Part shown: positions 1 through 64,000 of the stretch, piece after piece
How positions within the stretch are numbered: the stretch's first letter is position 1
Layout: every line of letters begins with the position of its first letter
Assembly (NCBI GenBank): GCA_030446715.1
Contig: JAUJMU010000007.1
Coordinates: 186,001 to 250,000 of the forward strand
Direction of reading: 5' to 3'
From: Cytophagales bacterium
GTDB taxonomy: Bacteria; Bacteroidota; Bacteroidia; Cytophagales; 172606-1
DNA: 64,000 nucleotides
Position numbers and translations under genes: made by a program
The notes under the pieces: generated by a model
The model's input: the letters and a program-made list of their open reading frames with translations, nothing else
What the model was told of the DNA's origin: nothing
Databases searched by the model: none

Positions 1-890
1 CCGATGCTGGAGGCCTTCCGCGCCTGTTTTCCGAAAGGCGTAGTCAATACGATCTACGGCCGGGGCAATTCAGTAGTACCCGCCCTGATGGAGTCCGGCA
101 AGATCAATGTTCTCACGCTGATCGGGTCCAGCAAGGTGGCCGATCAGCTGAAGAAGATGCACCCCAAGGTAAACCGCCTGCGGGCCGTACTCGGTCTGGA
201 CGCTAAAAATGCCGGAATCGTGCTGGAAAACACCGATATGGAACTGGCCGTGAAGGAAAGCATTCTCGGCACGTTGTCTTTCAACGGGCAGCGCTGCACG
301 GCCATCAAGATTCTGTTTGTGCACCGCAGCATTGCCGGCCGCTTCCTGCACCGGCTGGGCGAAGAGATCAGCAAGCTGAAGGTGGGCATGCCCTGGGAGA
401 AAGGCGTAAACCTGACACCCCTGCCTGAACCCGGCAAACCCGACTACCTGACTGCCTGCCTGGAAGATGCCCGGACCCACGGCGCCCAGGTGACCAACCG
501 CGACGGCGGCCAGGTGTATGAGTCTTTCTTTTACCCGGCGGTGGTGTACCCCGTAAACGAAAAAATGAAACTGTACCGCGAGGAGCAGTTCGGGCCGATC
601 ATACCGGTGGTGCCCTTCGACAGCATCGAAGAGCCCATCCAGTACATCATTGACTCTGACCATGGGCAGCAGGTGAGCATTTTCGGGACCGATGCCGGCC
701 AGATTGCCCGGCTGATTGATCCGCTGGTCAACCAGGTGAGCCGGGTACCCTCTCCGTGGAAGATGCCCTCCGCTCCTTCTCCATCCGTACGCTGGTAGCT
801 ACCAAAATGACGGAGGAGAACAAGCAGATTCTCAACGATATTGTGGAAGGCCACAAGTCGAAGTTTCTTTCCACGAAGTTTATCTTCTGA
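1..890 (+). pseudogene. gapN: NADP-dependent glyceraldehyde-3-phosphate dehydrogenase (GapN-like), 5'-truncated by window edge and internally deleted
   Basis: The C-terminal part of an aldehyde dehydrogenase superfamily enzyme runs in from the left edge. The catalytic cysteine loop is seen as FNGQRCTAIK, followed by PLPEPGKPDYL, ESFFYPAVVYPV and EEQFGPIIPVVPFD, which fit the GapN branch that oxidises glyceraldehyde-3-phosphate directly to 3-phosphoglycerate with NADP. Frame 1 reads to NQVSRV near 745. The family C-terminus (GTLSVEDALRSFSIRTL to KFLSTKFIF) then resumes in frame 3 at 744 and stops at 888-890. The roughly 23 residues that relatives carry between these blocks (the QCQRGPD/FTGRKDSA region) are missing, which implies a deletion of about 70 bases not divisible by three. 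The true N-terminus is outside the window. Confidence 0.8.
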
Positions 891-912
891 TCAGAAGGTC
901 CCCTTATTTTCC

Positions 913-948
913 AAAAACCTTCCGGGTTTTAAAAGCCCGGAAGGTTTT
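913..948 (+). terminator. Rho-independent terminator after the GapN-like gene
   Basis: An 11-bp perfect stem (AACCTTCCGGG at 916-926 with CCCGGAAGGTT at 936-946) around a 9-base loop is extended by A and T runs on either side. It lies 23 bases after the stop codon. Confidence 0.8.
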
Positions 949-1167
949 GGTCTATAATCGGTTTTTCTGCCCCGCCAATAAATAGCAGATCCCGCCTGAA
1001 TCCGTTCTGCGCCCCGCAAAACGCAAAACTCCTCTCAGGACTCTTTTTGGTCCCAACCACGGGAAGCGGATACCGTTCAAAGTATCAGCCAAAAACAATC
1101 CGTTGCCGGACACCGGCAATGGGGTCTCCGGTATACTGACGCCACCGTTTACCTTTTCAACTTATAA

Positions 1168-1767
1168 ATGATGCACTTCAGGCAATACCTGCTTTTGCTG
1201 ATTCTGCTCCCGGCGGCCGGAAATGCACTTGCCCAGGCAGTAAAAAATGAGATGGAAACCTCCATCCAGCCGCACCAGATGCCCGAAAAAGCCATGCTAC
1301 TGCTTCAGCCGGTTTTGAAGGATGCCCTCCGGGTACGTCACTACCAGGAAACCGACGGAGAGCAGATTACCTATGAAAGCAAACTTCAATGGAAAGGCGA
1401 CTTTTACAGCATTGAATTTAAGCAGGACGGTTCGTTGCTCGATATTGAAAAGCTGGTGAAATTCCGGACGCTGCCTGGGGAGATCCGCCAGCAGGTGGAA
1501 ACCCAAATGGAAACTGAATTTGACCGGCACCGCATCCGGCGAACGCAGGTTCAGTTCTCGGCGGGTAAATCTGATCAGCCGGATGCCGAAGTCATCGGCA
1601 AGTTTATCAACAATGATTTTGGTGAACTGACCGTGCGGTACGAGATTGAAGCCGACGGCCGCATCGGCTCCCAAATCGACGGCTACGAACTTTTGTTTGA
1701 TCCGGACGGGAAGCTGGTGAAAAGACGCCCCATTGTACGTCGCCCGCTGGACAATATTCTTTACTAA
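1168..1767 (+). CDS. Exported hypothetical protein, PepSY-like
   Basis: This is a 199-residue protein with a clear signal peptide (hydrophobic residues 7-20, probable cleavage after ALAQ near residue 23). The mature part is a polar alpha/beta protein with repeated 'xGxFYSIEFKQDGSLLDIE' and 'YEIEADGRIGSQIDGYELLFDPDGKL' style hairpins, reminiscent of PepSY-like periplasmic domains, though I could not assign a family firmly. A TACCTTTT box (one mismatch to the Bacteroidota -7 element TAnnTTTG) lies just before the start. The DUF2490 gene begins 11 bases downstream, so the two are probably co-transcribed and the product may act in the envelope with it. Confidence 0.75.
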   Translation: MMHFRQYLLLLILLPAAGNALAQAVKNEMETSIQPHQMPEKAMLLLQPVLKDALRVRHYQETDGEQITYESKLQWKGDFYSIEFKQDGSLLDIEKLVKFRTLPGEIRQQVETQMETEFDRHRIRRTQVQFSAGKSDQPDAEVIGKFINNDFGELTVRYEIEADGRIGSQIDGYELLFDPDGKLVKRRPIVRRPLDNILY

Positions 1768-1778
1768 GCCCAAAACCT

Positions 1779-2477
1779 GTGTATACCTTCCGCAATTTGG
1801 TGCGCTGTCTATGGCTGGTCTCTTTACCAGCCGCTGCTGCCGGCCAGCCACAATTTTTATGGCAGTTTGAACCTGAATTTTCCTATACCCGCAAACTCAC
1901 CGACCGCTGGAGCTTCAACGCAAAACCATCGGTGCAGCAAACCTTCAATGAACCGGCGGGCGAAGGTGCCGGAACCCGCTACCAGATCAATTATACCCAG
2001 GTGCAGCTTTTTGGCACCTATAAACTCTGGACTACCACGCAGCTTTCGGGGGGGTACAGCTTCCGTTTCAACGATCTGCTCGACGAGTCGCCGGGCCGTG
2101 AACACCGGATCATGGAGCAGGTTGCCTTTGTGTCTTTCCTCGGCGATAGGCGGCTGGCTCACCGCATCCGGACCGAGCAGCGGTTTGAAGATGATGAATT
2201 CATCAACCGGTGGCGTTACCGGCTGGCGTACGAGTTTCCGTTGCAGGGGCAGCGCCTTGACCCCGGCGAAAAGTACCTGATTACTTCGAACGAAGTGCTG
2301 CTTTCCTTCAACGCGTGGGAAAGATTCGCTGGCAACCGGCTCTACCTGGGAATCGGCTGGTTCTTCAGCAACAAACAAAAAGTGGAAGCTGGGCTGCAGT
2401 ACCGGCTGGATGACGTCGGCACCGGCCAGCCCGAAAACGCCATATGGTTTACCACGGCGTACTACCTGAATCAATAG
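1779..2477 (+). CDS. DUF2490 family outer-membrane beta-barrel protein
   Basis: This 232-residue protein starts with GTG, 11 bases after the preceding stop. After an N-terminal signal segment ending near AAAAGQ it consists of alternating aromatic and polar strands typical of an 8 to 12-stranded barrel. It shows DUF2490 features: LWQFEPEFSYTRKLTDRWSF, the conserved EHRIMEQ, HRIRTEQRF...RWRYRLAYEFPL, and a final aromatic strand WFTTAYYL. The molecular function of DUF2490 is not established. No alternative ATG gives a signal peptide, which supports the GTG. Confidence 0.8.
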   Translation: MYTFRNLVRCLWLVSLPAAAAGQPQFLWQFEPEFSYTRKLTDRWSFNAKPSVQQTFNEPAGEGAGTRYQINYTQVQLFGTYKLWTTTQLSGGYSFRFNDLLDESPGREHRIMEQVAFVSFLGDRRLAHRIRTEQRFEDDEFINRWRYRLAYEFPLQGQRLDPGEKYLITSNEVLLSFNAWERFAGNRLYLGIGWFFSNKQKVEAGLQYRLDDVGTGQPENAIWFTTAYYLNQ

Positions 2478-2508
2478 TAAACATTCTCACTCCTCGCTTT
2501 TCAAAAAC

Positions 2509-3930
2509 ATGTCCGCACCCCTCCCCTTTACCTTACCTCCTGCCTTCATCCACCGGGTGCAGGAAACACTGGGAGAACAGTTTCCGGCATTCCTCGAAGC
2601 TTTGCGGCAGCCGGCCCCGGTCAGTATCCGGCTCAACCCACTGAAGCTTACTTCCTCTCCCAATCTGGAACCTGTTGACTGGACGGATACCGGCTTTTAC
2701 CTGCCGGTCAGGCCACTGTTTGCGGCTGATCCGTGGTGGCACGGCGGCGGTTATTACGTGCAGGAAGCTAATTCCATGTTTTTGGAGCAGGCTTTCAGGG
2801 AAGCCATCCATGGCGTGGAAGACCCGGTGGTGCTTGACCTCTCGGCGGCCCCGGGCGGCAAGAGTACTCACCTTGCTTCGCTGCTGCCGGCAGGCGGTTT
2901 GCTGGTGGCCAATGAGGTGATCCGTGCCCGGGCCAATGTTCTGGCCGAAAATGTAACCAAATGGGGCACCGGCAATGTGGTCGTGACCAACAACGATCCG
3001 GTTCACTTCGGGTCATTGGCCGGGTTTTTCGATGTGATGCTGGTAGATGCTCCCTGCTCAGGAGAAGGACTTTTCCGGAAGGACCCCGAAGCTGTACGAG
3101 AATGGTCGGAGGCCAGCGTACAGCTCTGCTCCCAACGCCAGCAACGCATTATTGCCGATGCCTGGGATGCGCTCAAACCTGGTGGCGTGCTCATTTACAG
3201 CACCTGCACCTACCAGAAAGCCGAAAATGAAGACAATCTGAAGTGGCTGCTGGAAAATGAAAGCGTGGAAAATGTGCCGGTACCGCTGAATCCGGATTGG
3301 GGCGTGGAAAAAGTCACTGCCGGCAAGCTGGAAGGTTACCGGTTCTGGCCCCACCGGACCCGGGGCGAAGGGTTATTTATGGCCGCCGTAAGAAAGACCA
3401 ACGGAAAATTGCACCAGCCGCGCCGGAGCCGCAATAAAGCTATAACACCAGCCACCCGCAAGGAAATGGACATGGTACAGGGATGGCTCTCCGGAGAGGC
3501 AGATTACACCTGGATCAGACACAACGAAAGGCTGCTGGCGCTGCCGGACGGCAGCATGAATGCGCTGGAGCAGATCGCCGGAAATCTGAAAATAGTGAGC
3601 GCCGGCACGGAAGTAGCCGAAATCATCCGGAAGGGCGTAAACCCTCTGCCGGGACTGGCGCTTTCGGTCCACCTGAACAGGGAAACATTTCCGGTGCAGG
3701 AGGTAGAGCCCGAAACGGCGCTGCGTTACCTCCGCCGGGAAGATGTATTGCCCGAAGGGTCGCCCAACGGCTGGGGATTGGTATCTTACCGCAACCTGCC
3801 ACTCGGCTGGGTAAAGCGGATCAACAACCGCGCAAACAACTACTGGCCCAAAGAGTGGCGTCTGCGGATGGACCTCGCCGAGGCGCTGAAGGCATCCGAG
3901 CAGGAAGACCGCCTCATTCACCGGACCTGA
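2509..3930 (+). CDS. 16S rRNA (cytosine-C5) methyltransferase, RsmF/NOL1-NOP2-Sun family
   Basis: This 473-residue SAM-dependent methyltransferase would make m5C in rRNA. It has the SAM loop LDLSAAPGGKSTH near residue 110, and the two family cysteines in VDAPCSGEG (release cysteine) and YSTCTY (nucleophile). A C-terminal extension of about 180 residues, including a 'PLPGLALSVHL' segment and 'GLVSYRNLPLGWVKRINNRANNYWP', matches the RsmF subgroup rather than RsmB. Length and start are normal for the family. It is convergent with menA. Confidence 0.9.
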   Translation: MSAPLPFTLPPAFIHRVQETLGEQFPAFLEALRQPAPVSIRLNPLKLTSSPNLEPVDWTDTGFYLPVRPLFAADPWWHGGGYYVQEANSMFLEQAFREAIHGVEDPVVLDLSAAPGGKSTHLASLLPAGGLLVANEVIRARANVLAENVTKWGTGNVVVTNNDPVHFGSLAGFFDVMLVDAPCSGEGLFRKDPEAVREWSEASVQLCSQRQQRIIADAWDALKPGGVLIYSTCTYQKAENEDNLKWLLENESVENVPVPLNPDWGVEKVTAGKLEGYRFWPHRTRGEGLFMAAVRKTNGKLHQPRRSRNKAITPATRKEMDMVQGWLSGEADYTWIRHNERLLALPDGSMNALEQIAGNLKIVSAGTEVAEIIRKGVNPLPGLALSVHLNRETFPVQEVEPETALRYLRREDVLPEGSPNGWGLVSYRNLPLGWVKRINNRANNYWPKEWRLRMDLAEALKASEQEDRLIHRT

Positions 3931-3938
3931 TTCTTTGC

Positions 3939-3992
3939 CCTCTTTGCGAAAAACTTTGCGGCCTTTGCGGGAAATAACCTTTCACGCAAAGG
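3939..3992. repeat. Intergenic CTTTGCGG-type repeat between convergent genes
   Basis: The motif CTTTGCG occurs three times in succession (about 3945, 3957 and 3966) and is followed by the inverted form CGCAAAG near 3985, so the transcript could fold back. Similar CTTTGCG tracts are scattered between genes of many Bacteroidota. A relative is seen at 60491-60537. It sits exactly between the rRNA methyltransferase and menA stop codons. Confidence 0.55.
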
Positions 3993-4009
3993 CTATGCCG
4001 TCAGCTTAT

Positions 4010-4909
4010 TTACAAGAGCTGTCCCAGCCCGAATGTCAGCACAAACAGCAGCGTGGTGAGGGCCATCTGTTTCAGGTAAGGGTCCAGCCCGGCAGCAGTC
4101 CGGTTTCGTTTCACTGCCACCGCATTACGGAGCAGCAAGGGCACCGTTACCAGAAAGATCAGTTGCCACGGAGTCCGGTAATGCAGGAACACGTATAGCA
4201 GGGCGCAGAAAAATCCCGCGGCCAGCAAAAACCAGTGATAGTTGACGGCAACCTCCCGCCCCAGCCGGACGGGAATCGACTTTTTCCCAGCCTTCCGGTC
4301 CGATTCGATGTCGCGGATGTTGTTGACATTCAGCACGGCCGTGGCAAAAAAGCCGCAGGAGAGCGCCGGCAGAACCAGGGAGGGACTAAAGGCCTTTGCG
4401 TGCAGGTAAAACGTGCCCAATACCCCCAGCAGGCCGAAAAACAGCAGCACCGAAACGTCGCCGAGCCCAGCATAGCCGTACGGTTTTTTTCCGGCCGTAT
4501 AGGTAACCGCCGCGGCAATGGCGCAGAGACCAAGCCCGAAAAACAAGCCAATGGTGGCGGCCGGAGCATCCTTCAGTGCCTCGTACAGCAGCCAGATGCC
4601 GGTAAACAGGGAAAGTACCGCAAACAGAATCATGGCGGTCATCATCTGCCGGGAGGTGATTTCTCCGGACTGAACGGCTCGCTTCGGTCCCTGCCGGCCG
4701 GCACTGTCGGCGCCGTGTACGGAGTCGCCGTAGTCGTTTGCGAGGTTGGAGAGTACCTGCAGAAAAATGGTCGTGAAGGCGCAAAGCAGAAAGACCCGCA
4801 GGCTGAAGGCATTGACCGATGCAGCCAGAAAGCTGCCCATGCCGATGCTGGCAAGGGCAAGCGGTAACGTCCGGGGACGGGCAGCCGAAAGCCAGGCTTT
4901 AGCGTTCAT
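4010..4909 (-). CDS. menA: 1,4-dihydroxy-2-naphthoate polyprenyltransferase
   Basis: This is a UbiA-superfamily membrane prenyltransferase of menaquinone biosynthesis that joins DHNA to the polyprenyl tail. Both aspartate-rich motifs are present, NDYGDSVHGAD and NNIRDIESDRKAGK. About eight hydrophobic helices follow. The MNAKAWLSAARPRTLPLALASI start at 4909 fits the family; an upstream in-frame ATG at 4948 would add 13 polar residues that relatives lack. It is a stand-alone gene here, with no other men genes in the window. Confidence 0.92.
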   Translation of the reverse strand: MNAKAWLSAARPRTLPLALASIGMGSFLAASVNAFSLRVFLLCAFTTIFLQVLSNLANDYGDSVHGADSAGRQGPKRAVQSGEITSRQMMTAMILFAVLSLFTGIWLLYEALKDAPAATIGLFFGLGLCAIAAAVTYTAGKKPYGYAGLGDVSVLLFFGLLGVLGTFYLHAKAFSPSLVLPALSCGFFATAVLNVNNIRDIESDRKAGKKSIPVRLGREVAVNYHWFLLAAGFFCALLYVFLHYRTPWQLIFLVTVPLLLRNAVAVKRNRTAAGLDPYLKQMALTTLLFVLTFGLGQLL

Positions 4910-5050
4910 TTGGATGAATTCAGAATTGACAACCGGAGGTTTTTCCACATTGTCCGGAAAATTAATCAGGCGGACAAAGTTATTCCGGTATTTTGGATTT
5001 AAACATTTTGATTGAAAACGCCTGACATTCGGTGAGTTGTTTCAGACATT

Positions 5051-5089
5051 TAGAATCTAAAATTCACCATTTATAATTGCGCAGCTACT
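5051..5089 (-). repeat. Copy of a dispersed ~45-bp AT-rich repeat (family R2)
   Basis: Read on the minus strand this is AGTAGCTGCGCAATTATAAA followed by TGGTGAATTTTAGATT. It matches the elements at 40603-40647, 43547-43591 and, partly, 45347-45378. It lies upstream of menA. Confidence 0.6.
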
Positions 5090-5161
5090 GAAAAGGTGAA
5101 TCTCCCCTCCAGCCGGATAAAACTGTTTGTTCCCGGGTAAGGGCCGGGCTTTCCGGACATG

Positions 5162-5200
5162 AAAAAGACTTCAGAAGCCACCCGTGCCCCTGAAGTCTGT
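5162..5200 (-). terminator. Rho-independent terminator of the glutathione peroxidase gene
   Basis: Read on the minus strand, AGACTTCAG (5198-5190) pairs with CTGAAGTCT (5174-5166) and is followed by a run of T. It begins about 16 bases after the stop codon of the peroxidase gene. Confidence 0.8.
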
Positions 5201-5215
5201 AGCAAAAGGGGTCAG

Positions 5216-5794
5216 TTACTGACCGTTGATGGCAGCAATGACTTCCTGATCAGTCGGCTTCACTTTGGAAGGGAATACCTTCACCAGTTCGCCCTTCTCG
5301 TTCACGAGGTACTTGGTGAAGTTCCACTTCGGCGCTTCGTCGTTCCAGCCATTCAGTTCTTTTTTGCTGAGCCACTGGTAAAGCGGATGCTGGTCTTCTC
5401 CTTTCACGGAAATCTTCTCGAAGATCTGAAATTTCACGCCGTAATTCTTCTGGCAAAACTCCTGAATATCTTCGTTGGAACCGGGTTCCTGTCCGCCGAA
5501 ATTGTTGGCCGGAAAACCAAGAATGACCAGTTTGTCGCCGTATTTCTGGTTCAGTGTTTCCAGTTCTCCGTATTGCGGGGTGTAGCCGCATTTGGAAGCA
5601 ACGTTTACCAGCAGCACTTTTTTTCCCTTGTATTTCTTAAAGTCAATCGGCTCTCCGTCAATGGAATTCATTTTAAAGCTGTAGAACGATTTTTTCGGTT
5701 TAGCCGAATCATCGGCTTGCTCAGTGGCGGGGTTGCTGGTGATCATTCCGAAAAAGGCAACAAGCAGCGTGGCAGTCAAGGCAGTCAGATTCAT
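5216..5794 (-). CDS. Glutathione peroxidase family thiol peroxidase (cysteine type), exported
   Basis: This 192-residue thioredoxin-fold peroxidase should reduce H2O2 and organic hydroperoxides, probably using thioredoxin-like donors as most bacterial cysteine-type enzymes do. The peroxidatic cysteine is in VNVASKCGYTPQY. The other signatures are FPANNFGGQEPG and the catalytic Trp-Asn in KWNFTKYLV. An N-terminal hydrophobic segment followed by a charged linker (residues about 1-35) suggests export to the periplasm. It is monocistronic, with its own terminator. Confidence 0.9.
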   Translation of the reverse strand: MNLTALTATLLVAFFGMITSNPATEQADDSAKPKKSFYSFKMNSIDGEPIDFKKYKGKKVLLVNVASKCGYTPQYGELETLNQKYGDKLVILGFPANNFGGQEPGSNEDIQEFCQKNYGVKFQIFEKISVKGEDQHPLYQWLSKKELNGWNDEAPKWNFTKYLVNEKGELVKVFPSKVKPTDQEVIAAINGQ

Positions 5795-5855
5795 AGGTAA
5801 AGGTTTTTAGGTAAAGATTTTCAGAGTCAGGTTAGTCGGAAGGTGATTGCATCCA

Positions 5856-6470
5856 TTACAACTGATTTTCGGCAACTAAGTTCAAAAGTATCAGGGAAAT
5901 ATCTGCGGTGATTAGTATTTCCCGGGTCCAGCCGGAAGTGATCCAGTCCTTGCCGGATTCGGCGACCATAATCTTTTGGTTGGCGGTAAAAACCCAGATC
6001 ACTTTTTCCACGCCCTGACCCAGCAACTCATCCGTTTTGAGGTGATAGTAATTTTGCGGAATGGGCATCTCAGTCAGTTCGGCTTTGGTATCCACTTCAA
6101 TGACCAGTCTGGGCGGGATGGAAAGGTATTTATCCTCCATCGGCACTCCTTTCAGTCGCGCCTTTTCGTACACGGCAATGTCCAGATTGCGCCAGCCTTT
6201 CTTACGGGTTTTGAAACCAAATTCGTTGGTCAAAACAAGAAAATCCGGTGGTAACTGAATGTACAGAAACTTCAAAATACATCCGATGATAAAACTTTGC
6301 TGGTAGCCGCTGCCCACGATGGATTCAATGTTTTTAGTGCCTTTTACATATTCCCTGTAACCCCGGTAATAAATCGGCGTCCCATCCGGCAGCCGCTCAT
6401 ACACCAGCGCCTCCGGAACCGCCTTCCGGCGTGAGGTACGGGCCTGCAACTTGTCTTTTACTTCAGTCAT
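5856..6470 (-). CDS. Uma2 family (DUF820) PD-(D/E)XK nuclease-like protein
   Basis: This 204-residue protein shows the Uma2 core: NLDIAVYEKARL, then PPRLVIEVDTKAEL with the acidic E-V-D-x-K motif of restriction-type nucleases, then the helix KTDELLGQGVEKVIWVF with a trailing beta strand. The biological role of Uma2 proteins is unknown; they are abundant in cyanobacteria and Bacteroidota. A second, divergent member is at 60574-61152. Confidence 0.8.
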   Translation of the reverse strand: MTEVKDKLQARTSRRKAVPEALVYERLPDGTPIYYRGYREYVKGTKNIESIVGSGYQQSFIIGCILKFLYIQLPPDFLVLTNEFGFKTRKKGWRNLDIAVYEKARLKGVPMEDKYLSIPPRLVIEVDTKAELTEMPIPQNYYHLKTDELLGQGVEKVIWVFTANQKIMVAESGKDWITSGWTREILITADISLILLNLVAENQL

Positions 6471-6559
6471 AACCCAAAAACACTTTTACTTTTGCTTTTT
6501 GTTCAATATTCCGTCATACAAACTCCCAAACCCTTAAACACTCAACTCCCCGACTCCCC

Positions 6560-8341
6560 CTACATCCGCTCCGGTACGCCGATGCCCAGCAGGGCCATGG
6601 ATTTGCGGATCATCCGGGCGGTCTGGGCAGTAAGGGCTACCCGGAACCGCTTCTGGGCTTCGGTATCTGCGCTGAAAATAGAAACTTCCGTGAAAAAGCG
6701 GCTGTAGGCCCGGGATAGTTCGTAAGCAAACTGGGCCAGAACGGCCGGTATGTAGTCGGCCCCGGCTTCTTTCACCCGGTCGGGATAAGTAGCCAGCAGG
6801 GCAATCAGATCTTTTTCTGTCGGGTGCAGCTCTTTTAGCTCCGACCAGGCAGAACTGAGGTTATCCCCTTTGGCTTTACGGAGGATGGCGGAAGTACGCG
6901 CGTAGGAATATTGAATGTAAGAAGCCGTATGGCCTTGGAAGTCAATGGACTCCTCAGGGTTGAATACCATCCGTTTCCGGGGATCAACCTTGAGCAGAAA
7001 GTACTTCAAAGCGCCTAACCCCAGCATTTCGTACAGATTATTGGCGAATTCTATTGTATATTCCTCAATCTTGCCCAGTTCCTGCGTCCGCATCCGGGCC
7101 GTTTCCACCATCTCATCCATCAGGTCATCGGCGTCTACGACAGTACCTTCCCGCGACTTCATCCGCCCCGTCGGCAGGTCCACCATGCCGTACGAGAGGT
7201 GGTACAGGCCATCAGCATATGGACGCCCCAGCTTTTTTAGGATCAGGAAGAGCACCTGAAAGTGGTATTCCTGCTCGTTGCCCACTACGTAGAGCGACTT
7301 GTTCATGCCAAAATCGCTGTGCTTCAGGTCGGCCGTGCCCAGGTCCTGAGTGATGTACACGGAGGTGCCGTCGCTGCGCAGCACGAGTTTCTCGTCGAGT
7401 CCGTCGGCGGTGAGGTCGGCCCACACCGAACCGTCGGCCTTGCGGAAGAAAACTCCCTTCTGCAGGCCATCTTCGATAATGTCTTTGCCCAGCAGGTAAG
7501 TATAGGATTCGTAATAGGTTTTGTCAAAAGAGACGCCGATCCGCCGGTAGGTCTGTTCAAAACCTTCGTACACCCATCCGTTCATCTTTTTCCAGAGTTC
7601 GACCACTTCGAGCTCGCCCTGCTCCCACCTCCGGAGCATTTGCTGGGCTTCCAGCATGACGGGAGCCTTTTTTTTGGCCTCTTCTTCGTTCATGCCCCCG
7701 GCCTTCAGTTCCTCCGTCTGTTGCTTGTAGGCTTTGTCAAACTCCACATAATACTTGCCGGTCAGGTGATCGCCTTTCATCCCGGCCGACTGCGGCGTTT
7801 CGCCCTGCCCGAACTTCTGGTAGGCCAGCATGGACTTGCAGATATGGATGCCCCGGTCGTTTACTACGTTGGTTCTGAATACTTTATAACCACTAGCCTG
7901 CAGGATTTGGGAAACCGAAAATCCGAGAAAAATATTCCGCAGGTGACCAAGGTGCAGCGGTTTGTTGGTATTGGGCGAAGAGTACTCTACCATCACGGCC
8001 TGGCCGTTGCCGGGCCACTGACCATAATTCTGGTCGGCCTCTATTTCGCGGAACAGGTCGAGCCACACCTTGTCGGTGAGGGTGAGGTTCAGGAAGCCCT
8101 GCACCACGTTGAATTTTGCCACCACCCCGGTTTTATCCAGCAGATATTCTCCGATCAGCTGGGCGGTTTGGGCAGGATTTTTCCGGGTTTGCTTTGCGTA
8201 GGGGAAGGTTACAAAGGTGTGTGACCCTTCAAAGTCTTTGCGGGTCGCCTGCAGGGAAATTTCCGGGGGGGCCACGTGAAAGCCGAAGAGTTCAGTAATC
8301 CCCTGACTGATAAATCGTTGTAAAACCAGTTCAATTTGCAT
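6560..8341 (-). CDS. argS: Arginyl-tRNA synthetase
   Basis: This class I aminoacyl-tRNA synthetase, about 593 residues, charges tRNA-Arg. It has the HIGH signature as KPLHLGHLRN, the KMSKS-equivalent RMKSREGT, and the DALR anticodon-binding helical domain at the C-terminus ending in MALLGIGVPERM. The start at 8341 (MQIELVLQRF) matches the family; an upstream ATG at 8377 would add 12 non-conserved residues. It is divergent from the arginine decarboxylase gene. Confidence 0.95.
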   Translation of the reverse strand: MQIELVLQRFISQGITELFGFHVAPPEISLQATRKDFEGSHTFVTFPYAKQTRKNPAQTAQLIGEYLLDKTGVVAKFNVVQGFLNLTLTDKVWLDLFREIEADQNYGQWPGNGQAVMVEYSSPNTNKPLHLGHLRNIFLGFSVSQILQASGYKVFRTNVVNDRGIHICKSMLAYQKFGQGETPQSAGMKGDHLTGKYYVEFDKAYKQQTEELKAGGMNEEEAKKKAPVMLEAQQMLRRWEQGELEVVELWKKMNGWVYEGFEQTYRRIGVSFDKTYYESYTYLLGKDIIEDGLQKGVFFRKADGSVWADLTADGLDEKLVLRSDGTSVYITQDLGTADLKHSDFGMNKSLYVVGNEQEYHFQVLFLILKKLGRPYADGLYHLSYGMVDLPTGRMKSREGTVVDADDLMDEMVETARMRTQELGKIEEYTIEFANNLYEMLGLGALKYFLLKVDPRKRMVFNPEESIDFQGHTASYIQYSYARTSAILRKAKGDNLSSAWSELKELHPTEKDLIALLATYPDRVKEAGADYIPAVLAQFAYELSRAYSRFFTEVSIFSADTEAQKRFRVALTAQTARMIRKSMALLGIGVPERM

Positions 8342-8548
8342 AAACGGAAATAAAATTACCTGTGGTTGCCGGAACATTACCCGCCCGGGGTGCGTTTCCT
8401 GATTGATTTGCCCGGCAGGGAAAGCCTGCCCGGATTTTGAAAACTTTCAGGATTGGGGCGTTTTAAATTTATGTTACGTCCGTTGCAAAGATTGTGATTT
8501 TATGTCATTTTCGCACCTTTAAAATTTTCCAAGCACTAGCCTCCAAAG

Positions 8549-9940
8549 ATGAAGAGCTACATAGATCTGATTGAACAAACCTTTGAATTTCCGAGCGAAG
8601 AATTTCGTGTAGAAAACAACGAACTTGTCTTTAACGGTGTGCCACTGATGGACATCATCCGGGAATACGGCACCCCGATGAAGATCACTTACCTGCCCAA
8701 AATCAGCGAACATATTCAGAATGCCAAGCGCATTTTCAATGGTGCCATCAAGAAGTTCAAGTACAAGGGCAGCTATACGTACTGCTACTGCACCAAATCC
8801 TCACACTTCCAGTTTGTGGTCGAAGAGGCGCTGAAGAACGGCATTCACCTGGAAACTTCTTCCGCTTTTGACATCGAGATCATCAAAGACCTTCATAAGA
8901 GAGGAAAGATCAACAAGGATATCTATATCATCTGCAACGGCTATAAGCGGGAGTTGTACACCAGCAACATCAGTGATCTGCTGAACGGTGGTTTTCAGAA
9001 CTGCATCCCGATTCTGGATAACCTCAAGGAACTCGACGCCTACGATACTTCGGTAGAGGGTCCGGTGAAACTGGGCATCCGGATTGCCGCCGACGAAGAG
9101 CCCAACTTTGAGTTCTACACTTCCCGGCTTGGCATCCGGTACAACGACGTCAATACCCTCTACAAAGAGCGGATCCGGGACAATCCCAAGTATTCCCTGA
9201 AAATGCTGCATTTTTTTATCAATACCGGCATGAAGGACACCGCTTACTACTGGAGCGAACTGAGCCGCTTTATATACAAATACTGCGAACTGAAGAAAAT
9301 ATGCCCGGAACTGGATACCATTGACATCGGCGGAGGCTTTCCGATCAAGACTTCCCTTGCCTTTGAGTACGACTACGAATACATGGCCGAGCAGGTAATC
9401 GAAAACATCCAGTGGATCTGCGAAAAGAACAACGTGCCGGTGCCCAATATATTTACTGAGTTTGGCAGCTATACCGTCGGCGAAAGCGGGGCGGTTGTCT
9501 ATTCCGTGCTGGACCAGAAGCTGCAGAACGACAAAGAGTTGTGGTACATGATTGACGGTTCGTTCATTACGCATCTGCCCGATGCGTGGGGCCTGAACCA
9601 GAAGTACATCATGATGGCCGTCAATAACTGGGATAACCCCCATCACAAGGTGAATCTGGGCGGGCTTACCTGCGACAGCATGGATTACTACAATTCCGAA
9701 GCGCATACTTCAGAAGTTTTCTTACCTCGCATTGATGAAGGCGAAACACAATACATCGGCTTCTTCCATACGGGGGCTTACCAGGAGTCCCTCGGAGGCT
9801 ACGGAGGCATTCAGCACTGCCTGATCCCTGCTCCCAAGCACGTTATCATTGACCGGGACGCGGATGGCAAAATAGTAAGCCGCCTGTTTGCGCCCGAGCA
9901 GACGAGTGAGTCCATGCTTCGGATTCTGGGTTACAAGTAG
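8549..9940 (+). CDS. speA: Arginine decarboxylase (fold type III, PLP-dependent)
   Basis: This 463-residue alanine-racemase-fold decarboxylase would convert arginine to agmatine, the first step towards polyamines. The PLP lysine is at about K83 in YCYCTKSSHF. The PLP-phosphate glycine loop is DIGGGFP. The C-terminal barrel holds the substrate cysteine and aspartate block (GLTCDSMD). It is the short Bacteroidota-type enzyme rather than the 630-residue proteobacterial SpeA. No polyamine gene follows it in the window. A related diaminopimelate or ornithine decarboxylase activity cannot be excluded from sequence alone. Confidence 0.82.
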   Translation: MKSYIDLIEQTFEFPSEEFRVENNELVFNGVPLMDIIREYGTPMKITYLPKISEHIQNAKRIFNGAIKKFKYKGSYTYCYCTKSSHFQFVVEEALKNGIHLETSSAFDIEIIKDLHKRGKINKDIYIICNGYKRELYTSNISDLLNGGFQNCIPILDNLKELDAYDTSVEGPVKLGIRIAADEEPNFEFYTSRLGIRYNDVNTLYKERIRDNPKYSLKMLHFFINTGMKDTAYYWSELSRFIYKYCELKKICPELDTIDIGGGFPIKTSLAFEYDYEYMAEQVIENIQWICEKNNVPVPNIFTEFGSYTVGESGAVVYSVLDQKLQNDKELWYMIDGSFITHLPDAWGLNQKYIMMAVNNWDNPHHKVNLGGLTCDSMDYYNSEAHTSEVFLPRIDEGETQYIGFFHTGAYQESLGGYGGIQHCLIPAPKHVIIDRDADGKIVSRLFAPEQTSESMLRILGYK

Positions 9941-10084
9941 ACGCTTCCCCGATAAAAAAAGAGGTGTCTATCAAAACATTACACTATTTTTTCGTTAATA
10001 TGGGGATAGACTCCAGGTTTGAAAAGAAGGTAATGTTTATTTGATTACTTTTAGCTTGTGATAAACACTAACGGCATAAATAAG

Positions 10085-10234
10085 ATGAAGAAAATTGTCC
10101 TCCTTGCTTTCGTTGCCTCGGTTGCATTATCCTCCTGTGCCCGGCGGTATACCTGCCCGACGTACTCGAAGGTTGAGAGCCCAGCCAATACCCACGCAAG
10201 CATTCAGAAAGCCGGAACCCAGGCAAAAGGCTAG
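10085..10234 (+). CDS. Small lipoprotein (49 aa)
   Basis: This short ORF reads MKKIVLLAFVASVALSSC and then about 31 polar residues. Residues 1-18 form a lipoprotein signal peptide with lipobox LSSC (lipidated Cys18). The stop is TAG at 10232-10234, and a strong terminator follows 33 bases later, which supports it as a complete transcription unit. The mature peptide of about 32 residues has a second cysteine (RRYTCPTYS). The pattern C-A-R-R-Y-T-C-P-T-Y recurs in tiny Cytophagales lipoproteins of unknown role. Confidence 0.75.
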   Translation: MKKIVLLAFVASVALSSCARRYTCPTYSKVESPANTHASIQKAGTQAKG

Positions 10235-10267
10235 CCTCGAGCCGTTTTCCGTTTTCAAAAATACCCT

Positions 10268-10300
10268 ACGGGACACGCTGACTGCGTGTCCCGTTTTTTT
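10268..10300 (+). terminator. Rho-independent terminator of the small lipoprotein gene
   Basis: An 11-bp perfect stem (ACGGGACACGC at 10268-10278 with GCGTGTCCCGT at 10284-10294) with a 5-base loop is followed by T7. Confidence 0.92.
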
Positions 10301-10500
10301 GGGTCAAACAAATGGTGTACGGGACAGTTTCCCTGTGTTTTTGCGCAGGAAATCACGCCTTCCCGTCAGCCCGCCACCCGGCCGTAGCCGCTGGCGAAAT
10401 ATTTACCTTTGACGAAATTACCTGTCTGGTTGCGGCCCTGCTTATTCAGAAATCTGGCCGGTCAGGAAAAACGTATATAGGAGTAAATGATCCGAGCGGA

Positions 10501-10528
10501 TTAAATACCCGAACATTAGCTACCTTTG
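10501..10528 (+). promoter_or_regulatory. Bacteroidota-type promoter of tatC
   Basis: A perfect -7 element TACCTTTG (TAnnTTTG) lies at 10521-10528, with a TTA (one mismatch to the -33 TTG) 17 bases upstream. Transcription would start near 10533-10536, at the tatC ATG itself (10536), which predicts a leaderless or nearly leaderless mRNA. Confidence 0.55.
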
Positions 10529-10535
10529 TATCAGT

Positions 10536-11429
10536 ATGGAATTGCCAGGAAATGAAACAGTGAAGCCTTACGGAAACAACGGGCTCAACGGTGAAGTGCT
10601 ACCCGATGTACCGGTAGAAAAGGAGATGTCCTTTCTGGATCATCTGGAAGAACTCCGCTGGCACATCATCCGTTCGGTCGGATCGATTTTCGTTTTCGCC
10701 ATGCTCGCTTTTTTCAACCAGCACTTCGTTTTTCACATCGTCCTGCTCGGGCCCACCCGCACTGACTTCTGGACCTACCGGATGCTCTGCAAACTTGGTG
10801 ATTATCTGGGTACGCCGGGTCTGTGCGTGGATAAACTTGATTTTATTCTGCAAAGCCGTCAGGTAGGCGGACAGTTTACCACGGCTATTACCACTGCGGC
10901 GCTGGTGGGTCTGATTCTTGCCTTTCCGTACGCATTCTGGGAAGTCTGGCGTTTCATCAAACCGGGCCTGTATCCGGCCGAACGCCGGGCCGCGAGGGGC
11001 GCTACCTTTTTCGTAACGCTGCTGTTCATGCTCGGGATCGCGTTCGGGTACTTCATTATTTCGCCCCTGACCATAAACTTTCTTGCCAATTACAAGATAG
11101 ATGTGAGCATCGCCAACGAATTTGACATTCTCTCCTATTTCTCTACTCTCGTTACCCTGACGCTATCCTGCGGTCTGATGTTCCAGCTGCCTATTGTGGC
11201 ATTTTTCCTGTCCAAGGCAGGCGTAATCAATCCGCCGCTGATGAAGGAGTACCGTAAACATGCTTACATTGTTATTCTGGTATTGGCAGCTATCATTACG
11301 CCCTCCCCGGATATTATCAGTCAGGTTCTGGTGGCCCTGCCTCTGTTCGTACTATACGAAGTGAGTATAGGGGTGTCGGCCAGCGTAGTCCGCAACCGGC
11401 TCAGGGAACTGAGCGGTGAAAAATCCTAA
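10536..11429 (+). CDS. tatC: Twin-arginine protein translocase subunit TatC
   Basis: This 297-residue six-helix membrane protein is the signal-peptide receptor of the Tat pathway. Key motifs are the cytosolic MSFLDHLEELRW and, in the second loop, FPYAFWEVWRFIKPGLYPAERR with the conserved glutamate. The first periplasmic loop is extended (about residues 70-115), as is common in Bacteroidota. About 27 extra polar residues precede the first conserved motif. No tatA or tatB gene is adjacent. Confidence 0.93.
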   Translation: MELPGNETVKPYGNNGLNGEVLPDVPVEKEMSFLDHLEELRWHIIRSVGSIFVFAMLAFFNQHFVFHIVLLGPTRTDFWTYRMLCKLGDYLGTPGLCVDKLDFILQSRQVGGQFTTAITTAALVGLILAFPYAFWEVWRFIKPGLYPAERRAARGATFFVTLLFMLGIAFGYFIISPLTINFLANYKIDVSIANEFDILSYFSTLVTLTLSCGLMFQLPIVAFFLSKAGVINPPLMKEYRKHAYIVILVLAAIITPSPDIISQVLVALPLFVLYEVSIGVSASVVRNRLRELSGEKS

Positions 11430-11560
11430 GCCTGGTGTATGCTCCGTTTTGCAAGGCGAACCTGAGTGCCTTTCTTCAGGGCTGAACGCACCGGGCTTCC
11501 AAAGCCAGAATTTTTAATTTGCACTTGTTGTATAACCACCAACCCCACTCTTCCTCAATA

Positions 11561-13354
11561 ATGCAGATGCCTTCTTTCGCAGCCGGCCGGCTGATCCTTT
11601 CCCTTGTTATGGTATGCCTTAGTGCTGCCTCTCCGGCGGCCCCCAGTATTGAGTACGTCCTGTCCATGGACGAGCCGCACACCCACTACTTTGAAGTACG
11701 GATAGCCGTCAGCGGGCACAAGCAGGATTTCATTGACTTCAAAATGCCCGTCTGGACTCCGGGCTCCTACCTGGTGCGCGAATTTGCCCGCAATGTGGAA
11801 GGCTTTACTGCCAGTGCCGGAAACAACAGGCCCATCCGGTCTGAAAAAATCAACAAAAACACGTGGCGGGTATACAGCAGCGGTGCTGACCAAGTGGCGG
11901 TCAGTTACCGGGTATACGCGTTCGAAATCAGCGTAAGGACGCCTTTTTTGGACGCAACACACGGTTACGTGCAGCCGGCGGCCGTTTTTATGGCCGTTGA
12001 TAAGTTGCAGAATCAGCCTGCCACCCTCACCGTCAAACCTTACCGGGAATGGAAAGAAATTTCCACTGGTCTTTCACCGGCGGGCAAGGACAAGTGGGTG
12101 CTGGCGGTGCCCGATTTTGATATACTGGTTGATTCGCCCATTGAAATCGGCAATCAGACGATTTTCAGCTTTAATGCCCTGGGCATTCCGCACACCGTGG
12201 CTATGTACGGGCCGGGTAATTATGAAAAAGACCGCCTGATTCAGGACATGAAGACTATTGTGGAGGAAACCGGCAAAGTGGTGGGCGAGAACCCTAATAA
12301 GAATTACACTTTCATTGTACACAACCTCAATGCCGGTGGCGGCGGGCTGGAACACCTCAATTCCACCACCCTGCAAACCACCCGTTTGGGCTACGAAACC
12401 AATTATACTGGTTTCCTCAGCCTGGTGGCGCACGAGTATTTTCACCTCTGGAACGTAAAACGGATTCGTCCGAAAGCCCTTGGGCCGTTTGATTACGACA
12501 ACGAAAACTACACGAACCTGCTGTGGGTATCGGAAGGGCTGACGGCTTATTACGATGACCTCATTACCCGCCGGGCCGGCTTTTACTCACCGGAACAGTA
12601 CCTGACCTTGCTCACCAACGGCATTGGTAACATTCAGAATGCGCCGGGCAATACCGTGCAGTCGCTGGCGGAGTCCAGTTGGGATGCCTGGATCAAGTAT
12701 TACCGCCCCAACGAAAATTCTAATAACACCACCATTTCCTACTACACCAAAGGCGCTGTGATCGGGGCGTTGCTCGACCTGCAGATCATGCACAGTTCCA
12801 ATGGTCAGCGGAGTCTGGATGATGTGATGCGTTTTCTGTACGATGAGTACTACAAGAAACAAAAACGTGGCTTTACCGACGTTGAGATGCAGCAGGCCGT
12901 TGAAAAGGTAGCCGGAATGAGCATGACGGATTTCTTCCGCGACTACATCTACAGCACCAAACCCATTGATTACAACCGGTACTTCAGCTACGCCGGTCTG
13001 CGTCTCAGCGAAACTGCCCGCAACGAACCATTCCTTGGCGCCACCGTTTCACCTTCCGGTGGTCGCATGACTGTGACGGCAGTCCAGCGGGGCACGTCGG
13101 CCTACGAATCGGGCCTGAACGTGAACGACGAAATCATTGCCATCAATGGCTACCGGATTGAAAGCGATCCCAACCGGTTTATCACGGGCAAAAAGGTAGG
13201 CGAGAAAGTAACGATGATGGTCAGCCGGGCGGGCATTATTCAGAATCTGGAAGTAACCCTGCTGAAAAATCCAAATATCAGCTACCGGCTGGAGAGAACC
13301 CCTTCGGCTACTCCCGGGCAGGAAGCTCTGTTGCGTAAATGGCTCAGAATCTGA
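11561..13354 (+). CDS. M61 family metallopeptidase (glycyl-aminopeptidase-like) with PDZ domain
   Basis: This protein of about 597 residues is exported by a signal peptide (from MQMPSF to about SAASPAA). It has the M61 N-terminal beta domain, then the gluzincin catalytic motif HEYFHLWNVKRIRPKAL with the downstream glutamate in LWVSEGLTAYYDD. A C-terminal PDZ domain (about residues 490-575, LGATVSPSGG to GRAGIIQNLEV) completes the family architecture. Members cleave N-terminal glycine or alanine and show broad aminopeptidase activity in the periplasm. The ATG at 11561 gives the best signal peptide; a TTG at 11519 in the same frame is less likely. A bidirectional terminator follows. Confidence 0.9.
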   Translation: MQMPSFAAGRLILSLVMVCLSAASPAAPSIEYVLSMDEPHTHYFEVRIAVSGHKQDFIDFKMPVWTPGSYLVREFARNVEGFTASAGNNRPIRSEKINKNTWRVYSSGADQVAVSYRVYAFEISVRTPFLDATHGYVQPAAVFMAVDKLQNQPATLTVKPYREWKEISTGLSPAGKDKWVLAVPDFDILVDSPIEIGNQTIFSFNALGIPHTVAMYGPGNYEKDRLIQDMKTIVEETGKVVGENPNKNYTFIVHNLNAGGGGLEHLNSTTLQTTRLGYETNYTGFLSLVAHEYFHLWNVKRIRPKALGPFDYDNENYTNLLWVSEGLTAYYDDLITRRAGFYSPEQYLTLLTNGIGNIQNAPGNTVQSLAESSWDAWIKYYRPNENSNNTTISYYTKGAVIGALLDLQIMHSSNGQRSLDDVMRFLYDEYYKKQKRGFTDVEMQQAVEKVAGMSMTDFFRDYIYSTKPIDYNRYFSYAGLRLSETARNEPFLGATVSPSGGRMTVTAVQRGTSAYESGLNVNDEIIAINGYRIESDPNRFITGKKVGEKVTMMVSRAGIIQNLEVTLLKNPNISYRLERTPSATPGQEALLRKWLRI

Positions 13355-13373
13355 TTGACCTCTTCCGGCAAAC

Positions 13374-13405
13374 AAAAAGGCCCGGGGAATGGCCCGGGCC
13401 TTTTT
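13374..13405. terminator. Bidirectional terminator between the M61 and 194-aa genes
   Basis: A 13-bp perfect stem (AAAAAGGCCCGGG at 13374-13386 with CCCGGGCCTTTTT at 13393-13405) around a 6-base loop has A and T ends on both strands. It therefore serves both convergent genes. Confidence 0.9.
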
Positions 13406-13447
13406 GTTTTACTGTTCCTTTCCTTGTTTTTCTTAAAATTCTTAAGG

Positions 13448-14032
13448 CTACATCATTACCCTACTCATCAGTTCCTCGAAGTGCCTGGGAGGGGCAAAGC
13501 GTGTATCGCTGACCTTGGTAACCATCAGACGGAGGTAACTCGGGCGGTCATTCACCCGGATCAGTTCGAGGTAGATGTGTCCGTAAAGCTGCACCAGCTT
13601 TCCCTGGTCATTTTCTTCATCGGGAATTTTGAAAGAATGTCTTTCTACCGTTTCGACGTAGAGCACCCGGTCCAGAAATTCACGTTCGGAGCGGTGAGGC
13701 TGGTAGCCGATCGACAGGACCCGCTCTCTGAGGAAGTCGAAGTAATGCTGAAAATTCCTGGGGTCAATGAACTCGCTGCAGGAAATAGAAAATGCGTTGG
13801 CAGCCTGTGATTGGAACAGATGCACATTCACAGAGCAGCGGATGCCCATTTTTTTCAACCAGCAGGCTTCTTTGAACAACCTGCTCATGGCCCGGTAGCC
13901 CCTGAACCGCTTCCACTGCCGGTAGTCAATCCTTTCGTTGCGGGAGCGCCGCAGGGGTTCGTGCAGAATTGGTTCGTTGGGAGAAAGTTCTGACGGAAAT
14001 AATTGATCAAGAATATCTTCTGCGTAAGCCAT
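13448..14032 (-). CDS. Conserved hypothetical cytoplasmic protein (194 aa)
   Basis: There is no signal peptide or membrane segment. The protein has a basic, arginine-rich first half (LRRSRNERIDYRQWKRFRGYRAMSRLFKEA) and a C-terminal alpha/beta half rich in aromatics. Codon use resembles its neighbours and the ORF closes next to a terminator, so it is very likely real. I do not recognise a family. Confidence 0.7.
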   Translation of the reverse strand: MAYAEDILDQLFPSELSPNEPILHEPLRRSRNERIDYRQWKRFRGYRAMSRLFKEACWLKKMGIRCSVNVHLFQSQAANAFSISCSEFIDPRNFQHYFDFLRERVLSIGYQPHRSEREFLDRVLYVETVERHSFKIPDEENDQGKLVQLYGHIYLELIRVNDRPSYLRLMVTKVSDTRFAPPRHFEELMSRVMM

Positions 14033-14180
14033 GTTAAGTTCAAACCGGCCGTTGACCGTCTTTTGTTGTTTATCTACAAAAGTCTTTTGTTTCCCCTTCA
14101 GTTCTCAATCCATATACCAACTTTTATTACGTAATGTTCGAAAAGAACGGTTTTTTATATTCACTGACCCTTCGGAGGCC

Positions 14181-14420
14181 TCACAGCCGGCCAAGCGCAT
14201 TCCCCAGCGACGCCTCCATTTCTCCAAACCGCTTCACTACTTCGGAGATGAATGCTTCGTCGAGCAGTTTCCGTGCCTCCTCTTCGCCGGTAAGGTCAAA
14301 TTGGCTCACCTTGTAGGTTTGCTCCACCATCCCTCTTTCGAGCTTGATGAGGTATTTTGAATTCCAGTGAAAAAGGGTGATTTTACAGGCTGGATGGGGA
14401 ATGTCAGCGATTACCCGCAT
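14181..14420 (-). CDS. Conserved hypothetical protein (79 aa)
   Basis: This 79-residue protein begins MRVIADIPHPACKITLFHWN at 14420. The in-frame extension up to 14567 is arginine-rich, non-conserved in character and overlaps the promoter side of the divergent gene. It has the strand-like start 'KITLFHWNSKYLIKLERGMVEQTYKV' and a C-terminal helix (LLDEAFISEVVKRFGEMEASL). This matches the pattern of a small soluble protein common in Cytophagales with no assigned function. Confidence 0.7.
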   Translation of the reverse strand: MRVIADIPHPACKITLFHWNSKYLIKLERGMVEQTYKVSQFDLTGEEEARKLLDEAFISEVVKRFGEMEASLGNALGRL

Positions 14421-14532
14421 ATGAGATAGTTTTCTTTTGTTCCTTAATGCGCAGGAAGTTACAGGTTTCTCCTGACGGTTGCGCGAACGCTGTCCCTGCC
14501 ATTGCCTAATATTGCGCCTTATCCCTATCTCA

Positions 14533-15858
14533 ATGAGCTCCCTTTCCGCTGATGCATCTGCCGGCATTTTGTCTTTTATGCTGTGTCAGGTCAATCTGAA
14601 CCTGCCGGATTCGCCGGCCACACCGCTGATTACCAACGATGCAGTAGTACTGGGAATCCTGATTGCCGTGTTGTATTTTGTCACGGAGACTTCGGCGCTG
14701 AAAACGGGATTCTGGCCTCGCTTTTACCGGTATGTTCCCTCCCTTCTGCTTTGTTATTTTATTCCCGCTCTCTTTAATTCCTTCGGCGTCATCCCCGGTT
14801 CTACGTCTGCCCTGTATGGCGTGGCAACGCAGTATCTTCTGCCCGCCAGTCTGGTGCTGCTAACGCTGAATATTGATTTTAAAACCATCCGGCAACTGGG
14901 GCCCAAAGCCTTGATCATGTTCGGAGCAGGCGCAGTGAGTATTGTACTGGGTGGTCCGGCAGCAGTCTGGATCATGGCGCATATTTCGCCGGAAGTGGTG
15001 GGTGGCACTGGTCCTGATGCCGTCTGGCGGGGGCTCGCTACCATTGCGGGAAGCTGGATCGGTGGGGGTGCCAATCAGGTAGCGATGAAAGAAATATTCC
15101 TGCCATCGGACCGGCTCTTTTCGGCCACCATTGCCGTGGATGTAATCATGAGCTACATGTGGATGGCGGTGCTTCTGTATGGAGCCGGTATTTCGGCCAG
15201 CCTGGACAAACGCACCGGAGCTGACAGCTCGGCCATTGACGGCGTACGCGAAAAAATCGAAAATTACCGGTCCAGCATCGCCCGGACTCCCTCCTTTGCC
15301 GATTGGGTGAGGCTGGTGGCTATTGCGTTTATTCCGACGGCTCTTGCCCATTTCATGGCTGATGCCATTGTTCCCTGGATTGAGGTCAATGCGCCTTACC
15401 TGGCGCAGTTCAGCATGACTTCCAAGCAGTTTTGGATTGTCGTCATCACTACTACATTCGGCTTGATTTTATCTTTTACCAGGGCAAAGGAAATGGAAGG
15501 TGCCGGCGCTTCCCGGATGGGCACTTTGCTCCTCTACCTGCTGGTGGTGGTGATCGGCATGCGCATGAATCTGTTTGCCATTGCTGACCGGCCCGGTTTG
15601 CTGGTAGTTGGGGCGATCTGGCTGAGCATTCACGCTGCAGTGATACTGGTTACGTCCCGCCTGATCCGGGCACCCTTCTTTTTTACCGCCGTCAGCAGCC
15701 AGTCTCTGATCGGAGGACCGGCCTCGGCTCCGGTGGTGGCATCGGCGTTTCATCCGGCGCTGGCACCAGTCGGGGTATTGCTGGCCATTCTGGGATACGC
15801 AGTAGGCACCTACGGCGCTTACCTCTCGGCCCTGATGATGCGGGCAGTGTCACCGTGA
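14533..15858 (+). CDS. DUF819 family multi-pass membrane protein
   Basis: This protein of about 441 residues has ten or more hydrophobic helices and DUF819 signatures PLITNDAVVLGILIAVLYF, GPKALIMFGAGAVSIVLGGP, and SWIGGGANQVAMKEIF, the last in a likely discontinuous helix. Some relatives are YjiY/YjcL-like permeases, but the substrate is not known. Possible starts are 14479, 14533 and 14578; relatives usually begin close to the PLITND segment, so either of the last two is plausible. A short ORF overlaps its stop codon. Confidence 0.8.
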   Translation: MSSLSADASAGILSFMLCQVNLNLPDSPATPLITNDAVVLGILIAVLYFVTETSALKTGFWPRFYRYVPSLLLCYFIPALFNSFGVIPGSTSALYGVATQYLLPASLVLLTLNIDFKTIRQLGPKALIMFGAGAVSIVLGGPAAVWIMAHISPEVVGGTGPDAVWRGLATIAGSWIGGGANQVAMKEIFLPSDRLFSATIAVDVIMSYMWMAVLLYGAGISASLDKRTGADSSAIDGVREKIENYRSSIARTPSFADWVRLVAIAFIPTALAHFMADAIVPWIEVNAPYLAQFSMTSKQFWIVVITTTFGLILSFTRAKEMEGAGASRMGTLLLYLLVVVIGMRMNLFAIADRPGLLVVGAIWLSIHAAVILVTSRLIRAPFFFTAVSSQSLIGGPASAPVVASAFHPALAPVGVLLAILGYAVGTYGAYLSALMMRAVSP

Positions 15859-15953
15859 GAATCAGTAGTTACAAAGAAGCACAGGAATTCGTAGCGGAGG
15901 CCATGCACGAAATGGATGAAACAGAGCTTCTGCAAATAGCTGCGAGAGACTAA
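15855..15953 (+). CDS. Possible 32-aa coupled peptide
   Basis: A GTG at 15855 overlaps the TGA of the DUF819 gene (GTGA) and opens a 32-codon frame rich in Glu and Met (EAQEFVAEAMHEMDETELLQ). The stop-start overlap suggests translational coupling. The peptide is short and unrecognised, and may equally be the remnant of a longer gene. Confidence 0.25.
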   Translation: MRISSYKEAQEFVAEAMHEMDETELLQIAARD

Positions 15954-16044
15954 ACTCATCCTGCCTCCGTTGCGTAAGTCACGGGCCGGGAGGCCCTGCC
16001 TGCCAATAACCGTCACCCGGCCGGAGCCGGGCGACTGCGGCGGA

Positions 16045-16131
16045 TCAGGATTTACAGGATTATCAGGATAAAAAGATTTTAGGATCATATCCGGTTTATC
16101 TTTTAATCCCGTAAATCCTGATTCTGACTCC
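16045..16131. repeat. Imperfect palindromic repeat between convergent genes
   Basis: TCAGGATTTACAGGATTATC at the left and GTAAATCCTGATTCTGA at the right are inverted copies of the same sequence flanking an AT-rich centre. Repeats of this 'AGGATTTACAGGATT' type recur between genes of many Bacteroidota. Its position between the DUF819 and Lrp genes suits a bidirectional terminator. Confidence 0.6.
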
Positions 16132-16163
16132 TGCACTGGTTCAGGTATCCACGCCTGGACTAC

Positions 16164-16646
16164 TCAATCAACCGGTATAGGCATCACCTTGCTGTCCTTC
16201 ACGCACGACAATGCCACCATTGATTCGATATTGGTAATGTCCGTCAGACTGCTCATCTCATCCATAATCAGGGTCTGAAAACTGGTCAGATCCTGCGTGA
16301 CAATTTTGAGCAGAAAGTTGCCGGAGCCGGTAATGTGGTGGCACTCAATTACTTCACCGAGGTTCTCCACTTTATCCAGAAACGCGTCCACGCAGTCTTT
16401 CTTACTGGAAGCGAGAGAAATCTGCACGAAAAAAGTCATCAGGAGTCCGGCCTTGGCCGAGTCAACCTGCGCGTAGTAATTTTTGATGTAACCTGCATTT
16501 TCCAGCTTCCTTACCCGCTCAAAGACCGCAGCCTGCGATAAGCCTATTTTCTGGGAAAGATAGGCGTTGGTAACTTTGGCATTGTATTGCAGCAGGTTAA
16601 GTAATTGATGATCAACTCTGTCCAGTCGGGCAATGGCAGCTTCCAT
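16164..16646 (-). CDS. Lrp/AsnC family transcriptional regulator
   Basis: This is a 160-residue protein with an N-terminal winged helix-turn-helix (LDRVDHQLLNLLQYNAKVTNAYLSQKIGLSQAAVFERVRKLENAGYI, shown here in overlapping short parts: LDRVDHQLLNLL, KIGLSQAAVFERVRKLE) and a C-terminal RAM ligand-binding domain (ECHHITGSGNFLLKIVTQDL). Length and architecture are standard. It probably senses an amino acid. The upstream 200 bases contain no gene, so its own promoter lies there. Confidence 0.92.
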   Translation of the reverse strand: MEAAIARLDRVDHQLLNLLQYNAKVTNAYLSQKIGLSQAAVFERVRKLENAGYIKNYYAQVDSAKAGLLMTFFVQISLASSKKDCVDAFLDKVENLGEVIECHHITGSGNFLLKIVTQDLTSFQTLIMDEMSSLTDITNIESMVALSCVKDSKVMPIPVD

Positions 16647-16852
16647 AATTGTTCAGTTTTGCGCGGCTTTGGTGATCAGAAGGCAATCGGGGATAATTTT
16701 TAACTACAGGAAAGTTAATACCCCATTTTTTCGCCCGCCTCCCCCAATAGGGGGGATTTTTATGCTACTCCGGGCTTTTTTCCGAATTCTTTCCAATAGT
16801 TGCGGGTTACCGGGCAAATATTTTTCAGTTTATCCGGTCACGTTGCCTGTCC

Positions 16853-17293
16853 TTATTCCCTGATCTGAATTGTCCGCGCAGAAAGGGTCTCGAGCTGAAT
16901 TTCTTTGGTATAGCTTTCCTCTTTGTTGGTAATTTCAAATGTATAACTGCCGTCGGCCATGTTGTCGAGATCAAACTTGCGGACGTACTTCTTATCCTTT
17001 ACCACTTCAGAGTGAATTACCCTGTTGTCTGAGTTTCTGATGTGAAGCAGTACCGGAGCATCCGCAAGGTTTTCAAAGTGAACCTTGAACTTAGAGGTAT
17101 TATCCACCTGATAGACCGCCACCTGAAGAGAATGCGGCTTGAAAGGCAGGGTTTTTTCGGGCCTGGTAAAGTGCCGGGCGTATACGTGGGACTGCGCCGA
17201 GAGCCCGGCAGTGGTTGCAGCACTGAACAAAATAGAAAACATGAGGGCAATGCCGGTTGAACGGCCGGCTGTGCGAAGGTTTTGCTGAATCAT
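16853..17293 (-). CDS. Exported hypothetical protein with C-terminal 'VQIR' beta domain
   Basis: This 146-residue protein has a signal peptide (hydrophobic residues about 14-30, ending near GLSAQ). The mature part is a single immunoglobulin-like beta domain with the pattern VYQVDNTSKFKVHFENLADA, then RKFDLDNMADGSYTFEI, ending ARTIQIRE. The same fold and closing motif occur in the second half of the protein at 29978-30751 (FDLTGIPSGKHTFLI...ARSVQIR). Such domains resemble those of Bacteroidota surface proteins. The specific role is unknown. Confidence 0.72.
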   Translation of the reverse strand: MIQQNLRTAGRSTGIALMFSILFSAATTAGLSAQSHVYARHFTRPEKTLPFKPHSLQVAVYQVDNTSKFKVHFENLADAPVLLHIRNSDNRVIHSEVVKDKKYVRKFDLDNMADGSYTFEITNKEESYTKEIQLETLSARTIQIRE

Positions 17294-17556
17294 AACAAAG
17301 GTTTTTCAGAGCGTGTGTTGTGTGTGTTGATGGTAAAAATACCACACCGTAACCAGTACCAAATCCCCCTGTTTGCGTGATTTTGGAGGATGGCACGGGA
17401 ACCGGTTTGAAAGGCAGAAAACAGGGCTGAACGGCAGAAAGTAAACTTCAGACACCAGAAAAGCAGCTTCCGGCGGCTGATGAACCGGAGAAATGATTAT
17501 TGCCGCGCCGGAATGCAAGGGTTTACAATGCGGTCAGCGGCAGAACGGGGAATGTT

Positions 17557-18725
17557 TCAGGCGGTTTTGCCGGCCAGCATTTCAGAAATACCGGCGGGAG
17601 ACTGCTGGTCCTTCAGGGTTTCGGCCTTAACCTCCGATTCCTGCTCCGGTGCAATAAATCTTCTCATGCGGGCATGCCGGGCAACCTCGGCGGTGTTGCG
17701 CACCAGCAGCATCTCTACGCCTGACTGTCGCACCGCATTGGCAATGGCTTCCACGGCCGCATCGCGTTCTTCATTGCTTACATCGCGGATGTACACAGCC
17801 AGGATACGGCCGGGGTACTCTTTTACAACCTGACTGTAAATTTCTGCGTCTTTTTGCCCGCTGTCACCGATCAGGACAAAGCGCAGGTCGCAGTAGGTGG
17901 TGAGGATCTGACGGATCTTAGCCATTTTATGCTCCTTGTGAATAGAAGCAAAAAAGGTAAACTGATCGAGCCGCGAACCTCTGAGCATGAATGGACCGCG
18001 GGGTATGCCCTGGTATTCGCAGAAATCCACCAGCAGATCATAGAGATTCCAGGAACTGCTGGAGACGTAGAAAAGCGGATTGAAAGAATTTCTGTCGCGT
18101 CCCTTCTGCAAAGCATTATAAAAGGAGGCTACACCTTCAAACGGCAACCGGGTGCGGGCATTCTTGAAGATCATCAACCTGATCTTCTTGTAAAAGTTAG
18201 TGGCATTGGAAACCAGAATCGTGTCATCCACATCGGAAATAATGCCGAACTGATGGTGTTCCTGGGCAAGCATCACGGATCCTCCGGCCCGTACTTCCTT
18301 TTGGTTGGGCACAACCTGATCCAGTAACTCAGTTTGATCTCCACCCAGTCGCGGTGGCTGGACAAAGGCTGCGGGAACCTGAACCGAACCTCGAAAAAAC
18401 CAATCTCGTTGGTTACCACCACCTGCTCCTGCCCCTCAAATACGGCCCGGACCCGCACATTAGGTATCTCGTTGCTGACATACCGCTTATACATTGCCAC
18501 GATGTTGTGCCAGATGCTGTTCCGCTCTGCCGGCTTGGCCAGACCATTATCCTCCAACACCCTCCCCTTCAGGTAAACTTCGGTTTTGCTGCCAAAGCCA
18601 CGGTAAGGCAAAATCACCGGGCAGCGCAGCCAGCCCAGCCGCTGCTTGATTACATAGCGGGCACGGTCCACGCGGATGGCTATCCACTGAAATCCCTTAC
18701 CAATAAACCGCAGCCATCTGGGCAT
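17557..18725 (-). pseudogene. App1-type phosphatase domain protein (DUF2183), split by one frameshift
   Basis: Together the two frames encode about 389 residues. The N-terminal half (18725 to about 18330) is a small beta domain (NEIPNVRVRAVFEGQEQVVV). The C-terminal half (about 18325 to 17557) is a HAD-like phosphatidate-phosphatase domain with FGIISDVDDTIL (nucleophile DxDxT), FYVSSSSWNLYD and VLIGDSGQKDAEIY. Homologues are continuous through ..LLDQVVPNQKEV.., but here the reading shifts by one base near 18323-18332 with no domain lost. This could be a genuine mutation or a sequencing error. Confidence 0.8.
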
Positions 18726-18979
18726 AAGCTTCTCTTTTGTTCAAAACGCGCCGGCATTCCCCGGTGCTTCTTTGTTTTCAACGGCTGTAAAATTAAACCC
18801 GTTGTTAAAAATTGCATATTTATACGCAGGGCGCGGGAGGGTAAGCCCAAAAACCAACTCCACCGCACCCTGCCTGACCAGCTGGTCTGACATTTTTAAG
18901 TGCATAAAGCTTATATAACTACAACAGAAACATCAATTTTGTTGTATAATAGTCAGTCATTCTTCTACCGATGCTAATT

Positions 18980-19890
18980 ATGGCCGAAAGGATCAGAGGT
19001 TTTCTTGAGCTGCCTATCCTTAAAATAAAAAAGACTTCGAAATTGCATTGTTCGACATCCTGGTGGTGGTGATTATTTTTGCTGTCAGCCGCCTGCTGGT
19101 GTGGTCACTCCGGAAGTTTCTGCAAAAACGCATCTTCCGGAAAAGTACCATTGACGAAGGCCGCCAGTTCACCCTGATCCAGCTGGTCAAGTACTTTGTT
19201 TACGTGGTAGCCACGTTGCTGGCCTTTCAGGCGCTGGGCGTGCAGCTGTCCCTCCTGCTGGCCGGTTCGGCAGCCTTGCTGGTAGGCATTGGTCTGGGTC
19301 TGCAGCAGACCTTCAAAGACCTGGTATCAGGCCTGATCCTGCTCTTCGAGGGCAACGTAACCGTGGGTGACATTGTCGAAATCAACACCCTGATCGGCCG
19401 GGTGACCTCCATCGGACTGCGAACTTCAAAAATTGAATCCCGCGACGCCATTACGATCATCGTCCCCAATTCCCGGTTTCTGGAAGACAACGTGGTCAAC
19501 TGGAGTCACAACAAAAAGCTGACCCGCTTCACCATCCCGATATCAGTATCCTATGACTGTGATGTCGAAGTGGTCAGGAAAACCCTGCTGGAATGTGTCA
19601 AATCCCACCGTGATGTGGTGGAGAAGCCCGGACCATTTGTGCGGCTTCAGGATTTTGGTGACAGTGGCGTACGTTTTGAACTGCTCTTCTGGACCTACAA
19701 TGTCTGGCGGATCGAAAACCTGAAAAGCGACATCCGGTACAGCATTTTCAAGGCTTTCAAAGCCAATCAGATCACCATTCCCTTTCCCCAGCGCGATGTA
19801 CATGTTTCGTTCCATCAGCAAAGATTTCTCCTCAGAAGATGCCTTCCGGAATTTGTCGGAAGAATGATGCCGCGGCGTAAGCATCCTTAA
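18980..19890 (+). pseudogene. Small-conductance mechanosensitive channel (MscS family), N-terminal frameshift
   Basis: The main frame (from about 19041) gives two hydrophobic helices and then the pore helix with GIGLGLQQTFKDLVSGLILLFE and the cytosolic beta domain (VGDIVEINTLIGRVTSIGLRTS, VPNSRFLEDNVVNW). This is a complete MscS core that would gate on membrane tension. The family N-terminus MAERIRGFLELPILKIKKTS lies in another frame from the ATG at 18980. It joins the main frame if one base is restored near 19037-19041. Otherwise translation would have to begin at the TTG at 19048. Confidence 0.8.
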
Positions 19891-20412
19891 ATTAGTAACC
19901 TCTGAAGGATCATTTTTTTGCCTGACAGTTGTAAGTTTTACCGGATTTTGATCCAATTTATAATCTTCCATTTTTTTTATTCTCCCTATTTTTCATAAAC
20001 TTAGATTAAACAGGTAAATACGGTTTGGGGTTTAAAACTCTTAGAGCACTTTACCAAAAATGTTACGTACTCCGAATCGGAGTGGGCTGGCCTGCCGTAG
20101 ATATATTGTTAAAAAGCGGATGATCCCGTGCGCATGTGAGGTTAAGGGGTGATTTACCGGGCAAGTACATTATGATTCGGTTAACTTGCCTGAGCAGAAA
20201 AAATAATTTAGAGATAATCCGGGTACCAGGGGAATGGCAATCCGCTCAAAATACCAGGATTGGGTTCTCTGAACCACGATCAGCGCCGGAGCATATTTGG
20301 CCTTTTCTCAAAATACTGCTATTTTATATTTTATATGAGCCATTATGGCTTATAGTTTGCTTCAACCTGACTGAGTAATTAAACAGGATTAAACCATTAA
20401 ATAATCAATCCA
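19891..20412 (+). promoter_or_regulatory. Long AT-rich leader/regulatory region upstream of the AAA+ gene
   Basis: There is no credible coding sequence in these 522 bases. Two perfect palindromes stand out: ACTCCGAATCGGAGT (20069-20083) and AGCCATTATGGCT (20338-20350). The second is directly followed by TATAGTTTG, close to a Bacteroidota -7 box. Both could be operator sites for a regulator. This is inference from symmetry alone. Confidence 0.35.
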
Positions 20413-23037
20413 TTGGCTGTCAATTATAAGTTCAGAGATCTCAAGACATACGCTTCCACTGAAACTTTCGAAGGTGACTCCAAGAAATACCGGAGCGTGT
20501 TTGAGAATCAGGAGACGACCTATATTTATTGTGAACTCTCCTTTTTCAACAAAAAGTTTGATGAAGAGGAATGGGATGCCCAGCTTGAGTTTAAATGTTA
20601 TTCCCTGGGCGCCGAAGGGCAGCAAAACGAACTTTGCCATCTGACAATCGACCGGCATGTTTCCAAAGAGGAAAATGTGGTAATGGCCCGCCATAGCTGG
20701 GGCATGGCCGAACCGGGTGCCTTCTGGAAGAAAGGAAGTTACCTTTGGGAGGCCAGCATTGATGGCACTATGGTGGGCCAGAAGACTTTTCACGTGGAAG
20801 AAGCCGGTCTGGTTTCTGACGAGATGAACCCCTACTTCGTGGTTGACTCCGTCAAGATGTACGAAGGCGGCTATGAAGGAGCACCCAAAGACCAGCGGGT
20901 TTATGTAACCCAATTTCAAAGCAAGGAGACCCGCTATATTTTCGCTGAGTTTAATTTCATCAACCTGATGCCGCAGTCATGGAACTGTGAGCTGCTGTTT
21001 AACTTTTATAATGATACTGGTCAACTGAAAGGCAGCACTGCTTACCACCGGCTGATTGAACCCGATCCTGAAGGTGTCAACAACCTGGTATGCGTGACCA
21101 CCGGCTGGGGAGCTTCCGAAAAACGCACCTGGTTCAAGGACAAATACACGCTGGAAGTTATTTTCATGGATACGCCCATTGCCGTTCTTCCCTTTGAAGT
21201 AGGCGAAGAATGGGTACAGGGCATTCCTCAGGTCTACGCCGGTGGCGGGCATTTCCTGACGCCCCCTAACAAAACCATTGCGGCCCCCCGTCCTGAAGAA
21301 GAATCCCTGGATGACGTGATGGTGCAGTTGCAGGGCATGATCGGGCTCTCGGAGATCAAGAACAAAATCGCGGATTACATTTCCTACCTTAAATTTCTGA
21401 AGTTACGTCAGGAACAGGGTTTTGAGGAGTCACAGAAAATCAGCCTGCATACGGTTTTTACGGGTAATCCCGGCACTGGCAAAACGACCGTGGCCCAGAT
21501 GCTTGGCAAGATCTACCACAAGATGGGATTGCTCTCCAAAGGAGTCGTAATGGAAGTAGGCCGGGCCGAGCTGGTAGGCAAATACATCGGGCAGACGGCA
21601 CCTAAGGTAAAAGAAGTGATTGACAAAGCCCGCGGCGGCATCCTGTTCATTGACGAAGCTTACTCACTGGTACGCAGCGAAAACGACGAGCAGGATTTTG
21701 GCCGGGAAGTAGTTGAAATCCTGATCAAGGAAATGTCTGACGGCCCGGGTGACATCGCCATTCTGGTGGCTGGCTATCCCCAGCAGATGCAGGTCTTCTT
21801 GGATTCAAATCCGGGTCTGAAGTCACGCTTCAATCTGTTTTACCACTTCCCCGATTACCTGCCCCAGGAACTGATGAAGATCGCCGAACTGAAGGCCGAG
21901 CAGAAGCAGGTGCACTTCACGCAGGACGCCCGGTCTTTCATGCAGGAAAAAATCGTGGAAGCTTACCGGAACCGTGACCGCAGCTTTGGCAATGCCCGTC
22001 TGGTGAATGCCTGGGTGGAAGAGGCCAAAATGAATATGGGGCTGAGAATTGTACGGTCCACTGACATGCAGTCCCTTACGCAGGCTCAGTTGAAGGAGAT
22101 CACCGTAGACGACATCAAATCGATGTTCAAGAACCGGAATCATTCGCTTCCCGAAATTCACATTGACGACGAGCTGCTCAATGAAGCTTTGGAAGAGATG
22201 AACGGGCTTACCGGCCTGACTGCCATCAAGACTGAACTCATCGAACTGGTGAAACTGGTGAAGTTCTACCGCGAATCGGGCAAGGACGTACTGCATAAGT
22301 TTTCCCTGCACACGGTATTTACGGGCAATCCCGGTACGGGTAAAACCACCGTGGCCCGCATCATTGCCAGGTTGTTCAAGGCGCTGGGGCTGCTGGAACG
22401 CGGTCACCTGGTAGAATGTGACCGGCAGACGCTGGTGGCTGGCTACATTGGCCAGACGGCCATCAAGACCGCCAGCACCATTGAGAAGGCAATCGGTGGC
22501 GTACTCTTCATCGACGAAGCTTACACCCTGAGCAGCGGCAGTGAAAACGACTTCGGGAAAGAAGCCATTGAAACATTACTCAAACAGATGGAAGACCGCC
22601 GCGGCCAGTTTGCAGTAGTGGTAGCTGGTTATCCGGACAATATGGCCCGGTTTCTGGAGGCAAATCCTGGTCTCAAGTCACGCTTCGACAAGGCCCTTCA
22701 CTTTGAAGATTTGAGTGCCGATGAGCTTTACGAAGTAGCGGTTACCATGCTGAAGGCAGAAGGTCTGGAGCCGGACGAATCAGCCGAAAAGTACCTTCGC
22801 CAGCACCTCACGGATATGCATGACCGGCGGGATAAATATTTCGGCAACGCCCGTTCGGTTCGTAAAATCGTGCAGGCTGCCGTCCGCAAACAACACCTGC
22901 GCATGGCTCTGCTCACGGCCACGGAACGTACACCTGAAGTAGTAAGCGCCATTTCTCTGGAAGACGTGAATGCATTCCAGGAAAACAACGACCGGACCAA
23001 CCGGCCGCAGGTAGGTTTCCGGCTTCAGGCTGGTTAA
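20413..23037 (+). CDS. Two-domain AAA+ ATPase of the CbbX/SpoVK/EccA type with duplicated N-terminal beta domain
   Basis: This 874-residue protein begins with TTG, since an in-frame stop lies 12 bases upstream and no ATG intervenes. Residues about 4-130 and 141-265 are two copies of one domain ([15 protein letters not shown] against [28 protein letters not shown] against [14 protein letters not shown]). Two CbbX-like AAA+ modules follow, each with Walker [10 protein letters not shown] (near 350 and 637), Walker [10 protein letters not shown] / VLFIDEAYT (near 409 and 695) and a conserved 'NPGLKSRF' arginine segment. Relatives remodel Rubisco or drive type VII secretion. The partner here is unknown; no secretion genes are adjacent. 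Confidence 0.9.
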
Positions 23038-23116
23038 TAGTTAGATTTGAGACGGGAGACGTCAGACTCTGGAAGACAGACAATGTGCCGGTTTTTTAGC
23101 AGTAAACATCACAGAT

Positions 23117-23150
23117 AACGGGGCAGGAGATCATTCCTGCCCCGTTTGTA
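23117..23150 (+). terminator. Rho-independent terminator of the AAA+ gene
   Basis: A 12-bp perfect stem (AACGGGGCAGGA at 23117-23128 with TCCTGCCCCGTT at 23135-23146) has a 6-base loop and a short T tract. Confidence 0.85.
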
Positions 23151-23168
23151 TTGTATTTCAGAAGTAAT

Positions 23169-23234
23169 CAGGGCAGACACATGGATCTACCCCTATTGCC
23201 GCCTCATGTACGGGCAGACCCATGTGTCTGCCCT
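23169..23234. repeat. GGGCAGACACATGG inverted repeat
   Basis: AGGGCAGACACATGG near the left end and CCCATGTGTCTGCCCT at the right end form a long hairpin. Repeats of this 'GGCAGACACATGGGTCTGCC' kind occur in intergenic DNA of several phyla. It follows the AAA+ terminator. Confidence 0.6.
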
Positions 23235-23289
23235 TCTGCCTTATCCCTGACAACTACCTGAGTATCCCGGCAATTCTGAATCCCGGATG

Positions 23290-23540
23290 AATGCCGGACA
23301 AGAAACAGGTAAAGGAATGATGAACAAGGAATGTCGAATATCGAATGTCGAACATCAGACATCGAACATCGAATGATGAAGTAGTAATACTGAAGCAGTG
23401 TAATTCCCTTCCGCATTCATCATTCCTTGTCCGGCATTCGTCCTTTCTGTTCAGTATTCGATATTCCTTGTTCGACATTCCTTGTCCGATATTCGTGATT
23501 CCTTTTTCAACCTTCCTTGTTCGATATTTACCCTTGTCCT
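23290..23540. repeat. Dense GAATATCGAATGTCGAACA-type repeat block forming a giant imperfect hairpin
   Basis: The left part (about 23310-23380) is built from tandem variants of GAATATCGAAC, GAATGTCGAAC and GACATCGAAC. The right part (about 23415-23530) repeats their inverted forms (GTTCGACATTCC, TTCGATATTCC, GTCCGATATTCG) mixed with ATTCCTTGT. The arms are mutually complementary over more than 60 bases with mismatches. There is no coding content. It lies between convergent genes (AAA+ and M16). Confidence 0.75.
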
Positions 23541-23570
23541 CAATCATCAGACAGATTTTAAAACGGCTTC

Positions 23571-25013
23571 TCAGAATCCTTCTTGCTTGATTGCCTTTTC
23601 GGTCACTTCACCGTATTTACTGACTTTCTCCCTGATTTCGTCTGCCTTTCCGATCAGCACAAATACCAGATTTTCGCGGGGAAAATACTTCCGGATTATC
23701 TCCATGGCCCTTTCCGGCGTGAGTTCGTCTACTTTCTGGCTGAAAGTGTCAATAAAAGATTGGTCAAAATTATACAGAAACATATCTGTCAGCAGGCCGG
23801 CAAGCTGTCCGGAAGTTTCGTAGCGGGGCGGAAACTGGCCCTTCAGGTAGTTTCTGGCGGAGGAAAGTGTTTTTGGGTCCGGTCCCTCGGTGTGCAGGCG
23901 GTTGTATACCTTCATGGCAAGGTCAATGGCCTCGGTGGTAGTGGCCGTCTGGGTGAAGGTACTGATGGCAAAAGCCCCTGCTTGCTGGTAGGTGGTAAAA
24001 TAGCTGCTGGCCCCGTAAGTCAGGCCCGAATTGACCCGCAGTTCGTCATTGAGCCAGGAGGTAAACCGTCCCCCCAGAATGGTATTGACCACCTGCACGG
24101 CCACGTAATCTTCATTATTGCGGGTGATACCGGGTCCGCCGATCAGGAAAGTGGTTTCGGTTGCGTCCGGTTTGTTGACCAGTAACACTTTTGCTTGCGT
24201 TGGTGTGCCCGCATCCCGGCTGAAGGTAGCGGCTCCTGCCACTATTTCCTGCCGGGCAGGCTGCCAGTCACTGAACAGTTTCCGGATTTTACTACGCATC
24301 TTCCGCAGGTCAAAGTCACCTGCAATGGCAATGGCTGTACCCTCCGGGTTGTAATGAGCCGCGTAAAACCGCTGCACGTCCCTGGGTTGCAGCGCTGCCA
24401 CTGCCTCCGCGGTGCCCTTCACCGGATTGCCGTACGGATGGTCATTGAACAGAAACCGCGAAAAGTAGCTGCCAATCACCTCACGGGGCTTCTCTTTGGC
24501 CTGCTTCAGCTCGGCCAGCATCCGGGTACGGCGTTTGTTGATTTCTTTGGCATCAAATACTGGCTCAGCCACCACGCTTTTCAGCAGGGAGAGCATTTCG
24601 TCCGTATCCTGGGCGGCAAAGGATGAGGAAAGATAAGCGGCCTCGGTCATGGCAATGGTAGTGAGGCTGGCCCCAAGGAATTCTACTTTTTCTTCAATCT
24701 GCTCTTTGGTCATTTTGCGGGTGCCGTAGGTCAGCGACTCCGCCGTGAGCCACGCCAGCCCGGACTGATTGCCGTCTCTGGCAGCACCGGCCGGAAATAC
24801 TGCCCGCACGTAGACCAGTGGCACCTCCCGCTGTACCATCAGGTAAACCGTCAGGCCGTTCTTCAGCTTTAATTTTTCGTAAGCAGGCAGCCTGAAGGTA
24901 TTGTCCTGAGCTGCGGCTGCAAAAGGGAGCAGCATGGCTGCCAGCAGCACAACGGTGAGGAAAAATGCGTTCCGGAATGGTTTAATAGATTTTTCTCCTT
25001 TTTTGTCTGCCAT
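23571..25013 (-). CDS. M16 family peptidase-like subunit lacking the zinc site
   Basis: This 480-residue protein has a signal peptide (to about AAAAQ). It shows the two-lobed M16 fold: the conserved opening LKLKNGLTVYLM and the C-lobe segment GGRFTSWLNDELRVNSGLTYGASSYF with the substrate-binding Arg-Tyr. At the position of HxxEH it reads SGLAWLTAESLTYG, so both zinc histidines are missing and it is predicted to be catalytically inactive. It follows the active M16 gene in an operon (67-base gap), as in bacterial heterodimeric M16B peptidases where this subunit binds substrate. Confidence 0.88.
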   Translation of the reverse strand: MADKKGEKSIKPFRNAFFLTVVLLAAMLLPFAAAAQDNTFRLPAYEKLKLKNGLTVYLMVQREVPLVYVRAVFPAGAARDGNQSGLAWLTAESLTYGTRKMTKEQIEEKVEFLGASLTTIAMTEAAYLSSSFAAQDTDEMLSLLKSVVAEPVFDAKEINKRRTRMLAELKQAKEKPREVIGSYFSRFLFNDHPYGNPVKGTAEAVAALQPRDVQRFYAAHYNPEGTAIAIAGDFDLRKMRSKIRKLFSDWQPARQEIVAGAATFSRDAGTPTQAKVLLVNKPDATETTFLIGGPGITRNNEDYVAVQVVNTILGGRFTSWLNDELRVNSGLTYGASSYFTTYQQAGAFAISTFTQTATTTEAIDLAMKVYNRLHTEGPDPKTLSSARNYLKGQFPPRYETSGQLAGLLTDMFLYNFDQSFIDTFSQKVDELTPERAMEIIRKYFPRENLVFVLIGKADEIREKVSKYGEVTEKAIKQEGF

Positions 25014-25080
25014 TTTGCCTTCTGGTTGCCTGATCGTATTTTTTGTTTATCCTCCATTTTAAACTGCCGCCCGTCACCGG

Positions 25081-26409
25081 TCAGTCCACCCGGGCCTGCA
25101 AAATGCCCACGGTGCGGTTCTGCCGGGTGAAGTATTGTTTAGCCACCCGCTGTATGTCTTCGGCTTTCACCTTTTCAAATTCTGCCGGTGCCGCAAATAA
25201 TTTGCTGTAGTCCCCGAAAAACACTTCATACGTGCCCAGATGATTGGCTTTGCCGCTGATCGTTTCCAGCTGCCGGAAAAGTTTTACGCGCTGCTGATTC
25301 TTTACTTTCCGCAATTCCCGTTCTTCTACGCCCTCCCGCCCGATCTTCTCAATTTCCTCCAGAATACCCTTTTCCAGCCTTTCGGCCGTGACGCCTTCAG
25401 CGGCCGCTGCAAAAACGGTGAACAGATAAGGGTCCAGATTGACCGGCATATCCGAAGAAAGCTGGGTGGCCAGTTGCCTGCCGTCCACCAGAGACCGGTA
25501 AAGCCGGGAGGATTTTCCTTCGGAGAGAATATCGCTGAGCAGACTAAGTGCATAATAATCGGGTGAGGTTGCCTGCGGTACGTGCCAGCCGAGCATCAGG
25601 TTGGGCGAGGAAACGTCCTTCTGAATCATGAACCGCTTTTCGCCCTGCTGCGGAGGCTCCTGGGTGTGTACTTTACGGGGGGCCGGCTGGGCCGCTACCG
25701 GGCCGAGGTACTTTTCTGCCAGTTGCCGGATCTGACCGACCTCCACATCACCGGTAACCACTGCCACACAATTGTTAGGCGCATAATAGTTTCTGAAATA
25801 CTGCTGCAAGTCGTCCTTCTGCCAGTTGCGGATGTCGGACTCGTAGCCGATGACCGGCCAGTTGTAGGGATGGGCAAAAAAGGCAACTGAAAGCATCTGC
25901 TGGTGCAGGGTGCGGTAATTGCTGTTTTCAAGCCCGGTACGCCACTCGGAAAGTACCACTCCCCTTTCGCTTTCAATCATTGCATCATCAAAGTTCAGGT
26001 CCCGGATACGGTCTGATTCAAGATCAAAAATGGTTTCGAGGGCCGTGCCGGGGAACCAGTTGGTGTAAACGGTTACGTCGGCGGTGGTGTAGGCGTTGTT
26101 GCTTCCGCCCCCTGCCTCCATGACCTGATCAAACATTTTAGGACCGTATTTTTTAGCCCCGTTGAACATCATGTGCTCAAAAAAATGGGAAAGGCCGGTA
26201 ATGCCCGGATGTTCATTGCGGGAGCCCACTTTCCAGAACAGGTACATATTGGCGTTGGGGATGGAATGATCTTCCAGCACCAGAAACTTCATCCCGTTGG
26301 GAAGGGTAAACGACTGTACATCGGCTGGTTTAGCCTGAGCCAGCAGGCAGGATGTGCCCCCGGTCAACAATAACAGAAGCACCAGAACCGCAGAGAAGCA
26401 TTTATGCAT
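25081..26409 (-). CDS. M16 family zinc peptidase, active subunit (insulinase/processing-peptidase type)
   Basis: This 442-residue exported protein has a signal peptide ending at SCLLAQA. It carries the inverted zinc motif HFFEH in GLSHFFEHMMFNGA and a downstream glutamate in the ESERGVVLSEWR region. The C-lobe is recognisable (LLSDILSEGKSSRLYRSLVD). It pairs with the next gene, which lacks the zinc site, and together they should form a periplasmic clamshell oligopeptidase. Confidence 0.92.
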   Translation of the reverse strand: MHKCFSAVLVLLLLLTGGTSCLLAQAKPADVQSFTLPNGMKFLVLEDHSIPNANMYLFWKVGSRNEHPGITGLSHFFEHMMFNGAKKYGPKMFDQVMEAGGGSNNAYTTADVTVYTNWFPGTALETIFDLESDRIRDLNFDDAMIESERGVVLSEWRTGLENSNYRTLHQQMLSVAFFAHPYNWPVIGYESDIRNWQKDDLQQYFRNYYAPNNCVAVVTGDVEVGQIRQLAEKYLGPVAAQPAPRKVHTQEPPQQGEKRFMIQKDVSSPNLMLGWHVPQATSPDYYALSLLSDILSEGKSSRLYRSLVDGRQLATQLSSDMPVNLDPYLFTVFAAAAEGVTAERLEKGILEEIEKIGREGVEERELRKVKNQQRVKLFRQLETISGKANHLGTYEVFFGDYSKLFAAPAEFEKVKAEDIQRVAKQYFTRQNRTVGILQARVD

Positions 26410-26517
26410 GATGTCCGGGGATCAACTCTTTACCCGTTGATAAGGAAAGCAATTTACCACATTCCTGAAAAACGAAGACGGAGGGCTTATTATTTTGAAG
26501 TTTAACAATCTGATTTT

Positions 26518-26567
26518 AAAGCCAAAAGGCTACGGTTCGTAACCGTAGCCTCAGGCAGAAAGTGTAT
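26518..26567. repeat. 50-bp repeat copy 1 (contains terminator hairpin)
   Basis: These 50 bases are repeated at 27881-27930 with a single difference (T at 26537, C at 27900). The repeat contains the hairpin AGGCTACGGTT / AACCGTAGCCT and the following CAGGCAGAAAGTGTAT. The other copy abuts the left end of the IS701-like element. Confidence 0.85.
26527..26551 (-). terminator. Terminator of the beta-barrel gene at 26578
   Basis: AGGCTACGGTT (26527-26537) pairs perfectly with AACCGTAGCCT (26541-26551) around a 3-base loop. On the minus strand the stem is followed by a T-rich tail. It sits 27 bases after the stop codon. Confidence 0.75.
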
Positions 26568-26577
26568 CAGAATGAAA

Positions 26578-27168
26578 CTAGAACTTGCCGGAGATACCAA
26601 TGGAGGCGGCACCATATGTACCACGGCCAAGCTCCAGGAAGGCGCCAAACTTCGGAGAGAAGAAATACCGGGTACCAAACACCAGTCCGGGAACAAATCC
26701 GCCGGCGCTGTAGCCTTCTTGTCTAAACCGGTCATCACCCCATGTAACTGTGTACATCTCATAACCCAGCAGCAGCGTTCCGTACAAATCCCACTTTTCT
26801 TCGGGAATGTTGACGTCCAGCAGTTTGTTGATCAGGGGTGTTCCGTGGTAAGTACCCCGGGCACCGAATGCAGTAACCGAAAACCGGTTTCTGTAGTTGT
26901 AGTTGGAGTATCTGTAGGAACGACCGTAATAACCGCCATAACCACCAATGGCAAAAACATCGGAAACGTTGTACTCTATGTTGGCCGTAACGGGTAAAAA
27001 TCCGGAGTAGTTGTCACCAAAGCCGTAGCCGCTGCCATAGGCACCACGTACACCAAGAGAAAGTCCCACACTGGCCGTTACATCGCCTTTGGCGTACTGA
27101 GCTTGTGCGGTGAAAGACAGGAGGCAGGCTACTGCCAGGGAACACAAAAGGGTAATCGTTGTTTTCAT
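26578..27168 (-). CDS. Outer-membrane beta-barrel protein (OmpW/OmpX-like size), paralogue A
   Basis: This 196-residue protein has a signal peptide (MKTTITLLCSLAVACLLSF, cleavage after AQAQ). The mature chain alternates aromatic and glycine residues in about eight strands (YGFGDNYSGFLPVTANIEYNV, VFAIGGYGGYYGRSYRY, KWDLYGTLLLGYEMY, FGTRYFFSPKFGAFLELG). It ends in phenylalanine (GISGKF), as outer-membrane proteins do for BAM recognition. A close paralogue at 32093-32674 is interrupted by a stop codon. The two share the promoter sequence. Confidence 0.82.
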   Translation of the reverse strand: MKTTITLLCSLAVACLLSFTAQAQYAKGDVTASVGLSLGVRGAYGSGYGFGDNYSGFLPVTANIEYNVSDVFAIGGYGGYYGRSYRYSNYNYRNRFSVTAFGARGTYHGTPLINKLLDVNIPEEKWDLYGTLLLGYEMYTVTWGDDRFRQEGYSAGGFVPGLVFGTRYFFSPKFGAFLELGRGTYGAASIGISGKF

Positions 27169-27250
27169 TTTAGCTAACGTTTTGTTTAGTTTTTGTAGAA
27201 ATTGATTTGGCTGAAAAGCTGAAATTCCACCGTCATCTTCCGGAGTGCTG

Positions 27251-27282
27251 CAAAGGTAATTTTATCACTCATTGATTGTTAA
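27251..27282 (-). promoter_or_regulatory. Bacteroidota promoter of beta-barrel gene A
   Basis: On the minus strand, a -7 element TACCTTTG (27258-27251) lies 21 bases downstream of a -33-like TTA (27282-27280). The same TACCTTTGCA followed by (G/T)CACTCCGG, with the same 21-base spacing, is found upstream of the second copy at 32769-32800. That conservation supports the call. Confidence 0.6.
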
Positions 27283-27880
27283 CCGGCACGTTGCAAATTT
27301 TGGGGCAGATGGTACAAATCAGCGTTTTTGACCGTTTTTAACTGTTTTCGGGAATTCCAGGCCAGGTTTTACCTGATGACTGCCGGCTAAATTAATTATT
27401 GTTAATACAATGGCTTGCTTTTAAAGCAACCGGGACGGATTTTTAACAGCATTTTTTCTTTGAATTGATTCATCAGACACCGCCACAAAGACTTTTTTAT
27501 AGGAATAAAGGGCGTTTTCTTCTACCAGCCGCCAAACTCACAGAAAGAAGAAAAAACCGAAAGCAAACGCCGGAAAGCAGTGAAACATCACATCCAGATG
27601 CTCACTTACGGGAAAACCGCTGCCTCCCCACCGGAAATGATGGAAATCCTATTTGACTATTTCAAACCCTGTGTGAACCAGATCACACCTGAAACGTTAA
27701 CTCTTTGAACTTTTTCAACGTCTGGCCGGCCCTCCTTGCTATACCTGTTTCAATCCCCCCTTACCAATAACGTACTGGCAAACTTCTGAAATCTGAGTTA
27801 TCTGATACCGGCACCAGTAACTCCCGTTACATTCCAGAAACCGGCAGGCATATTATTCCGGGACTTGATCAATTGGCTGT
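27283..27880. other. Non-coding stretch between beta-barrel gene A and the IS remnant
   Basis: No supported gene. One open frame around 27480-27707 (ending PETLTL) has no usable start codon and no recognised relative; a competing 63-codon frame is equally unsupported. No hairpin or direct repeat was seen apart from the 50-bp repeat that begins at 27881. Confidence 0.4.
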
Positions 27881-27930
27881 AAAGCCAAAAGGCTACGGTC
27901 CGTAACCGTAGCCTCAGGCAGAAAGTGTAT
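27881..27930. repeat. 50-bp repeat copy 2, abutting the IS element
   Basis: It differs from 26518-26567 at one of 50 bases. It keeps the terminator hairpin but has no gene ending next to it here. It ends three bases before the left inverted repeat of the IS701-like element, so it is probably a displaced 3' flank of a beta-barrel gene. Confidence 0.8.
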
Positions 27931-27933
27931 TAA

Positions 27934-28967
27934 CAGGACTTACGCAGGGGATAAAGATAAGAGGTTAAATTTGAGCAAAAACGATTGAGACGATGACAAT
28001 CGAGGAGTACATGAGTTATCTGTTAAGCAGTCCGGCAGGAAGCAGTTGCGTGAAGGCAGGCCAGGTTCTGGAAGTATCTCACGATGAGGTGAACCGCTTT
28101 TTGTTGCAGGGCAGTTACGGGGGCAGAGACCTTTATGAGAAAGCAGCAGTACATTTAGTGGCTGCCGGGGGCACATTAACGGTAGATGATTCAGTACTGG
28201 ATAAGCCTTATGCTCAGCCGGAGACAGAGTTGATCACCCATTTATATTCAGGCAAGCACCACCGGGTAGTGAAAGGAACCGGGCTGATTACCTTGTTGTA
28301 TACGGATATAAAAGGGGTAAGTCTGCCGGTAAACTTCCGGGTGTATGACAAATCCCGGGTAAAACCAGGAATGATTACTTTCAGGAAATGGTCAGGAAGT
28401 CCTGGAGTGGGGTCTTCGTCCCAAAGTAGTAACGGCAGACAGCTGGTATGCTTCCACAGCTAACTTCAAATTCTTGAGAAACCAGGAGTTGAGTTTTCTG
28501 TCTGGCATTGAGAAAAACCGCATTATCTCTACCCGTGCCGGAGAATATCAGCAGTGTGTACAGCCGGTATTCCTGCTGAAGGCCTGTACACACACCTCAA
28601 AGAGTTTGATTTCGTGAAAGTGTTTCAGACAGTTGACAAAGACAATAACGTGAGATACTACGTGTACTTTCATCCCGATGAGGAAAAACGGCAATTTATC
28701 ACCCGCGCTGAGTTTGAAAAAACCCATCAGCAGCACTGGCAGACCGAAGTCTTTCACCGCACCTCAAAGCAGGTATGCAACATTGAGAAATTCTTTGTCA
28801 GAACTTCTTCATCCATTAAAACGCACCTGTTTGGTGCCCTCAGAGCCTTTATCAGACTCCCAGCAATGGTAAGAGATCAGATACTCGATTCCTTCTACTC
28901 TTTACACCGACAACTCTTCTTGCAAGCTCAAAGAGAGTTCATCCTAAACTTTGCGTAACTCCTGTCA
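27934..28967 (+). mobile_element. Decayed IS701-family-like insertion sequence
   Basis: An element of about 1.03 kb is bounded by imperfect inverted repeats: ACAGGACTTACGCA at the left, and at the right, read on the minus strand, ACAGGAGTTACGCA (one mismatch over 14). It encloses a DDE transposase broken by three frameshifts. No convincing target-site duplication is visible at the edges. Confidence 0.75.
27993..28958 (+). pseudogene. IS701/IS4-group transposase with three frameshifts
   Basis: Frame 1 gives VSHDEVNRFLLQGSYGGRDLY, then the first catalytic aspartate in LTVDDSVLDKPYA and HRVVKGTGLITLLYTD. The chain then continues in other frames: GKTRNDYFQEM (shift near 28358), EVLEWGLRPKVVTADSWYAS with the second aspartate (shift near 28390), and IPAEGLYTHLKEF to QTEVFHRTSKQVCNIEKFFVRT with the catalytic glutamate (shift near 28553). 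All catalytic blocks survive, but the gene cannot make a full protein as written. It may still be mobilised in trans if another copy exists. Confidence 0.85.
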
Positions 28968-29226
28968 GATTACTCCCGTGTACTTCAGCAGCCCCTGGTG
29001 GTTTGTCTCAGTTTAGCTCACCAACCGGATCTGATCATACACCGGTAAGGGAATACTCAACGCCGGAGCGGTTTAACTCCTCAGGGGCTGGTAAGTACCC
29101 GGTAAATACCGGTAGCTGTAGCAGCCAACGGTATTGCCTCTGGAGTGCAGCGTTAAAGGCCGGCCGCCCCGGTAAGGGGCAATAAAGCAATTCACCGCGC
29201 ATTCCCGCCTTCGCTGCCTTTGACAT
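28968..29226. other. Non-coding stretch between the IS remnant and the MITE-like element
   Basis: I see no gene. Short open frames on both strands (about 60 codons) are proline- and arginine-rich artefacts. No strong hairpin was seen. Confidence 0.4.
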
Positions 29227-29457
29227 AGGTTGGAACTACCGGTTCGGGTCTGAAGTAAGATAGTCTGTCTTACAAAGCCGGATGTAGCCGGTAATCATGA
29301 GATGCAGTTATTTTTCGTCGTTCTAATCTATTTAAGATGAGTTTTTGAGACTAAGATTTTAATCTCATCCAATGGTCGTTTAGTTATACAACTCTTTGAA
29401 AATTAAGGCCCTGAATGCTCCTGTCTTACTTTAGGCCCTAATCGGTAGTTCCAACCT
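29227..29457. mobile_element. MITE-like element with 37-bp terminal inverted repeats
   Basis: The left end (29227-29263) opens AGGTTGGAACTACCGGTT and the right end (29421-29457), read on the minus strand, opens AGGTTGGAACTACCGATT. The two 37-base arms differ at 5 positions. The 157-base interior is AT-rich and has no open frame. The structure (about 231 bp, long terminal inverted repeats, no coding) is that of a miniature inverted-repeat transposable element. No clear target duplication was found. Confidence 0.65.
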
Positions 29458-29504
29458 TTGTTAGCGATAAAAATCGGTTTCTGGAGGGATTGGGGGAATT
29501 ACCG

Positions 29505-29547
29505 GTTGCAGGACCTCACCCTGAATCCCTCTCCTGATGAGAGGGGG
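29505..29547. repeat. CCTCACCC...CCCTCTCC intergenic repeat fragment
   Basis: ACCTCACCCTGAATCCCTCTCC followed by the inverted GAGAGGGGGAG resembles the larger block at 59560-59712. It may serve as a terminator for the minus-strand ORF at 29568. Confidence 0.4.
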
Positions 29548-29567
29548 AGCCAAGTAAGTCTTTTTTC

Positions 29568-29834
29568 TCACTCCCCAAGCGGCTTCAGATCCCTGCCGCT
29601 GAGCTGATGGGCCAGTTCCTCCCTGATTTTCCTCAGCCCGTGCACCTCCCATTCTTCCAGAGCCAGTGCCCCACCCAGCTTCTTCTCCAGCCGGCGGGTA
29701 TGCAGGCGGCTGATGCCCCCGTAGAGGCGGGCAGCCACTACGGGCAGGCTGATACAAGAAGCCAGAATCCATCTGAATTCATCTAAGTCCTGACCGGGCA
29801 GGAATATAAGGGAATTACCGTGGTCGATCTTCAT
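29568..29834 (-). CDS. Small hypothetical protein (88 aa), uncertain
   Basis: The frame encodes a largely helical peptide with LDEFRWILASCISLPVVAARLYGGISRL and a charged C-terminal helix (RKIREELAHQL). Amino-acid composition is plausible for a real protein, but I recognise no family and the start is unsupported. Confidence 0.35.
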   Translation of the reverse strand: MKIDHGNSLIFLPGQDLDEFRWILASCISLPVVAARLYGGISRLHTRRLEKKLGGALALEEWEVHGLRKIREELAHQLSGRDLKPLGE

Positions 29835-29977
29835 ATCCTTCGGGTTGTTGCTCTTTTCTCCTCCGGAGAGGGTCCATCCGGTAAAGATCTTTCCGGAGAG
29901 TCTTCTGTTTCTGCTGCCGGCTCACCCGCAACGCGGCCGGTAAGGGAATCTGACCGGGAGTTTCCGTGACTGTTTTC

Positions 29978-30751
29978 TCACCGGAAGTTTTTCTCTCCGG
30001 CCAGAGCCGGCTGGTGATCAGCTACCGGCTGGTGATCAGAACCGGACTTTTCTGATCTAATCTGCACGGATCTGGCCAGGGGACTGACCAGAATGGCTGA
30101 TGAGTGATAAAATGTATCATCCTCTGAGTGGATCAGGAAGGTGTGCTTTCCCGAGGGAATTCCCGTCAGATCAAAGGTGCGCATGTACCCGGGCCGCCTC
30201 GTGGTTTCTGAATAGATGATTCTGCCGTTGTCGGCCTTCAGGCACAGGTACAGCTTCCGGCAGCGGGGGTTCTCAATCAGCAGTTTGAGCTTGCCCGTAC
30301 TCCCCACCGCAAAGAGGCTTACGCCGATACCGGCATCCGGCTTTTCTCCTGCCGTTTCCGTGCCGGACCCGGTCTGGTGACCGGCCGGGGCGGGTAGCCT
30401 TTCCCGGGGGTCTGCCGGCAGGTCAGTGGCAGTAACCCTTGAGCGCAGAAGGCTCTGAGAGGTGATCTGGTCAAAAGCTTCATTGATTGCCGCTATATTA
30501 CGACCGGTAAGTTTCACGTACTGTCGGGTGAATACTTCCTCGTACAGCAGCCTTCCGTCTCCGTCGAAGAAGCGGATGGTGGTACTTGCTGAGGCAGCGT
30601 GAGTAAACAGTTTCCAGTACCCCCGCTGAGGCCGGGCCGGGTCCCGGTAAAAGGTGTCCTCCTGGGCAGTGGCACCGCTCGTAAAGCCGGTCCACAGAAG
30701 CAGCGACAGCAGCAAGGCAGAACAGGTCTTTTGGCAGAGTAACGCTCTCAT
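29978..30751 (-). CDS. Exported protein with two related beta domains
   Basis: This 257-residue protein has a signal peptide (to about GATAQ). The first domain (GYWKLFTHAASASTTIRFFDGDGRLLYEEVF) and the second (VSLFAVGSTGKLKLLIENP, GRIIYSETTRRPGYMRTFDL, GKHTFLI, ARSVQIR) share a pattern. A Pro/Gly/Glu-rich linker (about residues 110-140) joins them. The second domain is related to the whole mature protein at 16853-17293. The C-terminal tail repeats DHQPVADHQP. Function is unknown, presumably in the periplasm or at the cell surface. Confidence 0.7.
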   Translation of the reverse strand: MRALLCQKTCSALLLSLLLWTGFTSGATAQEDTFYRDPARPQRGYWKLFTHAASASTTIRFFDGDGRLLYEEVFTRQYVKLTGRNIAAINEAFDQITSQSLLRSRVTATDLPADPRERLPAPAGHQTGSGTETAGEKPDAGIGVSLFAVGSTGKLKLLIENPRCRKLYLCLKADNGRIIYSETTRRPGYMRTFDLTGIPSGKHTFLIHSEDDTFYHSSAILVSPLARSVQIRSEKSGSDHQPVADHQPALAGEKNFR

Positions 30752-31152
30752 AGAGGCTTAAAGAAGACAGTTGAAAAAATTCAGGACAAAACGCCCCCAT
30801 CAGAAAGGCAGAAAATTAAAATTGCCGCCTCACCGCATCCGATGCAATACCTGGAAACAGGTATATTATCATTGTTGCCTTGTGAGCAGCACACAGGTAA
30901 AACAGGGTTTCTGGCGTGGAAAAGAACTGCCATCAGGGCGGCAATGTCCCACAGCGGGGCCAGGGTGTTCAGGTGGGGCTTGGATCGGTAGTCATGGGCA
31001 TAATTAAGTTAAGAACGTAAGTAGTTGCACTTCAATAGGCAAAGCCTTTATCAAGCGAGCAAGCCGGCAATGATAAAGCAGAAGAATAAACTGGAATGCC
31101 AGCTTAAAAGTGGGCATACTTCCTCAGGAATGCATTGTAAAAATCGGCCAAC
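30752..31152. other. Intergenic region without recognisable gene
   Basis: Only short frames with unnatural composition (basic or cysteine-rich) are seen. No clear hairpin, repeat copy or perfect TAnnTTTG promoter was found. Confidence 0.4.
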
Positions 31153-31977
31153 TCAGATTTTCTTCAGAAACTGGTCGTCTATCAGCTGATTTTTGGTGAG
31201 GTATTGAGCGGGAGAACTGCCGGTAAAGTGGTAGAAGTCCTTGATCAGGTGAGCCTGGTCGTAGAAATTGTAGCGGGTGGTGAGATCCAGCCATGAAGCC
31301 TGCGGGTGAGCAAGGGCGTACTGCATCAGGGAACGAAAACGGACAATGCGGGCGTAGACTTTGGGAGCCAGACCTACCTGCTCGGTGAACCTGCGGTGCA
31401 GGGTCCGCTGGCTGATGCGTTCCTGCCGGGCAATGGTTTCAATGCCTGCTCCGCCCTGTGAGCGGAGAATGTGAAACAAGGCACTGTCTACCTCACCGGC
31501 TTTCGGAGAGGCCCGGCTGAACAGGCGGACCAGAAAGCGGTCAATGGTGTTAAGTTGCGCGTAAATATCCCTTTGTGCAGCCACTTGTTCACTGACCAGT
31601 TTCGACTCGGGATACCACGCGCTTAAACTTGTATACTGATCGGTGACTGCCCCGGCCTTTTCCCGCAGCAGGTGGTACATACCCGCTGGTTGGAGCACGG
31701 CAAAAAGCATATCCCAGCACCCGCTTGCTTCATTAAACCACACGCTGGTGGTCTGGCCGAAGAGGTAAATATCGGATTGGTCGTAAATAGCCTTTGCCAC
31801 CGGATGGACAACCCGGAATTCGTGCTCCTCTTCGGGGTTCAGCACAAAGACCAGCGTGCTCAGGCCCCGGGGAATGAAGGAAGTAGTAGCAGGCAGCGCT
31901 AAAGTGGATTTCAAGCGCAGATACTGGCGGACGTATCCGCTGAGCAGAGGAGAGGGCGCATAAGTCTGTAAAATCAT
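31153..31977 (-). CDS. AraC family transcriptional regulator
   Basis: This protein of about 274 residues has an N-terminal ligand-sensing beta domain (MILQTYAPSPLLSGYVRQYL) and a C-terminal double helix-turn-helix (GIETIARQERISQRTLHRRF, then WLDLTTRYNFYDQAHLIKDF ending FTGSSPAQYL). The start at 31977 fits the family's opening. The longer frame to 32163 would overlap the 3' end of the neighbouring beta-barrel pseudogene and adds no family sequence. The target is unknown. Confidence 0.9.
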   Translation of the reverse strand: MILQTYAPSPLLSGYVRQYLRLKSTLALPATTSFIPRGLSTLVFVLNPEEEHEFRVVHPVAKAIYDQSDIYLFGQTTSVWFNEASGCWDMLFAVLQPAGMYHLLREKAGAVTDQYTSLSAWYPESKLVSEQVAAQRDIYAQLNTIDRFLVRLFSRASPKAGEVDSALFHILRSQGGAGIETIARQERISQRTLHRRFTEQVGLAPKVYARIVRFRSLMQYALAHPQASWLDLTTRYNFYDQAHLIKDFYHFTGSSPAQYLTKNQLIDDQFLKKI

Positions 31978-32092
31978 GGCCTGAGGTTTAAAGTTAACCG
32001 CGTTAAGGAACTCTCTCCTTTTTGAGAAAATAATTCCCTCTAATCCCTTTACAAGAGCAAATTTCAATCGTAACTCCTGTATTAAAATGAAA

Positions 32093-32674
32093 CTAGAACT
32101 TGCCGGAAATTCCGATCGAAGCAGCACCGTATGTACCCCAGCCAAGCTCCAGAAATGCACCAAACCTGGGTGAGAAGAAATACCGGGCCCCTATTACCAG
32201 TCCCCCAACGAATCCTCCGTTGTTATACCCTGATAAATCAACCGTGGTGTTTTCCCATTTATAAGTGTATACCCTATAGCCTAGTAATAAGGTACCATAC
32301 AGGTCCCATTTTTCTTCGGGAACGCTGGCATCCAGTAGTTCATTGATTACAGGTGTTGCATGATACGTACCGCGTGCGCCAAATGAAGTGACTGAAAAGC
32401 GGTTACGGTAGCCTGCATCTTTATAACTACGGCCATAATATCCTGCATAACCCCCAATTGCGAAGGCATCATTGATGCTGTATTCTACATTAGCTGTAAG
32501 AGGTAAAAACCCGGAATAACTTCCCCCTAAATACCCATAGCCGCCATAACCGATCAGGCCCAGGGAGATACCGGCACTGGCGGTAATGTCGCCTTTGGCG
32601 TACTGGGCCTAGGCATTGAAGGAAAGCAGGCAGACCAACATCAGTGCGCTCAGAAAGGTAAGTGTCTTTTTCAT
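32093..32674 (-). pseudogene. Beta-barrel protein paralogue B, interrupted by an in-frame TAG in the signal peptide
   Basis: The frame from ATG at 32674 to TAG at 32093 encodes 193 residues closely matching paralogue A (AQYAKGDITASAGISLGL, YSGFLPLTANVEYSI, EEKWDLYGTLLLGYRVY, RYFFSPRFGAFLELG, ending AASIGISGKF). Codon 22 (32611-32609) is TAG where paralogue A has CAG in the signal-peptidase site ALAQAQ. No other lesion is present and the promoter is intact. It is either a very recent nonsense mutation, a base-calling error, or a suppressed stop. Confidence 0.85.
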
Positions 32675-32768
32675 GGTTGTAAGTGATTTTTGTTTAGGTT
32701 GTGTATAAATTGATTTGATTGGGTTGAAAAGCTGAACAAGGGTAATCCGGTGTTCGTCCGGAGTGATG

Positions 32769-32800
32769 CAAAGGTAGGTTCACAATCCGGTTTTGGGTAA
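32769..32800 (-). promoter_or_regulatory. Bacteroidota promoter of beta-barrel copy B
   Basis: On the minus strand, TACCTTTG (32776-32769) lies 21 bases downstream of TTA (32800-32798). Both element and spacing equal those of paralogue A, and the sequence around the start site (GCA.CACTCCGG) is also shared. Confidence 0.6.
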
Positions 32801-32999
32801 CAGACATGTTTCAAAGTTTAACAGAAATGTTTCAAAATCCGCTGAATGCCGTTTTTTCGGGACTTTTATAAAATTTTCCTGCCATCCTTATCCGAAGAAA
32901 AATCATTTTCGTACAGGATAGTATCCTTTTTTTGGCTACTGCCCGGAATCTGCAAATCACAAAATTTGTTTACAGGTAAAACAAAAGCGAGCAAAAAAG

Positions 33000-33926
33000 A
33001 TGGAATATAAAGACTACTATAAGATTCTGGGTGTGGACAAAAGTGCTACCCCCGAAGACATCCGGAAGGCTTACCGCAAACTGGCGGTCAAGTACCATCC
33101 GGACAAAAACAAGGATGACAAAAAAGCGGAAGAGAAATTCAAGGAAGTCAACGAAGCCAACGAAGTTCTGAGTGATCCTGACAAGCGGAAGCAGTACGAT
33201 GCCTACGGCGAAAGCTGGAAATACGCCCAGGCCAACGGCGGAGCAGGCGGTTTTGGCCCCGGTGGCCAGGGTGGTTACCGGCAGCGACCCACGGGTGAGT
33301 TTGGGGATATTTTCGGAAACGGAGGCAATTTCTCTGATTTCTTCGAAAGTTTGTTTGGCCAGCAGGCCAACCGCGGCCGGAAAACCGGCAAGGGTCAGGA
33401 CTACAATGCCGAAATGCATATCACCCTCGAAGAAGCTTATCACGGCACTGAACGGCTGATCACGACGGATCACACCCAGCAGCCGCTCCGGATCAAGCTC
33501 AAGCCCGGCATTGGTCACCAACAGACCATCCGTCTGCGCGAAAAAGGAGGTCCGGGTTTCAATGGCGGTCCCAACGGGGATATTCTCATTACCATCCTGA
33601 TTGAGGCGAACAAAAAGTTTGAGCGCAAAGGCGACGACCTGTACGTAACAGTTCCCGTGGACATCTATACTGCCGTCCTCGGCGGGAAAGTTACGGTTTC
33701 TACCCTGAAGGGGGACATCAAGGTGGACATACCGGCCCGTACCGGCAACGGAAAAACCTTGCGGCTCAAAGGGCTCGGAATGCCGGTTTACGACAAGCCG
33801 GGGCAGTCCGGCAACTTGTATGCGGTGACAGAGCTGCACCTGCCCGCCCATATTTCTGATCAGGAAATGGAGTTAATCAAACAATCAGCCCAGCTAAACA
33901 GAAACAGCCATGCTTATTCCGTATGA
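33000..33926 (+). CDS. cbpA: DnaJ-class co-chaperone, CbpA type
   Basis: This 308-residue protein has an N-terminal J domain (residues 3-70, with the HPD motif in [14 protein letters not shown]). A Gly/Phe-rich linker (about 80-130) and two beta-rich substrate-binding domains follow ([13 protein letters not shown], then [21 protein letters not shown]). It lacks the CxxCxGxG zinc repeats, so it is CbpA-like (type B) and not DnaJ. It would stimulate DnaK ATP hydrolysis. The last 17 bases overlap the next gene, which suggests translational coupling. A perfect palindrome GGATAGTATCC lies about 80 bases upstream. Confidence 0.92.
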
Positions 33927-34248
33927 TACCTTCCGGGAATGGGAAGCTAACCTTCCGGAACCTGAGCCTTCCGCGGCCGAATGCCATTACGCCACCGAGG
34001 TAGCCGGTATGCTGCAATGCAACAGCCTTGAAGACCTGTCCGGTGCTTTGGGCCGGGCCATGCAGGTGTGCGAACAGGCTGGTTTCGCGGTGCCGGTGCA
34101 TTTCAGGCAGGTTTTCCGTTACAATGGCAGAGATATGGAACGCGATATGCGCCTGAGCAGCCTCGCCTCTTACCTGGTGCTCATCAATGCCGGAACCGAG
34201 CATCAGGCGGTGGCGCAGGCGCAGGTACTGGCCTTTTTCAGAAAGTAG
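33910..34248 (+). CDS. Small DinD/BRO-like domain protein coupled to cbpA
   Basis: This 112-residue protein starts inside the end of cbpA. Its order of blocks, [20 protein letters not shown], then [20 protein letters not shown], then [20 protein letters not shown] followed by [11 protein letters not shown], follows the DinD pattern (W-S-A-R-D-L-M-P-L-L-GY...W..F...I..A...C...G....HF, then LSRYACYLIAQNGDPRK..IA.AQTYF). It does not resemble CbpM, the MerR-like modulator that usually follows cbpA. The resemblance is by eye and function is unknown. It could modulate the co-chaperone. Confidence 0.6.
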
Positions 34249-34378
34249 CTCCCATTCCGGTTGTCGTGATTGGGATAGCAGAAAAACAAAACAGCCCGAT
34301 TTATTACCTGCAAGCGACAAGGGGCAGCGTTTACCTGGCAGCAGGTAAGTTTTGTATGTAACTTGACCCATCCAAAAC

Positions 34379-35458
34379 TTGCCTGCCGCTACCGGAATGA
34401 AACTATTCTGCTCCCTCCTGTTTCTGCTTACTCCCTGTTTACTGTATAGCCAGGCCACGGCCCCCAAGTACAGCAACGAATTTCTTTCCATCGGCATCGG
34501 CGCACGGGGGTTGGGCATGGCCAAGGCCCAGACGGCCATTGCCAGTGATGTAACCGCCGGCTACTGGAACCCGGCTGGTCTGCTGGACATCCCCACCCGC
34601 TACGAAGTCTCCCTCATGCACGCGGAGTACTTTGCGGGTATTGCCAAATACGATTATGCCGGCTTTGCCACCCCGATAGATTCGGTCAGCCACCTTGCCG
34701 TTTCGGCGATCCGATTCGGCGTGGATGATATTCCCGACACCCGCTTTCTTTTCGACGCCAGCGGTGCCATCAATTACAACAACATCACTTTCTTCTCGGC
34801 GGCTGATTACGCTTTTCTGGTTTCCTATGCCCGGAAGATCCGGAAACTTCCCGGACTAAAGGCCGGGGCCAACGTAAAAATCATTCACCGCAACGTCGGC
34901 AGCTTTGCCAATGCGTGGGGCTTTGGCTTCGATGCCGGTCTGCTGTACAAACACCGCAACTGGCGCTTTGGCCTCATGGCCCGGGACGTCACCAGCACCT
35001 TCAATGCCTGGTCCATCAATACCTCCCTGCTGCAAACGGTCTATAACCAGACAAATAACCGCCTGACGGCCAATTCAATCGAAATTACCCTGCCGAAGCT
35101 ATCAGCGGGGGTGGCCCGTACGTTCCGGTTCAGAGAATCCTTTTCCCTGCTTGCCGCCGCCGACGCCGATTTTACCTTCGACGGCCGCCGCAACGTCCTG
35201 ATCCGGTCAGAAGCAGTATCGGTAGATCCCCGGATTGGCCTGGAAGCCGGCTACCGGAATGTGGCCTTTCTCCGGCTGGGTGCCGGTGAGGTGCAGCGGA
35301 TCAAAAATTTTGACAGCTCCACCTACACTGTTTTCCAGCCCAACTTCGGCCTCGGCTTCCGGCTCGGCAAATTTGGCATTGACTACGCCCTGACCGACAT
35401 CGGAGACCGGTCGCAGTCACCCTATTCCCACGTTTTTTCCCTGAAAGCAGGTTTTTAA
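34379..35458 (+). CDS. porV2: PorV/PorQ family outer-membrane protein, PorV2 of the type IX secretion system
   Basis: This 359-residue FadL-like barrel has a signal peptide (to about LLYSQ). It then has the family opening NEFLSIGIGARGLGMAKAQTA, SDVTAGYWNPAGLL and the MHAEYFAGIAKYDYAGFATPI hairpin. PorV-type proteins carry cargo from the translocon to the sortase at the outer membrane. The gene ends 19 bases before the PorU2 sortase gene, the usual pairing in Cytophagales. PorQ is the alternative reading, but adjacency favours PorV2. Confidence 0.82.
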   Translation: MPAATGMKLFCSLLFLLTPCLLYSQATAPKYSNEFLSIGIGARGLGMAKAQTAIASDVTAGYWNPAGLLDIPTRYEVSLMHAEYFAGIAKYDYAGFATPIDSVSHLAVSAIRFGVDDIPDTRFLFDASGAINYNNITFFSAADYAFLVSYARKIRKLPGLKAGANVKIIHRNVGSFANAWGFGFDAGLLYKHRNWRFGLMARDVTSTFNAWSINTSLLQTVYNQTNNRLTANSIEITLPKLSAGVARTFRFRESFSLLAAADADFTFDGRRNVLIRSEAVSVDPRIGLEAGYRNVAFLRLGAGEVQRIKNFDSSTYTVFQPNFGLGFRLGKFGIDYALTDIGDRSQSPYSHVFSLKAGF

Positions 35459-35477
35459 ACTGGCTAATCATTCAGCA

Positions 35478-38400
35478 ATGAATCTTCTCTGCGTACGAAG
35501 CAACATTTTCTCCAGATACAGGAATGAACAGAACCTGGTTGACAGGCGCAATGCCGGTTCATCCGCATCGGGTTCTTTCATGCTTTCCGTTCTGGTCCTG
35601 TTTTCATTCCTTTTGACAGGATTCAATGCCTCTGCCCAGACGTTTGGCAATGAATGGATCAACTTCAACCAGCAGTACTGGAAAATCCCCACTACCCGGA
35701 CGGGTATCTACCGCCTGACAAGGGGTGATCTCCAGTCGGCCGGTTTTCCGGTGGCAACCGTTGATCCGCGGCGCATCCAGCTTTTTCACCGGGGGCAGGA
35801 GCAGGCGATATTTGTGAACGGGGAAGGTGATGCGGTATTCAATCAGGGCGACTTCGTGGAATTCTACGGGCAGCGCAACGATGGTACACTGGATGCAGAG
35901 CTATACATATATAATAAGGAGATTCCCCACTCCCACTACAGTCTGTATTCGGATACAGCGGCTTATTTTATCACCTGGCGGCTCGACAACGGCCTGGGCA
36001 GGCGGATGGAGAATTTTTACGAAGCCAATCTGACAGATATTCCGGCGGAAACTTATCACCTGGACGAGAAACTTCTCCTGCTGACCGACCAGTATTCGGT
36101 TGGACAACGCTACCAGCCGGGCTCCATCCGGAATGAGGCCGAGTACGGGCATTATGATACCGGAGAAGGCTGGACGGGCCTGAACGTGAACAAGTTCAAC
36201 AGCATTGATTATACGCTTTCCGGGATCACCGGCATGGTCACTTCCGGCCCCAAACCGGACCTTGAAGTGCTGCTCGCCGGACGGATCAACCTGCAGCACA
36301 ACGTGGAAATTCTTGCCGGCCCGTCGGCCACCAGTCTGCGATCCCTGGGCACGGTGCAGTTTGCCTATCATACCAGCAAAACCTTTAAAACCAGTCTGGA
36401 ATGGACGGATATCAGCAGCACCGGTGCGGTGGTAATCCGGATGCGGGTAAACGGCTTTTCGGATGCAAACAACGATGCTGCATCGGTGTCGTATATCCGG
36501 CTGTTGTATCCCCAGCAGACCGATGCGGGCCGTGCCGGCAGTAAATATTTCTACCTGCGGCCCAACCCGGACGCAAAATCCTACTTTGAAATCAGTAATC
36601 CGGCGGCGCAGTCAGTGCTCTACGACATTACCAATCCCCATGCACTGCGCCGCATCACCACCAACACCAGCAGTGGCCGCCTGACCGCCGTAACCGACCG
36701 GGCAACCTCTGGTCTCAGGCTGCTGCTGACCAGTCAGGCCGAGGCTACGCCGGCTTCCATCGGAAGGGTCCGGTTCCGGAACATCAATCCCGCCATTCCC
36801 GATTACATTATCATTTCCCATAAAAACCTGATGAAGCCGGCAGGTGGGCATCCCGATGTGGTGAGGGCTTACGCGGCTTACCGGGCCTCAGCAGCCGGAG
36901 GCCGTTACGACACGCTGGTGGTGGATATGGATCTGCTCTGTAACCAGTTTGGTTACGGTGAATTCTCCCCGCTTGCCATCCGGCGGTTTTCCCATTACCT
37001 GTTGAAAAAAGGCAAGCCCCAGTTTTTGTTGCTGATCGGTCAAAGCCAGTACCCCTTCCGGATGCGCAAAGACCCCGACCGGTACAATAAGGACCTGGTG
37101 CCCACGGGCGGTTATCCGGGAACGGATGTGGCCCTCACAGCCGGGCTGGAAGGTTTGCCATTTGTACCGGCCATTCCTACCGGCCGGATCAGTACGGTCA
37201 ATCCCCAGCACGTAGCCAACTACCTCAACAAAGTAATTGAGCACGAAGCCGCCCCGGCAGATGCCCTCTGGCGAAAACATCTGCTGCACCTGAGTGGTGG
37301 CCGCACCCAGACGGAACTGCAGCTTTTCAAATTATTCACGGATGATTTCCGGCGGGTAGCGGAAGGCACCTTTCTGGGTGGCAAAGTGACTACGCTCTCC
37401 AAAAAAACCGACAATTCGGTGGAGCTCATCAATGTTTCCGAACAGGTTAACAAAGGAGTCGGGTTGATCACCTTTTTCGGCCATTCCGGTCGCGGCGTGA
37501 CGGATATTGAGATCGGCAGTGTTTCTTCGGATATTCAGGGCTACCGCAACAAAGGCAAGTACCCGATGATCCTGGTGAACGGCTGCCAGGCGGGTGACAT
37601 TTTCAGCGGGGAGTACACCGTGGGCGAAGACTGGATCCTTACCGCCGACCGGGGAGCCATTCTGTTTATGGCCCACAGCGGCGTCGGTTACTCCCTTCCG
37701 CTTAAACGCTACTCTGACTGGTTTTACCAGACGGCCTTCGGCGACAGTTTATTCATCGGAAAACCCGTCGGAGTCATTCAGCAGGAAAGCATCAAACGCT
37801 TTGCGGACGGCATTACGGGTTATGATCTGGAAATGACCCACGCCGAACTGATTACCCTGCAGGGTGACCCGGCCGTGAGCATTGCCCCGCTCACCAAACC
37901 TGACTATTACACCAGCGGCGACCAGATTTTCCTCAAATCCTTCGACAATAGCGCCATTACAGCCGTAACGGATTCCTTTCAGCTGGGCATCATTGTATCC
38001 AATTTTGGCAGCATCAACCGCAATAAACTACCGGTTACGGTGCGGCGGGTGCTAGGCGACGGCACCACCCAAACCTTTGATACCATTTTTTACAATCCGG
38101 TTTATTATCAGGACACGCTGTATTACACGGTCCGCACCAATGGCCTTTCTTCGGGCGGCTCCCAGCGGTTTGAGGTATATCTTGACCCGAAAAATGCAAT
38201 TGCGGAACTGAACGAAACCAACAACAATGTCATCCTTGATTATGTACTGCCTTCCGTGGGTGCAGTGCCCTTGTTTCCCCGGGAATACAGCATTGTGAGC
38301 GGGCAGCCGGTCCGGTTCATCGCGCAGTCAACGGCTAACCCCGTCCGCGAACGCAGCTACGTACTTGAACTCGATACGACAAGCACCTTTGCCAGCCCCG

Positions 38401-40574
38401 GCAAGCGCAGCACTACCCTTACTGCCGGATTACTGCCTTCATGGGAAGCAAACCTGCTCAGCAGCGCCGCCAGTCACGACAGCACCGTGTATTACTGGCG
38501 CATCCGGTACGCCGACCAGCCCGAAGGGCCGGAAAATACGTGGGCGGCGAGTTCCTTTATCTACATCAAAGATAGTCCGGAAGGCTGGTCACAGAGCCGG
38601 TTCCCGCAATTCTCGAAGGCAGGGCTGAATCAGGTCCTCCGGAACTCGCCAACTGAGAAATGGGAATTCCCGGAGGTAACATCCCGCATCCGGGTAACTA
38701 CCTATGGCCCCGCCTATCAGCCGGGCTCCCACCAGCTGGTGGAAATGGCCATCAATGAGGGACTGGTGGTATTCGGGGGACGCTGCGGTACGGATAACCT
38801 GCTGGCAGTTGCTTTCGACAAGTCAACAATCCGGCCTTATTCCGTACTCCCCAACCTGATCTGCGGCCGCGACCCGCTGGTGACCAACTTTTTGTCCAAC
38901 GGGTTTCTGGCCGCCAATGGTTTACATTCTTACCTCGAAAAGGTAAAAACGGGTGATTATGTGCTGCTCTACACGACGGGTACCATCAACTTCGGTACCT
39001 GGTCGGCGGCCATGCGGCAGGACCTGATCAGCATCGGTGCCGACCCTGCCAAAGTAGCCTCGCTGCAAAACGGTCATCCTTATATCATCATCGGCAGAAA
39101 AGGGGCTGCCCCAAGCACGGCAACTGAAATACTGGCCGGTACAGAAAACGGTGCCAGCCCCGACGCCCAGAGCATTTCGCTGCGGACAACCCTGACCGGA
39201 CGAAGCACCAGCGGCTTTATCACTTCATCGGTAGTCGGACCTGCCAGTCTGTGGGGCAACCTGTACCACAAAGTGCTGCCGTCCGAAACCGGCGGCAGCG
39301 ACAACTGGCGGCTGGAAGTACTGGGCGTGGACCTGCAGGGCAGGGAAACTGTCGTGACTGATTCGGTAAAGGCAAGCCCGGAAGACCTTGACTTCGTGAG
39401 TTCGCAACAATATCCCTACCTGAAGCTGCGCCTCTGGGTGGCTGATCCGGTTAACCTGACGCCGCCCCAGCTGAATAAGTGGCAGGTGATTTTTGCCGGC
39501 GTGCCGGAAGGCCTGATCAATCCGGAAACGCACGCCGCCAGTTACCAGGTACCGGAAAAGTTTGAGGGACAGGAGTTCTCCCTGCCCTTTGTTTACCAGA
39601 ACATTTCCCTGAGGGACTTCACCGACTCACTGACGGTGCAATACACGTTGCTTAGTCTTGAATCCCGGCGTCAGCAGATTTTCAGCTTCAAAATAAAACC
39701 GCTGGCGGCCGGCGAAACGATTACCTTCTCCATTCCCGTCCGGACGGAAAGCATGACCGGAGACAACCGGCTGCAGGTATTTGTGAATCCGCGGCTGCTG
39801 CCGGAGCAGAACTACGCCAACAACATCATGGAGGTGCCCTTCCGGGTGGTCCGTGACCAAATTCACCCGGTGCTGGATGTCACCTTCGACGGCGTACGGA
39901 TCATGGACGGTGATATTGTCGCGCCCAGCCCGCTGATTACCGTGAGCCTGAAGGACGAAAACCGCATTCAGATCCGCCGTGACACGGCAGGCATGGAACT
40001 TTACCTGAAGAAACCCTGTCAGGGCTGCGCATTTGAGCGGATCAGCCTCGGCAGCACCGACGTGAGGTGGGTACCGGCCGGACCGGAAAACAACTTTCTG
40101 CTGGAGTACAATCCCAAAAACCTGCCTGATGGTACGTACACCCTCCGGGTTCAGGGAACTGACGTCAGCGGCAACGTGTCGGGCACACAGCCGTACCGGA
40201 TCAGTTTTGAGGTTGTGAACGAGTCGAAGATCACGCACTTCTATCCTTACCCCAATCCGTTCTCCACCAACACCCGCTTTGTATTCACCCTTACCGGTGC
40301 CAATATTCCCGACCAGATCAAAGTTCAGATCATGACGGTGAGCGGCAAGGTGGTCCGGGAGATTACGCAGGATGAACTCGGGCCGATCCGGATCGGCAAC
40401 AACATCAGCTCCTATGCCTGGGACGGCACCGATGAGTTTGGCGACAAACTGGCCAACGGCGTTTACCTGTACCGGGTCATTACCCGGATAAACGGCCAGT
40501 CCGTTGAGCACCGGGCCACCGCTGCCGACAAGGCCTTTAAGCACGAATACGGCAAGCTGTACATTCTGAGGTAA
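35478..40574 (+). CDS. porU2: Type IX secretion system C25 sortase PorU2
   Basis: This is a 1698-residue surface protein. The gingipain-like C25 domain (about residues 460-800) has the catalytic histidine in LITFFGHSGRGVTD and cysteine in ILVNGCQAGDIFSGEY. Several immunoglobulin-like regions follow, including CARDB-type 'LDPKNAIAELNETNNNVI' and 'INPRLLPEQNYANNIMEV'-like segments. It ends with a FlgD/T9SS type A-like C-terminal domain (FYPYPNPFSTNTRFVFTL, then YAWDGTDEFGDKLANGVYLY). PorU-type enzymes remove cargo C-terminal signals and attach cargo to the surface. The first ATG leaves a long n-region; M35 (35580) would give a standard signal peptide ending at ASAQ. Confidence 0.9.
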   Translation: MNLLCVRSNIFSRYRNEQNLVDRRNAGSSASGSFMLSVLVLFSFLLTGFNASAQTFGNEWINFNQQYWKIPTTRTGIYRLTRGDLQSAGFPVATVDPRRIQLFHRGQEQAIFVNGEGDAVFNQGDFVEFYGQRNDGTLDAELYIYNKEIPHSHYSLYSDTAAYFITWRLDNGLGRRMENFYEANLTDIPAETYHLDEKLLLLTDQYSVGQRYQPGSIRNEAEYGHYDTGEGWTGLNVNKFNSIDYTLSGITGMVTSGPKPDLEVLLAGRINLQHNVEILAGPSATSLRSLGTVQFAYHTSKTFKTSLEWTDISSTGAVVIRMRVNGFSDANNDAASVSYIRLLYPQQTDAGRAGSKYFYLRPNPDAKSYFEISNPAAQSVLYDITNPHALRRITTNTSSGRLTAVTDRATSGLRLLLTSQAEATPASIGRVRFRNINPAIPDYIIISHKNLMKPAGGHPDVVRAYAAYRASAAGGRYDTLVVDMDLLCNQFGYGEFSPLAIRRFSHYLLKKGKPQFLLLIGQSQYPFRMRKDPDRYNKDLVPTGGYPGTDVALTAGLEGLPFVPAIPTGRISTVNPQHVANYLNKVIEHEAAPADALWRKHLLHLSGGRTQTELQLFKLFTDDFRRVAEGTFLGGKVTTLSKKTDNSVELINVSEQVNKGVGLITFFGHSGRGVTDIEIGSVSSDIQGYRNKGKYPMILVNGCQAGDIFSGEYTVGEDWILTADRGAILFMAHSGVGYSLPLKRYSDWFYQTAFGDSLFIGKPVGVIQQESIKRFADGITGYDLEMTHAELITLQGDPAVSIAPLTKPDYYTSGDQIFLKSFDNSAITAVTDSFQLGIIVSNFGSINRNKLPVTVRRVLGDGTTQTFDTIFYNPVYYQDTLYYTVRTNGLSSGGSQRFEVYLDPKNAIAELNETNNNVILDYVLPSVGAVPLFPREYSIVSGQPVRFIAQSTANPVRERSYVLELDTTSTFASPGKRSTTLTAGLLPSWEANLLSSAASHDSTVYYWRIRYADQPEGPENTWAASSFIYIKDSPEGWSQSRFPQFSKAGLNQVLRNSPTEKWEFPEVTSRIRVTTYGPAYQPGSHQLVEMAINEGLVVFGGRCGTDNLLAVAFDKSTIRPYSVLPNLICGRDPLVTNFLSNGFLAANGLHSYLEKVKTGDYVLLYTTGTINFGTWSAAMRQDLISIGADPAKVASLQNGHPYIIIGRKGAAPSTATEILAGTENGASPDAQSISLRTTLTGRSTSGFITSSVVGPASLWGNLYHKVLPSETGGSDNWRLEVLGVDLQGRETVVTDSVKASPEDLDFVSSQQYPYLKLRLWVADPVNLTPPQLNKWQVIFAGVPEGLINPETHAASYQVPEKFEGQEFSLPFVYQNISLRDFTDSLTVQYTLLSLESRRQQIFSFKIKPLAAGETITFSIPVRTESMTGDNRLQVFVNPRLLPEQNYANNIMEVPFRVVRDQIHPVLDVTFDGVRIMDGDIVAPSPLITVSLKDENRIQIRRDTAGMELYLKKPCQGCAFERISLGSTDVRWVPAGPENNFLLEYNPKNLPDGTYTLRVQGTDVSGNVSGTQPYRISFEVVNESKITHFYPYPNPFSTNTRFVFTLTGANIPDQIKVQIMTVSGKVVREITQDELGPIRIGNNISSYAWDGTDEFGDKLANGVYLYRVITRINGQSVEHRATAADKAFKHEYGKLYILR

Positions 40575-40602
40575 TAATGGTTCTTCACCCGGGCATCAGC
40601 TT

Positions 40603-40647
40603 ATAAGTAGCTGCGCAATTTTAAATTGTGAATTTTAGATTTTGAAT
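40603..40647 (+). repeat. Dispersed 45-bp repeat (family R2), copy in the porU2 3' region
   Basis: ATAAGTAGCTGCGCAATTTT followed by AAATTGTGAATTTTAGATTT. It matches 43547-43591 at 43 of 45 positions. Related copies are at 5051-5089 (inverted) and 45347-45378. Confidence 0.8.
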
Positions 40648-40751
40648 ACCAAAGTAATCCTCTGACAGTCAGACCTTTTTAGCCAAAAAGCTAAAATCCA
40701 AAATGCCCTGTAATTTTGCCTGCTTACTTAAAGCAGTATTCTTCCGGCTTC

Positions 40752-40786
40752 AAAATCCATCCTCCTTACGCGGGGATGGATTTTTT
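40752..40786 (+). terminator. Rho-independent terminator downstream of porU2
   Basis: AAAATCCATCC (40752-40762) pairs perfectly with GGATGGATTTT (40774-40784), and T's follow. It lies about 180 bases after the porU2 stop, beyond the R2 repeat. A TAATTTTG box at 40711-40718 could promote the next gene, but it precedes this hairpin. Confidence 0.75.
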
Positions 40787-40872
40787 CTTTTCCTGCCGGA
40801 CAGCTACGGATACAACCGTACGCCATGTCAGCCGTATGCTACCATCATACACCAAACCAAACCCAAAGTATT

Positions 40873-41379
40873 ATGCTGGATAGCCTGATCAACCTCGCAA
40901 AAGAAAACCTGACCGGCGTGGTAAACAGCCAACCTGAGCTGCAGAACCGGGATACGCAGGAAACCGCCCGGGTCACGGGCCAAACCATTCTGGAAGAACT
41001 GACCCACCAGGCGCAGTCCGGTGAAACCTCCGGGATCATGGAAATGCTTTCGGGCAGTCAAACGAACGCTGGTCATCCGGCAGTAAACAGCATGATTCCC
41101 GGAGTGGTGGGCAAACTGGCAAGCCGGCTGGGTATATCGGAGGGGACGGCCCGCACCCTTGCCATGGCAGCTATCCCGATGATCATGAACATGATGAATG
41201 GTCAGGTCACTCAGGCACAGAAAGGCGGCCTGGACATCGGCAGTATGCTCGGGGGCCTGATGGGAGGTGGCGGTCTGGCGGGCTTAGGTGGCCTGATGGG
41301 CGGAAACTCCGGAAGCAGCAAGGATAAGGGAAACTCCCCGGACATGCTCGGCGGCATCCTCGGTAACTTTATGAAATAG
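40873..41379 (+). CDS. DUF937 domain protein
   Basis: This 168-residue protein starts at ATG 40873 (MLDSLINLAKENLTGVV). It shows the DUF937 layout: helical first half, then VVGKLASRLGISEGTARTLA (a YidB-like helix-turn-helix-like element), a hydrophobic MAAIPMIMNMMNG helix, and a Gly/Met-rich tail with repeated GGLMGG. Members such as YidB are small proteins of uncertain function. The in-frame upstream ATG (40825) adds 16 residues without family character. Confidence 0.8.
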   Translation: MLDSLINLAKENLTGVVNSQPELQNRDTQETARVTGQTILEELTHQAQSGETSGIMEMLSGSQTNAGHPAVNSMIPGVVGKLASRLGISEGTARTLAMAAIPMIMNMMNGQVTQAQKGGLDIGSMLGGLMGGGGLAGLGGLMGGNSGSSKDKGNSPDMLGGILGNFMK

Positions 41380-41384
41380 AGAAA

Positions 41385-41468
41385 AATTACGAATTACGGA
41401 TTACGCCGCTTCAGGCACCGCGGCTGATCGGGTGCAGTACTGCTTTATGTAATCCGTAATCCGTAATT
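41385..41468. repeat. ATTACGGATTACG-type inverted repeat between convergent genes
   Basis: The left arm AATTACGAATTACGGATTAC and the right arm GTAATCCGTAATCCGTAATT are near-perfect inverted copies around a 43-base GC-rich loop. It fills almost the whole gap between the DUF937 and DUF255 stop codons and probably terminates both transcripts. Confidence 0.8.
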
Positions 41469-41471
41469 ATA

Positions 41472-43548
41472 TTATTCTACTCCCATTGCCTGGGCCATCG
41501 CTTCATTGACCGTGTACACGGGCAACTGACAGGTGCGGTTGAAACAGACGTACAGCGTAGTTTGCCCGTTGATGGCCTCCCGGTTCTCCAGCAGCGGCAT
41601 CCGGCTTTCACCAACCGTGCCGGCCAGCACCTTGTTGGGGTAATACATATGGTCAATTTCCTGCCGGTACACCTGCGCCTCCGGGCCGACAATGGCAATT
41701 TCCGCCGTGGGTTGGGTCCGGTAAGAGAACAGACTGGCCCAGTTGGAGAGAAACTGCGGCTCGGCCAGCACCAGTTTTTTCACCTGCGAGAGCATTTTGT
41801 CCGACAAAGCCGACCACAGCGGTTTGCCGAGCAGCAGGCCCAGCTTGTGCAGGTTGGTGGCCATCACAGAATTGGAAGCCGGAATGACATTGTCGAATAG
41901 TTCCTTTTTGCGGGCAATCAGCTTTTCGGCATTCCGGTCGGTAAAGAAAAAGAGGTTTTCCTGCTCATCGAAGAAATTCTCAATGGCGTAGGCAGTCAGT
42001 ACTTTTGCCTCCTCCAGCCATTCTTCGGCAAAGGTAGCCTCGTAGAGGGCAATGTAGCCGTCAATGACAAAAGCGTAATCTTCAAGGTAGCCGGCAATAG
42101 TAGCCCGGCCCCCTTTCCATGAGTGGAACAACCCATTGCCATTGCGGAGGTGATCCCGCAAAAAAACGGCGTTCTGCAGGGCAAGGTCCAGCATACTCAG
42201 TTCTCCGAATACCCGGAACGCGTCCACCAGGCCCTTCAGCATGATCCCGTTCCAGGAGCAGAGAATTTTGTCATCCAGCCCGGCCGCACCCGCGCTTCCC
42301 TTTTGGCCAGCAGGTTCTGATTGAAAGCCCGCAGGGCCACTTTGAAAGCCAGCGGATCAAGGCCGTTCAGCCGGGCAAACTCATCCCCGGGCATCGACCG
42401 GTGCAGGATATTGCAGCCATGCTCCCAGTTGCCGCCAATGGTAACCTTATAATATTCCCGGAACAGATCCGTAGTCATGTCTTCCGGTACCGGAATGCCG
42501 GCGGTTGCCTGCCGCCACCTGGTCCGTCCAGACGTAAAACCGGCCTTCTGTTCCTTCACTGTCAGCATCCAGAGCCGAGTAAAACCCGCCTTCCGGACTG
42601 GTCATTTCCCGGCGCACGAAGGCTGCCGTCTGGAACACGATTTCGCGGTACAGGTCGTCCTTGAAGGCGGCGTAAGCCTCAGAATACAAACCGATCAGTT
42701 GCCCGTTGTCGTACAGCATCTTCTCGAAATGGGGCGCAAACCACTCTGCATCTACCGAATAACGGGCAAAGCCTCCTCCCGCCTGATCGTAGATACCGCC
42801 CATCGCCATGCGGTCGAGGGTGAGTTTGATTTGCTCAAATACGTCCACCCGCTGAGTGATCTGGTAGTATCTTAACAGGAAGTAGTAAATAGCAGGCATC
42901 GGAAATTTGGGCGCTTTGTTCATGCCGCCGTGTTCGCGGTCAAACCGCGCAGCCAGCTTGTCATACATCTGGTCCATTTCGGCGGCCGTATAAGTGGCCT
43001 CACCCGCCGAGAGGCCATACTTCTGGCTGTCCGTCACCGCAATATGCTCCGCAAACTGATCCGCCGACTCCTCGATTTTCTCCCGGTAGCTGGTCCTGAA
43101 ATGTTCGGTGATACTCTGTAGTACGCTGGCCCAGTCCTGCGGCGGAAAATAGGTGCCGCCGTAGAATGGTTTAGCATCGGGGGTCAGGAATATATTCAGT
43201 GGCCAGCCGCCGTGAACGCCCATGGCCCGCACGGCGTCCATATAAATGGCATCCACATCGGGCCGTTCTTCCCGGTCCACCTTGATGGAAATGAAATTTT
43301 CGTTCATCAGCTGGGCCAGTTCTTCGTTCTCGAAGCACTCGCGCTCCATGACGTGGCACCAGTGGCAGGCTGAGTAGCCAATGCTCACAATGATCGGTTT
43401 GTCTTCGGATTTTGCCTTTTGCAGCGCCTCCGGTCCCCACGGATACCAGTTTACGGGATTGTTGGCGTGCTGCAGCAGATACGGGCTGGTTTCGCCGGCA
43501 AGGCGGTTGGGAGCGCGGCCGGGCGGCGGATTGAGCGGGAGTGGTCAT
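41472..43548 (-). pseudogene. DUF255 thioredoxin-domain protein (YyaL/spermatogenesis-associated 20 family), three frameshifts
   Basis: The reconstructed protein is about 690 residues, the family length. It opens with [25 protein letters not shown] and continues [18 protein letters not shown] (thioredoxin-like CxxC). Then come the six-hairpin glycosidase-like part ([34 protein letters not shown], and LDDKILCSWNGIMLKGLVDA) and a C-terminal domain ending at 41472. The frame changes near 43510 (in a GGG/CCC run after ATG 43548), near 42515 and near 42282, but no conserved block is lost. Three one-base indels in one otherwise perfect gene point to sequence error or very recent decay. Confidence 0.85.
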
Positions 43549-43591
43549 AAGTAGCGGCGCAGTTTTAAATTGTGAATTTTAGATTTTGAAT
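43547..43591 (+). repeat. Dispersed 45-bp repeat (family R2), abutting the DUF255 start codon
   Basis: It differs from 40603-40647 at two positions. Its first bases overlap the DUF255 ATG (43548-43546 on the minus strand), so the repeat forms the gene's immediate 5' leader. Confidence 0.8.
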
Positions 43592-43951
43592 GGCGCTCTA
43601 AACGATTGACTTTTAGTCTTCAGGTCAGAAAGTATAAACCAATCATACCGGAGAATTCTGCCTGCTTAAGAAAGGCGATGAGGTTGGGTCAGACAAAATC
43701 TTCCTTTCCGGGAAAGCTCCTTTTTCAACGCTATACCCGGTCAATGGTTTTTGTGGGCGCTTGTTGAATTTACAGCATTCCTCCAAAGTTACAATGAGTT
43801 GGTCATCAATACGTTCTAATAATCATTTAACAAAATCAAGGAAATAAACCATACCTCTTTGGCCGCAGGGACGTATAAGACAGGAGTCATTTTGCCGGAG
43901 CTGAAAAGCTTCCCGGTTAAAACACATGATTCAATACAGAAAATCACTCGT
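43592..43951. other. Intergenic region between divergent DUF255 and DUF421 genes
   Basis: No gene is seen here. On the minus strand a TAACTTTG box (43791-43784), which matches TAnnTTTG, with TTG 15 bases upstream is a possible DUF255 promoter, though it lies about 240 bases from the ATG. Confidence 0.35.
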
Positions 43952-44710
43952 ATGAAAACAGAAGATATAGCCAGCCTCGACTGGCAAAATATGTTGATTG
44001 GCAACACTTCTGCGGCATTTCTGGTAGAGCTGGCCATTCGCCTTTTCATTCTGATCCTTGCCGTATTGCTGGTCACCCGGATCGCCGGCCGGGGTACAGC
44101 CGCCGGAATGAGTGCGGCAAGTCTGACCGGCGCTGTCGCCGCAGGTGCCGTGTTCGGCGGGATCGTATTCTTGCCTTCACTTGGCCTGATTCCGGTGATC
44201 GCCATTGTCTTTACGCTGCTTTTCGTGCAGCTTCTCATTTCTGAACGGAAGAAGCCTGCCGCAGTTGCCACCGAAGATACTCCCGAAAAAGTAGTGACAC
44301 TGGTGGAAGACGGCCGCCTGAAGTTTGAAACCATGAAGAAACGGGGTATGTCCCATGAGCACCTTTTTGAATTTCTCCGTACCCAGGGCATTGAACACCT
44401 GGGCCAGGTGCGGCGGGTATTCTGGGAGACCAACGGCAAATTCAGCCTGTACACCACCGTTAACGCAAAGCCCGGCCTCTCTGTACTTCCCGAAAAGGAA
44501 AGAGACCTTGTGCTGGAAACAGCCGTGCCGGAGCATTTTGCCTGCGCCGACTGCGGCAATATCATGATGAGTGAAAGTGCTCCCATTGTCCGCTGCACCC
44601 GTTGTGCTCAGCTGTCATGGGTGGAGGCAGTGCAGGAACTACGGAAGGCCGAACAAACCGGGAAATCTCTCAATAATCAGCATACTCTCCTGCGCCGGCA
44701 GGTATACTGA
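43952..44710 (+). CDS. DUF421 (YetF/YcaP-like) membrane protein with a C-terminal zinc-ribbon-like tail
   Basis: This protein of about 252 residues starts at MKTEDIASLDWQNM. Three membrane helices (about residues 20-100) precede the DUF421 cytosolic domain: KVVTLVEDGRLKFETMKKRG, FEFLRTQGIEHLGQVRRVFW. After it comes a segment with two Cys pairs (CADCG...CTRC) that looks like a zinc ribbon and is not part of the DUF421 core. An in-frame upstream start at 43859 adds residues that do not match the family. Function is unknown; B. subtilis homologues affect membrane or stress phenotypes. Confidence 0.82.
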   Translation: MKTEDIASLDWQNMLIGNTSAAFLVELAIRLFILILAVLLVTRIAGRGTAAGMSAASLTGAVAAGAVFGGIVFLPSLGLIPVIAIVFTLLFVQLLISERKKPAAVATEDTPEKVVTLVEDGRLKFETMKKRGMSHEHLFEFLRTQGIEHLGQVRRVFWETNGKFSLYTTVNAKPGLSVLPEKERDLVLETAVPEHFACADCGNIMMSESAPIVRCTRCAQLSWVEAVQELRKAEQTGKSLNNQHTLLRRQVY

Positions 44711-44838
44711 TCGGTTATTGGTTGGTTGTTATTGGTTATTCATTCGTTGAAACGGATGAAGGGTGGGAATCAGAATCAGGCGTAGTGCAGTCGGAGGTCT
44801 TTTCTCCTGGTATTGAGAACAGGTTAAGGGTATACTTA

Positions 44839-45099
44839 TCACCCGTACACATCCCGCCGGTGAGCTACCCGGCGTACATCTACCACAAGCACGGCATCTT
44901 CTACCGAGTAGACTATCCGGTAGTCACCGACATGGATCCGGTACAGGTTTTTCCCGCCTTTAAGCTTCTTGCACCCTGCCGGACGGGGGTCATCAGCTAA
45001 GGCAGCAACCTGAGGAATGACGCGCTGGACCACGTCAGCGGACAGCTTTTCGATTTCTTTAGCCGCCGGTTTGCTGACTACTACCTGGTAAGCGGGCAT
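44839..45099 (-). CDS. RelE/ParE superfamily toxin
   Basis: This 86-residue protein has the RelE fold pattern: YQVVVSKPAAKEIEKL, then DDPRPAGCKKLKGGKNLYRI, then VGDYRIVYSVEDAVLVVDVRRVAHRRDVYG with the basic C-terminal strand used for mRNA cleavage or gyrase binding. It overlaps the upstream antitoxin gene by 41 bases, as is usual for type II modules. It is convergent with the DUF421 gene. Confidence 0.88.
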   Translation of the reverse strand: MPAYQVVVSKPAAKEIEKLSADVVQRVIPQVAALADDPRPAGCKKLKGGKNLYRIHVGDYRIVYSVEDAVLVVDVRRVAHRRDVYG

Positions 45100-45289
45100 C
45101 CTGAGTCAGCCTGCCTTGTTTTTTCAAGTCGGCCATCAGCTGCTCTAAAGGGACTTTCTCGTCATCCTTGCGAGCCTCAGCTATCAGTACGTCGTAGAAG
45201 TCCTCCCAAAGCTCCCCGTACTTGCGCAGGTCAATCTGTACAGCGATGCGGTTGTTCTGATCATCGGTTAGAAAGTGAATACCTTCCAT
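45059..45289 (-). CDS. Antitoxin of the RelE/ParE-type module
   Basis: This 76-residue acidic protein opens MEGIHFLTDDQNNRIAVQID, a Phd/RelB-like beta-strand start, and continues with helices (LWEDFYDVLIAEARKDDEKVPLEQLMADLKKQG) that would wrap the toxin. No DNA-binding family could be named. Toxin and antitoxin form a two-gene operon that is probably autoregulated from the upstream 180 bases. Confidence 0.8.
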   Translation of the reverse strand: MEGIHFLTDDQNNRIAVQIDLRKYGELWEDFYDVLIAEARKDDEKVPLEQLMADLKKQGRLTQDARLPGSSQQTGG

Positions 45290-45346
45290 TGCTTATTTCA
45301 TTTTACTTAAAGTTAAGACTTCTGATTTGGAATTTTGTCGGATTAC

Positions 45347-45378
45347 TGCTGCGCAACCGTAAATTTTAGATTTTGAAT
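45347..45378 (+). repeat. Partial copy of dispersed repeat family R2
   Basis: CTGCTGCGCAACCGTAAATT followed by TTAGATTTTGAAT keeps the two ends of the 45-bp repeat but has lost part of the centre. It is in the leader region of the toxin-antitoxin operon. Confidence 0.55.
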
Positions 45379-45474
45379 GATGAATTTTAAATGAATGATG
45401 CTATAAATTGATTGATATGCGGCTTTATTAGCCGCATTTGCTGTTTGTTATTTGTTATCTGAGTCCGTTTTTCT

Positions 45475-45966
45475 TCAGAACAGTTTAAGCTGACGGAAGC
45501 CGCAATGGCTTTGCTCGTGTTCCAGCAGCCACTGCTTTCGGGTGAGCCCGCCGGCGTAACCCACCAGTTTGCCGTTGTTGCCGATCACCCGGTGGCAGGG
45601 CAACACCAGGCAAAGTTTATTCTTTGAATTGGCATTACCAATGGCCCTTACTGCGTTGGGATCGCCCACCTTGCGGGCCAGCGAAAAGTAAGAGGTTACT
45701 TTCCCGTACGGAATCTTAGTCAGTTCATTCCAGATCTGCATCTGGAACTGTGTGCCCTCAAACTGCAACGGCAGTTCAAAATCCTTCAGATTCCCCTTGA
45801 AATAATCGTCCAGCTGCGCCCGGCAATCGCGGAGGCACACCGGATTCAGGGCCGATTCCGGCCGGGCCTTCCCATCCACAAACTGAACCGAAGTAATAGC
45901 CTCTTCAGTGCTGGCAATCTCCAGTAAACCGATCGGGGAAGGAAAATAGGTCAGATAAGGAGCCAT
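45475..45966 (-). CDS. ogt: Methylated-DNA--protein-cysteine methyltransferase
   Basis: This 163-residue suicide repair protein removes O6-methylguanine lesions. The acceptor cysteine is in LVLPCHRVIGNNGKLVGYAGG, preceded by the DNA-binding helix PYGKVTSYFSLARKVGDPNAVRAIG. The start at 45966 (MAPYLTYFPSPIGLLEI) matches Ogt. The longer frame to 46059 adds a hydrophobic stretch not found in the family. Confidence 0.93.
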   Translation of the reverse strand: MAPYLTYFPSPIGLLEIASTEEAITSVQFVDGKARPESALNPVCLRDCRAQLDDYFKGNLKDFELPLQFEGTQFQMQIWNELTKIPYGKVTSYFSLARKVGDPNAVRAIGNANSKNKLCLVLPCHRVIGNNGKLVGYAGGLTRKQWLLEHEQSHCGFRQLKLF

Positions 45967-46191
45967 ACAAGGAACTTGCAGATATCGGTTACCGGAAAAT
46001 AAAGCTGAAAACTGCAGGAAAGCAATCACGAATATACAGCCAGATAGCTGCCCTTTCAAAATCTTCCGTTTTGCCTGTGAAGGCCTGTGAAGGGCTGAGA
46101 GGCAGCTCAGGGTACCTTTTCCGATTTGCGCAAGCGGATTTTATTGCTCATTTTGGAAGGTCAGAACCATCAGAAATTCTGCACAGCCTGT

Positions 46192-48732
46192 ATGTCAAAA
46201 AAAATTCTTTTCTTTTTCCTGCTGCTCCTTTCTCCAACCCTGCAGGCTCAGCAGCCCCTGCAAACTCCATCTCACTTTCTGGGCTACCCTCTGGGCGAAC
46301 AGTTCACCCCGCACCACAACATCATCCGGTATACCGAACACGCTGCTGCTCAGGCACCTGACCGGGCAAAGTTGGTTCAATACGGCACAACATATGAGGG
46401 CCGTCCGCTGGTGGTGCTGGTGGTAGGCTCGGCGGACAATATGAGCCGTCTGGAGGCGATCCGCACCAACCACCTCAAAAGCATCGGACTGATGCCCGGC
46501 CAGCCCGGCCCCGACAAAGCGGCCATTGCCTGGATGAGCTACAATGTTCATGGCAATGAGTCTGTATCATCAGAGGCCGTGATGCAGGTCATCTATGATC
46601 TGCTGAATACCCAGAACACAAAAATGCAGGAGTACCTGAACAATACGGTGGTTTTGCTCGACCCCTGCATGAACCCTGATGGCCGCGAACGGTACGTCCA
46701 GTGGTACAATCAGGTGGCGGGTAAACCCTTCGATATTTCATCCTACGCCCGTGAGCATTTCGAGCCGTGGCCGGGTGGCCGCGCCAACCACTACCTGTTC
46801 GACCTCAACCGCGACTGGGCCTGGATGACCCAGAAAGAGACCTGGCAGCGCATCCAGCTATACAACCAGTGGATGCCCCACCTCCACGCCGACTTCCACG
46901 AACAGGGCGTGGATAACCCCTACTATTTTTCTCCGGCCGCCAAACCTTTCCATCAGGAAATCACACCGTTCCAGCGCAAGTTTCAGAATCTGATCGGCGA
47001 CTACAACCGCAAATACTTTGACGCCAACGGCTGGCTTTACTTTACCCGCGAGCGGTTCGACCTGTTTTACCCCAGCTACGGCGATACGTGGCCTACCTTC
47101 AACGGCGCAATCGGCATGACTTACGAACAGGGCGGTTCGGGCCGGGCCGGGCTCGGCATCCTGCGCAATGAAGGCGACACCCTCACGCTGAAAGACCGGA
47201 TTGCCCACCACCACACGGCCAGCCTTGCCACGGTAGAGGCCGTGTCGTCGAACAGCGACGAGATCATCCGGGAGTTTGCCGGCTATTTCCGCAATGCCGC
47301 CCGCAACCCTCCGGGAAAATTCAAATCGTACGTTTTCAAAGCAAAGGGAGCCGGAGACCGCCTGACTGCCTTCACCGATTTTCTGACCGGACAGGGCATC
47401 CGCTTCGGCTACGCCGGCAAGGGCGGCCCGGTCAGCGGTTACCGCTACCAGACTGGTAAAACTGAATCGGCTAAGCTGGAAGAAAATGATCTGGTGGTCA
47501 GTGCTTTTCAGCCAAAGGCAGTGCTTCTTAAAGTACTGATGGAGCCTGATCCGGCGCTGGAAGATTCCGTCACCTACGATATCACCTCGTGGGCGCTGCC
47601 CTATTCCTTCGGACTGGACGCCTACGCCACCAAAACGCGCCTGACCCCGGGTGACAAACCGGCTCCGGCAGCAGCAGTGGCCAGTCCGGCTGCGGCGACC
47701 AGCAGGCCATATGCCTACCTTGCCGGCTGGAGTGGCGTACCCGACATTCAGTTTATGTCGGCACTGCTCAGGCAAAAGGTGAAGGTCCGTTGCGCAGAAG
47801 CTCCCTTCGAAACCGGCAACCGGCAATACCCCCGGGGCACCCTGATCATTACCCGTACCGGCAACGAAGGGATGGGTACCGCCTTTGACCGGATTGTGAG
47901 CCGTACGGCCGATTCCCTCAAGGTTATGGTGACTCCGGTTGCCTCGGGCTTCGTAACCACCGGCTCCGACTTCGGCTCCGACCGGGTGCGTTACGTAAAG
48001 GCGCCCCGGGTGGCGGTGCTGGCCGGCAATTACATTTCTTCGCTGGGCTTCGGGGAGGTATGGCACTATTTTGAGCAGCAGATCGGCTACCCCGTTACGG
48101 TGCTGGAAACGGGCTATCTGCCAATGGTTCCGCTGAACCAGTTTGACGTACTGATCATGCCGTCGGGCAGCTACGGCAGCATCATCAACGACCGCATGCT
48201 GACCTCCCTGAAAGACTGGGTCCGGGCGGGCGGACGGGTGATTGCGCTGGAGAGTGCAGTTGGTTTTTTTGCTGACCGCCCCGACTTTGAAGTAAAGCGT
48301 AAAAAGCCTGAAAAAAAGGCAGATAAGTCCGCAACTGTGTCCCGGTATGATACAATTTCCACCTTCGCCAACCGGGAAAGGGACATGCTCCGCGAAGAGG
48401 TACCGGGGGCTGTGTACCGCGTCACCCTCGATGAAACGCACCCGCTGGCCTTTGGCTACGGCAACACCTATTATAGTCTGCTGCGCGATGCAGTTGATTA
48501 CGAGTTTCTGGCCAAAGGCTGGAACGTGGGCTACCTCAAAAAGGACAGCTACGTAAGTGGCTTCGCTGGCAGCAAGGCCAAAGAAAAGCTGAAAGATACC
48601 TTTATCCTCGGCGTGCAGGAACTGGGCCGGGGCCAGATGATCTACATCAACAGCAGTCCGCTTTTCCGTGCCTTCTGGCAGAACGGAAAGTTGATGTTTG
48701 GCAACGCCGTGTTTCTGGTGGGCAGCAATTGA
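46192..48732 (+). CDS. M14 family zinc carboxypeptidase, exported
   Basis: This protein of about 846 residues has a signal peptide (MSKKILFFFLLLLSPTLQAQ). It carries the M14 zinc ligands in NVHGNESVSSEAVM (HxxE) and HADFHEQGVDNPYYFSP. The substrate block NPDGRERYVQWYNQ and DLNRDWAWMTQKETW (the NR motif) is also present. The C-terminal half has a class I glutamine-amidotransferase-like fold (FDVLIMPSGSYGSII), typical of large Bacteroidota M14 proteins. The ATG at 46192 is chosen because it starts the signal peptide. Confidence 0.9.
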   Translation: MSKKILFFFLLLLSPTLQAQQPLQTPSHFLGYPLGEQFTPHHNIIRYTEHAAAQAPDRAKLVQYGTTYEGRPLVVLVVGSADNMSRLEAIRTNHLKSIGLMPGQPGPDKAAIAWMSYNVHGNESVSSEAVMQVIYDLLNTQNTKMQEYLNNTVVLLDPCMNPDGRERYVQWYNQVAGKPFDISSYAREHFEPWPGGRANHYLFDLNRDWAWMTQKETWQRIQLYNQWMPHLHADFHEQGVDNPYYFSPAAKPFHQEITPFQRKFQNLIGDYNRKYFDANGWLYFTRERFDLFYPSYGDTWPTFNGAIGMTYEQGGSGRAGLGILRNEGDTLTLKDRIAHHHTASLATVEAVSSNSDEIIREFAGYFRNAARNPPGKFKSYVFKAKGAGDRLTAFTDFLTGQGIRFGYAGKGGPVSGYRYQTGKTESAKLEENDLVVSAFQPKAVLLKVLMEPDPALEDSVTYDITSWALPYSFGLDAYATKTRLTPGDKPAPAAAVASPAAATSRPYAYLAGWSGVPDIQFMSALLRQKVKVRCAEAPFETGNRQYPRGTLIITRTGNEGMGTAFDRIVSRTADSLKVMVTPVASGFVTTGSDFGSDRVRYVKAPRVAVLAGNYISSLGFGEVWHYFEQQIGYPVTVLETGYLPMVPLNQFDVLIMPSGSYGSIINDRMLTSLKDWVRAGGRVIALESAVGFFADRPDFEVKRKKPEKKADKSATVSRYDTISTFANRERDMLREEVPGAVYRVTLDETHPLAFGYGNTYYSLLRDAVDYEFLAKGWNVGYLKKDSYVSGFAGSKAKEKLKDTFILGVQELGRGQMIYINSSPLFRAFWQNGKLMFGNAVFLVGSN

Positions 48733-48774
48733 AAAGCCGGCAAACCGATTCCGGCGGAAAACGTATAGTTGCAG

Positions 48775-49644
48775 ATGTCAGAGAAAGGAACACTCACCGT
48801 GGGCGGTGTGCCCGAACATTTCAATCTGCCGTGGCACCTTGCTATTCAGCAGGGGCTTTTTGGTAAGGAAGGCCTGAACATTCACTGGCGGGAGTACCCC
48901 GGCGGTACGGGTGCTATGATCCGGGACTTGCGCAGCGGTGATCTGGACGCAGCCGTGTTGCTGACCGAGGGCATTGTGGCCGGCATCTGCAAGGGCAACC
49001 CGAGTCAGATTATTGCGCCTTACGTAGTTTCTCCCCTGATCTGGGGCATTCACGTACCGGCCGGGTCTGCTTTTCACGAAGTGGAGGCATTACAGGGAAA
49101 ACGGTTTGCCATCAGCCGGTACGGTTCCGGATCGCACCTGATGGCTTACGTCCACGCCCGGCAGCGCGGCTGGGACCCGGAAGCCCTCCAACTGGTTCTG
49201 GCCGGTGACCTGACCGGAGCCCGGAAAGCATTCAGGCACGGTGAAGCGGATGCTTTTATGTGGGAAAAAACCATGACCCAGCCGCTGGTGGACAACGGTG
49301 AGTTCCGGCGGGTAGGCGAATGTCCCACGCCATGGCCTTCTTTCGTGATTGCCGCGCGGATAGAGGTAATTGAGCAGGACACCCAATCACTACGCCGGAT
49401 GCTTGAGGTGATTGCAAAGTCAAGTCAGAACTTTAAAGGCAGCTCCCAGTCCGTACGGATTGTTTCAGAACGCTTCGCCATCCGGCCGGAGGATGTTGCC
49501 GCCTGGTTTGCCCATACCCGATGGGCGGATCGTTCCGGTCAGGAGTTGACAGACAATGTGCTGCAGCATGTGATGGATACGCTGCTGGATATTCAGGTGA
49601 TTGATGAAGCTGTACTGGCTAACCAGTTGTTTAATAGGTTATAA
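48775..49644 (+). CDS. Ca3427-like periplasmic-binding-fold protein without signal peptide
   Basis: This protein of about 289 residues has a type 2 periplasmic-binding fold of the ABC-transporter (NMT1/SsuA-like) superfamily: VGGVPEHFNLPWHLAIQQGL, WREYPGGTGAMIRDLRSGDL, LQGKRFAISRYGSGSHLMA. It begins directly with the fold and has no signal peptide, like the fungal Ca3427 subgroup, so it is probably cytoplasmic. The ligand is unknown (thiamine-precursor-like compounds in some relatives). It starts 42 bases after the M14 stop; no permease is adjacent. Confidence 0.78.
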   Translation: MSEKGTLTVGGVPEHFNLPWHLAIQQGLFGKEGLNIHWREYPGGTGAMIRDLRSGDLDAAVLLTEGIVAGICKGNPSQIIAPYVVSPLIWGIHVPAGSAFHEVEALQGKRFAISRYGSGSHLMAYVHARQRGWDPEALQLVLAGDLTGARKAFRHGEADAFMWEKTMTQPLVDNGEFRRVGECPTPWPSFVIAARIEVIEQDTQSLRRMLEVIAKSSQNFKGSSQSVRIVSERFAIRPEDVAAWFAHTRWADRSGQELTDNVLQHVMDTLLDIQVIDEAVLANQLFNRL

Positions 49645-49794
49645 TCTATTCTTAAAACATTCTTTTTATTCCCTTCCCGCAGTCGTTTGGCTCCTGCCGG
49701 GTGACAATCCCCGAGGCCTCATAACTATAGATAGCGTCACAACTTGCCGGAAAGACCGGAATGGCAAGCGGTAAATTTTCAAAGAGATTGATTG

Positions 49795-49892
49795 TTTCCC
49801 GCAGAAAAGAGTTTCCCGCAGATTATGATTTCCCGCAGATTCACGCGGATAAGGGCGCAGATTAGCTTCGCAGAGATAATTTTCGCAGAAAG
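49795..49892. repeat. CCGCAGATT...CGCGGATAAGGGCGCAGATT repeat block
   Basis: CCCGCAGATT occurs twice (about 49815 and 49832), followed by CACGCGGATAAGGGCGCAGA and CGCAGAGATAATTTTCGCAG. An inverted relative is at 57468-57513. The block ends exactly where the truncated DUF6340 coding sequence begins. Confidence 0.7.
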
Positions 49893-49901
49893 TCTCTGTT
49901 T

Positions 49902-50617
49902 CCCTTGCAGTGGGCGGAAGTAGAGAAGATCTGCGCCGGATACGGAGCAGACGCCCTCTGTGTGGTGGAAACTTTTGATACCGACACGCAGATTGTCCCG
50001 ACTACCCGTACGATTGAGGAGAAAGACAAGGAGGGCAACGTGCGCAAGCGGACGGAGTTCGTTGCCAATCTGATGGTACAGGTGAAAATGGGCTTCCGGT
50101 TGTATGATTTAAAAGACAGGAGCATCCGCGATGAGTTTCTGGGCCGGCACTCTCTTTTCTGGACCAGTGTGGGGCATTCCCCGCAAGCTGCCCTGGCTAC
50201 GCTGATCAATAAAAGTGAAGCCACTGACCGCGTCAGTTACGCCATCGGCAACAGTACGCCGCCCGGATTGCCCCGGCCTGGATCACCGTAGAAAGAGAAT
50301 ATTACAAGAAAGGCGGCGACTCCCGCATGAAGCCTGCTTTCCGGATGGCTTACGTAAACGATTGGGACGGAGCGGCCCTGCTTTGGGAACAGATTGTGGC
50401 AACTTCAGGCGGAAGAACCGCTGGCAAAGCTGCCTACAACCTGGCCATTGCCCTGGAAGTGACCGGCCGCCTGGATGAAGCCAAGGCATGGAGCGACAAG
50501 GCTTACACGCTGTATGGCAACAAAAAGGTCCGCAGTTACAGCAGCTACGTGCTCGACCGCCGGATCTACGACAACCAGCGACTGCAAAACCAGATGAAAA
50601 GCGTCGCCAACAACTGA
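49902..50617 (+). pseudogene. DUF6340-like lipoprotein fragment, 5'-truncated and frameshifted
   Basis: The frame picks up inside the family at PLQWAEVEKICAGYGADAL, through TTRTIEEKDKEGNVRKRTEF and MGFRLYDLKDRSIRDEF. After a one-base shift near 50249 it continues QYAARIAPAWITVEREYYKK, MKPAFRMAYVNDWDGAALLW and a TPR-like end (AAYNLAIALEVTGRLDEAK, RRIYDNQRLQ). The N-terminal lipoprotein signal and roughly 150 residues expected upstream are absent and replaced by the repeat block at 49795-49892. A terminator follows the stop. Confidence 0.75.
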
Positions 50618-50643
50618 TTCTTCCGAAATTGCTTTACTGGTTG

Positions 50644-50682
50644 AAGCCCCTGCAGATTCGTTCAGCAGGGGCTTTGTCCTTT
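50644..50682 (+). terminator. Rho-independent terminator after the DUF6340 fragment
   Basis: AAGCCCCTGC (50644-50653) pairs with GCAGGGGCTT (50665-50674) around an 11-base loop; a T-rich tail follows. Confidence 0.8.
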
Positions 50683-50793
50683 GCCTGAACTGACACGTGA
50701 GAAAGCTTTGAATCATCAGTTTTTATTGAAATCTGGAGGATCACCCGTATCTTCCGCAGACTCAGCCACCGAAGCGTTTACTCCCGGAAATTC

Positions 50794-51495
50794 ATGTATC
50801 TCTGCTCTACCCTGCTGCTTTCGGCATTCTTTGTCCTGATCACCCAAACGGTAAGCGACCCTATGCCCCACCCCCCCACTCCCGCCGCCCACAGATACAC
50901 CTTTCTTTCGCTTGGCGACTCTTATACCATCGGCGAAAGTGTGGAAACCAAAGACCGCTGGAGTGTACAACTGGCCGCCATGCTTCGTAAAAAGGGAATT
51001 GACATGGCCCCGCCGGACATCATTGCCCGCACCGGCTGGACCACCGCCGAACTGGCAGAAGCCATCGGGAAAAGCGGGAACTCTAAAAAATACGACCTCG
51101 TTTCCCTGCTGACCGGCGTAAACAACCAGTACCGGGGCCAGCCTCTGGACCGCTACCAGACTGAGTTTCGTGAACTGCTCCAGACCGCCATCCGGTACGC
51201 CGGCAATCAGCCCAACCGGGTCATTGTGGTCTCCATTCCCGACTGGGGAGTAACGCCCTTCGCCCAGGGACGCGACCGGGCCAGGATTGCGGCCGAAATT
51301 GACGCCTTCAATGCCGTTTGTCTGCAGGAGTCACGCAAAGCGGGAGTGAAATTTTTCAACATTACGCCCCTTTCGCGGCAGGCGGCAGTTGATGCGGTAC
51401 ACGTGGCTTCGGATGGGCTGCACTTTTCGGGCCGGCAGTACGGGTTATGGGCAGAGCAGATGCTGCCGGAAGTCATGAAGATTTTCAGGAAATAA
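50794..51495 (+). CDS. SGNH/GDSL-type hydrolase, exported
   Basis: This 233-residue esterase-like protein has an N-terminal hydrophobic signal (LCSTLLLSAFFVLI). The SGNH blocks are all present: FLSLGDSYTIGE (nucleophile serine), a glycine in the ARTGWTTAEL segment, LLTGVNNQYRG (oxyanion asparagine) and ASDGLHFSG (Asp-His pair). The substrate is probably a carbohydrate or lipid ester in the periplasm. It is convergent with the NTF2-like gene. Confidence 0.9.
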   Translation: MYLCSTLLLSAFFVLITQTVSDPMPHPPTPAAHRYTFLSLGDSYTIGESVETKDRWSVQLAAMLRKKGIDMAPPDIIARTGWTTAELAEAIGKSGNSKKYDLVSLLTGVNNQYRGQPLDRYQTEFRELLQTAIRYAGNQPNRVIVVSIPDWGVTPFAQGRDRARIAAEIDAFNAVCLQESRKAGVKFFNITPLSRQAAVDAVHVASDGLHFSGRQYGLWAEQMLPEVMKIFRK

Positions 51496-51499
51496 GAAT

Positions 51500-51645
51500 T
51501 TGAATGATTATATGGTTATATGATTGAATTGCTAACTTGTTGCATTGTCAGCATTGTCTGCCTTTGAAGGATCATGCCGGTCAGCCAACCATCCAACCAT
51601 TTAACAATTCAGCCATATAACAATTTAACCATACAACCACCACTT
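51500..51645. repeat. ATATGGTTATATGATTGAAT-type repeat hairpin between convergent genes
   Basis: The left part repeats TTATATGGTTATATGATTGA. The right part carries the inverted forms AACCATTTAACAATTCAGCC, ATATAACAATTTAACCATAC. The arms can pair over about 50 bases around a GC-richer middle. No coding content. Confidence 0.7.
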
Positions 51646-51663
51646 TTGTCATTTGGGCAAGGG

Positions 51664-52122
51664 CTACGCCGGCAGTGGGCCGTCAATCAGGGAACAGTGC
51701 CAGCGGGCCTCTTTCCACCCGTCGGGGGTTAGTTTCCAGACAATGGTGGCGGCGCAGAAATACTTCATCGGCTGGCCCTGCACTTTCAGGTGCTGGCAAA
51801 AATCCACTACTGACCAGGCTACCGCGGGATAGGTACGCACCCGGTAATTCATAATTTCAGTGTAAGCCTCGGCTTCCATTGCCTCCATCTGAGCGAAAAA
51901 ATTGCTGAACCAGTTTTCCCAGCTGGTCCGGTCAGGTATAACCTTACTCTTTCCTTCCTGATCAATATCCACGATGCCAAAATCATCGTCGCATAGCTTG
52001 CTCAGTTCCTCAAAATCATGTGTATTGATGCAATGAAAAAGACGCCTGGTTTCATCGTAAAGAGGGGCTTTACTGAATGAATTACCATCAGATTGAGAAA
52101 TCGACAGGGAACCACCATTCAT
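51664..52122 (-). CDS. NTF2-like (DUF4440/SnoaL-type) protein
   Basis: This 152-residue protein has a cone-shaped NTF2-like fold pattern: a long first helix (ETRRLFHCINTHDFEELSKLCDDDFGIVD), then a helix with SWENWFSNFFAQMEAM and the beta sheet VAWSVVDFCQHLKVQGQPMKY...ATIVWKLTPDGWKEARWHCSLI. Such proteins are small ligand-binding or enzyme scaffolds. No specific activity can be inferred. The start may be a few codons downstream. Confidence 0.75.
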   Translation of the reverse strand: MNGGSLSISQSDGNSFSKAPLYDETRRLFHCINTHDFEELSKLCDDDFGIVDIDQEGKSKVIPDRTSWENWFSNFFAQMEAMEAEAYTEIMNYRVRTYPAVAWSVVDFCQHLKVQGQPMKYFCAATIVWKLTPDGWKEARWHCSLIDGPLPA

Positions 52123-52401
52123 GGAAGTATTTTTATATCATTATTCGCAAATACCCGGCCTCAGGTTTGGCTGCTGTGTTTACTAAATAGGTCCTATTCT
52201 GCTGTTTTCCAAATTTTTATAAATTTTTTAGAAAGTACAGGACCAATCGTAATTAATTTTTACAGAAGAGTGAAAAATTTGATATGCCTCCTCACCCCCG
52301 GAAAGCGGCACCTATTGAAAATAACAACGGACAGGAAAGATTTTATTATCTTGTATTCTTACGCGTTTTCCAGCTGAACCTTCAGATTAACCGCTTCCCG
52401 G

Positions 52402-54027
52402 ATGATTCGTATTCTGTCTTTTCTGCGCCGCATCAGTTTGCTAAGCCTCTCTCTGGCGGTACTTACCGCTTTTACCATAAGCTCCGATGAACCAACCGAT
52501 TATCTGACGGCCAGTTTCCACAAGGAGCGGCGGGACGCCCTGCGGCGGATGCTGCCTCCCAATTCGGTAGCCGTATTTTTCGCAGCGCCGGTCCGCAACC
52601 GGGCCAATGACGTGGAGTTTGTGTACCACCAGGATCCCGACTTTTACTACCTGACCGGTTACCGGGAGCCTCACGCGGTACTGCTGCTTTTTGCCGACCC
52701 CCAGAAAGATGCAGCGGGCCAAACTTACCACGAAATGTTGTACGTTCAGCGCCGCGACCCGAAAGCCGAAATGTGGGCTGGCCGCCGGCTCGGCACCGAA
52801 GGAGCAAGTAAGACACTGGGACTCCAAAAGGTAGCTGAGAATAAAGAATTTGCCGCCACCGCTCCGGACTTCCGCAACTTCAGTAAAGTCTTTTTCCACG
52901 AATTCCGGAATGACGTACGGGACGACAAGAAAGACTCCGCTGACCTGTACGACCTGATCCGGGACTTCCGGCAGAAAACCAATTACCCCACGGATTACGA
53001 TGCCCGGCGGTATTCCCTTTATGAACTGCTCCGGAATTCGGGTAAGGATAATAGCGTCAATGCAGCCCAGACGATAAGCAACTATCAGAGTTATTATCCC
53101 AGTCTGCAAAACGATCCCGTGCTGAAGGAATTCGTGCAGGCCGCCGACGCCAAAGCCCGGGCCAGGGTGGTGGCCAAAGTTCCCAAAACCAACCTGGACG
53201 GCTACACCCTGCCCGGTTTCATGGATCAGATGCGCGAAACCAAACTGCCGGAAGAAATCAAGCTTCTGCGCAAAGCCGTATTCATTTCGGCCGTGGCCCA
53301 GCAGGAAGTGATGAAAGCCTTGCACCCCGGCATGTCGGAGCGGGAGGTGCAGGGCATCCACGAGTTTGTGTACCGGAAGTACGGCGCTGAGTTTGAAGGC
53401 TACCCCAGCATTGTGGGTGCGGGAAACAACGGTTGCGTACTGCACTACATTGAAAACAACCGCACAAAGCTGAACACGGATCTGGTGCTGATGGACATCG
53501 GCGCGGAGTACCACGGCTACACTGCCGACGTAACCCGCACTGTTCCCGCCAGCGGAAAGTTCAACCCGGAGCAGCGGGCCATTTATGACCTGGTGTACCG
53601 GGCTCAGGAGGCTGGCATCGCCGCCTGCCGGGAGAAACGATTTCCGGGACCCGCACGTAGCCGCCGCGGAAATCATTAATAAAGGCTTGGTTCAACTGGG
53701 CATCATCAAAGACTTGAAAAACAAGCACCTGTACTTTCCGCACGGTACCTCGCACTACCTCGGGATGGACGTGCACGACCGGGGCACCTACGGTCCGCTG
53801 AAGGTAAACTCGGTCATTACAGTCGAGCCGGGCATCTACATTCCGGAGGGTAGCCCTGCGACAAAAAGTGGTGGGGTATTGCTGTCCGCATTGAGGACGA
53901 CATTCTGATTACCCAGGCTGGTCCGGAAAACCTCTCTGCTACCGCCCCGCGGAAGGCCGAAGACATTGAGAAGCTGATGGCTGAAAAGAGTGTCCTCAAC
54001 GACCTCAAACTGCCAGAGCTGGACTAG
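52402..54027 (+). pseudogene. M24 family Xaa-Pro aminopeptidase (aminopeptidase P), exported, two frameshifts
   Basis: The reconstructed length is about 540 residues. A signal peptide (to about AFTISS) precedes the AMP_N domain (YLTASFHKERRDALRRMLPP, DPDFYYLTGYREPHAVLLLF). The pita-bread metallopeptidase domain carries the ligands VLMDIGAEYHGYTADVTRTV (two Asp), FPHGTSHYLGMDVHD (His), ITVEPGIYIPEG (Glu) and, after the second shift, VRIEDDILIT (Glu). The frame changes near 53638 and near 53850. Every metal ligand is preserved across the breaks, so the lesion may be a sequencing artefact. The family cleaves N-terminal residues before proline. Confidence 0.87.
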
Positions 54028-54035
54028 CAGTAGCA

Positions 54036-54926
54036 GTGAAGTCTCCCTTGCCGGTTCATTCACCCATTCCCATGCTTTCCTTTCTTCAGCAACCCTACCC
54101 ACTCAGCGACCCAAACCTTAAAAAAGCCGTTATCCAGTCCCTGCTTGTCGGCTTGTTCGTCACTTTTGTGCTGGTGGTCTTCCAGCCCTTTGGTTCGTAC
54201 AACTGGCAGCACCCCTACAAAGTGCTCATCCTGTCGGGCTTTGGTATGGTGGCTTCAGTCACTTCTTTTCTGAACTTCTTTGTATTTCCCAAACTGCTGC
54301 CATCGGTTTTCCGGGAGGCGCAGTGGACAGTCTGGAAAGAGTTGCTGTGGAACCTGCTGCCGATTCCCGCCGGAGGCTTTCTGAGTACCCTATACGGCTC
54401 GCTGACCGGCTCAATGCCGCTTACCCTCCTTCAGGTAACGTACATGATCCCGGTGGTTTTTCTGGTGGGACTTTTTCCGGCAATTCTACTGGTTTTGGTC
54501 AATTATCTCTACCTGTTACGGAAATACCGGTCCCCGGAAGAAAGTATTCTCCGGCCAACTCCTGAATTGACCGAAGACATTCAAACGCTGGTGCTCGTGG
54601 CCGATAACCAAAAGGATAAACTTGTGTTACCGGCCAGCGAACTGCTCTTTATCGAAGCAAGTGACAATTACTGTACATTTTTCCACCATGAAAGGGGGAA
54701 GCTTACCAAAACGTTGTTGCGCAGCAGCCTGAGCCGACTGGAAAGCCAGATCCATCATCCCCGGATCATCCGCTGCCACCGGTCTTACCTGGTCAATCTG
54801 GACCGGATTCAATCCGTTGCCGGCAATGCGCAGGGGTATAAGCTTTTCTTTGACAGCTACGAAGCGCCGGTGCCGGTAGCCCGGTCTTACTCAGCAACGG
54901 TAAAAGCTTATTTTTCCGCCAGCTAA
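54036..54926 (+). CDS. Membrane-anchored LytTR DNA-binding regulator
   Basis: This 296-residue protein has four hydrophobic helices (about residues 30-170, e.g. VIQSLLVGLFVTFVLVVF) and a cytosolic C-terminal LytTR domain (LPASELLFIEASDNYCTFFH, LLRSSLSRLESQI, IIRCHRSYLVNLDRI, VPVARSYSATVKAYF). This architecture is common in Bacteroidota, where such proteins act as one-component regulators of envelope or quorum responses. It begins 8 bases after the M24 gene, so they are probably co-transcribed. A start at 54072 (MLSFLQQPYPL) is also possible. Confidence 0.88.
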   Translation: MKSPLPVHSPIPMLSFLQQPYPLSDPNLKKAVIQSLLVGLFVTFVLVVFQPFGSYNWQHPYKVLILSGFGMVASVTSFLNFFVFPKLLPSVFREAQWTVWKELLWNLLPIPAGGFLSTLYGSLTGSMPLTLLQVTYMIPVVFLVGLFPAILLVLVNYLYLLRKYRSPEESILRPTPELTEDIQTLVLVADNQKDKLVLPASELLFIEASDNYCTFFHHERGKLTKTLLRSSLSRLESQIHHPRIIRCHRSYLVNLDRIQSVAGNAQGYKLFFDSYEAPVPVARSYSATVKAYFSAS

Positions 54927-55023
54927 CTGCCCCACAGTCTGCCCCATTCGTCCCCGACCTTTTCCATTGGCCCCGTTTCCTTCCTGATCAGCCCTTTTTC
55001 CGGCGGCAGGTTTTACGGCTTTC

Positions 55024-55031
55024 TACATTTG
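55024..55031 (+). promoter_or_regulatory. Bacteroidota -7 promoter element upstream of the esterase-like gene
   Basis: TACATTTG matches TAnnTTTG exactly and lies 26 bases before the ATG at 55057. A clear -33 TTG was not found. Confidence 0.4.
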
Positions 55032-55056
55032 AGAGACCGTTTTAACCCGCATCGCC

Positions 55057-56427
55057 ATGAAAAAAATTGCCAGAAAGATTCTGCTTGCCATTGTCCTGAC
55101 CCCGCCCGGGCTGCTCATTGCCGGTACCATCGCCTACATGCTGTACAGCCTGCTGGCGGTGGGCGGCGAAAGTACCGTCCACCAGGATTACCTGAAAAAA
55201 AACATGGAAACCATCCGGCCCGGTGCGTCCAACCAGTTTGGTCTTTTTGATGCTGCTTTTTACGCAAACAAAATCTTTCTGCTGGGCGAGGCGCACGGGT
55301 TTGCCATGCCGCAGGAACTGGATTACGAGTTGCTGCAACATCTCAGTCAAAAAGCCGGCGTAAGGCATTATCTGGCGGAGGCAGATTACAGCCAGGCCCA
55401 TTTCCTCAACGAGTACCTCCAGACCGGCGATGAGCAACTGCTGGCCTTCGTTTTCAGCACTTGGGTACGGATGAATGCTCAATGGGGAAACAAAAACTTC
55501 TATGACAAAATCAGGAGAATCCGGGCCCTGAATCAGTCCCTGCCTCCCGCAAGGAGGATCAGAATTGTCGGGGTGGACAAAATTCAGGATGCAGCGGTGA
55601 CGCACAGGTTTTTACAGCAGCTCCGCCAGCAGGCCGGTTTTCGGGCGGAGATTGCGCCGCGCATGGATACCCTGATGCAACTCATCGCCTCAGGAAACGA
55701 GGCCCTTGCAGCAGCCGGGGCAGTTGCCGGTAAGCTGCTGAAGGAAATAAAAGAGGATACAAAAGAGGATACTTTGTCCCAAAGTGGAGCAGTCCGGGAA
55801 GACTTTCCATTGATTCATACCCTGCGGAACTTAACGTATTACAACCCCAACACCAACCGCGACAGCGTGATGTTCCTGAACCTGAAAGCAGTTACCCGTG
55901 CCTTTGGGCTGGAAAACGAAAAGTTGTACGGTCTGTGGGGCTTTTTTCATACCCTGCAAATCCCAATGAAGCGCGAACACCGGATTACACCCTTCGCCGC
56001 CCACATTAAAAATGAAGCGTCCCCTTTCCGGAACAAAGTTGTTTCGCTGAATATCTATGCCTTGGACAGCGAGAATATGATGCCGGGGAAGCAGGTTCCG
56101 GCCGCCATTGGCAAGGGGAAGCCCTATTTTAACACCAGCTGGGGCAACAGCGACGGTCCGCTGGTGTTTGTCAACGGCATTGAGGACCTGAAAGCGGTTA
56201 CCCGGGAAAATTCAATCACTATTTTCCGGCTGGCCGGTCAGAACTCTCCTTACTTAGGTTCTCCAAAACTGGCGCAGGTGAAAGTGCTGATTCCCGGCCA
56301 GAGCCTAACCCCTGACAATGAAACCGAAATCGTCACCGCGGCCTTTCAGTACGCGGTTCTGATCCGCAACTCCAAAGCCCTGGAGCCCCTGAGTGAACAG
56401 CCTGCCGGCGGGACGGTGAATGACTGA
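55057..56427 (+). CDS. Erythromycin-esterase-like family protein
   Basis: This 456-residue protein has an N-terminal membrane anchor or signal (residues 8-30). It has the family glutamate-histidine motif in IFLLGEAHGFAMPQELDYELL and a following YLAEADYSQAHFLNEYL segment. Further blocks (RIRALNQSLPPARRIRIVGVD; GLWGFFHTLQIPM) fit the EreA-like/TIKI superfamily. True macrolide esterase activity is not implied; most members have no known substrate. It is convergent with the quinone reductase gene. Confidence 0.72.
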   Translation: MKKIARKILLAIVLTPPGLLIAGTIAYMLYSLLAVGGESTVHQDYLKKNMETIRPGASNQFGLFDAAFYANKIFLLGEAHGFAMPQELDYELLQHLSQKAGVRHYLAEADYSQAHFLNEYLQTGDEQLLAFVFSTWVRMNAQWGNKNFYDKIRRIRALNQSLPPARRIRIVGVDKIQDAAVTHRFLQQLRQQAGFRAEIAPRMDTLMQLIASGNEALAAAGAVAGKLLKEIKEDTKEDTLSQSGAVREDFPLIHTLRNLTYYNPNTNRDSVMFLNLKAVTRAFGLENEKLYGLWGFFHTLQIPMKREHRITPFAAHIKNEASPFRNKVVSLNIYALDSENMMPGKQVPAAIGKGKPYFNTSWGNSDGPLVFVNGIEDLKAVTRENSITIFRLAGQNSPYLGSPKLAQVKVLIPGQSLTPDNETEIVTAAFQYAVLIRNSKALEPLSEQPAGGTVND

Positions 56428-56455
56428 CCTGCCGTGGTTTGCGGCCCTGAAATCG

Positions 56456-57427
56456 TCACTCCATCCGCAGCACGATTTTGCCAATGTGTTCGCTGCTTTC
56501 CATCAGGGCGTGCGCAGCCGGGGCATTTTCCATATCAAACACTTTGTAAACCACTGATCTGAACTCACCGGCGGCGATGACCGGCCAGACATTTTTTTCC
56601 ACATCAGCCGCCAGTGCAGCCTTAAAATCTGCATCCCGCGGCCGCAGGGTGCTGCCGGTAAGGGTCAGGCGGCGGCGCATGAGGTCAAGGGCGTCAAATC
56701 CGCCTTTGCCTCCGTTCATGGCGTTGATAAAAACCAGCCGTCCATCCGGGCGGAGCAGGCGGAGGTTTTTGGGAATATAGTCCCCTCCCACCATGTCTAA
56801 AATTACGTCAAGCCCGACTTTCATCAGGGAATCCTCAAAATCGGATAGTTTATAATTGATACACTTTTCGGCGCCAAGTTCTTCACACGCAAGGCATTTC
56901 TCCTCCGTCCCGGCAGTGGCAAAAACCCGGGCCCCCCTGGCCTTTGCCAGTTGAATGGCCGTGATGCCGATGCCGCTGCTGCCGCCGTGCACCAGAAAAT
57001 TTTCCTTGCTCCGGAGCCCTCCCCTCTGGAAAACATTGTGCCACACCGTAAACACTGTCTCCGGCAGCGAGGCGGCTTCTTCAAAACTCCATCCTTCCGG
57101 TACGGGCAGGCAATGCCTCTCGTCCACTGCCGCGTATTGGGCATAACCACCACCGCCTGCCAGGGCGCAAACCTTGTCACCAGCCTGCCACCGGGATGCA
57201 CCAGGGCCGCAAGCCTCAACCACACCGGCCACTTCCAGCCCGGCAATATCCGGTGGCACATCGGGCGGAGCGGGGTATTTCCCCTTTCGCTGTGCCACAT
57301 CCGGACGGTTGATTCCGGCGGCCGCCACCCGGATCAGTACCTGCCCGGGTCCGGCCACCGGCACCGGCCGTTCCTGCACCTGCAATACTTCCGGCCCACC
57401 GGGTTGGGTAATGATAACTGCCTTCAT
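56456..57427 (-). CDS. NAD(P)H quinone oxidoreductase (zinc-less MDR family, TP53I3/PIG3-like)
   Basis: This 323-residue medium-chain reductase has the MDR opening MKAVIITQPGGPEVLQV, AGINRPDVAQRKGKYP, and the nucleotide loop LVHGGSSGIGITAIQLAKARG. There are no structural or catalytic zinc cysteines. It then has VILDMVGGDYIPKNLRLL and ends HIGKIVL. It would reduce quinones or other electrophilic carbonyls with NADPH. Confidence 0.9.
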   Translation of the reverse strand: MKAVIITQPGGPEVLQVQERPVPVAGPGQVLIRVAAAGINRPDVAQRKGKYPAPPDVPPDIAGLEVAGVVEACGPGASRWQAGDKVCALAGGGGYAQYAAVDERHCLPVPEGWSFEEAASLPETVFTVWHNVFQRGGLRSKENFLVHGGSSGIGITAIQLAKARGARVFATAGTEEKCLACEELGAEKCINYKLSDFEDSLMKVGLDVILDMVGGDYIPKNLRLLRPDGRLVFINAMNGGKGGFDALDLMRRRLTLTGSTLRPRDADFKAALAADVEKNVWPVIAAGEFRSVVYKVFDMENAPAAHALMESSEHIGKIVLRME

Positions 57428-57467
57428 TATCTGAGCTATTAGATGTGAGACGGGAGACAGATGAAAA

Positions 57468-57513
57468 ATATCTGCGGAAATCTGCGCCCTTATCCGCGAA
57501 AATCTGCGAGAAA
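57468..57513. repeat. CGCAGATTTTCGCGGATAAGGGCGCAGATTTC repeat
   Basis: This is an inverted relative of the block at 49795-49892: GCGCCCTTATCCGCG here pairs with CGCGGATAAGGGCGC there. It lies in the divergent gap upstream of queG. Confidence 0.7.
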
Positions 57514-57580
57514 CCAGGGGGTGGGAACCTACTCTCCCGCATCTGCATTATCTTACTGCGGAAACGTGTATTTTTATCGG

Positions 57581-58519
57581 ATGTTGCCCTCCCTCAAGTC
57601 CAACTACACCCAGCTTATCAGGCAAAAAGCCGCCCAACTCGGCTTTGGGTATTGCGGCGTGGCAAAGGCAGAGTTTCTGGAAGACGAAGCACCCCGGCTG
57701 GAAAAATGGCTGAACGGGAACATGCACGGCCAGATGGGGTACATGGCCAATCACTTCGACAAACGGCTTGATCCGCGGCTTTTAGTAGACGGGGCTAAGT
57801 CGGTTGTAACCATGTTGTTAAATTACTACCCGGAACGGGAGATTGCGCCGGAACCGGACGGGTATAAAATTTCCAGGTACGCCTACGGCACCGATTATCA
57901 CTTCGTCATCAAAGACAAGCTGAAAACACTGCTTCAGTTCATCGGCGGGGAAATCGGCGAAGTAAACGGCCGCGCCTTTGTGGATTCGGCACCGGTGATG
58001 GACAAAGTCTGGGCGAAGCGGGCCGGACTCGGCTGGGTGGGCAAGCACAGCAACCTGATCAACCGCGATACGGGCAGCTTCTTTTTCATCGCCGAACTGA
58101 TCATTGACCTCGAACTGGACTACGACGGGCCGGTGAAAGACTACTGCGGCACTTGCACCCGCTGCCTGGACGCCTGCCCCACCGGGGCCATTACCGAGCC
58201 TTACGTGGTGGATGGCAGCAAGTGCATCTCTTACTTTACCATCGAACTGAAGGAGCAGATTCCGGCGGAGGTAAAAGGCAAGTTTGAAAACTGGATATTC
58301 GGCTGCGACATCTGCCAGGACGTGTGCCCCTGGAACCGCTTTGCCAAACCACATCAGGAACCGCAGTTCAATCCCGGTTCCGGCCTGATGGAGATGAAAA
58401 AGAGTGACTGGGAAGAGATCACGGCTGAGGTTTTTGGTAAAGTTTTCAAAAACTCCGCCGTGAAGCGCACCAAACTGGAAGGTTTGCGGCGAAATATCCA
58501 ATTCGTGAAAGACTCCTGA
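57581..58519 (+). CDS. queG: Epoxyqueuosine reductase
   Basis: This protein of about 312 residues is a cobalamin and iron-sulfur enzyme. It performs the last step of queuosine synthesis in tRNA. The two [4Fe-4S] motifs are [16 protein letters not shown] and [12 protein letters not shown]. The N-terminal domain has [20 protein letters not shown] and the conserved [20 protein letters not shown]. The ATG at 57581 ([12 protein letters not shown]) is preferred; the frame upstream to 57461 runs through the intergenic repeat. Confidence 0.93.
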
Positions 58520-58528
58520 GTTATTTCT

Positions 58529-59380
58529 ATGCAACACCACTTCACCCTGCCATCTCCTCACGGCTCCCGATCCATCACCGCCGATGCTACCTTTGTCCCG
58601 GACGGACGGCCCAAACCGGTTATTCTTTTCATTCACGGCTTCAAGGGATTCAAAGACTGGGGCACCTTTCCACCCATTGCCGGCGAGTTTGCCAGCCGGG
58701 GCTTTCTCTTTATCAAGTTCAATCTGTCCCACAATGGCACAACGCCGGAACAGCCAAATGACTTTGCGGATCTGGAGGCGTTTGGGAGGAACACTTTTTC
58801 CATTGAACTGGACGACATCGGCACCCTGATCGATGCCTTGTCCGCCGGGCAGTTTCCTGAACTGAGTCCGGAAACTGATCCGGGTCAGGTATTTCTTGTC
58901 GGTCACAGCCGGGGCGGCGGACTGGCCATCCTGAAAGCCCGGGAAGACCAGCGGGTCAGAAAGGTAGTTACCTGGGCAGCCGTGGCGGATTTTGCCAATC
59001 TCTGGCGGGGCACCTCCGAAAAAGAATGGCGGGCCGATGGCGTGGTCTACGTTGCCAACAGCCGGACCAGACAGCAAATGCCACTTTATTACCAGTTGTT
59101 TGAAGACTATTCCCTGCACCAGAACCGGCTGAACATCCGGGAGGCCACCCGTGAGTTACGGGTTCCGCTGCTGGTCATTCACGGGGACGCTGACGAGACG
59201 GTGCCCGTGGAAAGTGCAGAAGAACTGGCCGGCTTGCACGGAGGTGCCACGCTTTGTCTGGTCAAAGGTGGTGGCCATACTTTTGGAGGAACGCACCCTT
59301 TTGCTGGCGAAGATTTGCCCGGTGCCACCCGGGAAGCCGTGAACCACACCATTGCTTTCCTTCAAAAGGCGCAGCACTAA
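58529..59380 (+). CDS. Alpha/beta hydrolase (serine, peptidase S9-like)
   Basis: This 283-residue cytoplasmic hydrolase follows queG by 9 bases and is probably co-transcribed. The oxyanion region is LFIHGFKGFKDWG, the nucleophile elbow is VGHSRGGGLA, the acid is in VIHGDADETVPVE and the histidine is in KGGGHTFGGTHP. The substrate is not predictable. Confidence 0.88.
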   Translation: MQHHFTLPSPHGSRSITADATFVPDGRPKPVILFIHGFKGFKDWGTFPPIAGEFASRGFLFIKFNLSHNGTTPEQPNDFADLEAFGRNTFSIELDDIGTLIDALSAGQFPELSPETDPGQVFLVGHSRGGGLAILKAREDQRVRKVVTWAAVADFANLWRGTSEKEWRADGVVYVANSRTRQQMPLYYQLFEDYSLHQNRLNIREATRELRVPLLVIHGDADETVPVESAEELAGLHGGATLCLVKGGGHTFGGTHPFAGEDLPGATREAVNHTIAFLQKAQH

Positions 59381-59559
59381 ATCTAAGTATTGCATCTATG
59401 GTTAATGTTTAAGCCATAGACTTGTTTGTATACTTTTTTGACACCCCACTTCTGGTCTCTCCCCGTCAGGGCGACGATCAGGATAAAAACTGAATGGCGG
59501 GTAGAGGATAATACAAAAACGGCCTGAAGCTTTGATTCTTGCCTTTCTGGGACCTCACT
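59381..59559. other. 3' flank of the hydrolase gene
   Basis: No gene or strong hairpin is seen before the repeat block that begins at 59560. Confidence 0.4.
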
Positions 59560-59712
59560 CCCCGGCCCCCTCTCCCAGGGAGAGGGGAGCTACACGTGAC
59601 TGCTTTACAGTCAGTTAAAAGATATGTCCTGATCGTAGCTTCCAGGGAGAGGGGAGAAAAACGCCGCTGTGGCTCCGCCTCTCCCCAGGGAGGGGGCCGG
59701 GGGGTGAGGTCC
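59560..59712. repeat. CCCCTCTCCC inverted-repeat block
   Basis: CCCCGGCCCCCTCTCCCAGG on the left and CCCAGGGAGGGGGCCGGGGG on the right are inverted copies. Internal CCAGGGAGAGGGGAG and its inverse CCTCTCCC add to the structure. This 'cCTCACCCCCGGCCCCCTCTCCC' family is widespread between bacterial genes. The fragment at 29505-29547 is a smaller relative. Confidence 0.8.
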
Positions 59713-59854
59713 TTTGCCGGAATGTACCGTAGTATAGGGTAAACCTTAATCGGAGGAAGGGCTGGGGGTAGTCGTTTCTACTAAGTCATTCACGATCAAA
59801 AAGAAGCAAGCCCGATAAAACGGGTTTCCAGCTACTGAATCGGGGTGAAATAAC

Positions 59855-59892
59855 AAAATGTCGCTGCCCATTCCGGAGGCAGCGACATTTTT
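59855..59892. terminator. Bidirectional terminator between hydrolase and cyclophilin genes
   Basis: A 14-bp perfect stem (AAAATGTCGCTGCC at 59855-59868 with GGCAGCGACATTTT at 59878/79-59892) has A and T ends on both strands. It lies 24 bases past the stop of the cyclophilin gene on the minus strand. Confidence 0.9.
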
Positions 59893-59915
59893 GTACCGGG
59901 TTGACTATCTGTATT

Positions 59916-60371
59916 TTAAGCAGTGGTTACTGTCTCATCCTGAGTCACTACCAGTTTGGTGATTTTATCTCCCTGACGGATCTGATCAATTACTTCCTGC
60001 CCTTCTACTACCTTGCCGAAACAGGTATGGTTGCGGTCAAGATGGGCGGTGTTGCGGCGGCTGTGGCAGATAAAGAACTGGGAGCCACCCGTGTCGCGGC
60101 CGGCGTGGGCCATCGAAAGTACGCCCCGGTCGTGGTACTGGTTGCCGCCGGTCAGCTCACACTTGATCTTGTAGCCGGGGCCACCGCTGCCGGTACCGGT
60201 AGGGTCGCCGCCCTGAATCACAAAGTCAGGAATGACGCGGTGAAAGGTAACGCCGTCGTAAAAGCCTTTTTTGGCGAGGGTGATAAAGTTTTTCACTGTA
60301 TTGGGCGCATCCTGATCGTAGAATTCGATCTTCATCACGCCCTTGTCGGTATGCATTTCCGCTTTTGACAT
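59916..60371 (-). CDS. Cyclophilin-type peptidyl-prolyl cis-trans isomerase
   Basis: This protein of about 151 residues has no signal peptide. It has the cyclophilin core: APNTVKNFITLAKKGFYDGV, TFHRVIPDFVIQGGDPTGTG (active-site FHR), GVLSMAHAGRDTGGSQFFIC, and CFGKVVEGQEVIDQI. The start at 60371 (MSKAEMHTDKGVMKIEF) is the family start. The upstream in-frame ATG at 60440 would run through the promoter. Confidence 0.93.
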   Translation of the reverse strand: MSKAEMHTDKGVMKIEFYDQDAPNTVKNFITLAKKGFYDGVTFHRVIPDFVIQGGDPTGTGSGGPGYKIKCELTGGNQYHDRGVLSMAHAGRDTGGSQFFICHSRRNTAHLDRNHTCFGKVVEGQEVIDQIRQGDKITKLVVTQDETVTTA

Positions 60372-60403
60372 GGTCAATAGGTTTAAGTGGTCAATAAAGG
60401 TGG

Positions 60404-60411
60404 CAAAGCTA
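60404..60411 (-). promoter_or_regulatory. Bacteroidota -7 element of the cyclophilin gene
   Basis: TAGCTTTG (minus strand) matches TAnnTTTG and lies 32 bases before the ATG at 60371. The -33 element is not obvious. Confidence 0.45.
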
Positions 60412-60490
60412 AGGGATAGTAGTGAGAAGTCAGAAGTCATTAGTGAGAAGGATCAGGCAACCGGTAAGGACACTTCAGGGATTTTTGATT

Positions 60491-60537
60491 TCACGCAGAG
60501 GCGCTAAGGAAAGGCGCTAAGTCCGCAAAGAGATGTA
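60491..60537. repeat. Intergenic 'CACGCAGAGGCGCTAAGG' repeat
   Basis: GGCGCTAAG occurs twice in tandem (about 60502 and 60515) between TTTCACGCAGA and CCGCAAAGAGA. It resembles the CTTTGCG family at 3939-3992 read on the other strand. Confidence 0.45.
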
Positions 60538-60573
60538 TCTTCTCCCTGCCGGATGAAGTTGTGCCCAACGTCC

Positions 60574-61152
60574 CTACCGAAGCAGTTTCAGATCCAGCTC
60601 AAAGCCCGGCAGTACTTCCACCCCAGAAAGCTTTTGCGTAAAACCTTCAAGTTCCTCCACCTCCCGTCCCGGCTGATACAGGTACGCCTTGCTTTCCTGC
60701 GGATCGAGCAGCCACGCCAGCCGGCAGCCGTTTTCCAGCCATTCCCCCATTTTCGCCTGGGCTGACTTTAGCCCATCAGATTCTGACTTCAGTTCAATGA
60801 CAAAATCGGGGCACAGCGGCGGAAACTTCTCCTGCTGGACTTCGGTCAGGGCTTCCCACCGCTCCTTAGCCACCCACGCTGCATCCGGCGAACGGGTAGC
60901 GCCGTTGGGCAGCCGGAAACCCGTAGATGAGTCGAAAACATAACCAGGTCTGGATTGACGATTCCAGAGTGTTAATTCTGCAATGATTTCAGAGTTCTTA
61001 ATCCCTGTTTTTCCTCCGGTAAGTGCCATAACGATTATCTCTCCGTCTTTGGTCCGTTCGAGCTTGAGTTCCGGATTGGCCTGACAGAAGGCAAAAAAGG
61101 CATCGTCATCAAATTGCAGGGTTTCGGGAAAATGAAGTTCAAAGCGTTCCAT
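60574..61152 (-). CDS. Uma2 family (DUF820) nuclease-like protein
   Basis: This 192-residue protein shows the Uma2 pattern: GATRSPDAAWVAKERW, CPDFVIELKSESDGLKSAQ (E-x-K acidic motif), then the helix KMGEWLENGCRLAWLLDPQE and a final beta strand. It is only distantly similar to the copy at 5856-6470. The start at 61152 (MERFELHFPETLQF) is preferred over 61182. Confidence 0.82.
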   Translation of the reverse strand: MERFELHFPETLQFDDDAFFAFCQANPELKLERTKDGEIIVMALTGGKTGIKNSEIIAELTLWNRQSRPGYVFDSSTGFRLPNGATRSPDAAWVAKERWEALTEVQQEKFPPLCPDFVIELKSESDGLKSAQAKMGEWLENGCRLAWLLDPQESKAYLYQPGREVEELEGFTQKLSGVEVLPGFELDLKLLR

Positions 61153-61282
61153 AGAGGTATTGACGTTTTGTTGAATAAACACGAACGGTTCTGAAAACCT
61201 TCCGGGTTCAGTAACCAGACGGGCAGACTTCCCTGTAGTTTGGTGTCACGTCCTGAAAAGCTAATAAGGAATAACGAATCAA

Positions 61283-61362
61283 GCACTGACGCACACCGTG
61301 GCCTTCTGTCTTAGCCAGGCGCAAGGAAAGGGCCGGTGACCGGAGTGGACGGTGTTAGCGGC
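61283..61362 (-). other. attC-like recombination site A, at the 3' end of cassette 2
   Basis: Read on the minus strand this is an imperfect palindrome of 80 bases. It opens with GCCGCTAAC (R''-like, 61362-61354), continues ACACCGT, has a variable centre, and closes with ACGGTGT and GTCAGTGC. The opening nonamer is the exact reverse complement of GTTAGCGGC that begins the same cassette at 62463-62455. That is the relation expected when a cassette circularises by attC recombination. The closing core is GTCAGTGC rather than GTTRRRY, so this end may be degenerate. Confidence 0.6.
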
Positions 61363-61368
61363 ATAGTG

Positions 61369-61848
61369 TTATTGTCTTGGTTTTATCGGTATCCAAATTT
61401 CCTCCTCCCATGTAGGGTCATTGTTTTTGTACTTGTCGCTTAAAACTTCAAAATGTGGTCTTTCGTCCAAATCATAGTTCGAATTTGGTAACCATGTTCC
61501 AAAAATATATTGGAAAATAGAGTGATCGGCACTTGACCCTTTATAGTAGAAAACTGCATATAGTCCGCCCGCCAAGGTAAATGTTTCCATATCAGTTGGA
61601 ATGTTCTCAAAGTGGGCAACTTCTACTGTTGCCCACTTTTCAAATTCGTTTGCGGGCTTAAATTCAGCAAAGGGTGTCGGCTTGTAAATCGCCATTGAAA
61701 TTAAATCATTTGTCAGATTGTTAGTTATCTCTTTCCGCCTGGGCATAAAGCTTTTCCAAAGTTCACCTGTTCTATTGTTGACTAAGCTCATAATTAGTCG
61801 TTTCCCTATTAATTTCTTTTCGTTTGTTGTTTCGATTTTTGGTGTCAT
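61369..61848 (-). CDS. GyrI-like small-molecule-binding domain protein (cassette 2)
   Basis: This 159-residue protein has the GyrI/AraC effector-binding (SHS2-like) pattern: KKLIGKRLIMSLVNNRTGELW, KWATVEVAHFENIPTDMETF, LAGGLYAVFYYKGSSADHSI followed by FGTWLPNSNYDLDERPHFEVL. Such proteins bind drugs or small ligands, or inhibit gyrase. Its ATG overlaps the stop of the pentapeptide gene (ATGA-type, 61845-61848), so the two are coupled. Base composition is visibly AT-richer than the flanking chromosome. Confidence 0.8.
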   Translation of the reverse strand: MTPKIETTNEKKLIGKRLIMSLVNNRTGELWKSFMPRRKEITNNLTNDLISMAIYKPTPFAEFKPANEFEKWATVEVAHFENIPTDMETFTLAGGLYAVFYYKGSSADHSIFQYIFGTWLPNSNYDLDERPHFEVLSDKYKNNDPTWEEEIWIPIKPRQ

Positions 61849-62420
61849 TTTTCTATCACGATGTCGTATTTGTTCAAAAGTCCTGAAACACCTAAAATTG
61901 AAAATTTTGCCTTCTTAATTCTGTTGGTTTCAGGGTCAATGGAATAGTTGTATGAAGTCCTAAAGTCAGCTTTTTCAAGTATTGTGCTATCAAAGATGGT
62001 TTGCATCAAATTGCAGTTGTCAAACACGGCACTTGTTAAGTCGCTTTCTGCAAAGTCGGTTTCCTGCAACTGCGATTTCTTGAAAATTGTCTTTTTGATT
62101 TTCGTCTTGTAAAACGATGAATGGTTAAGCTGGCAATTGTCAAAGGAAAATGAAAGCCCGAATTCATTACAAGTATCAAAACGAAGCCCCAACATTTTGC
62201 AATCTTTGAACCTTGTGTCCCGGAATAAGGTCTTAGTTAGTTTTACCAGGCTTAAATTACAACCGTTGAACTCGCAATCCACAAACTTAAATTCAGAAAG
62301 GTCACAGTTAGCAAAGCTGCAGTTGGTGAATATGCAGTTTTCGTATTCCCTGTTGTAAAAGGTTCTTTTACAAAGTTATTACCATTAAATATTTCGTCTT
62401 GTATGTATGTTTCTTGCATT
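61845..62420 (-). pseudogene. Pentapeptide repeat protein (cassette 2), one-base frameshift near its start
   Basis: The start MQETYIQDEIFNGNNFVKEP at 62420 joins the repeat region YNREYENCIFTNCSFANCDL only if one T is added to the TTTT run at 62357-62360. After it the frame runs intact to 61845. Residues show A(D/N)LxX-type quasi-repeats (KKTIFKKSQLQETDFAESDL, TSAVFDNCNLMQTIFD), which form a right-handed quadrilateral helix. Some pentapeptide proteins mimic DNA and protect gyrase. Pairing with a GyrI-like gene is suggestive, but the function is inferred only. Confidence 0.78.
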
Positions 62421-62454
62421 AGTTTCCTTTTTGTACAATGTCGTTTTACACTTG

Positions 62455-62547
62455 CCGCTAACGGACCAAAAACCCACGACGGCGTGCCCTCCTGCTTTGG
62501 CCCTGCGGTGAGGCAGGCCGCTGGACGTAGGGTTTGGTGTTATGCCC
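62455..62547 (-). other. attC-like recombination site B, between cassettes 1 and 2
   Basis: Read on the minus strand it opens GGGCATAAC (62547-62539), then ACCAAACCCTACGTC, a GC-rich centre, GTCGTGGGTTTTTGGTCC, and closes GTTAGCGGC (62463-62455). The inner arms AAACCC.ACG and CGT.GGGTTT pair with a bulged T, as in attC sites with extrahelical bases. GGGCATAAC is the exact reverse complement of GTTATGCCC at 62875-62867, the start of cassette 1. Confidence 0.7.
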
Positions 62548-62560
62548 TAGTTATTTCTTC

Positions 62561-62857
62561 TTAAATCCATTCTATCTTTTGCCCTAAAATCATTTCGGCC
62601 TTGGCAATGGCGTCCTCTAGGTTAATGCCTGCATCATGGTAACTTTCTATGGTTTTGAATTCCGCATCATACCACCCAATCATGAATGATTCCCCATTTT
62701 CATTGAGAACCGGATGCTGGTCCGTCACATCAAACCCATCGGCTTTATCGATTTCATACCAATAGTCATAGTTGATTGCAATGATGGCTACTCCCTTCTT
62801 GAGGATTTCATCATAATACCAATAGCCTCTTTTTACCTCTCGACGTTTGTATTCCAT
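62561..62857 (-). CDS. Hypothetical cassette-borne protein (98 aa, cassette 1)
   Basis: This 98-residue, aromatic and acidic protein (MEYKRREVKRGYWYYDEILK, then AIIAINYDYWYEIDKADGF, ending AKAEMILGQKIEWI) has no recognised family. It starts 10 bases after the cassette boundary motif GTTATGCCC and stops 14 bases before attC-like site B. It therefore fills its cassette completely, as integron cassette genes do. It is AT-richer than the chromosome. Confidence 0.75.
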   Translation of the reverse strand: MEYKRREVKRGYWYYDEILKKGVAIIAINYDYWYEIDKADGFDVTDQHPVLNENGESFMIGWYDAEFKTIESYHDAGINLEDAIAKAEMILGQKIEWI

Positions 62858-62866
62858 CGTTCAATT

Positions 62867-62875
62867 GGGCATAAC
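62867..62875 (-). other. Cassette boundary (R'-like core, GTTATGCCC)
   Basis: On the minus strand GTTATGCCC opens cassette 1. Upstream of it (62876-62903) there is no palindrome, only a short AT-rich spacer to the permease stop. The first junction is therefore attI-like or a secondary insertion site and not a full attC. Confidence 0.5.
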
Positions 62876-62903
62876 AGGTAAATAAACACTACCCGGCAGC
62901 AGA

Positions 62904-64000
62904 TTAAACAAATTTACCCTTTTTCCCGGCGAAGCCTTTCCGGGCAAGGTAGTACAGCGGCACCCCCAGCAGCACGATCACCAGTCCCCAGAAGGAGTAC
63001 GTCGGCCGGTACACCAGCAGACTCACGCAGAAACCGGTAGCCAGCAGGATATAAATGATCGGAATGACCGGGTAGCCCAGCGCCTTGTAAGGGCGGGGCA
63101 TGTCGGGGCGGGTCCGGCGGAGGATAAAGATGCCGGCAATGGTGAGAATGTAGAACAGGATCACGGCAAACATCACGTAATCAAGCAGATCGCCGTAGGA
63201 GCCGCTCAGGGCCAGCAGGCAGGACCATACGCATTGAAAAATCAGGGCATTGGCCGGTACGCCGTTGCCGTTGAGCCGGGCGGCCGGTTTGAAGAAAAGG
63301 TTATCCTTTGCCATGGCGTAGTACACCCTTGCCCCGGAAAGAATGATTCCGTTGAGGCAGCCGAACGTGGAAACCATCACCATTGCCGCCATAAAATAAG
63401 CGCCGGACGGGCCGAGGATATTCTGCATCAGCAGCGTAGCCACGCGGTCTTCGGGAGCGGTCTGGATGCTTTGCAGCGGCAGGTTGTACACGTACACCAG
63501 GTTTGCCAGCAGGTAAATCAGCGTCACGGACCCCGTGCCGATGATCAGCGAAAGCGGCAGGTTGCGCTGCGGGTTCTGCACTTCACCCGCCGTAAAGGTG
63601 ATGTTGTTCCAGGCATCCGAAGAGAACAGCGACCCGACCATTGCGGAAAAGAACACGCCAAGGAAAACCAGCGGTGCCAGATCAAGCACACTGGTTTCTG
63701 CGGCCGGAGGGGCTACGGGCAATGGTCCGGTGCGGGTAAACATGGCAAACAAACCTAAACCAATCATCAAAGCCAAAGCGCCTATCTTGGTAAAGGTGAA
63801 CAGGTTCTGCACAAAGGCTCCTGTCTTTACGCTCCGGAAATTGAGCAGGGAGAGCAAAACGATACAGGCAATCGCCAGCAGTTGCTGGGCGGAAAGGCTG
63901 AAACTGCCAATCGAGAAAAGCACGTTCTGCGCCGAAACGGCATCAAAAAACACGCCCGTAAATTTGGCAAAAGCCACCCCCACCGCGGCAATGGTCCCCG
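62904..64000 (-). CDS. APC-superfamily amino acid permease, N-terminus outside the window
   Basis: This partial gene runs off the right edge, and at least 365 residues are visible. About nine or ten hydrophobic helices are seen, with the family segment SDAWNNITFTAGEVQNPQRNLP and FGCLNGIILSGARVYYAMAKD, then YKALGYPVIPIIYILLATGF. This is the LAT/cationic amino-acid type of APC transporter. The frame is open to base 64000, so the apparent first ATG at 63983 is internal. The 3' end adjoins the cassette array. Confidence 0.88.
   Translation of the reverse strand, partial: GTIAAVGVAFAKFTGVFFDAVSAQNVLFSIGSFSLSAQQLLAIACIVLLSLLNFRSVKTGAFVQNLFTFTKIGALALMIGLGLFAMFTRTGPLPVAPPAAETSVLDLAPLVFLGVFFSAMVGSLFSSDAWNNITFTAGEVQNPQRNLPLSLIIGTGSVTLIYLLANLVYVYNLPLQSIQTAPEDRVATLLMQNILGPSGAYFMAAMVMVSTFGCLNGIILSGARVYYAMAKDNLFFKPAARLNGNGVPANALIFQCVWSCLLALSGSYGDLLDYVMFAVILFYILTIAGIFILRRTRPDMPRPYKALGYPVIPIIYILLATGFCVSLLVYRPTYSFWGLVIVLLGVPLYYLARKGFAGKKGKFV

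Follow-up and report, generated by a model that had tools for sequence, protein, structure and literature searches.

The element in the window

The window analysed here is a stretch of DNA of 64 kb. An inverted-repeat search of the window identified two arms, at 29223-29263 and 29421-29461, that are 85% complementary over 41 bases, with 157 nt between them. BLAST of the ends gave 86.5% identity over 37 bases, which is the 32/37 inverted match of the ends that had been claimed in the original prediction. Under an independent-base model, ~4e-7 inverted pairs of this kind with a gap of at most 1 kb are expected in 64 kb. The inverted repeat is thus as first described, but the length of 37 bp assigned to its ends is not, as the outermost A/T pair is absent from the other copies, the ends of which begin GGTTG. 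The element in the window is therefore drawn at 29228-29456, with a length of 229 bp and 36-bp ends, and includes the following features.

29228..29263, plus strand: left 36-bp terminal inverted repeat, with 31/36 bases matching the right repeat and 30/36 matching both ends of the Tn3-family element on contig C7
29421..29456, minus strand: right 36-bp terminal inverted repeat, with 31/36 bases matching both ends of the C7 Tn3-family element and 34/36 matching the left end of the C17 copy
29264..29420, no strand: 157-bp non-coding core, the reverse complement of which is homologous to the cores of the C17 and C7 copies (alignment against shuffles)
29310..29354, minus strand: best-conserved block of the core, TTAGTCTCAAAAACTCAT..., picked by eye from the alignment of the copies

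No open reading frame of at least 80 aa was found within the element, in agreement with the claim that the 157 bases between the arms are non-coding. In its size (general range for MITEs, 50-500 bp), its terminal inverted repeats and its lack of a transposase gene, the element corresponds to a MITE in the general sense. The block at 29310-29354 is a candidate cis-acting site with a putative function, for example as part of a resolution site; no convincing similarity was detected between it and the res regions of relatives. An IS remnant had been noted nearby, and an IS-like repeat does lie at 27934-28965, ~260 bp from the element, although its match to a transposase is weak.

Related sequences in the same genome and elsewhere

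The genome from which the window comes (6.43 Mb in 25 contigs, 98% complete) was found to include two further copies of the element, both 240 bp long, at C17:272210-272449 and C7:82504-82743. These copies are identical over all 240 bp but their flanks differ from the first outside base, and hence identical sequences occupy unrelated places that have nothing in common beyond the terminal repeats. The window copy is 68% identical to them. Local alignment of its core with theirs gave a score of 63.5 against a shuffle mean of 23.9, and none of 300 shuffles scored as high. As all three cores are homologous, the three copies descend from one miniature ancestor and not from separate deletions. The window copy is the most diverged of the three and probably an old relic, and the C17 and C7 copies, identical to each other, arose more recently. 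The genome thus holds three copies at unrelated sites, as expected of a MITE.

Searching the genome with the end pattern, as the original prediction had proposed, returned nine places with at most one mismatch, but no full-length intact element carrying such ends. Three pairs among the nine belong to the miniature copies, a further pair lies at C7:95349 and C7:111104, and a single end is at C2:69111. A shorter, 15-base form of the end with 2 mismatches gave 11 matches against 12 in a control and is uninformative alone.

The C7:95349 and C7:111104 ends are identical (36/36) and bracket 15.8 kb, in which TnpA is encoded in three pieces in different frames. The main piece matches Pfam family DDE_Tnp_Tn3 (E 7.6e-108). 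A broken serine resolvase gene (PF00239) is also present, with its 3' end ~40 bases from the right end. The C2:69111 end is located 22 bases beyond a remnant of the C-terminal part of TnpA. All nine ends therefore belong to miniature copies or adjoin remnants of Tn3 tnpA or tnpR. The ends of the window element share 30-31 of 36 bases (83-86%) with the C7 pair, which is short of identity. The lack of a partner with these ends inside the window was borne out by BLAST of the ends, and one is present elsewhere in the genome. A related larger element thus exists as foreseen, but it belongs to the Tn3 family of transposons, with a tnpA and a serine resolvase gene, and is not an ordinary IS.

In a profile search, DDE_Tnp_Tn3 matches in this genome were confined to the C7 and C2 places. 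Both TnpA places are broken. The assembly yielded neither an intact parent nor an intact Tn3 transposase, and the family can therefore probably no longer move. Between the stop codon of the C7 tnpA and the left end are ~4.5 kb that contain other genes, and there is no end within 400 bases of that stop. This suggests that the unit was rearranged or took up other DNA, and the C7 end pair could accordingly bracket a rearranged or composite unit instead of one clean transposon. The C7 resolvase is 53-65% identical, over three pieces, to that of a Tn3 element in a relative (G006). It is closer to this resolvase than to that of the Fibrella transposon described below, and the C7 element therefore looks like a mosaic.

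Among the matches listed from a plasmid collection, in a search of up to 5000 records, the closest intact relative was a transposon on a plasmid of Fibrella sp. ES10-3-2-2 (CP155472). Its tnpR and tnpA genes are divergent, its TnpA shows 52.5% identity to the main C7 transposase piece over 91% of that piece, and its ends, which start GGTTGCAA, agree with the C7 pair at 26-28 of 36 bases. This transposase match suggests that the genome studied here belongs to the Bacteroidota, near Fibrella. Unlike their counterparts in the genome studied here, the tnpA and tnpR frames are intact as annotated. The Fibrella ends are less similar to those of the window element (23-25/36), and the Fibrella resolvase has no significant match to the C7 resolvase.

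The distribution of the element was examined in wider sets of genomes. The 240-bp copy was detected in its own genome alone in a search of 59 genomes (0/58 others), and, allowing one mismatch at most, the end pattern was likewise restricted to it in 291 genomes of the order (0/290 others). With 2 mismatches, the pattern was found in 19 of 395 genomes of the phylum including this one; each of the 18 others has one match and none has a pair, and these 18 single matches compare with 24 in a reversed control. Nine of the 18 loci were compared with the Fibrella tnpA and tnpR without a match, the tnpR query being a weak one that also misses the C7 resolvase. When genome contigs were scanned for the main TnpA piece, a single locus with 29% identity came up and was left out of account. 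The end was not found in plasmids using a 36-base query that is weak and also missed the related Fibrella ends in the same collection, nor in viral contigs (exact pattern) or phages.

Insertion sites, classification and alternative readings

Target duplications of 5 or 6 bp were not found at any of the three miniature copies, the 15.8-kb C7 element, or the Fibrella element as placed. Exact duplications of 4, 5, 6, 8 and 9 bp were sought at each element's own pair of ends with boundary shifts of 0-3 bases, without a match, and matches of 4-9 bp were sought in the 55 possible pairings among 11 ends, those of the Fibrella element being counted in. Across the ends of the genome itself there were near matches of 4/5 (left end of the C7 copy and left end of the 15.8-kb C7 element) and 5/6 (left end of the C17 copy and the same 15.8-kb left end), and no exact 5-bp match; one exact 6-bp match involved an end of the window element and an end of the Fibrella element. 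The two near matches and the 6-bp match with Fibrella are taken as chance. An inversion between the two identical copies was considered and rejected, as their flanks do not pair.

Four of the nine ends adjoin a recognised gene, and in all four cases just the 3' part of that gene remains. At C7:82744, the sequence is collinear (76%) with that of genome G002 of the same genus to within four bases of the element edge, a point that falls in an ABC permease gene. Ahead of this part of the permease, G002 has the permease start and a reading frame resembling a binding protein; the DNA missing on this side at C7 was not found in the genome studied here at the DNA level, in a search without a positive control. 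At the edge of the C17 copy, an anti-phage-associated DUF1156 methyltransferase gene (NF042963; L025 10342-12441) lacks profile positions 1-292 of 960, i.e. roughly its first third. The DUF1156 domain, which is N-terminal, was found nowhere in this genome above the cut-off (best E 0.5). The RND efflux gene at C7:95348 is reduced to profile positions 816-1020 of 1021, and at C7:111105 a DDE_3 transposase frame, of the IS630 type, is open from the element edge and has no start. The Pfam comparison covered the reading frames to the left of the C17 and C7 copies, without a match; neither the window ends nor the C2 end had a recognised neighbouring gene.

Replicative transposons acting within one molecule can give rise to adjacent deletions that start from a terminal repeat. 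Either deletion or recombination at the ends would account for the absent duplications as well as for the truncated genes. A literature search for adjacent deletions by Tn3-family transposons found nothing. It is unlikely that moves of this lineage are regularly coupled to deletion from the terminal repeat, with intramolecular replicative transposition as the main route; if this were true, the lineage would be a maker of chromosomal deletions that leaves no clean insert.

MITEs that originate from a Tn3-family transposon and carry its ends have been termed TIMEs, as defined in PMC13367494 and PMC4133298. Given ends in common with the C7 Tn3-family transposon (30-31/36), the window element is very probably a TIME, that is, a non-autonomous miniature element derived from the Tn3 family. 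The three copies at unrelated sites, two of them identical, and the presence of such ends around a decayed larger transposon support the MITE-like reading that was originally put forward. From these sequences, the element is best read as having been moved in trans by the TnpA of such a Tn3-family transposon. An intact TnpA of the parent transposon would bind the 36-bp ends in trans, nick them and join them to a target. Replication would then give a cointegrate, to be resolved by a resolvase or by homologous recombination, and intramolecular transposition or recombination between copies would remove or swap flanking DNA. Replicative transposition with a cointegrate step is as outlined for the Tn3 family in PMC13367494.

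Descent from an ordinary IS of a non-Tn3 family, the autonomous form of which has been lost from the strain, is very unlikely. The genome does lack an intact autonomous element with these ends, and the window ends are just 83-86% like those of the Tn3-type element, as this reading would allow. Against it, six of the nine end places are ends of miniature copies and the other three are at Tn3 tnpA/tnpR remnants, and the intact Tn3 transposon of Fibrella has related ends. The lack of target duplications and the truncation of genes at four ends would suit non-mobile relics, namely remnants of larger Tn3 elements formed by internal deletion, with recombination or segmental duplication as their sole means of spread. 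The flanks would have been copied too in a segmental duplication, whereas the identical 240-bp copies have none in common, and three homologous cores indicate one miniature ancestor instead of separate deletions; this origin is accordingly most unlikely.

The long inverted repeat would fold if transcribed, and the original prediction had named a structured RNA as the likelier reading should the element prove single-copy and conserved in position across genera. Instead, there are three copies at unrelated places in a single genome, and the 240-bp copy is absent from the 58 other genomes. No Rfam match up to E 1 was found in 28900-29900, and folding of the core by itself gave no more stability than that of shuffled sequences (z 0.86; 166/200 shuffles at least as stable). 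The structured RNA was rejected on these grounds, and this reading, or that of some other conserved signal in the chromosome, is barely credible.

The assignment to the TIMEs can be compared with the Pseudomonas TIMEs as they are described in PMC4133298. Those are mostly 262 bp long (229-240 bp here), and like the present copies they have no transposase gene, have ends in common with Tn3-family transposons and occur in few copies per genome. A few are flanked on both sides by the 3' parts of different genes. They are mostly without duplications, with direct repeats in 4/18, although TIMEs caught with trap plasmids had produced duplications of 5 or 6 bp, of which none were seen here. As just four of the 18 TIMEs in this 2014 survey have direct repeats, a duplication is not required for membership, and what is absent here is a footprint of transposition and no defining trait of a TIME. 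The end sequence, the core and the host differ from those of the Pseudomonas TIMEs, and the sole parent found here is broken.

In size, and in having two Tn3-type ends around a short core, the element resembles TIME244 (244 bp) and IS101 (209 bp), as reported in PMC13367494 and PMC4133298, and the length of its ends likewise agrees with the TIMEs published there. According to these papers, a res site is functional in IS101 and putative in TIME244, whereas none was recognised here; a resolution site in the core is a feature of some TIMEs and not of all. The cores of the copies gave no convincing alignment with the intergenic regions of the Fibrella, G006 and Thiothrix unzii elements or with the DNA upstream of the C7 tnpA and tnpR genes, the lowest numbers of shuffles reaching the observed score being 7/300, 30/300 and 71/300 in many comparisons, and they have no detectable similarity to the parent element. 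The TIME-COMPs described in PMC13367494 differ in carrying resistance genes, and none of that kind was seen here.

No open-licence literature on Tn3-family MITEs or TIMEs in Bacteroidetes or Cytophagales was found by title and the start of the abstract. The present element extends the TIMEs beyond the groups covered in PMC4133298 and PMC13367494 (mainly Pseudomonas and Enterobacteriaceae), and its Tn3-family parent, though decayed, can be traced; this is a modest, catalogue-level addition. Its ends also mark cuts in the chromosome: four genes break off at a terminal repeat or a few bases from one, and these include the genes for a transporter, an efflux pump and the anti-phage-associated methyltransferase.

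Surrounding segment and other repeats

An empty site for the window copy, which had been suggested as a further check, was not obtained at base resolution, and no relative aligned across the element. In genome G001, from the same genus, the DNA to the left of ~27138 and that to the right of ~32095 are joined, and ~5 kb (27139-32094) that includes the element and the IS-like repeat is absent. The G001 junction corresponds to one copy of a gene that is held twice in the window (26578-27168 and ~32078-32776). This comparison dates the ~5-kb segment and says nothing on the element's own edges. The flanks of the C17 copy matched relatives only ~0.7 kb or more to its left.

The IS-like repeat at 27934-28965 is ~1.03 kb long and has a split reading frame with a DDE_Tnp_1 match (E 0.0035) that is under the Pfam cut-off. 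A 99% identical copy is located at C24:15429-16457 in the same genome (G000), and a 77% copy in G001. Another repeat, at 27602-27746, is ~73% like sequences at C13:29793, C13:157349, C7:51236 and C4:198336 and is also found in G002; it is perhaps a second miniature repeat family. A near-palindrome of 25 bases (AGGCTACGG..CCGTAGCCT) is present in two copies (26527-26551 and 27890-27914), which flank the open reading frame at 26578-27168 and the 27602 repeat. Just to the right of the element, a short repeat at 29476-29552 is 75-92% like ten other places in the genome, and some occurrences are in G002. On C17, a repeat of ~170 bp (L025 7600-7773) recurs, with an identity of up to 98%, in several parts of the genome and in G002.
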